33,912 bases of DNA from Omnitrophica bacterium RIFCSPLOWO2_01_FULL_45_10b. GTDB lineage: Bacteria > Omnitrophota > Omnitrophia > Omnitrophales > Danuiimicrobiaceae. Below the pieces are notes generated by a model that was not told where the DNA came from, searched no databases, and saw nothing but the letters and a program-made list of their open reading frames with translations. Below, piece by piece: positions 1 through 33,912 of the stretch (the stretch's first letter is position 1; the number at the start of each line of letters is the position of its first letter). Location: contig MHFM01000015.1 in NCBI GenBank assembly GCA_001804205.1, positions 5,044-38,955 on the forward strand. The letters run 5' to 3'. The position numbers were made by a program, and so were the translations under genes.

Positions 1-66
1 GCGGCTGATTCGCCACGTTGTCTGGCGGATGCTGGGCGGGCCATAGCCTTTTTTGTTGAAAAATAA
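1..66 (+). CDS. 3' end of an upstream protein-coding gene (partial, unidentified)
   Basis: Frame 1 is open from base 1 to TAA at 64-66 (AADSPRCLADAGRAIAFFVEK*). Too short to identify. Confidence 0.3.
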   Translation, partial: AADSPRCLADAGRAIAFFVEK

Positions 67-129
67 CCGTCTATCTCAGAAAATAGAGCCCGCACATTTT
101 GAACATAAAAATTAATCCTTGAAACCCAC

Positions 130-1458
130 ATGGAAAGTTTTCCGGACACAGAAGAACGTTTAACTCTTGAAGAGCTTCGCGAAACTTGGCCCGTACTGTC
201 GGCAGAAGAGCGGGCGGAAGGGTTTGCCTTATTAGACCGAAACGACGCGCTTGATTTTTTCCTGACGTTGTCGCCGGCTGAGAAAAAGCAAATTTTACTC
301 GCCATTCCAGAACATGAAGGCCGGTTATGGATGTGTCTTTTACCCCCCGATGACGCGGCCGACGTAATCCAGGCAGCCCCACACCAATTCCGCGAAAAGT
401 TGTTTAACTTCCTCGATGAAAAAACGCGCAAAGAGGTGCATGCGCTTTTATCTTATCACCAGGATGTGGCCGGCGGATTAATGAACCCGCGCTTTGCGCG
501 CCTTCGGCCGGATTTAACCGTGGATGAAGCCATTCGTTACTTGCGCCTTCAGGCGCAAGACCAATTAGAGAATATTTACTACATTTACGTGCTGGATGAA
601 ATGCAACATCTTCTTGGCGTTGTTTCCTTCCGGGAGTTATTTAAAGCTCCTCCTGAAAAACAAGTCCGCGAAATTATGGAATCAGACATCATTACTGTCA
701 CTGAACACCAAGATCAAGAAGAGATCAGCCATTTATTTTCCCGTCATAAGTTTTTAGCTTTTCCCGTTGTGGATGCCGAAAGGCGGTTAAAAGGAATTAT
801 TACCGCGGATGACATTTTGAAAGCGGTTCAGAAAGAAGCTACGGAAGACATTCAAAAATTGGGCGGTATGGAAGCCATCAATTTTCCGTATATGCAGATC
901 AGTTTCTTTCAAATGCTTAAGAAGCGCGCTGTATGGCTGGCCGCTCTTTTTATCGGAGAAACGCTGACCGCAAGTGCAATGGTGCATTATGAGCAGGAGA
1001 TTGCCCGCGCTGTTGTGCTGGCGCTTTTTGTGCCGCTCATTATTTCAAGCGGAGGAAATTCAGGTTCGCAGGCAGCTACGCTTACCATTCGGGCCATGGC
1101 GCTTGGAGAAATCAGATTGCGTGATTGGTGGCGGGTGATTTACCGCGAACTCGGCATGGGATTGGGACTTGGATTAATTTTAGCTACGATTGGTTTTGTG
1201 CGGATTATTTTATGGGAGAATTTTTTTCACTTGTACGGCCCGCATTATTTTTTGATTGCCAGCACCGTTGCTTTAACTTTGGTTGGAATTGTTTTGTGGG
1301 GGACCATCGCCGGCTCTATGCTGCCTTTTGTTCTTAGGCGCTTGGGTTTTGACCCGGCAAGCGCATCCGCTCCTTTTGTGGCGACCTTGGTGGATGTTTC
1401 GGGGATTATGATTTATTTTACCGTTGCCGCAATTTTATTAAGGGGGACACTACTGTAA
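130..1458 (+). CDS. mgtE: Magnesium transporter, MgtE family
   Basis: 442 aa: N-terminal MgtE helical domain (ADVIQAAP..), CBS-pair region (VREIMESDIITVTEHQDQEEISHLFSRHKFLAFPVVD) and C-terminal membrane domain (SSGGNSGSQAATLTIRAMALGEI; LVDVSGIMIYFTVA). Confidence 0.95.
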   Translation: MESFPDTEERLTLEELRETWPVLSAEERAEGFALLDRNDALDFFLTLSPAEKKQILLAIPEHEGRLWMCLLPPDDAADVIQAAPHQFREKLFNFLDEKTRKEVHALLSYHQDVAGGLMNPRFARLRPDLTVDEAIRYLRLQAQDQLENIYYIYVLDEMQHLLGVVSFRELFKAPPEKQVREIMESDIITVTEHQDQEEISHLFSRHKFLAFPVVDAERRLKGIITADDILKAVQKEATEDIQKLGGMEAINFPYMQISFFQMLKKRAVWLAALFIGETLTASAMVHYEQEIARAVVLALFVPLIISSGGNSGSQAATLTIRAMALGEIRLRDWWRVIYRELGMGLGLGLILATIGFVRIILWENFFHLYGPHYFLIASTVALTLVGIVLWGTIAGSMLPFVLRRLGFDPASASAPFVATLVDVSGIMIYFTVAAILLRGTLL

Positions 1459-1486
1459 TAAACGTATCGGTAAAAAGATCATATAT

Positions 1487-1819
1487 ATGACACCGAAATA
1501 TAAAAAAATGTTGGAACGAATGCAGGCGAAAGAAAAAAAGACGCGCCGCCGCAGGCGGAAAACCGACGCTTGGTTTCTTTATATTCTCCGGTGTAAAGAC
1601 GGGTCGCTTTATACCGGGATTACGAAAGACTTGGAACGGCGTTTTAAGATGCACACCACCGGCAAAGCGTCTCATTATACGCGCACGAGGCGGCCGCTTG
1701 AGATGCTTTACCGTGAACCTTGCGGAACCCGCACACAGGCTTTGGTTCGTGAATGCTTCGTCAAATCCTTTTCGAAGAAGAAAAAAGAAAAATTAATCTT
1801 GGGTCAACCATGTTTGTGA
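1487..1819 (+). CDS. GIY-YIG nuclease family protein (YhbQ/UPF0213-like)
   Basis: WFLYILRCKDGSLYTGITKDLERRFKMHTTGKASHYTRTRRPLEMLY matches the GIY-YIG UPF0213 pattern; Lys-rich N-terminus. Confidence 0.9.
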   Translation: MTPKYKKMLERMQAKEKKTRRRRRKTDAWFLYILRCKDGSLYTGITKDLERRFKMHTTGKASHYTRTRRPLEMLYREPCGTRTQALVRECFVKSFSKKKKEKLILGQPCL

Positions 1820-1911
1820 TCTTCTTTATTCGATGAAGATATGTTTGACTCAAGGCGCAGAAATCTGTACTCTTAATCAAAATCGAAGAACTTAACACTG
1901 GAGGAATAGTC

Positions 1912-2418
1912 ATGAAGAAGACGCTTACTTTTTTGGTGATCACCGCACTTTTCATTTCGCTGTTTGGAACTTTCGCACAAGCAAATCATGGCGAAGGAAA
2001 AAGTCCGGCAGGCAGTAAATGTTCCTTTGACAAAGGCGGCTATCATGGTGGGGATGAAAAGTATGAATGCCCCATTGTGGACAAATTAATGGGTAAGGCA
2101 CGATTTTTCTTGAGCAACGAAAAAGAATTAGGCCTAAGCGAAGATCAGGTTAAGACAATCAAAGAACTTACGCTTGAGACCAAGAAAGCTTATATTCGCA
2201 ACATGGCCGAATATCAAATTTTCGCACTCAACATTCACAGCAAACTTTCTGCGCCCGAGTTGGACGTGGCGGGTATTGAAGCTTTGATCGATCAAGGTTC
2301 TGCTTCGATGGCATCCTCTGCCAAGGAAACCATCACCGCTTACGCTAAATTGAAATCTGTTCTTACGCCCGAACAGCTTGCAAAGGCTAAAGAACTTCAT
2401 TCACGGCCCAAAGCCTGA
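1912..2418 (+). CDS. Secreted Spy/CpxP-like (LTxxQ-type) periplasmic protein
   Basis: Signal peptide MKKTLTFLVITALFISLFGTFAQA; helical region with GLSEDQVKTIKEL and LTPEQLAKAKEL; RBS ggagg upstream. Confidence 0.65.
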   Translation: MKKTLTFLVITALFISLFGTFAQANHGEGKSPAGSKCSFDKGGYHGGDEKYECPIVDKLMGKARFFLSNEKELGLSEDQVKTIKELTLETKKAYIRNMAEYQIFALNIHSKLSAPELDVAGIEALIDQGSASMASSAKETITAYAKLKSVLTPEQLAKAKELHSRPKA

Positions 2419-2517
2419 TTTACCGACGCCACTTTTATAGGGGCGGCAAATTTGTTTGAGGTAATTTGGCAAAAGAGTTAAAATATACCTATAGAGGGAG
2501 AGAGGTGATGATACGCC

Positions 2518-2991
2518 ATGAAAGTTAATATCGGGATTTCAGACAAGAACCGCCAGGCGGCCGCCAAAATCCTCAACATTCTTTTGTCTGACGAATATGT
2601 TTTGTATACCAAAACAAGGAAGTGTCATTGGAACGTTACGGGCCCTCAGTTTAACGATCTTCACAAATTTTTTGAATCCCAGTATGAGGCGCTCAATGAC
2701 ATTGTGGATGATGTTGCCGAACGTGCACGTTCCTTGGGAGTTTTTTCATTCGGCACACTGAACGAATTTTTAAAACACGCCCGCCTTAAAGAAAAACCAG
2801 GCCAAAATCCAAGCGCTCAAGGGATGATTCAAGATCTTCTTTCCGATCATGAGGCTATTGTTCGGGCCTTAAGGGTTGATCTTGAAGCCTGCGCCAATCA
2901 ATATCAAGATATGGGCACAAGTGATTTTCTCACAGGCCTTATGGAGCAGCATGAGAAAATGGCGTGGATGTTGAGGGCTTTTTTAAAATAA
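2518..2991 (+). CDS. dps: Dps-family ferritin-like protein
   Basis: 157 aa with KCHWNVTGPQFNDLHKFFESQYEALNDIVDDVAERARSLG (Dps ferroxidase/H-W-N pattern). Confidence 0.93.
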   Translation: MKVNIGISDKNRQAAAKILNILLSDEYVLYTKTRKCHWNVTGPQFNDLHKFFESQYEALNDIVDDVAERARSLGVFSFGTLNEFLKHARLKEKPGQNPSAQGMIQDLLSDHEAIVRALRVDLEACANQYQDMGTSDFLTGLMEQHEKMAWMLRAFLK

Positions 2992-2995
2992 TCTT

Positions 2996-3643
2996 GTGAA
3001 AACAAATTCTTTACTTTATAGAATAGCTAAGCTTTTGCTTTTAGGGATATGCTCTGTGGGTTTGATTTTTCCGCTGGCGCAAGATTTAAAAGCAGGTGGT
3101 CCGGCTCCGCAAAAAGCGCTTGAAACATTTCTTGGAATAATTCGTTCCATGGAATTTCCAGTCAAAGACCCCTCCGCTCATGAGCGCCTCGTACGAGAAG
3201 CGGACGCATTCTTAGATCTCGAAGCGATGGGTAAAACCGCTCTCAAAGAACATTGGGAGAAAGCTACGCCTGAGGAGCGCGAAGCTTTTATGAGCCTCTT
3301 ATGGAAACTCATTAAGCAAGTGGCTTATCCAAACAGCCATCAATTTTTAGGCAGTTATAAAATTATTTATCCCGAGGTGCGACAGGTGGGCGATGCTTTT
3401 GAAGTGCGCAGCGTTGTCAAGCACAGCGAAGAAGCGCTTGATGCCAAAGTCGTTTACCATCTTTATCAGCAAAATGGCCAGTGGAGAGTTGACGATATAA
3501 TTTTGGACGGGATCAGCATTACGGAGGATATGGGTTACCAGTTTAACAAAATTATTAGTGAATCTTCCTTTTCAGGATTGCTCAAGCGCATGCAGGAAAA
3601 ATTAGATCAGGCTCAGCAGGAGCCTGACAGCAAAAAAGCGTGA
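2996..3643 (+). CDS. MlaC/Ttg2D (HpnM-like) phospholipid-binding ABC substrate protein
   Basis: GTG start; signal-like N-terminus; LDLEAMGKTALKEHWEKATPEEREAFMSLLWKLI and VDDIILDGISITEDMGYQFNKII typical of the MlaC family. Confidence 0.8.
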   Translation: MKTNSLLYRIAKLLLLGICSVGLIFPLAQDLKAGGPAPQKALETFLGIIRSMEFPVKDPSAHERLVREADAFLDLEAMGKTALKEHWEKATPEEREAFMSLLWKLIKQVAYPNSHQFLGSYKIIYPEVRQVGDAFEVRSVVKHSEEALDAKVVYHLYQQNGQWRVDDIILDGISITEDMGYQFNKIISESSFSGLLKRMQEKLDQAQQEPDSKKA

Positions 3644-6042
3644 GCGCACAGCACTCATTTGGCCGCAGGGAAGCTGATTTTGTCTCCAAGCACGCCGTCT
3701 GGATTTTATCGGCCATTGTTTTAATCAGCCTCGCCACCATCCCTCTCGCAGGCCGCTTAAAATTAAAGGCAAATCTCCTCGACCTTCTTCCTAAAACGAT
3801 GCCGAGCGTTGCCAACCTCAATCGGTTGACGGAAGAAGTAGGAGGAACCAGTTTCCTTGTTGTGATCATTGAATCTCCGGATGAAGAAACCGCGCATCAG
3901 GTAGCCGATCGTTTTTCCAAGCAGGCCGAATCGTTTGAAGATATTGATTATGTAGACAATCGCACAGACCTTTCCGCACTTCAAAGCCGGAAGCTGCTCT
4001 TTTTATCACTGGACGGCTTGAAAAAACTAGAACAACACGCCCATCAATTGATGGGGCATTACCGGAGAAAACTTAATCCTTTCTTCGTTGATTTATTAGA
4101 TGAAGCCCCGCCCGTTTTGGATATTCAATCACTTGAACTAGAAGAAAAACTGTACGCGATCGGCGGGTTTGCGCGCAAAGAAAAGAAATTGTTTATGCGC
4201 GTTGTGCTCCTCAAACCAAACTATCCGGCGACTAACTTCGAACGTTCTGAGCGTTTGTTTCAAACCACATGGTCAGCTTTTGAGGAAATCCGTGACGAGC
4301 TGCCAAAACGTTATCCGGTCAAGTTAGGCCTTACGGGGCCTTATAAAACGCGCTATGACGAATATCATGTGATTGTGGGAGACTTGAAGTTGACAAGTTT
4401 TCTTACCATAACGTTTATCACTTTTCTCATGGCCATTTTTTTCCGCAATTTTAAATCGATCATCCTGGCTTATTTGCCTCTTGGAGTTGGCGTACTTTGG
4501 ACATGCGCTTTCGCACAGCTTGCCATCGGTTATCTGAATCTTATCTCCGCTTTTCTTTTGGGAATTCTTTGCGGCATGGGAATTGATTTTGCAGTTCATT
4601 TTCTCGTGAGTTTTTCGGAAGGGTACAAAGAAACCCGCAATACGCGCCGCTCTTTGGAGCGCGCCTATACAGAGCTTGGGAAACCTTCCTTGACGAGCTC
4701 TCTCACCAATAGCATCACCTTTTTTTCAATGACGATCAGTCAATTCGAAGGTTTTAAACATTTCGGCTTGATCGCAGGGGCCGGCATCTTGTTGTGCTTT
4801 GCTGTGTTTTTTTACGGACTTCCAAGCCTTCTCGTTGTATTTCAAAGAGCCCGCCATCATAAATGGTCGCCGCCAAGTTTTCTCAAAGAAAGTTGGCTTA
4901 ATCCGCGCCGGGGGCCAATTTATGCGTTGCTTGCCGCAGGAATTATTTTTTCCGGTTTTTCTATGGCACAAATACCCCGCCTTAATTTTGATTATAATTT
5001 TGAGAACCTTCAAGAAAAAAATGGCGAGTCGATGGTGCTTGCCGAACAAATTAGCGAATATTTCGGCGTGGTCTTAAATCCGGTGGTATTAATGACACCA
5101 AGCCGCCAGCGCGCCTCCGAACTTGCGCTATTAATCAATCGTTATATCGAATCGCATCCGGATTCAACATTCGATTTTGCGGCCTCCGTACTTTCCTACA
5201 TTCCAAAGCATCAGGAAGAAAAGATTGCCCTCATGCGTCAAATGAATGAACTTTTGGAACAGTACACCGCGCTTATCGAAAAACTTGATCAAGAGCAGCG
5301 GGATCAAGTATTTGAATTGAAACGTCAACTTCAAGCGACCCCTTTGACTGTTTCAGATCTTCCGAGTGAATTGCGGGCGCAGTATGAAGGCAAAAGCGGT
5401 AAAGTTTCCACGGTATTTGTTTATCCAAAATTGAGCCTTTTAGATGGGCAAATGGCCAAGCGATTTGTGGCTGAGTTGAGGAATCTGGGTTTTCCGGAGG
5501 ATGTGACGATTGCGGGAGAACCAGTTGTTTATGCAGACATTTTAATGCTTCTTGAACAAGACACGCCCCGCGCGATGCTCGTTAGTTTGGGAGTTGTTAT
5601 TGCACTGCTTTTTCTGCATTTCCGCCGGCCCAATCATGTGATGTGGGTTTTATCTCCGCTGATGATCGGATTTCTGTGGCTTGCAGGAATGGCCGGCCTG
5701 TTCGGGCTCAAATTTAATTATATGAATGTTGCGGTCCTCCCAAGTATTTTGGGAGTTGGAATTGATAATGGAATTTATATCTTTCATCGGTATAAAAAAG
5801 AAAAAAAGTTGACGCTTTTTGATATTATGCGCACGACGGGGAAGGCAGTGATTTTGTGCTCTTTGACTACGATGGCGGCATTTGCGAGTCTTTTTTTTGC
5901 GCGCCACAGAGGAATGAGTTCGATGGGACAGATTGGATTTTTTGGGTTTGGAAGCTGTCTTTTAGCCTCCGTTCTTTTTATTCCTGCCCTGATCGAATTC
6001 TTGGAACTCAAATATTGGCATCCTTTTCGAGGCAAGAAGTAA
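3640..6042 (+). CDS. MMPL/RND family transporter (HpnN-like)
   Basis: 800 aa with two RND halves; GMGIDFAVHFLVSF and GVGIDNGIYIFHRYKKE are MMPL-type TM4 motifs; GTG start overlaps the upstream stop by 4 nt. Confidence 0.88.
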   Translation: MSAQHSFGRREADFVSKHAVWILSAIVLISLATIPLAGRLKLKANLLDLLPKTMPSVANLNRLTEEVGGTSFLVVIIESPDEETAHQVADRFSKQAESFEDIDYVDNRTDLSALQSRKLLFLSLDGLKKLEQHAHQLMGHYRRKLNPFFVDLLDEAPPVLDIQSLELEEKLYAIGGFARKEKKLFMRVVLLKPNYPATNFERSERLFQTTWSAFEEIRDELPKRYPVKLGLTGPYKTRYDEYHVIVGDLKLTSFLTITFITFLMAIFFRNFKSIILAYLPLGVGVLWTCAFAQLAIGYLNLISAFLLGILCGMGIDFAVHFLVSFSEGYKETRNTRRSLERAYTELGKPSLTSSLTNSITFFSMTISQFEGFKHFGLIAGAGILLCFAVFFYGLPSLLVVFQRARHHKWSPPSFLKESWLNPRRGPIYALLAAGIIFSGFSMAQIPRLNFDYNFENLQEKNGESMVLAEQISEYFGVVLNPVVLMTPSRQRASELALLINRYIESHPDSTFDFAASVLSYIPKHQEEKIALMRQMNELLEQYTALIEKLDQEQRDQVFELKRQLQATPLTVSDLPSELRAQYEGKSGKVSTVFVYPKLSLLDGQMAKRFVAELRNLGFPEDVTIAGEPVVYADILMLLEQDTPRAMLVSLGVVIALLFLHFRRPNHVMWVLSPLMIGFLWLAGMAGLFGLKFNYMNVAVLPSILGVGIDNGIYIFHRYKKEKKLTLFDIMRTTGKAVILCSLTTMAAFASLFFARHRGMSSMGQIGFFGFGSCLLASVLFIPALIEFLELKYWHPFRGKK

Positions 6043-6065
6043 AGGCGCTATCCCCGCGCTTTGAT

Positions 6066-6551
6066 TCAGGTTTTTGAACCGGAAGTTTTTTGAAGGGTTT
6101 CATCCAGCAGGTCCAGCTCATTCAGCAAAATGTAATAAGCGATATGAATGGAGCCGTCCGGAAATTTAATGGCGGTTGGCTTGCCCGGAGTTTGGTAGAG
6201 AAGTACTTCTTTATGGACAAAATCGCGCGCGTCTTGCCCCGGTTCATAATGATGCCTTAAAAGCCAAGTACCCGCCCGGTAGGCTTCAAGCCAATTATGA
6301 CGGTTTCCCTCATGATAATATTCCAAGTCCTGAGCGGCCTTAATTCGTTCCAGTAAATAGTCAAATTTCGCGGCTTCGGATCGCGAACCATTGAGAAACG
6401 TTTTGTAAGCTTCCGTATCCTGGATTGAAGCAGGACCCAAATAAGCCTTTACTCCCTCTGGCGTTACCCCTTTTAAGTAATGGCTGGCACAGCCAAAGTT
6501 AAGGAGTTGAACTACCAGGAGAAGCGCGCCAACCACGAGATATTTTTTCAT
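6066..6551 (-). CDS. Hypothetical lipoprotein
   Basis: 161 aa; lipobox-like LLNFGC after a hydrophobic signal; only confident - strand gene, convergent with the MMPL gene. Confidence 0.7.
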   Translation of the reverse strand: MKKYLVVGALLLVVQLLNFGCASHYLKGVTPEGVKAYLGPASIQDTEAYKTFLNGSRSEAAKFDYLLERIKAAQDLEYYHEGNRHNWLEAYRAGTWLLRHHYEPGQDARDFVHKEVLLYQTPGKPTAIKFPDGSIHIAYYILLNELDLLDETLQKTSGSKT

Positions 6552-6650
6552 TCCAATAATATACTTATTTTCCTACAGATTAACAAGTATTTAGCGCGTG
6601 TTATCAATTAGAATGACCCTTCCAGTTTATTCTGGTAAAATCCTCACTCT

Positions 6651-8522
6651 ATGCCAAACCATAACGAAATAGCGCCGCCGCAAGGAAGACAAAAGCGGAG
6701 AAAAAACGTACGCAACATCGCGATTGTTGCCCATGTCGACCACGGCAAAACAACACTGGTCGATGCCCTTTTAAGACAAACTGGCGCGCATGAATTTAAA
6801 GAAGGCGAAGTGACCGTGATGGATTCCAATCCGCTTGAAAAGGAGCGCGGCATCACCATTTTTTCTAAGAACGCATCTTTTATTTATAAGGACACGTTGT
6901 TCAATATTGTGGATACGCCCGGGCATGCTGATTTTGGAAGCGAAGTCGAGCGCATTCTCAAAATGGTGGACGGCGTTCTGCTTCTCGTGGATGCTTTTGA
7001 CGGGCCGATGCCCCAAACCAAATTCGTATTGCGCAAATCCTTAGAGCTTCATCTCAAACCCATTCTTGTTGTTAATAAAATCGATCGCCCAAACACGAGA
7101 GCACACGAAGTGGTTGATATGACTTTCGATCTTTTTTGTGAGCTCAATGCAACCGATGAACAGCTTGATTTTCCGATCGTGTTTGCCTCGGCCAAAGAAG
7201 GCTGGGCCACCCTTGAGCTTGAAGAGCCTTCTAAGGATATGAAACCGCTTTTGGATACAATCCTTCATCGTGTCCTTCCGCCAATTGCTGACCCCGAACT
7301 CCCTTTTCAAATGCTGGTGACAATGCTTGATTACGATTCTTATGTCGGACGCATTGCCACAGGGCGTATTTTTCGTGGCAAAGTCAAAGCGGGCGATACA
7401 TTAGCGCTTATGAAGCGAGATGGAAGCCTTAGCCGCGGGAAAGTAACAAAAATTTTGAAATACCGCGGGCTGAAACGCGGAGAAGTTGAATCGGTTGAAG
7501 CCGGTGACATTGCCTCGATTGCCGGAATCGAAGACGTTCGCGTTGCCGATACGCTTACCGATCCTGAAAAACCCGAAGCCGTTCATACGGTTAAAATTGA
7601 CGAACCGACCATTTCTATGAATTTCGCCCATAATACGAGCCCGCTGGCGGGCAAGGATGGCGGCCGCTTTCTGACTTCGCGCCATATCCGCGAAAGGCTG
7701 ATGCACGAGGCGATGATGAATGTAGGGATTCGCGTTGAAGAAGTAGCGGGGGAAGATCGGTTCAAGGTTTCAGGGCGCGGAGAGCTCCATCTTTCCATTT
7801 TGATTGAAACGATGCGGCGCGAAGGCTACGAACTTGAAGTGTCTATGCCTGAGGTGATTCTGAAGGAAGAAGACGGCGAGAAACTGGAACCGGTCGAGGA
7901 AATCGTGATCGAAGTCGACCCCGGATACCAAGGGGTTGTGATTGAAGCGCTTGGCGCGCGCAAAGCCGAGATGAGGAACATGCTTCCAAGCGCTGTCGGA
8001 ACAATCCGTCTTGAATTTTTTATTCCTTCGCGCGGTTTGCTCGGTTTTCGAAGCGAGCTTCTCAAGATGACACGGGGCACGGGGATTATGTATCAGAATT
8101 TCTATGATTATCAAAAATTCAAAGGTGAACTATCGGACCGTCAAAGGGGAGTGTTAATTTCGCAAGGCTCAGGAAATTCGGTGGCCTATGCGCTTTGGAG
8201 TTTGCAAGACCGCGGTGAAATTTTTGTGCGTCCCGGCGATGAACTTTATGAGGGAATGATCATCGGTGTTAATAATAAAGGGCATGACTTAGTGGTCAAT
8301 GCCATACGCGAGAAGAAACTTACCAATATGCGGGCTTCCGGTTCTGATGAAGCAATTCAATTAATTCCGCCGCGCGAAATGACTTTGGAATTTTCCCTCG
8401 AATTCATCGAGAAAGACGAACTTGTTGAAGTGACCCCTAAAAATATCCGCTTAAGGAAGCGTTATCTCACTGAAAATGAGCGCAAAAGCCATGCGCGCGG
8501 CTACAGCAGGACGGGTTCATGA
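6651..8522 (+). CDS. typA: Translational GTPase TypA/BipA
   Basis: [48 protein letters not shown]-motifs; C-terminal [18 protein letters not shown]. Confidence 0.97.
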
Positions 8523-9652
8523 AAATCAACAAAGTTCCTTATCGGACGATTTGGGTGAAACCGGGTGATCCAGCTACCATTCAGGTGATTGACCAAAGGC
8601 ATTTGCCGCATCAATTGGTGATCGAAAATCTTGCCGATTTGGATCAGACGGCCCGGGCCATCAGAGAAATGCATGTGCGCGGTGCGCCGCTCATCGGAGT
8701 GGCCGCAGCGTACGGCGTTTATTTAGCGCTCAGAAACGCACCGAAAGACAGCGCGCTTGATCATTATCTTAGAAATGAAATTCAGAAATTGCGTGAAAGC
8801 CGTCCTACCGCGATCAATTTAGAATGGGCCATTCAAACTCAGCTGAAAGCAATCGAATCGGCCGGTTCAATCGAGCAAAAAATTAAAATTGCTTTTGAAA
8901 CCGCCGGACGGCTTGCGGATGAGGATGTAAAAACTTGCGAGAAAATAGGTGAACACGGCCTCACATTGATCGAACGAATCGCGGGCCAAAAGAAAAATGA
9001 GCCCGTCAATATTCTTACGCACTGCAATGCCGGCTGGCTCGCCTGCGTTGATTGGGGCACCGCCACAGCTTCTATATATAAAGCCTTCGATAAAGGAATT
9101 CAAATTCATGTGTGGGTAGATGAAACGCGGCCGCGAAATCAGGGCGCAAGCTTGACCGCATGGGAACTTTTGCAACATGGAGTTCCCCATACGGTGATCG
9201 CGGACAATACAGGCGGACATTTGATGCAGCGTGGATTGGTCGATCTCGTGCTTGTAGGAACCGATCGAACGGCTGTGACGGGAGACGTCACCAATAAAAT
9301 CGGAACTTATTTAAAAGCGCTCGCCGCCAAAGATAATCAAATACCGTTTTATGCCGCCGTTCCTTCCACATCAATTGATTGGAATGTTCAGAACGCGTTC
9401 CGCGATATTCCCATCGAAGAGCGGAACCCCGACGAAGTACGATATGCAGAGGGTTGGTGCGAAGGCGAAATCAAAAAAGTCCTTCTCCTGCCCAAAGACA
9501 GCCCGGCAAAAAACTATGCGTTTGATGTTACCCCCGCAAAACTTGTCAGCGGATTAATTACAGAACGCGGAATCTGCCAAGCCAATCAAGAGAGCATCCT
9601 GGCGCTTTTCCCGGAAAAAAGGGCAAATCTTTTGGCGATGGGTAAAAAGTGA
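8519..9652 (+). CDS. mtnA: S-methyl-5-thioribose-1-phosphate isomerase
   Basis: VRGAPLIGVAAAYGVYLA, LTHCNAGWLACVDWGTA, DETRPRNQGASLTAWEL, VGTDRTAVTGDVTNKIGTY are MtnA signatures. Confidence 0.95.
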   Translation: MKINKVPYRTIWVKPGDPATIQVIDQRHLPHQLVIENLADLDQTARAIREMHVRGAPLIGVAAAYGVYLALRNAPKDSALDHYLRNEIQKLRESRPTAINLEWAIQTQLKAIESAGSIEQKIKIAFETAGRLADEDVKTCEKIGEHGLTLIERIAGQKKNEPVNILTHCNAGWLACVDWGTATASIYKAFDKGIQIHVWVDETRPRNQGASLTAWELLQHGVPHTVIADNTGGHLMQRGLVDLVLVGTDRTAVTGDVTNKIGTYLKALAAKDNQIPFYAAVPSTSIDWNVQNAFRDIPIEERNPDEVRYAEGWCEGEIKKVLLLPKDSPAKNYAFDVTPAKLVSGLITERGICQANQESILALFPEKRANLLAMGKK

Positions 9653-9744
9653 AAATTGAACTAAACCTTTTTGGTCTTCATACGTCTAATGTGTAGAAAC
9701 AAACACGCTTTCAACTAATTGCAGTATAATAAAGGAGAAATTTC

Positions 9745-10338
9745 ATGGTTAAGAAAACAACAATTATTCTAATGGCAGCCGTGTTAACTCTTCCCTCGGC
9801 AGCCTGGGCCAAGAGGGCCGAAAACCAAGCTTTTCATCAAGGGCAAAAAACCGAAAGACAAGCTCATCACACTCAGCAAAAAGCGGAAAATAAGGAATTC
9901 CGGACAAGTTTGAAAGAAATGCCGAAAGATCAAAAAACGGGCGCCATTGTTGCGCACCGTGATCAGCAATTTTCGGAAAACAAAGCTTTTCGTGAAGAGC
10001 AGCATAACGAAAATATTGATTTTCTGAATCAGAAACTTGCCAACAACACGAAGTTGACCGAGGCTCAAAAAGCGGAAATTCTTTCGCACCGCCAAACTCA
10101 ATATCAGGAAAACGTGGCGTTTCGCGACAATCGGCATGCAGGCAATGTCGATTATTTCAATCAAATTGCGAATGATCCGAATTTAACACCGGCGCAAAAG
10201 AAAGAGGCTTTAAAGACGCACCGAGCCGAACAAAAAGATCTTACCCAACAACATTTTGAGGAACAAAAATCCGAAAACAAAGCATTCCGCGATCAAGTTC
10301 ATCAAGAAAACCAGGCGAACGATCAAACCACGCAATAA
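9745..10338 (+). CDS. Secreted repeat-rich protein of unknown function (ENKAFR repeats)
   Basis: Signal peptide MVKKTTIILMAAVLTLPSAAWA; repeated [A/S/Q]EN[K/V/Q]xF[R/H]xxxH motifs; RBS aaggag. Confidence 0.75.
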   Translation: MVKKTTIILMAAVLTLPSAAWAKRAENQAFHQGQKTERQAHHTQQKAENKEFRTSLKEMPKDQKTGAIVAHRDQQFSENKAFREEQHNENIDFLNQKLANNTKLTEAQKAEILSHRQTQYQENVAFRDNRHAGNVDYFNQIANDPNLTPAQKKEALKTHRAEQKDLTQQHFEEQKSENKAFRDQVHQENQANDQTTQ

Positions 10339-10372
10339 TCAATAGGAGCAGTTTCACAAGCACTGAAGCTGT

Positions 10373-10436
10373 TGTCATTCCCGCGAAAGCGGGAATCTAG
10401 AGCCTGGATCCCCGATTAAAGCATTCGGGGATGACA
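10373..10436. repeat. 64-nt palindromic (two-hairpin) element, copy A
   Basis: TGTCATTCCCGCGAAAGCGGGAATC...GGATCCCCGATTAAAGCATTCGGGGATGACA: terminal TGTCAT/ATGACA plus two internal hairpins; about 56/64 identical to the reverse complement of 19722-19785. Confidence 0.9.
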
Positions 10437-10465
10437 GACTTATGAGAGCACTTCTAGGAAATTCT

Positions 10466-10840
10466 ATGGGAAAGTGGGCTAGTTTAATTACAGGTGGAAT
10501 TGCCGGAACCGTGGCGCGGTACATACTCGCAGGAGTTGTTTATCAGCTATTCGGAACCACTTTTCCTTATGGAACTTTAGCGGTTAATTTGATCGGGTGT
10601 CTTACCATTGGCTTTTTGGCAGCCTTAAGCGAGGAGAAATTTTTGTTGAGCCCAAACGCGCGGATTCTTCTCATGGTTGGTTTTTGCGGAGCATTTACCA
10701 CGTTTTCGACTTTTATGCTTGAGACCGCGAATTTAATCAAAGAAGGAGAATCACTGCGCGCTTTTGCTAATGTGGCACTTAGCGTTGTCGTTGGTTTCGT
10801 GTTATTTCGCGTAGGCATTTTGTTGGCTGAGATTTTGTAA
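10466..10840 (+). CDS. crcB: CrcB family fluoride channel
   Basis: SLITGGIAGTVARYIL, GTLAVNLIGCLTIGFLA, GFCGAFTTFSTFMLE. ATG at 10466 preceded by AGGA is a better start than the ORF-track start at 10442. Confidence 0.92.
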   Translation: MGKWASLITGGIAGTVARYILAGVVYQLFGTTFPYGTLAVNLIGCLTIGFLAALSEEKFLLSPNARILLMVGFCGAFTTFSTFMLETANLIKEGESLRAFANVALSVVVGFVLFRVGILLAEIL

Positions 10841-10841
10841 A

Positions 10842-10877
10842 CCCCGTTGAGAGATGAATCGCAAACCTCTAACGGGG
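10842..10877. other. Hairpin between crcB and the DUF190 gene
   Basis: CCCCGTT(G)AGAG-loop-CTCTAACGGGG, 11 bp with one bulge; no T-run follows. Confidence 0.65.
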
Positions 10878-10901
10878 TAAAACGGAGGAGGCAATCTTTT
10901 T

Positions 10902-11240
10902 ATGAAAATACCAGCGGACGGAAAACTTTTAAGAATTTTTATCGGAGAGGCGGACAAATGGCAGGGGCGGCCGCTCTACGAAGCGATTGTCCATTTGGCG
11001 AAGAAAGAAGGTATGGCCGGCGCTACCGCGATCAAAGGCTTTATGGGTTTTGGCTGCAAAAGCCATATGCATACCACAAAGCTTCTTAGACTTTCGGAAG
11101 ATTTGCCAATCGTTATTGAAATCGTTGACAGCGATGAGAAAATTAACAAGTTCCTACCCCATCTCGATCAAATGGTCAAAGAAGGTTTAATCACATTGGA
11201 AAAGATAAATGTGATTATGTACCGGGCGGGATCAGCTTAG
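10902..11240 (+). CDS. DUF190 (PII-like) family protein
   Basis: LLRIFIGEADKWQGRPLYEAIVHLAKKEGMAGATAIKGFMGFG is the DUF190 core; adjacent to crcB. Confidence 0.92.
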   Translation: MKIPADGKLLRIFIGEADKWQGRPLYEAIVHLAKKEGMAGATAIKGFMGFGCKSHMHTTKLLRLSEDLPIVIEIVDSDEKINKFLPHLDQMVKEGLITLEKINVIMYRAGSA

Positions 11241-11282
11241 AAGAAGCCGGCAACTTTTCGTGTTTAAAAAGTGATAATATAG

Positions 11283-12008
11283 ATGACAGAATTCCTCGTT
11301 TGGGGCGGTGCGGCCGTAGCCGCGTTTGTGGCTTCAACCCTTTCAGGGATTATCGGCTTCGGCGGCGCCATGCTTTTTCTTCCCGTTCTCGTGGCCCTTT
11401 ATGGCGTCAGAGCGTCGGTTCCCATCCTGACCGTTTCGGTTCTTTTGGGAAATGCTTCGCGGGTTTATTTTAATCGGAGAGAACTTGATTTAAAACTCGT
11501 CCTTCTTTTTTCAGCCGGCGCAATCCCATTTGCCATTTTAGGCTCCTTTGTTTATGTGGCTTTGCCGGCTTTTTGGATTAAAAAGGGAATTGGGATTTTC
11601 CTCTTGATCACGGTTCTCCTCCGCCACGTCCATTCTGAATTTAAACTAACCCAATCGTGGGTGTTTGTGCCTTTGGGAGTTGTGACCGGATTTCTTTCTG
11701 CTTTAATGGGAGGAGTAGGGCCGGTTTCCTCACCCTTTTTTCTGGCGTACGGCCTTACCAAAGAAGCTTTTGTCGGAACGGAGGCACTTTGCGCGGTGGG
11801 AATGCATCTTGTGAAATCGATTACATACAACCGTTTGCATATATTAAATGCGCGGGAACTCATCGCCGGCTTGAGTTTTGGAGGCGTAATGACCTTGGGT
11901 TCTTATGTGGCACGGAAAGTGCTTGAAAAATTGTCGCGTCAGAAGTTTTTGATGCTTGTCGAAATTTTGCTTGTGGTTGTCGGACTTGATATGCTAATTT
12001 TTAAATAA
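11283..12008 (+). CDS. TSUP/TauE-SafE family permease
   Basis: 241 aa membrane protein, STLSGIIGFGGAMLFLPVLV and second repeat GFLSALMGGVGPVSSPFFL. Confidence 0.88.
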   Translation: MTEFLVWGGAAVAAFVASTLSGIIGFGGAMLFLPVLVALYGVRASVPILTVSVLLGNASRVYFNRRELDLKLVLLFSAGAIPFAILGSFVYVALPAFWIKKGIGIFLLITVLLRHVHSEFKLTQSWVFVPLGVVTGFLSALMGGVGPVSSPFFLAYGLTKEAFVGTEALCAVGMHLVKSITYNRLHILNARELIAGLSFGGVMTLGSYVARKVLEKLSRQKFLMLVEILLVVVGLDMLIFK

Positions 12009-12027
12009 ACTGAGAAATGAGAACAAC

Positions 12028-12972
12028 ATGATTGATATCAGCCTTGGGCTTGTCCGCGTTACCGAAGCTGCCGCCATTGCCGCTTCTGCTTGGATTGGCC
12101 GCGGCGATAAGGAATCCGCAGACAAAGCAGCCACACAAGCCATGCGGGAGCGGCTTAATCAAATGGATTTTTCCGGCAAAGTAGTGATTGGCGAAGGAAA
12201 AAAGGATAATAGTTTTGGATTATACGGCGGAGAAGTGCTCGGAAAATTTGCAAAAACAAAAAACGTTCCGGTTTATGAATTGGCGGTAGATCCGATTGAC
12301 GGCACGCGCCCTACGGTAACTTCCGGTCCCGAGGCCATGAGCGTAATTGCCGTCGGAGAACAAGGGTCTCTTTTTTCCACCGCTGAATTTTATATGAATA
12401 AACTGGCATACGGCCCCGAAATTGCCCGAAAAACAGAACTTCATTTAAATGAACCCTTGAAACAAACGATCGAACGGGTATCGAAAGCCACAGGCAAGGC
12501 CGTCTCGAAAATTATGGTGTGCATTTTAGACCGGCCGCGTCATGAAAAAGCAGTCGCTGAACTGAGAAGCATCGGAGTTCGAATTAAATTGATTCAAGAT
12601 TGCGATATTTCAGGCGCGATCGCTTGCTGCCTTCCTCAAAGCGGCATTGATTTGCTTTATGGGATCGGCGGCGCGCCGGAAGGCGTGATTACCGCTTGCG
12701 CCATGAAATGTTTAAGAGGAGCGCTTCAAGTTCAAGTGATGACGAAGGAATGTAAGATTGCAGACCCCAAGATTTATTCGATTAATGATTTGGTGCGCGG
12801 CCATTGTATTTTTTCAGCGACCGGCATTACCAACGGAAGTTTATTGCGCGGCGTACGATTCACCAGCACAGGCCCGGTTACCTACAGTGTTTTCATGCGC
12901 TCCGAAAGCGGGACCATCCGCTGGATTACCGCTTATCACGGCAATTTGATGCCGCCGTCTGAGTCCGCATAA
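12028..12972 (+). CDS. glpX: Class II fructose-1,6-bisphosphatase
   Basis: VTEAAAIAASAWIGRGDKESADKAAT, GKVVIGEGKKD, VDPIDGTRPT, YGIGGAPEGVITACAMKCLRG. Confidence 0.96.
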   Translation: MIDISLGLVRVTEAAAIAASAWIGRGDKESADKAATQAMRERLNQMDFSGKVVIGEGKKDNSFGLYGGEVLGKFAKTKNVPVYELAVDPIDGTRPTVTSGPEAMSVIAVGEQGSLFSTAEFYMNKLAYGPEIARKTELHLNEPLKQTIERVSKATGKAVSKIMVCILDRPRHEKAVAELRSIGVRIKLIQDCDISGAIACCLPQSGIDLLYGIGGAPEGVITACAMKCLRGALQVQVMTKECKIADPKIYSINDLVRGHCIFSATGITNGSLLRGVRFTSTGPVTYSVFMRSESGTIRWITAYHGNLMPPSESA

Positions 12973-13082
12973 CACCCAAAGCAGCTTTTTTAATCTTGCT
13001 TAAACCCTTAAAATTGATACCATATTAGTCATCGCATTTGTTTCAGATCAACTTAACGCGTTCAACTATGGGGGGTCACCCG

Positions 13083-13376
13083 ATGAACAGAAAGTTAATT
13101 GCTTCACTCTTGATCGCAGTCGTTGCTTTTGGAGCAATTCCCACTCAAGCTTTTGCCGAAAATACGGCTGTGCATGGGACAATTAGCGGCAAAACCGTCC
13201 TTGGCGGCCTCGGTTCTTTATTGATTTGGCCTGGCATTGGGCAGTATTTGAATGACAATGAAGATAAAAAAGTTGTGACCCACGCTATTCTTGGGCTTAC
13301 CGGCATTTTTCGCCTTTGGTCAGGCTGGGATGCTTTGGTTGCCCGTCAAGGCGGACGCTGGGACGGCAAAATTTAA
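13083..13376 (+). CDS. Small secreted/membrane protein of unknown function
   Basis: Likely start ATG 13083 (MNRKLIASLLIAVVAFGAIPTQAFA signal peptide); the track start at 13038 lacks this logic. Confidence 0.65.
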   Translation: MNRKLIASLLIAVVAFGAIPTQAFAENTAVHGTISGKTVLGGLGSLLIWPGIGQYLNDNEDKKVVTHAILGLTGIFRLWSGWDALVARQGGRWDGKI

Positions 13377-13411
13377 GACTTTAGTTTTTAGCGGTTATTA
13401 AGGGGTTCTAT

Positions 13412-13451
13412 TGGGTGATGGCTAGATGAAATGGCCATCACCCATTTTTTT
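13412..13451 (+). terminator. Rho-independent terminator
   Basis: TGGGTGATGGC-loop-GCCATCACCCA (11 bp perfect) followed by TTTTTTT. Confidence 0.9.
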
Positions 13452-13501
13452 GGCAGCAGCCGGCGGGAAAATATTTCGCTAAACTCGGCGCCGCAATTTG
13501 C

Positions 13502-13507
13502 TATAAT
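13502..13507 (+). promoter_or_regulatory. Candidate -10 element (TATAAT) upstream of the YceI gene
   Basis: Exact TATAAT between the 13412-13451 terminator and the yceI RBS; no convincing -35. Confidence 0.35.
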
Positions 13508-13555
13508 ACGCTTCCTTTTACCCTAGGCTATCACTTGGATAACGAAGGAGAGATT

Positions 13556-14146
13556 ATGAAACGCCTGAAATTGCCTGTTTTTGTACTTTCCGTACTGTTC
13601 CTATTCACCCAGTCCCTTTTCGCCGCTACCTATAAGATTGATTTGGACCACACGGCAGTTTCTTTTAAGGTCCGTCATTTGCTTTCTAACGTTCAAGGGC
13701 ATTTTAAGGAATTTGAAGGCTCTTTTGTTTACGACCCCGATCATCCTGAAACTTGGAAGGCCAATACCACCATTCAGGTTGCCAGCATTGATACCAATGT
13801 AGCCCAGCGGGATAAGCATTTACGTTCCCCAGATTTCTTTGACGCAGAAAAATACCCTACCATCACCTTTGTCAGCACCGGCGTTACCGATATGACACCG
13901 AACAGCGCAAAACTAAACGGTATGCTTACGATCCATGGAGTTGAGAAACCCGTGACGCTCGATCTTGAAATTCTTGGCGTGGCGAAAGATCCTTGGGGCA
14001 ATACCCGGGCTGGTTTTTCAGCCACAACGAAAATTAATCGGAAAGATTTTGGAATTACCTGGAATAAGGCTTTAGAAGCCGGGAAAGTCTTAGTGGGCGA
14101 TGAAGTTGTGATTACGCTTGAAGTGGAAGGGTTACTTCAGGAATAA
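13556..14146 (+). CDS. YceI family periplasmic protein
   Basis: Signal peptide; YKIDLDHTAVSFKVRHLLSNVQGHFKEFEGSFVYD, KHLRSPDFFDAEKYPTITF, KLNGMLTIHGVEKPVTL are the YceI pattern. ATG 13556 with aaggag RBS. Confidence 0.95.
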   Translation: MKRLKLPVFVLSVLFLFTQSLFAATYKIDLDHTAVSFKVRHLLSNVQGHFKEFEGSFVYDPDHPETWKANTTIQVASIDTNVAQRDKHLRSPDFFDAEKYPTITFVSTGVTDMTPNSAKLNGMLTIHGVEKPVTLDLEILGVAKDPWGNTRAGFSATTKINRKDFGITWNKALEAGKVLVGDEVVITLEVEGLLQE

Positions 14147-14157
14147 GGGCAATCAAT

Positions 14158-14300
14158 TGAGCCATCGGGAAACTTTTAATCTGTCCCCGATGGCTCAGGA
14201 TTTCCTTCAAGGTAACCCTCTGCCAGCTTCATTGAACTTGAGTCTTCAATTCGATGAAGCTGGCGAGGGTGAGGGGTCGGGGGAACTCCCCGACCCCTCA
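14158..14300 (+). promoter_or_regulatory. Three adjacent strong stem-loops in the leader of the Cys-rich peptide gene
   Basis: H1 TGAGCCATCGGG/CCCGATGGCTCA (14158-14197, 12 bp); H2 ACCCTC(T)GCCAGCTTCAT/ATGAAGCTGGCGAGGGT (14215-14270, 17 bp with 1-nt bulge); H3 TGAGGGGTCGGGG/CCCCGACCCCTCA (14270-14300, 13 bp). Confidence 0.75.
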
Positions 14301-14351
14301 ATCAATTCGAACGCTAGGCGTGTAGTCAAACAACAACAAGGAGGAGTATAA

Positions 14352-14630
14352 GTGAATAAGAAAGTGAATAAGAAGAAAATGTTGTTAGCCGCTTCCGTTG
14401 CAGGTTTGGTTGCTGTCGCAGGAATGGTACTTCCGGCCAGCACCGTATTTGCAGCCGATGTTGCTTGCTCAGGTATCAATGCTTGCAAAGGAACCGGAGC
14501 TTGCGGCGGTAAGGGAAATGCCTGCGCCGGCAAAAATGCCTGCAAAGGACAAGGCTGGATGATGGTTGGATCTGAAGCTGCTTGCACAACAGCGGGCGGC
14601 ACATTAGTTCCTGCGCCAGCAGCCGTCTAA
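14352..14630 (+). CDS. Cys-rich secreted peptide, candidate MNIO-modified RiPP (bufferin-like) precursor
   Basis: GTG start after aaggaggag RBS; signal peptide ending ASTVFA; six Cys in ACSGINACKGTGACGGKGNACAGKNACKGQGW..C; immediately upstream of a DUF692-DUF2063 gene. Confidence 0.75.
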   Translation: MNKKVNKKKMLLAASVAGLVAVAGMVLPASTVFAADVACSGINACKGTGACGGKGNACAGKNACKGQGWMMVGSEAACTTAGGTLVPAPAAV

Positions 14631-14662
14631 TTTTTTAGATTGGAACAAGTGTCAATAGGATA

Positions 14663-16516
14663 ATGACGATGGCATCGAATTTATGGCCAATACTAGGTTG
14701 CGGGGCAGGACTTAGGAGCCAACATTATCCAGTGATTACCGAAACATGGCCCAAAGATGTGGATTGGTTTGAGGCCGTTTCGGAAAATTACATGGATACG
14801 GGCGGCCGCCCCCTTCATATTTTGGAAGAGGTCCGTCGGCATTATCCTATTGCACTTCACGGTACCGCACTTTCTATTGGTTCCTCAGATCCACTTAACC
14901 CCGCTTATCTCGAACGATTAAAGAAATTGATCGAACGAATCGACCCCTTTCTTGTTTCCGATCATTTGTGTTGGTCGGGCGTAGAGGGTGAGCAGCTTCA
15001 TGATTTATTGCCGCTTCCTTTTACCGAAGAATCCATTCAACATGTTGTCCGGCGCGTTCAACACATTCAGGAGTTCTTAGGCCGAAGATTCGTTTTAGAA
15101 AACGTTTCAACTTATGTGACCTATCAACATTCCGCCATGCCAGAATGGGAATTTTTAACCGAGGTAGCCAAGCGCTCAGGTTGCGGCCTTTTACTCGATA
15201 TCAATAATGTATATGTGAATGCCACGAATCATCGATTTGATCCTTATGAATACCTGCGCCACATTCCGCATGATCTCATCGCTCAGATTCATTTGGCTGG
15301 GCATACTGACATGGGCGATTTTCTTTTTGATACGCACAACAAACCAGTGATTGATTCGGTATGGGATTTATACCGAGAAGCGCTCAAGCATTGGGGCCAG
15401 GTGTCAACGTTGATCGAATGGGATGAAAACATTCCGCCCTTTGAACAGTTGCTTGAAGAAGTCAGAAAAGCAAAAGTGATTTATAAAAAGTTTGAAGGGC
15501 AAAAACCCGTCATTGCGAGGAGTTTCAACGGAACGACGAAGCAATCTGACACAACATGTCATCCTGAGGCGAAGCCGAAGGATCTCAAGATTCTTTCCGC
15601 CACCCAGACTGGCGAACCCGCCGTTCTGCTGGGCGGGCGCTCCGCTCAGAATGACAGCATTGGATTGCTTCGGCCTCATTCGGACAGCCGCCTCGCAATG
15701 ACGAATGCCGCCTCGCTTCTAGAAATTCAGCATTGGCTGAAATTACAAATTCATCCGGATGTAACATATCGTGGCACACTACCGGAAAATTTATTGAATT
15801 CTCAAGGTGGTTTACCCGGAGCGGAGCGGGTTCAAGTTTACGCCAATGGTTACCCTTCGCGGATTCGGGAATCATTAAATGAAGTTTACGAAGCAGTTCA
15901 TTATGTGTTGGGCGATGAACATTTTTCTGATTTGTGCCACGCCTATGCCGAGCACTATCACTCTCGGGATTACAACCTCAATTTTGTCGGCCGGCACATG
16001 GCCGAATTTCTGAAGGCTTCACCTTGGATTAAAGAATTTCCCTTTCTTCCGGATTTAGCAAAACTTGAATGGTTGATTTGGGAAGCGTTTCACGCATTTG
16101 ATGGCGAGCCGTTTACCCCGCTTCAGGCATCAAAAATCCCGATGGAAGATTGGGAACGTGCGCAGTTTATTTTTCAACCTTCCGCAGGACTGATTGCTTC
16201 ACCGTGGCCCATCCTTGATATCTGGCGCCTGCGCCGCGAGGCGAGGCAAGGATTGAGAGTTGATATTAAGCGCTCTCAGCAAATTTTGGTGGGGCGCAAG
16301 AATGATCAGGTGCGATGCGAACTGATTGATAAAAATCAATATCGATTAATTGAAGGGTTGCTTCAAAAACAAACTTTGGGAGCGGTATGCGAAGCTTTAG
16401 CGGAAGAAACTGAAGAGGAAGCACTTCCAATCGCCGCATGGTTTTCCAATTGGATTCAGGAAGGTTTGATTTTGCGCTGTGAAGTTCCCAAGAAAGCCGT
16501 GTTAGTGGCAAAATAG
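14663..16516 (+). CDS. DUF692 (MNIO, BufB-like) - DUF2063 (BufC-like) fusion protein
   Basis: N-terminal DUF692 motifs: GAGLRSQHYP, LHGTALSIGSSDPL, VSDHLCWSG, VLENVSTYV, LLLDINNVYVNATNH, QIHLAGHTD, TLIEWDENIP. C-terminal LLEIQHWLKLQIHPD...ERVQVYANGYPSRIRESLNEVYEAVHYVLGDEHFSDLCHAYAEHYHS is DUF2063-like. One uninterrupted 617-aa frame. Confidence 0.9.
   Translation: MTMASNLWPILGCGAGLRSQHYPVITETWPKDVDWFEAVSENYMDTGGRPLHILEEVRRHYPIALHGTALSIGSSDPLNPAYLERLKKLIERIDPFLVSDHLCWSGVEGEQLHDLLPLPFTEESIQHVVRRVQHIQEFLGRRFVLENVSTYVTYQHSAMPEWEFLTEVAKRSGCGLLLDINNVYVNATNHRFDPYEYLRHIPHDLIAQIHLAGHTDMGDFLFDTHNKPVIDSVWDLYREALKHWGQVSTLIEWDENIPPFEQLLEEVRKAKVIYKKFEGQKPVIARSFNGTTKQSDTTCHPEAKPKDLKILSATQTGEPAVLLGGRSAQNDSIGLLRPHSDSRLAMTNAASLLEIQHWLKLQIHPDVTYRGTLPENLLNSQGGLPGAERVQVYANGYPSRIRESLNEVYEAVHYVLGDEHFSDLCHAYAEHYHSRDYNLNFVGRHMAEFLKASPWIKEFPFLPDLAKLEWLIWEAFHAFDGEPFTPLQASKIPMEDWERAQFIFQPSAGLIASPWPILDIWRLRREARQGLRVDIKRSQQILVGRKNDQVRCELIDKNQYRLIEGLLQKQTLGAVCEALAEETEEEALPIAAWFSNWIQEGLILRCEVPKKAVLVAK
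15508..15703. repeat. Nested palindromic repeat inserted in frame within the DUF692-DUF2063 gene
   Basis: Perfect 13-nt terminal inverted repeats CGTCATTGCGAGG (15508-15520) / CCTCGCAATGACG (15691-15703); gaagcaatc/gattgcttc inner arms; inner TGTCATCCTGAG...GCTCAGAATGACA element. Confidence 0.85.
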
Positions 16517-16527
16517 AGGAGGTAGTT

Positions 16528-17172
16528 ATGGGTAAGCAATATTATTTTGCAGTGCTTTGTTTGGCTTTGATTTTGTCCGCTTGTACTTCCGTTCACGCTC
16601 CATCTGGATTTTTGGGAGATTACTCCCACTTTTCAGAGGAGAAGGGTGAGCACTTTCGGCAGGAATATGTAGCTGAGGGTGTTGATCTCACCAAATATAC
16701 CAAGGCAAAAGTAAATCCCGTTGAGCTTAAGTATTTTGAAAATGCCGCCGGTACATTTACCGAAGACGATTCAAATTATCTCGCCTCTCGTTTACAAGAA
16801 AGCCTTGAGGCTGAACTTGCCAATAAATACCAAGTCTTGGGGCCGGCTGAACGTCCTGATGAACGGACTCTTGTGGTAAGCCCGGCACTTGTTTATGTTA
16901 AAATGCCGGAACGCCTCCTTAATGTGGCAACCGCTTGGTTGATCGGCTTTCAATTTTCAAAAGGCGCCGCTGCTTTTGAGGCCAAATTAACAGATGGAGG
17001 GAGCGGAAAAGAACTTGCCCTTGTTACCGAACAAAGAAAATCGGGTGGTGGTATCAAGGACATCAAATCCATATTGATCGGTGGTTTTTTCAAGTTTATG
17101 CATGCCGAAGGGGCTTTTAAACGATGGGGTCAGAATTTTGTTGATCTAGGCACGCCCGAAAGCACTTCTTAA
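16528..17172 (+). CDS. DUF3313-like lipoprotein
   Basis: Lipobox LILSAC; SGFLGDYSHF near the mature N-terminus as in DUF3313 proteins; RBS gaggaggt; 11 nt downstream of the fusion gene. Confidence 0.7.
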   Translation: MGKQYYFAVLCLALILSACTSVHAPSGFLGDYSHFSEEKGEHFRQEYVAEGVDLTKYTKAKVNPVELKYFENAAGTFTEDDSNYLASRLQESLEAELANKYQVLGPAERPDERTLVVSPALVYVKMPERLLNVATAWLIGFQFSKGAAAFEAKLTDGGSGKELALVTEQRKSGGGIKDIKSILIGGFFKFMHAEGAFKRWGQNFVDLGTPESTS

Positions 17173-17197
17173 AGCAGTTAAATCTTTTTCAGGAAAC

Positions 17198-17238
17198 AAA
17201 AACTCCGTTTGAAAAAGACGGAGTTTTTGTTTTTTTTC
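17198..17238 (+). terminator. Rho-independent terminator between the DUF3313-like gene and sulP
   Basis: AAAAACTCCGT-TTGAAAAAG-ACGGAGTTTTT, 11 bp perfect, then G and T8. Confidence 0.92.
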
Positions 17239-17259
17239 GCTGGTTTTAATGGAGTAGAA

Positions 17260-18981
17260 ATGCTGAAACCAAAACTTTTTACGACCTTAAAAAATTATTC
17301 TTGGCCTGAGTTTCGCAAAGATTTCACTTCAGGCGTTGTGGTTGGCATTGTAGCCCTTCCTTTGGCGATTGCTTTTGCCATCGCCTCAGGCGTTTCTCCG
17401 GAACGGGGGTTGTTTACGGCCATTATCGCAGGCTTTCTCATTTCAGCTTTGGGAGGAAGCCGTGTGCAAATCGGAGGCCCCACAGGCGCTTTTGTTGTCA
17501 TTGTTTACAGCATTGTCCAAAAACATGGAATGGATGGGCTTCTGATTGCAACAGTCATGGCAGGAGTGTTTTTGATGATGATGGGTTTTTTCCGGTTTGG
17601 CTCCGCCATCAAATTTATCCCTTATCCTGTTGTAGTGGGCTTTACGAGCGGGATCGCGCTTATTATTTTTTCATCTCAGGTGAAAGATTTTTTTGGCCTC
17701 CCAATGGGAACGGTTCCGGCGGATTTTTGGGAGAAATGGGTCGTTTATGCTCATCATTTTGGGGGCATCAATTACTATGCTTTAGCGGTTGGCGCTATTT
17801 CGATCGTAATTATTATTTTTTGGAAGAAAGTGTCTCAACGGATTCCAGGCCCCCTCGTTGCTTTGATCGTTTCAATATTTCTGGTTCGTATTTTTCATCT
17901 TCCTGTAGAAACTATCGGAAGCCGTTTTGGAGTCATTCCTCATGTATTGCCGCCACCTTCTTTGCCGCATGTCGATTTCGAAATGGTAAGAAATATGATT
18001 CCAAGCGCCATCACCATTGCGCTTCTGGCCGGAATCGAATCTTTGCTTTCGGCGGTGGTGGCAGACGGTATGATTGGAGGAAAACACCGGCCGAATATGG
18101 AACTTGTGGCACAGGGAATTGCGAATGCCGTTTCCCCTCTCTTTGGAGGCATGCCGGCCGCAGGCGCCATTGCGCGTACGGCTACAAACATTAATAATGG
18201 AGGCCGCACTCCTGTAGCCGGAATGGTTCATGCGCTTGTCCTTTTGATGATTATGCTTTTTTTTGGGAAATGGGCCGTGCTGATTCCATTGGCAACGCTC
18301 GCCGCCATTTTAATCATCGTCGCTTATCACATGAGCGAATGGCATTCATTTTTGATGACGTTAAAAAGCCCCAAAAGCGATGTGGCCGTTTTGCTAACAA
18401 CTTTTAGCCTCACCGTGATTTTAGATTTAACGGTTGCCATTCAAGTGGGGATGCTCCTTTCGGTCTTTTTATTTATGCGGCGTATGGCGCTTGTAACCAA
18501 TGTGGAAGTTATTACACGGGAATTGGTAGACGAAGAGGAGACGGAAGACCCGAACGCTATTAGCAAAAGAGAAGTTCCGCCTCAGGTTGAAGTTTATGAA
18601 ATCAACGGGCCCTTTTTCTTCGGAGCCGTCCATCAATTTAGGGAAGCTATGAATGTTACCGGAAAAACTCCAAAAGTGAGAATTATTCGTATGCGTGATG
18701 TGCCGGCCATTGACGCCACCGGAATTCATGCGTTAAAAGAAGAGTACGCAAATTCTAAAAAGCATGGCATCGCGTTTATCTTGTCCGATGTGCATACTCA
18801 ACCACTGATTGCGCTTGAGCGATCGGGGCTTTTGGATGCGATTGGCGAAGACAATGTGTTCGGCAATATTGATGATGCTCTGAACCGGGCCCGTGAAATT
18901 TTACGCCTGCCGCCCATAGAACGCCACATTCCGTTTGTTCCTACCGTGAAACGAGAAATGAATCCCAACCCCGATCTTTAA
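17260..18981 (+). CDS. SulP family anion permease with C-terminal STAS domain
   Basis: [84 protein letters not shown] 17260 with ggag RBS; the track start at 17209 lies in the terminator loop. Confidence 0.95.
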
Positions 18982-19040
18982 AAACTACCCCTTGAAATAC
19001 ATCTGTTTTCCAATAGAATCTTTCCGGCGCACTTAATCAA

Positions 19041-19673
19041 ATGGAAATCATTAAAGAGTTTTTTTCGCATCTTTACCGATTTGACGAGCTTATTCACTGG
19101 GGCGGATATTTCGTCCTTGTTGTTATTGTATTCGCCGAGACCGGTCTCTTAGCCGGTTTCTTTTTGCCCGGCGATTCACTTCTCGTGACCGCCGGTTTGG
19201 TCGCAGCGGTGGACGGATCGGTTCATATTTTTCCGCTTACTTTTTTCCTTTCCTTGGCGGCCATTGCAGGGGATAGTTTTGGATATTGGATTGGCTATCA
19301 TGCCGGCCCTAGAATCTTTAATCGCGACGACTCCATTTTTTTCCATAAGAATCATTTATTGAGAACACAAAAGTTTTATGACAAGCATGGCGCGAAGACG
19401 ATTGTCTTGGCCCGATTTGTTCCGATTGTACGCACCTTTGCTCCAACAGTGGCAGGGGTCGGCCGTATGGAATACCGAAAGTTTTTGTTTTACAATGTAA
19501 TGGGTGGAGTAGGATGGGTTCTCAGCATGACTTTGGCTGGCTATTTTCTGGGCCGGTCTGTCCCCAATATCGAAAAACAAATTCACTGGGTCATTTTAAT
19601 CGTTATCGTTCTTTCGTTTATTCCAATTATTAGAGAATTTTGGATATCGCGCCTTGAAAAACGAAGCCGCTAA
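19041..19673 (+). CDS. DedA family membrane protein
   Basis: FAETGLLAGFFLPGDSLLVTAG, FYDKHGAKTIVLARFVPIVRTFAPTVAGVGRM. Confidence 0.95.
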   Translation: MEIIKEFFSHLYRFDELIHWGGYFVLVVIVFAETGLLAGFFLPGDSLLVTAGLVAAVDGSVHIFPLTFFLSLAAIAGDSFGYWIGYHAGPRIFNRDDSIFFHKNHLLRTQKFYDKHGAKTIVLARFVPIVRTFAPTVAGVGRMEYRKFLFYNVMGGVGWVLSMTLAGYFLGRSVPNIEKQIHWVILIVIVLSFIPIIREFWISRLEKRSR

Positions 19674-19721
19674 GGAAGCTTGTTTAAAAGCCGATATGAT
19701 AAGGCTGAGTTATTCCAAACT

Positions 19722-19785
19722 TGTCATCCCCGCATGCTTGAAGCGGGGATCTAGAAATTAGATTCCCGCTTTCGCGGGAATGACA
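19722..19785. repeat. 64-nt palindromic (two-hairpin) element, copy B, opposite orientation to copy A
   Basis: TGTCATCCCCGCATGCTTGAAGCGGGGATC...GATTCCCGCTTTCGCGGGAATGACA. Confidence 0.9.
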
Positions 19786-19832
19786 AATAAGCGCTCAAAG
19801 TTAAGGAATGAAATACTAAGAAAGGGTCTCTG

Positions 19833-22079
19833 ATGATGTTGATATCTACCACAAGCCAATTTTCACAGGGTGAAATTATCGCTCTTTGGTCGGTGTTAGG
19901 CACCGCCATCGCAGGGCTTTTATATGCCGGTTTTCTCATGGCTCAAGTATTGAGAGAAGACTGCGGAACAAAGCTCATGCAGGAAATCAGCGGCTCTATC
20001 CGGACAGGAGCCAATGCGTATCTTTACCGCCAGTTTAAAACCATTGCCTTCTTAATTTTGCTTTTAACCGCCGCTCTTTATTTCACAGCCGGCGAAAAAC
20101 ACATTGCTTTGGGGCGTGCCTGCGCCTTTCTGATGGGTTCTATTTTTTCTGCAACGGTTGGTTTTGTCGGAATGAATCTCGCCGTGCGGGGAAACGTACG
20201 TGTGGCAGCAGCAGCCAACAGAAAAAGTTTTAGCCAAGCGCTGAAGATTGCCTATCGCACTGGAACAATCACAGGCATGCTGACCGACGGCCTCGGGCTT
20301 TTAGGCGGTACTTTGATTTTTATGATTTATGGCGAGAAAGCGTATGAAGTTCTCTTGGGATTTGGTTTCGGAGGCACTTTGCTCGCACTCTTTATGAGAG
20401 TAGGCGGTGGAATTTTTACCAAAGCAGCGGATGTAGGCGCTGATTTGGTTGGTAAAATTGAAAAAAATATTCCGGAAGACGATCCTCGAAATGCGGCTAC
20501 GATTGCAGATAATGTTGGAGACAATGTGGGCGATTGCGCCGGCATGGCTGCGGATATTTTTGAATCTTATGAAGTGACGATTGTCTCCGCCATGATTTTG
20601 GGCTGGGCTTCTTTCGGCCACAAGGGAGTTATTTTCCCACTATTGGTAAGAGCTGTCGGCGTTATTGCTTCGATTATCGGAACGTATGCCGTCCGCACCA
20701 AAGAAGCGGTCCGCGATGCGATGAAAGCAATTAATATCGGATTTCTTCTTTCAGCAATTATTTCAATTGCGGGCTTTAGCCTTATCGGATTTTTTTACTT
20801 TCGCTTTTCAGACAAACCCCAATTACCTTATTGGCTCAGCCTCGGCGTTCCCGGCCTTGATATGCGTCCCGTTTGGACGACCATGGTGGGAATTGTTCTC
20901 GCGGTGACAATTAACCGGCTTACCGAATACTTTACCGACACGCACAAAACCCCCGTCAAGTCCGTTGCCGAGTCCTGTCAAACAGGGCATGCCACTACAA
21001 TCATTACAGGTTTAGCGGTCGGTCTTGAAAGCACCGTATGGGCGATTCTCGTCATTGCAGTCGCGATTTTGATTTCAGCCGTGATTTATCAAGGTACGAA
21101 TCCAACCTTTATCGCTTATGGCGTATCCATGTGCGGAATCGGAATGTTAACGCTTACCGGCAACAATATTTCGATGGATGTGTTCGGACCGGTTGCGGAC
21201 AATGCCAATGGAATCGGTGAAATGGCGCATCTCAATAAAGACGCGCGTCAAATTCTGGCCGATCTTGATGCAGTGGGCAATACAACAAAAGCCATCACCA
21301 AAGGCATCGCGATTGCTTCGGCAGTGGTGGCAGCGATTTCGCTTTTCAATGCTTATATTACCGACATCGGCACCATTACAAAGCAAAGCTACGCCGAAGT
21401 CGCCTCTCTTCTTTCGGTTGCAGATCACAATGTGTTCATTGGGCTTTTAATCGGCGGCGCTATTCCATTTTTATTTAGTTCTTTGACCATTAAAGCGGTA
21501 GGAAGAGCCGCTTTTTTAATCGTCAAAGAAGTAAGAGAACAATTAAAAGACAAAGACGTTTGGGAAGGAAAAAAACTCCCCGATTATGCGCGCGTCGTTT
21601 CCATTTGTACGGCTGCGGCACAAAAAGAATTAATTCGGCCCGGTATTCTCGCGATCTTAACGCCGCTTTTGGTTGGATTTCTCCTCAAAAAAGAAGCGCT
21701 CGGCGGATTTCTTGCCGGAATGATTCTTTCCGGCCAGCTCCTTGCTGTTTTCATGGCCAATGCAGGCGGAGCGTGGGACAACGCCAAGAAATTAATCGAA
21801 GACGGCCTCTTTGGAGGCAAGGGTTCCGAAGCTCATAAAGCTTCCGTTACCGGAGATACCGTGGGAGATCCGCTCAAAGACACCGCAGGCCCTGCACTGA
21901 ATCCTCTCATCAAAGTGATGAACATGGTTGCGCTTTTGGCGATTCCGCTCGTGGTTCGATATGAAAACTCACCGAAAGTTTTCTGGTGCGCTGCTATCGC
22001 AGGAATTTTTCTTTTGATTCTGCTCATTCGCAATCCGAAACAAACCAAGGAAGAGCTTGAAATTCTAAAGCGGGCATAG
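19833..22079 (+). CDS. hppA: Membrane-bound pyrophosphate-energised proton pump (probably K+-independent type)
   Basis: GGGIFTKAADVGADLVGKIEKNIPEDDPRNAATIADNVGDNVGDCAGMAADIFESY; GNTTKAITKG with K at the K+-dependence position. Confidence 0.97.
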   Translation: MMLISTTSQFSQGEIIALWSVLGTAIAGLLYAGFLMAQVLREDCGTKLMQEISGSIRTGANAYLYRQFKTIAFLILLLTAALYFTAGEKHIALGRACAFLMGSIFSATVGFVGMNLAVRGNVRVAAAANRKSFSQALKIAYRTGTITGMLTDGLGLLGGTLIFMIYGEKAYEVLLGFGFGGTLLALFMRVGGGIFTKAADVGADLVGKIEKNIPEDDPRNAATIADNVGDNVGDCAGMAADIFESYEVTIVSAMILGWASFGHKGVIFPLLVRAVGVIASIIGTYAVRTKEAVRDAMKAINIGFLLSAIISIAGFSLIGFFYFRFSDKPQLPYWLSLGVPGLDMRPVWTTMVGIVLAVTINRLTEYFTDTHKTPVKSVAESCQTGHATTIITGLAVGLESTVWAILVIAVAILISAVIYQGTNPTFIAYGVSMCGIGMLTLTGNNISMDVFGPVADNANGIGEMAHLNKDARQILADLDAVGNTTKAITKGIAIASAVVAAISLFNAYITDIGTITKQSYAEVASLLSVADHNVFIGLLIGGAIPFLFSSLTIKAVGRAAFLIVKEVREQLKDKDVWEGKKLPDYARVVSICTAAAQKELIRPGILAILTPLLVGFLLKKEALGGFLAGMILSGQLLAVFMANAGGAWDNAKKLIEDGLFGGKGSEAHKASVTGDTVGDPLKDTAGPALNPLIKVMNMVALLAIPLVVRYENSPKVFWCAAIAGIFLLILLIRNPKQTKEELEILKRA

Positions 22080-22085
22080 ACATGC

Positions 22086-22273
22086 CGTCATTGCGAGGCA
22101 GCGCTCTAAATGAAGCCGAAGCAATCCCGGATCTGTCATTCCCGCGGAAGCGGGAATCTATAGATCCCCGCTTTAAACACACTGCGCGCTTTTGCGCGAG
22201 CACTCTTCGCGCAGAACTTGACGTTCTGCTGCGAAAGTGTGCGGGGATGACAACATTCTATCTCGCAATGACG
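22086..22273. repeat. Nested palindromic repeat cluster between hppA and cstA
   Basis: Outer CGTCATTGCGAGG...CTCGCAATGACG arms enclose an inner TGTCATTCCCGCGGAAGCGGGAATC...GCGGGGATGACA (22134-22252), which contains further hairpins (CGCAGAAC/GTTCTG). Confidence 0.85.
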
Positions 22274-22287
22274 GATGCATTGCATCC

Positions 22288-23967
22288 ATGAATCTTTATT
22301 GGATCGCATTTTTAGGTATCATTTTATTTTTAGGCGCCTATTTTTCATACGGCCGCTTTTTAAGCCGCTGGTTTGCTCTGAGCGGACGTCAAAAAACACC
22401 TGCCTGTGAAGTCAATGACGGGATCGATTACATTCCCACTCAAAAAGGTTTTCTCCTAGGCCAGCATTTTTCCGCAATTGCGGCAGCCGGGCCCATCGTT
22501 GGGCCCATTCTCGCGGCACTTTGGTTCGGTTGGCTTCCCGTTTTTTTATGGATTGTCGGCGGCTGTATTTTTTTTGGGGCGGTGCATGATTTTTCTAGCC
22601 TCGTTGGTTCCGTCCGGCACCGCGCTACTTCTATTGTTGAAATCGTAAAAGATTATTTTGGCCCAAAGGGACATTTACTTTTTTCAATTTTTGTTTGGCT
22701 TTCTTTGATGTATGTCATCACCGCCTTCACTGATTTAACCTCAAGTTCCTTTGTCGATCCCGAATTGGGCGGAGGAGTCGCTACCTCGTCTTTACTTTAT
22801 TTATTGATTGGCGTGTCGATGGGGTTTGCGCTTTACCGGTTTAAAATGCCGCTCGGCTTTGCGACACCCATTTTCCTTTCTCTTGTTGTATTCGCAATTT
22901 GGTTTGGCCGTTTCATGCCGCTTTCAGTTCCTGCTCTCGGCTCTTTACGGCCTCAACAGGTTTGGAATATTATTCTTTTGTCTTATTGTTTGATTGCTTC
23001 AATCATTCCGGTTTGGATGTTGCTTCAACCTCGCGGTTATCTCGGCGGTTTTTTTCTTTATGTTACACTTGCTGCCGGAGTCATCGGCCTTTTTCTGGGC
23101 GGGGAGAAAATTCAATACCCCGCGTTTCTAGGATTCACAAGCGCAAAAGGATTGCCGCTTTTTCCGCTTCTTTTTGTAACAGTAGCCTGCGGCGCTTGCT
23201 CCGGATTTCATGGAATTGTCTGTTCCGGGACTACCTCAAAACAAATCGCGAAAGAACCCGATTGTCAGATGGTAGGTTATGGCGGAATGCTGCTCGAAGG
23301 TTTGGTGGCTTTGATTGCGCTTTCAACCGTGATGATTTTGGCTAAAGGAGATCCGCTTGTGAATTCTTCTCCCGACCGGATTTATGCGGAAGGCTTGGGG
23401 CGTTTTGTGCAGCAGTTTGGAATTCCAAGAGATTTTGCGCGTTCGTTTACGTTGCTCGCGTTCACTACCTTTATTTACGACACTTTGGATGTGGCGACAC
23501 GTCTTGCCCGCTACATTCTTCAGGAAATTACGGGTTGGAAGAATATTTGGGGAAAAATAGGGGCCACGCTCGTAAGCCTTGCTGTTCCACTTTTTTGCGT
23601 GAGCCTCAAGCTGACGGACGCAAGCGGCGCTATCATTCCGGCTTGGAAAGTATTTTGGACGATTTTCGGAACATCCAATCAATTGCTCGCAGCCCTAACG
23701 CTCATGATTCTTTCCGTTTGGCTAGCCCGATCCGGCAAATCATGGTTTATCAGCATCATTCCCATGATGTTCATGATGACGATGACTCTCTGGTCTCTTT
23801 TTTTAATGACAAAAGCAATGCTGCTCAGCTTTTTCTCAGGAACCCCCACTTTCGATGCCATCGGTATGATCGCATCACTGCTTGCGATTCTTGCCTTCCT
23901 TTTGATGATTGAAGCATTTAAAATTTTCTTGTTCACTCCGGATCTAGCCAAGCGTAACAAACACTAA
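22288..23967 (+). CDS. cstA: Carbon starvation protein CstA family transporter
   Basis: LGQHFSAIAAAGPIVGPILAALWFGWLPVFLWIVGGCIFFGAVHDFSSLVGSVRH; ACGACSGFHGIVCSGTTSKQI. The track start at 22237 is repeat-derived. Confidence 0.92.
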   Translation: MNLYWIAFLGIILFLGAYFSYGRFLSRWFALSGRQKTPACEVNDGIDYIPTQKGFLLGQHFSAIAAAGPIVGPILAALWFGWLPVFLWIVGGCIFFGAVHDFSSLVGSVRHRATSIVEIVKDYFGPKGHLLFSIFVWLSLMYVITAFTDLTSSSFVDPELGGGVATSSLLYLLIGVSMGFALYRFKMPLGFATPIFLSLVVFAIWFGRFMPLSVPALGSLRPQQVWNIILLSYCLIASIIPVWMLLQPRGYLGGFFLYVTLAAGVIGLFLGGEKIQYPAFLGFTSAKGLPLFPLLFVTVACGACSGFHGIVCSGTTSKQIAKEPDCQMVGYGGMLLEGLVALIALSTVMILAKGDPLVNSSPDRIYAEGLGRFVQQFGIPRDFARSFTLLAFTTFIYDTLDVATRLARYILQEITGWKNIWGKIGATLVSLAVPLFCVSLKLTDASGAIIPAWKVFWTIFGTSNQLLAALTLMILSVWLARSGKSWFISIIPMMFMMTMTLWSLFLMTKAMLLSFFSGTPTFDAIGMIASLLAILAFLLMIEAFKIFLFTPDLAKRNKH

Positions 23968-23970
23968 ATT

Positions 23971-24008
23971 CAGCAAAAGATGGCCAAAATAAGGTTAATT
24001 TTTTGCTG
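23971..24008 (+). promoter_or_regulatory. Upstream hairpin in the APC permease leader
   Basis: CAGCAAAA ... TTTTGCTG (8 bp, 22-nt loop) followed by GTTTT. Confidence 0.5.
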
Positions 24009-24043
24009 GTTTTAAGGAAGGTCAAGCCTTACAATATTGCCAT

Positions 24044-24080
24044 TCTCTCATTGAAGTATATATGAGAGATTTTTTGTTTT
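24044..24080 (+). terminator. Intrinsic terminator/possible attenuator just before the APC permease RBS
   Basis: TCTCTCAT-TGAAGTATAT-ATGAGAGA (8 bp) then TTTTTTGTTTT, directly abutting aaggagg RBS. Confidence 0.75.
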
Positions 24081-24091
24081 AAGGAGGTTTT

Positions 24092-25819
24092 ATGGCAATG
24101 ACATTAAAGCGGGTTGAACGGCCGCGTGAGTTAAAGTGGTTTCAGGCCGGTGCCATGCTTTATGGAGACTGGGGGACGAGCAAGGCTTATGTTTTAGGTA
24201 TTGCCTTTGCGCTCTCGGGCCATGCTTCCTGGTTTTTTCTCGGAATTATGTCCGGCCTCACCGCGCTGGTCGGAGTTTGTTATATGGTCATCTGCCGCAT
24301 TTATCCGGACGGCGGCGGCGTTTATTCTTCCGTCAAACACAGATCCCAAACGCTCGCCGTCATTGGAGCCTTTTTGTTAATCGCAGATTATGTGGTGACC
24401 GCTTCTTTAAGCGCTTTTGAAGCATTCCATTATTTTAATTTTCCAAATCCCGCGCTCTGGGCCATTTTTTCAATCCTTGTGATTGGGGCCATCAATTGGG
24501 TGGGACCTACAAAGGGCGGAAGCATTGCTTGTGTTATCGGGGTTGCCGCTTCGATTGCAGCTGGTATTTTGTTTCTTTCCACATTGCCATCTCTTCCGTA
24601 TGTTCAGCTTAGCTTGCCGAAGGGCGGGTGGGGCGCTAATTGGTCCGTTTTTGTCGGGATCGTTTTAGCGCTTTCCGGAGTTGAAGCGGTTGCCAATATG
24701 ACAGGCATTATGGTTGAACCGGTTGGGAAAACCTCAAAACGCACGATCTGGCCGGTGCTTTTGGAAGTTTCAATCCTGACTTTTCTGCTTGGCGTTGCGA
24801 TGAATGCCATACCGGGGCTCACCAATCACACAGAAGATATGTTGCGCGCGCTGGGTAACCATTACATTGGCCCTTGGTACGGTCAGTTGATATCCATTAT
24901 TTTTGGCTTTTTATTACTTTCTGCCGTGAATACGGCGGTTACAGGTCTTGTGAGTATTCAATTTATGATGGCAAGGGACCGGGAGCTTCCGCCTATTTTT
25001 GCGCGCCTAAATCGTTTTGGCATGCCTAGTCTTGCTCTTATCATCGCTACGGTCATTCCTGCTCTTGTTCTAGTTGTGGAACGTGATCTCGTAGGGCTTG
25101 CTTCCCTTTATGCGATTGGCGTAGTAGGTGCCATCACACTTAACTTAGGGGCCACTGCCACAAATTTCGGGCTTCCGCTGAAACGCTGGGAGCGCACGCT
25201 TCTTTTTGTTGGTAGCACCATTTTGCTTTTAATCGAATTGACCATTGCCTATGAAAAGCACAACGCGCTCTTTTTTGCGCTTACGGTTTTAGGAACCGGT
25301 CTGGCGCTTAGGGCTGTCGCTAAAGTTATTGTGCCCGCACCGATTCCGGAAGAGGTTTTGTCTGTCAATGTTTTGACGGTTTCTGAGGCCAAAGAAATCG
25401 CACCGCTCTACAGAGGATCTTCGATGGTGGCGCTTAAAAGTGTTAATCCTTTTTTGCTTGAGGAAGCAGCGCTGAGAGTTAAAGCAAAAGGCGAGAATTC
25501 AATTTATTTGACTTATGTTGAGGAAAGCCCTCCTTCGCGCGATCTTCCGACTGAATTAGAGCCTTCGGTAAAATCTTTAGAGCTTTTAGGACAGGCTCAA
25601 AAGGAAATGGAGGCCAAAGGAATTACGGCTGTTCCCATTTGGCGTTTGGGGGATAACCCAGGCAAATTGATTGCTGGTGCGGCGCGTGAACTGGGCGTAA
25701 CCACCGTATTAATTGGAGCAACCAGGAGAAGCGCGCTTACCAATTTATTGCGCGGAGACGTTTTCAGAACCCTTGCCAGAAATCTGCCCAACGATTGCCA
25801 TCTCGTGATTAGCGGTTAG
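24092..25819 (+). CDS. APC family amino acid permease with C-terminal UspA-like domain
   Basis: APC transmembrane region (ALSGVEAVANMTGIMVEPV) followed by a Usp-like tail ending ELGVTTVLIGATRRSALTNLLRGDVFRTLARNLPNDCHLVI. Confidence 0.88.
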   Translation: MAMTLKRVERPRELKWFQAGAMLYGDWGTSKAYVLGIAFALSGHASWFFLGIMSGLTALVGVCYMVICRIYPDGGGVYSSVKHRSQTLAVIGAFLLIADYVVTASLSAFEAFHYFNFPNPALWAIFSILVIGAINWVGPTKGGSIACVIGVAASIAAGILFLSTLPSLPYVQLSLPKGGWGANWSVFVGIVLALSGVEAVANMTGIMVEPVGKTSKRTIWPVLLEVSILTFLLGVAMNAIPGLTNHTEDMLRALGNHYIGPWYGQLISIIFGFLLLSAVNTAVTGLVSIQFMMARDRELPPIFARLNRFGMPSLALIIATVIPALVLVVERDLVGLASLYAIGVVGAITLNLGATATNFGLPLKRWERTLLFVGSTILLLIELTIAYEKHNALFFALTVLGTGLALRAVAKVIVPAPIPEEVLSVNVLTVSEAKEIAPLYRGSSMVALKSVNPFLLEEAALRVKAKGENSIYLTYVEESPPSRDLPTELEPSVKSLELLGQAQKEMEAKGITAVPIWRLGDNPGKLIAGAARELGVTTVLIGATRRSALTNLLRGDVFRTLARNLPNDCHLVISG

Positions 25820-25831
25820 GTTTGCCTCACA

Positions 25832-26803
25832 GTGAGAAGCGAAGTCAATTCCCTGCCAAAACTTTTTCTGGATCGGCTGCGTAAAATCATCCCATCACAA
25901 AAGTTTGACGTTATTGCCAATACCTTCGCGCAAACGAAACCCACCACATTTCGTGTTAATTCACTCAAAGCTTCACGGCAAGCCGTGCGGGAGAAATTGG
26001 AACATCAGGGATTTAAACTCGCACCTGTTTCATGGTTTCCCGATGCTTTTGTGCTTCGAGAGGGCCGCTTGAGAGAACTTGAAAAAACAGAAAGTTATCA
26101 AGCCGGAGAAATTTACGTACAAAACCTTTCGAGCATGATTCCGCCCCTTGTTCTTGATCCAAAACCCGGCGAATCAATTTTGGATCTTACAGCAGCGCCA
26201 GGCAGCAAAACGACACAGATGGCGTGTTTCATGCAGGGGAGGGGGAAAATTGTTGCGAATGAAAGCGACCGGATTCGTTATTCTAAATTAAAGGCAAATG
26301 TTGAGCTCCAAGCGGCCAACAATGTGGAACTTGTGTTGAGTTATGGGGAATCCTTTGGCAAAAAATATCCCGAATGTTTTGACCGCGTTCTTTTGGATGC
26401 CCCATGCAGCGCCGAAGGACGTTTCAATGTGAACGAACCGGCCTCGTATCGTTATTGGAATCTTGATAGAGTTCGACAATCCGCCAAGCTTCAGAAAAAA
26501 TTGCTCTCGTCAGCGCTCACGGCGCTTAAACCAGGAGGCGCCTTGGTTTATTCGACGTGTACATTTGCGCCGGAGGAAAACGAGGCGGTAGTCAATGAAG
26601 CGCTTGAAAAATTCGACGGTTTTTTGGAACTGGTAGGGGCAATTCATGAATTGCCCCTACTTGTGGTCCCCAATCGCATGAGCGGGCTTCCGGCGTGGGA
26701 CGGAAGGAAATTCCACCCTTCTCTAACAAAAGCCGTTCGGATCCTTCCCGCATCAGAAATGGAAGGATTTTTCGTAGCCAGGTTGCGCAAAGCTCCTGCT
26801 TAA
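25832..26803 (+). CDS. RsmB/RsmF/NOL1-type RNA (cytosine-C5) methyltransferase
   Basis: ILDLTAAPGSKTTQMA, FDRVLLDAPCSAEGRF, GGALVYSTCTFAPEENEAVV, EGFFVARLRK; GTG start. Confidence 0.92.
   Translation: MRSEVNSLPKLFLDRLRKIIPSQKFDVIANTFAQTKPTTFRVNSLKASRQAVREKLEHQGFKLAPVSWFPDAFVLREGRLRELEKTESYQAGEIYVQNLSSMIPPLVLDPKPGESILDLTAAPGSKTTQMACFMQGRGKIVANESDRIRYSKLKANVELQAANNVELVLSYGESFGKKYPECFDRVLLDAPCSAEGRFNVNEPASYRYWNLDRVRQSAKLQKKLLSSALTALKPGGALVYSTCTFAPEENEAVVNEALEKFDGFLELVGAIHELPLLVVPNRMSGLPAWDGRKFHPSLTKAVRILPASEMEGFFVARLRKAPA
26633..26660. repeat. 28-bp perfect palindrome inside the methyltransferase CDS
   Basis: GTAGGGGCAATTCATGAATTGCCCCTAC equals its own reverse complement; adds VGAIHELPL in frame. 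Confidence 0.95.
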
Positions 26804-26810
26804 GATTTGA

Positions 26811-26839
26811 TTGACAATAAAAGGCTCCTACTATATAAG
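26811..26839 (+). promoter_or_regulatory. Sigma70-like promoter
   Basis: TTGACA (26811-26816), 17-bp spacer, TATAAG (26834-26839), about 50 nt before ATG 26892. Confidence 0.7.
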
Positions 26840-26891
26840 TAACTCCTCCCGCATTTTTATTGAAATCTAACGTAAAAAATAAGGAGAAAAC

Positions 26892-27344
26892 ATGGGGCAA
26901 AATTTAATTTTTGGAGCGCTCGTCTTAGGCGTTTCCCTTTATTTGTTATCCACTTTAACTTTGGCTGAAGAAGCCGCAAAGCCGAACGCTGCTTCTGCTG
27001 TCATAGCGCCGGCTGAGGAAACAGACGAAACCGAATTTTCTTACGGGACTGTAAAAAGTGTTTCTGCGAATCAAATTGTACTGAGTGAGTATGATTATGA
27101 TGCCGACAAAGATGTGGACGTGACTTATACAATCAACGCGAATACCAAATTTGAAAACGCCAAGTCACCTCAAGAAATTGCCGTTGGCGATGCCATCGAT
27201 ATCGATTTTACGGTTCAAGGCGCTCAAAAGACAGCTTCCACGATCAGCGTTGAAAAAGCTACGGATGACACTGATGATTTTGGATTAGAAGTGGAAGGTG
27301 AGAAAGCAGATCTTGAACAGCAAGTAGCGACCGCCACGCGTTAA
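26892..27344 (+). CDS. Secreted small protein of unknown function (DUF5666-like fold suspected)
   Basis: Signal peptide; FSYGTVKSVSANQIVLSEYDYD..DVTYTINANTKFENAKSPQEIAVGDAIDIDFTVQGAQKTASTISVEK; RBS aaggag. Confidence 0.65.
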   Translation: MGQNLIFGALVLGVSLYLLSTLTLAEEAAKPNAASAVIAPAEETDETEFSYGTVKSVSANQIVLSEYDYDADKDVDVTYTINANTKFENAKSPQEIAVGDAIDIDFTVQGAQKTASTISVEKATDDTDDFGLEVEGEKADLEQQVATATR

Positions 27345-27414
27345 GAGTTATTGATTCAAAACGAATCATTCTGGCTGGCGGAAAGAATCCCAACAGCTTT
27401 TTATTGAAATTGCC

Positions 27415-28035
27415 GTGAGCTCCTCTCCTACGTACCTTGATCCGATCGTTATCCCATTAGTTAGAGGCGAAAGCATCCTTGATGTTGGCTGTGGATATGG
27501 CCGGTGGGGGCATCTGATTCAAACTAATTTTTGGGAGTTCGGTTTAACAAAACCTCCTCAAGTCGATGGATTTGACGCTTTTCAACCCAACGTCGAATTC
27601 TGCTCTAAAAGTGTTTGTTATAGAAAAGTATGGCATCAAAAAATGCCGTCCCCTTTAAACAGCTCATGGGACACTGTTTTAGCGTGCGAATTTATAGAGC
27701 ACGTTGAACAAAATGTTGTTGAAGAAGTGATCAATTTGCTGGAAGGCGCCGCGAAAAAGAGAATTATTTTTTCCACGCCCAATTGGCCCTATTACCGAAA
27801 AGGTTTGGAGTCTATCGTCGGGTACAATGATTTTGAAGCGCATTTAAGTTATACCCCCAGAAGTTTTTTTAAACGCCGGGGCTACAAATTAAAAGGGGCC
27901 GGCTTTGGTAATCCAGAAAACTTATTGGTGCGCGCGATAAAGAAAAGCAAATTGCCGGGCCAATCAGCCCTTGAATCGATCCCGAGGATCTTTCCTAGTT
28001 TGGGAGAGGGAATTGTTGCTTATAAAGATTTTTGA
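27415..28035 (+). CDS. Class I SAM-dependent methyltransferase
   Basis: ESILDVGCGYGRWGHLI motif I, DTVLACEFIEHVEQNVVEEVINLL; GTG start, weak RBS, so the start is uncertain. Confidence 0.78.
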   Translation: MSSSPTYLDPIVIPLVRGESILDVGCGYGRWGHLIQTNFWEFGLTKPPQVDGFDAFQPNVEFCSKSVCYRKVWHQKMPSPLNSSWDTVLACEFIEHVEQNVVEEVINLLEGAAKKRIIFSTPNWPYYRKGLESIVGYNDFEAHLSYTPRSFFKRRGYKLKGAGFGNPENLLVRAIKKSKLPGQSALESIPRIFPSLGEGIVAYKDF

Positions 28036-28117
28036 TTGCGAGTTGTACCCGCATCAAATTTGATCGAAACGCCGGTTTCTAACCAAAAAGAAAAGGGAAA
28101 GTTATAAAATAGTTCCG

Positions 28118-28402
28118 ATGAAGATGCATTATCTCGACCAAATTGGAATGATTGCAAGCTTTGTGCTTCCTTTATTCAATATCCCTTTAGCCCTTAGGAT
28201 GATTCAACGCAAATCTTCCGATGACATCAGTCTCATTTGGGTGATAGGCGTTTGGGCCTGCATTATTTTAATGAGCCCTCGGGCCCTTACCTCAAGCGAC
28301 ACGGCTTTTAGGCTTTTTGGAATAATGAACCTGATTTTCTTTACTTTAGTCATGCTTTTCACATTTCGTTACCGCTCCTTCGGAAAGCAAAAAATTGATT
28401 GA
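28118..28402 (+). CDS. Small 3-TM membrane protein, PQ-loop/SemiSWEET-like
   Basis: 94 aa; QIGMIASFVLPLFNIPLALRMIQRKSSDDISLIWVIGVWAC resembles a PQ-loop half-repeat. Confidence 0.5.
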   Translation: MKMHYLDQIGMIASFVLPLFNIPLALRMIQRKSSDDISLIWVIGVWACIILMSPRALTSSDTAFRLFGIMNLIFFTLVMLFTFRYRSFGKQKID

Positions 28403-28543
28403 CCGGTTCAGTTAAAATCAGTAAGATCAATCCAGAAAAAGGGTGTCAAGCAGCCCCATAAATATCAGTTAACATTTGGTCCGTTTGGCCGATAAAATAA
28501 GTAATAAAATTTTCGTATTTTGTAAGTGTAAAGGGGGTGAGAA

Positions 28544-29083
28544 ATGACAAGCGTGGCGTCTAAAAATTTAAAATTCTTAGCGGTACTTGGCCTCTTAGTT
28601 AGTTCCGTTTTTCTTCTCACCCAAAGTGCATTTGCCGCTGTCACCATTGCCAATCAAACGGGTACCGTTAAGATTACAACCCCGGACGGACAAGTTACCA
28701 CTGTTGAAGCGGGCAATCCTCTCCCAAACATTCCAGCAGGTTCCACCATCGAAGTTGTTACCGGCAAAGCTGAGATTTCAGCCTCCGATGGCGATACCGT
28801 CAATGTGCTGGTAAATGATTCAACAGTTCAAGTTGGAAACGGAGCAAAAGTTTCTGTCCGAATTGATTTAAGAACTGGCAATGCCAATTTGGATGTTGTG
28901 GCTGGGAATGTTCAGGTGCTCAATCCTGATGGTACGACCACAGAGGTTAACGAAGGGGGTTCTTACGAAGCGCCTGCTTCTGAGCCTACACCATCAAGTG
29001 AAGTGGATACACCCGGAACCGATCCCGCTCAAAACACTGGCCGACAAGAAGATGCTGAATCGGGCAAAGTTAGCGGATACTAA
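28544..29083 (+). CDS. Secreted FecR-like protein associated with the EPS locus
   Basis: Signal peptide ending QSAFA; GTVKITTPDGQVTTVEAGNPLPNIPAGSTIEVVTGKAEI..VQVLNPDGTTTEVNEGGSY; stop is 1 nt before the next ATG (29085). Confidence 0.55.
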   Translation: MTSVASKNLKFLAVLGLLVSSVFLLTQSAFAAVTIANQTGTVKITTPDGQVTTVEAGNPLPNIPAGSTIEVVTGKAEISASDGDTVNVLVNDSTVQVGNGAKVSVRIDLRTGNANLDVVAGNVQVLNPDGTTTEVNEGGSYEAPASEPTPSSEVDTPGTDPAQNTGRQEDAESGKVSGY

Positions 29084-29084
29084 A

Positions 29085-30500
29085 ATGGGCAAAGCTTCTC
29101 ATATCGGCTTCATTCTTTTAATTCTCGTTGCCTTCGCGTTCCCTATTAATAGTGCAAGAGCTGACGTTGGCCCTACGTCTTTTAGCGGGAAAGTCAATGG
29201 GAAGAGTAATAGTGGGAAAATTGACGGGAAGAAAAAGCAGCAGGAGAATCAGCAAATAGAAAAGGTTGAAGCTAAAGAAAAACCAGCACCGGCCAAAAAG
29301 CAAGCTAAGGTAGACAAATCGACAGCGGTAAAAAAGAAAGTCAAAGCCGCAGAAGCAGAAGAGAGTGCGGAACCAAAACCTTGGTTTGATCTAGGCACGA
29401 TTGAAGAACAGCTTGTCAGAGATACCTTTCAAATTCACCCCCGCTTCAGAGGCGAATATACGTTAGACGATAACGTTTTACTTGAGTCGGCCGATGAGAA
29501 AATGGACTCTATTTTCCGGGAAATACCGGGCGTTGCCATTACCATTCCTTTCCTTGATCACCATGTAAAGGCTGACTACCAAGCTGCTTTCGAGCAATTT
29601 ATAAAATTTCCTAGGGAAAATACCGTTGACCAGCATTTCAAAAGCGAAGTCGCCCTCAATTTTACGGACATGTACGTTCGAGGCGGTCAAAGCATATCCC
29701 ACACTTCAAGCCGTTCCGGAACGACATTTACCGAGCGCGTCCCGCGTTTTGAAAGCAATACAGAAAGTTTGTTGGGCTATAAGTTCAACCGTTTTACGGT
29801 AGAGGGTGGTTACGACCATTTTTACCGTAGTTATGATAATACGCCTATGAAAGGCTTGAATTATAGTGCCCGGAAATTTCATGATCGGCTTTTGATGGAT
29901 TTAACCCCAAGCGGAAAAACTAAAATTTTCGTGGAACACGCGCTTACTTCTTATAACTATTGGAAAGACGCATCCCGAGACGGCACTGGAAACGAATTTT
30001 TAGCTGGTATTACGGGTTCTTTCTTTCCCAAAACCACGCTCTATTCTAAATTTGGTTTTGAACATATTGAGTACGAACACAACAAAGATCCCAATAACTT
30101 TGTCGCAGAAGTAGGCGCTTTGTATAAACCTCTTGCTAAAACAACCATTGATTTGGGCTGGGTCAGTGATGTGCAACAAGCGACCTATGCCACAACCACA
30201 GCTTACAAAGAAGACAAATTGTTTGTGCGCCTGCGGCAAGGTTTAACTGAGAAATTATCCGCAGAATCTAATTTTGCATACACGAGGCAGAAATATGATG
30301 AACTTGCCACACCGGTACCAGGTCTTCCTAAAAGTGTGCGCAGTGACAATCTATTGACGACCGATGTCAAGCTTTTATACCGGTTCAATAAGTGGGTGAG
30401 CGGCGATATCCAATATCAACTCAATCGCAGAGATTCGAACACATCGGTCTTTGACTTTACTAATAATTTAATGACCGTTGGCCTTACGTCCGAAATTTAA
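29085..30500 (+). CDS. Outer-membrane beta-barrel protein, EPS-associated
   Basis: Start ATG 29085 gives signal peptide MGKASHIGFILLILVAFAFPINSARA; Lys/Ala/Glu-rich linker, then alternating beta-strand pattern and C-terminal Phe/Ile strand. The track start at 28881 overlaps the previous gene in another frame. Confidence 0.75.
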   Translation: MGKASHIGFILLILVAFAFPINSARADVGPTSFSGKVNGKSNSGKIDGKKKQQENQQIEKVEAKEKPAPAKKQAKVDKSTAVKKKVKAAEAEESAEPKPWFDLGTIEEQLVRDTFQIHPRFRGEYTLDDNVLLESADEKMDSIFREIPGVAITIPFLDHHVKADYQAAFEQFIKFPRENTVDQHFKSEVALNFTDMYVRGGQSISHTSSRSGTTFTERVPRFESNTESLLGYKFNRFTVEGGYDHFYRSYDNTPMKGLNYSARKFHDRLLMDLTPSGKTKIFVEHALTSYNYWKDASRDGTGNEFLAGITGSFFPKTTLYSKFGFEHIEYEHNKDPNNFVAEVGALYKPLAKTTIDLGWVSDVQQATYATTTAYKEDKLFVRLRQGLTEKLSAESNFAYTRQKYDELATPVPGLPKSVRSDNLLTTDVKLLYRFNKWVSGDIQYQLNRRDSNTSVFDFTNNLMTVGLTSEI

Positions 30501-30545
30501 TCTGCTTGTCAATAGATCGCAAATCCAACCTCTCCCATCCCTTTT

Positions 30546-31217
30546 GTGATGAAGGACAATTTCTTCTTGTTTGACGCAAGCCACAGTTTAAAATCTGCAC
30601 GAAGGCAAAGTCTCAAAATCGCTATAGCTTCTTTCCTTTCGATTTTTCTTTTATCCATATTGGCGAGCCCTATTTGTTTGGCCGCCGATCAATTTCAACC
30701 GTTACCTTCCTCTTCAGGCCAAGCGGGCCTCAATGAGGATTATCACGTCGGGGCCAATGATCTTTTGGAAATTACAGTGGCCGGCGAAGAGGATCTTACG
30801 CAGGAGGTCCGGGTCAGCAACAACGGCTACGTCACTTATCCGCTCCTTGGGAGAATTAAAGTGGCTGAAATGTCTGTTACCCAACTGGAAGACTATCTGC
30901 GCAAGGCGCTCGCCAAAGATTACGTTCGGGATCCACAAGTTAGGGTATTCGTCAAAGAATTCAGCAATGTTTTTGTCTTGGGCCAAGTGAAAGAGCCCGG
31001 CCCATACCCTTTTAAAGGAGGCACCGTTGTCCAGGCCATTACGACGGCAGGGGGCTTTACAAAGATAGCGAATCAGCGTAAAGTGCGCATTGTACGCAGC
31101 GCAGGATCAGAGCGTAAGGTGATTCATGCCAATGTGTCCAGTATTACAAAAGGCGATGACGAAGACGTTTCCCTCGAACCTGGCGACACGGTGGTAGTAC
31201 CGGAAAGTTTTTTCTAA
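30546..31217 (+). CDS. Wza-type polysaccharide export protein (polysaccharide biosynthesis/export + SLBB)
   Basis: YHVGANDLLEITVAGEEDLTQEVRVSNNGYVTYPLLGRIKVAEMSVTQLEDYL; FVLGQVKEPGPYPFKGGTVVQAITTAGGFT. Confidence 0.93.
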   Translation: MMKDNFFLFDASHSLKSARRQSLKIAIASFLSIFLLSILASPICLAADQFQPLPSSSGQAGLNEDYHVGANDLLEITVAGEEDLTQEVRVSNNGYVTYPLLGRIKVAEMSVTQLEDYLRKALAKDYVRDPQVRVFVKEFSNVFVLGQVKEPGPYPFKGGTVVQAITTAGGFTKIANQRKVRIVRSAGSERKVIHANVSSITKGDDEDVSLEPGDTVVVPESFF

Positions 31218-31224
31218 AGGCCCA

Positions 31225-33069
31225 ATGAAAATTTTTCCATCTTCTAAAATCAGCGATGAGTTGCAGCTTTCGCTTTATGATTATTGGTACATCATTCAAA
31301 AGCGCAAGCGGCTTGCCCTTACGTTCTTTTTGATCGTAGTTATCTCAACCGCTTTGTATTCACTTTTATCCCCCAAAATTTATAAAGCTACGACCAGAAT
31401 ATTAATTGAACGATCCAATCAAAATATTCTTTCCTTTGATAATATTTTTCCGGTTCAAATGGCAGGGCTTGATTATTATCCTACCCAGTACAAAATACTT
31501 CGCAGCCGGTCGATTGCAAAACGGGTGATGGATGAACTTCATTTGTGGCCTCAATTTTCGTGGGCGAGCGATCCCCCCGCAGCATTTTTGCAAAAGGTTG
31601 ATATTGATCCGGTGAAGCAATCTCGCCTTGTTGATGTCAGCGCTTATTCGACAAGTCCCAAGCAGGCTGCCGATATGGCCAATGCCATGGTGAAATTTTA
31701 TATCGAACAAAACCTAAGCAATAAGTTAGCCATGACCCAACAAGCTGCCGAATGGTTGAAGGGCAGAAGCAAGGACGTACGAGAAAAACTGAGCAAATCC
31801 GAGCTTGAATTTGAAGCCATGAAACTTAAAAAGGAATTGACAGAGCTCAATGAAAAATATCTGCCAAAGCACCCAAAAATTATTCGTACTCAAGAACGCA
31901 TTCGTGTGATTGAGGAACAGTTTGGAGGAGGTATTTCTAAAGATTTTGCGAGCGGTGAAATTTCCACGCAATATAATCAGCTCCAGCGCGAAGTCGACAG
32001 CCAGGGGAAAATTTATGAGGCCATGCTGTCTCGTTTGAAGGAAACAAGCGCTTCCGAAGGAATTGAAGATACAAATGTTGTGGTCATTGATCGCGCCGAA
32101 GTTCCTACAAGGCCGGTAGCGCCACGGTTTTTTTTAAATGTTTTTCTGAGCATTTTGGTAGGCGCTTTTGGCGCCGCCGCTTTATGTATTATCTTTGAAT
32201 CGCTCGATAATACGGTTAAGACCCCTGAAGATATCGAAAAGCTGGGAGAATTACCTCTTTTGGGCGTGGTATCACATTGGGAAGCAGCGCAGAAACAATT
32301 GGTTGTACATGAAGACCGCTCTTCCGGTGTGGCCGAAGGATTCCGCGCGATTCGCACAAGCCTTCTTTTTTCCTCTCCAGATCACCCTCTTCGTACGTTG
32401 GTTATCACAAGCCCTTTTGCCGAGGAAGGCAAAACAATCGTTGCTTGCAATTTGGCAGCCACGATTGCTCAGAGCGGTGCCCGTGTTTTATTGGTGGATG
32501 CTGATATGCGAAGGCCGCGTGTGAATCAAGTATTTCAGCAAAATGGCGTGCATGGTTTAAGTCATGCTTTAACGGATTCCGCTAATCCATCCGGTTTCAT
32601 TCAGAAAACGAAAATCGAAAATCTCTCGGTGCTTTTTTGCGGTCCGCTTCCTCCGACACCTTCTGAAATGATCGGATCCCAGAAAATGCATCAGTTGATT
32701 GAAAAACTAAAAGGTCAATTTGACTACGTGCTTTTTGATTCACCGCCTTTTCTTGTTGTGACCGATCCCGTCGTGTTGTCTACGTTCGTAGATGGCGTAA
32801 TCATCGTGACACGTTACAATAAAACCCCAAAAGATGTAATTGCCCGCGGCAAGCAAAAGTTTTTGGGTGTCCAAGCAAAATTAGTTGGCGTTATCCTGAA
32901 TGACGTTGATTTGGAGCAGGAGCGCTATCGTTACCCTGCTTATTCTTATTATCATGACCCTCTTTCCGAAAAAGGGAAGGCCGATATTCCATCTCTTGTT
33001 GCGAAAGTAGCATCGGATCAGGACTCAGCCATTTCTTCCCATCCTCCTCGGAATTTCTCACCCAAGTAA
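31225..33069 (+). CDS. Wzc-like chain-length regulator / bacterial tyrosine kinase
   Basis: N-terminal Wzz domain; SPFAEEGKTIVACNLAATIAQSGARVLLVDADMRRP (Walker A/A'); FDYVLFDSPP; C-terminal Tyr cluster YRYPAYSYYHD. Confidence 0.93.
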   Translation: MKIFPSSKISDELQLSLYDYWYIIQKRKRLALTFFLIVVISTALYSLLSPKIYKATTRILIERSNQNILSFDNIFPVQMAGLDYYPTQYKILRSRSIAKRVMDELHLWPQFSWASDPPAAFLQKVDIDPVKQSRLVDVSAYSTSPKQAADMANAMVKFYIEQNLSNKLAMTQQAAEWLKGRSKDVREKLSKSELEFEAMKLKKELTELNEKYLPKHPKIIRTQERIRVIEEQFGGGISKDFASGEISTQYNQLQREVDSQGKIYEAMLSRLKETSASEGIEDTNVVVIDRAEVPTRPVAPRFFLNVFLSILVGAFGAAALCIIFESLDNTVKTPEDIEKLGELPLLGVVSHWEAAQKQLVVHEDRSSGVAEGFRAIRTSLLFSSPDHPLRTLVITSPFAEEGKTIVACNLAATIAQSGARVLLVDADMRRPRVNQVFQQNGVHGLSHALTDSANPSGFIQKTKIENLSVLFCGPLPPTPSEMIGSQKMHQLIEKLKGQFDYVLFDSPPFLVVTDPVVLSTFVDGVIIVTRYNKTPKDVIARGKQKFLGVQAKLVGVILNDVDLEQERYRYPAYSYYHDPLSEKGKADIPSLVAKVASDQDSAISSHPPRNFSPK

Positions 33070-33088
33070 TTGTCAGGGCCATAAGTGA

Positions 33089-33829
33089 ATGATTGACCTT
33101 CACACCCACGTGATTCCCGGCGTTGATGACGGAGCGCGTTCCTGGGAAGAAGCCCTTGCTATGTGCAGGATGGCGTGGGAAGATGGCACAAGAATTCTCG
33201 TGGCGACACCCCATCGGTTTAATGGTGTTTATGATCACGATACTGATCATATTGAAAGCCAACTTTTAGAATTAAGGAAACGCCTTCAAGAAGAGCAGAT
33301 TGAACTTGAAGTCTTACAAGGAGGGGAACTTTACAGCAGGCCCGACCTTCCAACACTTTTGGCTGAGGATCCGGCCCTGAGCCTTAACGGAACAAAACGC
33401 TATTTCCTTTTAGAATTTCCTCATTCCATTCTTCCTCCCGGCGCTCCCCAGTTAATTTTCCAACTCGCGCTTAAAAATTTTATCCCCATTATCGTGCATC
33501 CGGAGCGCAATTTATATCTTCAGAGGAAGCCTGAACTAGTGGAGGATTTTGTACGGCAAGGCGCCTTGTGCCAAATTACCGCGATGAGTGTTACGGGTGA
33601 GTTTGGCGTCAAACCGGCTGAGTGCGCCGAGGAACTTCTCAAGCGCAATTGCGTGCATGCCGTTGCTTCCGATACTCATAATATAAAAGGAAGGCCGCCG
33701 GTGCTCTCGAAGGCTTATCAAGAAGTGAGCCGGCGTTTTGGCGCCGATCGGGCACGCGATTTATTCGAACTATTTCCGAAGAAAATTTTAAAGGGCGAAA
33801 CAATTACTTATGTCAACTCCGCTTCTTGA
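33089..33829 (+). CDS. CpsB/CapC-type PHP-family tyrosine phosphatase
   Basis: MIDLHTHVIPGVDDGARSWEEALAMCRMAWEDGTRILVATPHR; IVHPERN; ASDTHNI. Confidence 0.94.
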   Translation: MIDLHTHVIPGVDDGARSWEEALAMCRMAWEDGTRILVATPHRFNGVYDHDTDHIESQLLELRKRLQEEQIELEVLQGGELYSRPDLPTLLAEDPALSLNGTKRYFLLEFPHSILPPGAPQLIFQLALKNFIPIIVHPERNLYLQRKPELVEDFVRQGALCQITAMSVTGEFGVKPAECAEELLKRNCVHAVASDTHNIKGRPPVLSKAYQEVSRRFGADRARDLFELFPKKILKGETITYVNSAS

Positions 33830-33912
33830 TATTCAAAATCAGAAAACCGGTGGTTTTGTCTTCCGTTTTTCCGATGGGTGGAAGCAGGCCATTATAGGCG
33901 GGCTTTATTTAA
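33810..33912 (+). CDS. N-terminus of a downstream protein, possibly an exosortase (partial)
   Basis: ATG 33810 overlaps the phosphatase end; MSTPLLDIQNQKTGGFVFRFSDGWKQAIIGGLYL runs off the window; family guessed from EPS context only. Confidence 0.4.
   Translation, partial: MSTPLLDIQNQKTGGFVFRFSDGWKQAIIGGLYL

Follow-up and report, generated by a model that had tools for sequence, protein, structure and literature searches.

The closest described counterparts of the locus analyzed here are the bufferin type 2 (Buf2) clusters, in which a Sec-exported precursor (BufA2) is encoded in an operon with a multinuclear iron oxidase (MNIO; BufB) and a DUF2063/RRE partner (BufC), and in which 90% of precursors have six conserved Cys (PMC12452194). 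In the HvfA-HvfB-HvfC system, modification of the precursor depends on the partner, and residues N175, D242, and H244 of the third iron site of HvfB are essential (PMC13419390). An engineered, direct HvfB-HvfC fusion that lacks a linker (HvfBC) is fully active and yields markedly more product than co-expressed HvfB and HvfC (PMC13419390). MNIO enzymes also act with a partner in the MbnB-MbnC and TglH-TglI heterodimers (PDB 7dz9, 7tcr, and 8hi7), although these consist of separate chains and serve other precursor classes.

Another group of described elements, the RPE-4 and RPE-6 palindromes of Rickettsia and the CGTC-tagged REPs (four published families, each with its own stem, loop, and tail), enter genes in-frame, many of which are DNA-repair genes. 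Within ORFs they often occur as dimers or groups that code for 20-80 residues (PMC3733652).

Here, we describe a locus in a 33,912-nucleotide stretch of an Omnitrophica bacterium genome (hereafter the window) that very probably represents a bufferin type 2 operon (yceI-bufA2-bufBC) with a single-polypeptide maturase, the linker of which has been repeatedly invaded, in-frame, by dispersed palindromes. Like Buf2 clusters, the locus combines a six-Cys precursor bearing a Sec signal peptide with an MNIO and a DUF2063 partner, whose RRE-like part is only weakly recognized; unlike them, BufB and BufC form one chain, the usual upstream neighbor is yceI, and no doxX was seen. The locus shares with the Hvf system and engineered HvfBC a 1:1 enzyme-partner chain, predicted third-site iron ligands, and predicted Sec-signal recognition. 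However, the fusion described here is natural, its linker spans about 35 to 100 residues among the fused genes, and its precursor belongs to the BufA2 family rather than to the EGKCG family of HvfA. The palindromes resemble the RPEs and CGTC-tagged REPs in their terminal CGTC and in-frame position within ORFs, but differ in their host phylum, in the three-layer nesting of unrelated units, and in having repeatedly entered the linker of one fused protein. In addition, no Y1 (RAYT-type) transposase that could act as a mobilizer was found in the window genome.

Organization of the operon

An earlier note on this DNA had proposed a compact bufferin-type MNIO RiPP operon consisting of an atypical Cys-rich peptide, an enzyme-partner fusion, and a lipoprotein. 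All three ORFs were recovered at the positions given there and lack internal stops (Table 1), and the curated models for BufA2 and BufB, both of which were passed, uphold the bufferin assignment.

Table 1. Features of the operon and of its palindromic elements, numbered from the first position of the window.
Feature	Position	Strand	Details
yceI-family periplasmic protein gene	13556..14146	+	Pfam YceI, E 1.1e-53
yceI-bufA2 spacer, different composite palindromic repeat	14155..14307		second occurrence of positions 9-161 (at 90%) on another contig
bufA2, bufferin type 2 precursor	14352..14630	+	Sec signal peptide and six-Cys core
bufBC, MNIO maturase and DUF2063/RRE partner	14663..16516	+	single chain, 617 aa
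MNIO (DUF692) catalytic domain	14699..15481	+	PF05114, residues 13-273
Outer palindromic element (CGTCATTGCGAGG ... CCTCGCAATGACG)	15508..15703		in-frame interdomain linker; 13/13 complementary arms
Middle palindromic element (TGTCATCCTGAGG ... CAGAATGACA)	15557..15656		inside outer element
Inner 44-nt element (TTCCGCCACCCAGAC...GGGCGGG)	15595..15638		inside middle element; boundaries +/-3 nt
DUF2063 partner domain	15788..16012	+	PF09836, residues 376-450, 49.1 bits, cut-off 27.2
RRE-like C-terminal part, weak	16283..16453	+	PF22106 NGO1945_C, 15.3 bits, below cut-off 27
DUF3313 lipoprotein	16528..17172	+	PF11769, E 1.4e-20
Intrinsic terminator	17191..17235	+	20-bp stem, -24.2 kcal/mol, z -6.4, T-run

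The precursor ORF codes for 92 aa, starts with GTG, is preceded by GGAGGAG, and has a signal peptide that ends at VFA/AD. It passed the NCBIfam model NF050166 (Cu_RiPP_BufA2) with 63.3 bits against a cut-off of 60 and has six Cys as in Buf2. The precursor is therefore not atypical, and this result also rules out that it represents a new family. The six Cys are present in the peptide as described, but the stretch said to contain them (ACSGINACKGTGACGGKGNACAGKNACKGQGW) has only five; the sixth occurs further on, in EAACTTAGG. The six-Cys pattern was retained in all 24 precursors that were aligned. While bufA2 is single-copy in the window genome, another genome (G022; L030:658-1287) encodes tandem duplicated BufA2 precursors ahead of one fused BufBC.

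The gene yceI, which was left out, is also part of the unit and is the first gene of a conserved yceI-bufA2-bufBC cassette. The order yceI-bufA2-bufB(C) was found in most relatives, and the genes 3' of bufBC vary between their genomes. The lipoprotein gene starts 11 nt past the bufBC stop, as proposed, and is preceded by AGGAGG; it is probably co-transcribed with bufBC. A DUF3313 lipoprotein was not found 3' of bufBC in those relatives whose surroundings were examined; it is not a conserved member of the operon. The strong terminator predicted downstream of these genes was also recovered.

The fused maturase and its distribution

Profile searches placed MNIO (E 1e-108) and DUF2063 (E 7e-13) domains on one ORF, in agreement with the domain assignment of the earlier note. 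BufBC passed NF050167 (MNIO_BufB) with 374.8 bits against a cut-off of 310 and scored below the cut-off of the HvfB model (268.9 bits versus 360). PDB matches included 7dz9, 7tcr, and 8hi7. Residues H66, D100, H101, E146, D179, N181, H210, D223, H225, and E252 were invariant in 26 MNIO sequences, and, by motif via 3BWW, N181, D223, and H225 match the site-3 ligands N175/D242/H244 of HvfB. The C-terminal half matched the HvfC model NF050145 over residues 387-586 with 41 bits, below the cut-off of 142, and had no match in a PDB profile search. A single-sequence AlphaFold model of P0002 was too poor for use (mean pLDDT 35.5).

To describe the spread of the fusion, 384 genomes of the phylum were searched, of which 27 had a match; four more came from a second order, and 29 junctions were readable. 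The genes bufB and bufC were fused at 19 of these junctions and separate at 10, and the fused genes were mostly located within the conserved cassette. Enzyme and partner are joined in one chain, as first proposed, but this is not peculiar to the locus: in several families of the phylum, fusion is the norm. That the fusion is private to one genome or reflects an assembly error is ruled out by the 19 genomes in which it occurs and by the position of the site in the interior of a 50-kb contig. Within the taxonomic order of the window genome, one open frame extends across both halves in nine of the 11 matching genomes (the window's included); the other two matches comprise overlapping genes (G011) and a match to the repeat only.

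Where the genes are separate, bufB and bufC either abut or share an overlap, in each case within a few tens of bases. The two halves in G287 and G156 are in the same frame with a single stop between them, suggesting that very little is needed for fusion. The halves were probably joined from such abutting or overlapping genes via stop loss or a frameshift. A tree of the MNIO half (30 rows, with G361 counted as fused) requires three changes of state, although it is poorly resolved. The best 20 matches among plasmid records were all in two pieces (18 of them annotated as a pair of neighboring genes, the remaining two unannotated), and a Photobacterium locus (L051) likewise comprises two ORFs. A second, distant MNIO (33% identity) was identified in another MNIO cluster (L042; G026:C40:2017-2817) of a genome that also encodes a fused BufBC.

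The component parts of this enzyme are known. A natural MNIO-DUF2063 fusion goes unmentioned where PMC12452194 treats fusions, which is no proof of absence, and the single-chain natural form is not mentioned for Buf2 in those parts of the literature that were examined.

Palindromic elements in the linker

The earlier note overlooked the most unusual feature of the fusion ORF, namely that its linker consists of mobile palindromes nested in one another. BufBC residues ~283-347 (~65 aa) are the translation of a dispersed repeat, a 196-nt palindromic composite in which three elements are nested and the outer one has a fold z of -6.9. When used as a query, the composite returned 57 matches in its own genome. 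The outer element is dispersed in many copies, and its arms carry terminal CGTC/GACG. Based on the terminal CGTC, the dispersal, and the in-frame insertion, the linker repeat can be classed with the CGTC-REP/RPE coding palindromes.

A comparison of copies reveals that the layers also occur apart from each other. The outer element was identified without the middle element in L014 and with it in L005, L009, and L002. The inner unit is missing from otherwise matching copies (L005, L009, and L011) and is also found within two other palindrome types (L008 and L012), while L002 is a similar full three-layer composite. Since the inner unit comprises 44 nt, which is not a multiple of three, stepwise growth in place would break the frame temporarily. 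We infer that arrival of the linker as a ready composite is simpler than layer-by-layer growth.

Intragenic copies of the repeat were judged at the best 20 matches. The middle and inner palindromes together are in-frame in the ORF of an AddA-like helicase-nuclease (L003:1501-1605, G000:C16), between UvrD_C (50-374) and PDDEXK_1 (535-721), and the inner element is in-frame in an AddB-like ORF (ADDB_N, UvrD_C; L010:1501-1554, G000:C16). These insertions into otherwise intact genes agree with the behavior described for CGTC-REPs and RPEs (PMC3733652). Further ORFs of the window genome also contain in-frame elements.

Several additional copies and candidate repeats were observed. The three-layer composite in L002 (1402-1566, G000:C36) is located at the N-terminus of an ORF, in an apparent signal peptide (MKKILS...FALLAMTLLICTSVLLAG). 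An element between carB and pyrK (L004:1501-1612, G000:C42) extends a CarB-like frame at its C-terminus and, in another frame, is read upstream of PyrK. In another genus of the family, related palindromes are in-frame in an open frame of 5018 codons (L031:1501-1665, G035:C64). Elsewhere in the window, a partial copy of the outer element (22086-22141) occupies the spacer behind a 748-aa ORF (19833-22079), and the 3' end of a methyltransferase-like ORF (25832-26803) looks like another palindromic repeat, with frames of both strands reading 'VGAIHELPL' (26592-26803).

To evaluate other linkers, those of 14 further fused genes were each compared with the genome of origin, yielding 15 with that of the window. 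In-frame palindromes of several unrelated families, each with further copies in the home genome, were identified in seven of the 15, the window's included. Several such copies were detected for the linkers of G026, G015, G247, and G212, the last of which contains two unrelated elements. The linkers of G037 and G022 have fewer and more diverged home copies, which is weaker evidence of dispersal, and G037 has an extra, well-dispersed element inside its DUF2063 domain. Conversely, the linkers of G016, G009, G017, and G189 matched only themselves. When compared to shuffled sequences, the fold z of the linkers ranged from -2.5 to -8.8 in the seven with elements and from -2.1 to +1.1 in the others. 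The CGTC-type element is read as VIARS in the window and as HCEE in G026 and G037. The several families and the different frames of the CGTC-type element suggest that the insertions are independent. Collectively, these observations argue for repeated invasion of the BufB-BufC joint, with different repeats put in independently among relatives.

The data do not support the view that fusion generally results from repeat insertion, since no recognizable element is present in the fused genes of G016, G009, G017, G014, G189, and G065. The spacers of the same operons likewise hold repeats; that between yceI and bufA2 has a core of ~105 nt that occurs, whole or in part, in about 16 further copies at 77-96% identity. 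The linker may therefore be merely as permissive as intergenic DNA, and we do not claim that it is a special hot spot. That palindromes become protein preferentially at this joint, where they would aid or lengthen the fusion as a domesticated linker reinvented across lineages, is unlikely.

Proposed function and implications

By analogy with characterized relatives, the DUF2063/RRE half of BufBC would hold the Sec-signal-bearing precursor, bound through its signal peptide, and would maintain the working, mixed-valent di-iron state of the MNIO half. The MNIO half would then oxidize core Cys residues (to 5-thiooxazoles in the related HvfA), and the mature product would be exported to buffer copper or a similar metal. 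The linker that arose by fusion is probably little constrained, such that dispersed palindromes could enter it repeatedly and in-frame. That man-made HvfBC outperforms the co-expressed pair renders a natural fusion plausible.

The target of the operon could instead be zinc, gold, sulfur, or redox stress rather than copper, or the operon could serve in metal uptake. No metal-responsive regulator was seen beside the operon, and non-copper roles are noted for some bufferin clusters (PMC12452194). However, the characterized bufferins act against copper (PMC12452194) and the annotation of the BufA2 model describes a bufferin-type metallophore of the periplasm; a role other than copper buffering is possible but not favored.

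It is quite improbable that the fusion is nominal, with separate BufB and BufC arising from initiation at an in-frame ATG at position 15698 ('MTNAASLLEIQ') or from cleavage in the repeat-coded linker. This ATG, at the end of the element, coincides exactly with the point where the BufC half begins, and BufC proteins encoded separately in other lineages have a Met just ahead of the same motif. Nevertheless, no Shine-Dalgarno-like sequence precedes position 15698, a single frame stays open in other fused relatives with different linkers, and the man-made direct fusion is active (PMC13419390). Finally, despite the length of the insertion (about 65 aa) and the lack of the operon in the genus relatives examined, whose genomes are incomplete, it is very improbable that bufBC is a damaged, decaying gene that is open by chance, since neither domain is disrupted and the ligand residues are invariant, the insert is in the variable linker outside of the domains, and frames with elements at the joint are open in several lineages.

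Collectively, our findings point to a bufferin type 2 operon with a single-chain maturase, whose joint adds a further example to the known phenomenon of coding palindromes. They offer MNIO and partner naturally united in one chain, with linkers of ~35 to 100 residues to choose from, in a family whose iron cluster is at present best studied in an engineered fusion. They also provide a clear case in which mobile palindromes have become protein at one and the same joint in several lineages, outside Rickettsia and the other genomes in which REPs have been surveyed. Whether coding palindromes are tolerated or useful is an old question that linker swaps in these enzymes make directly testable.
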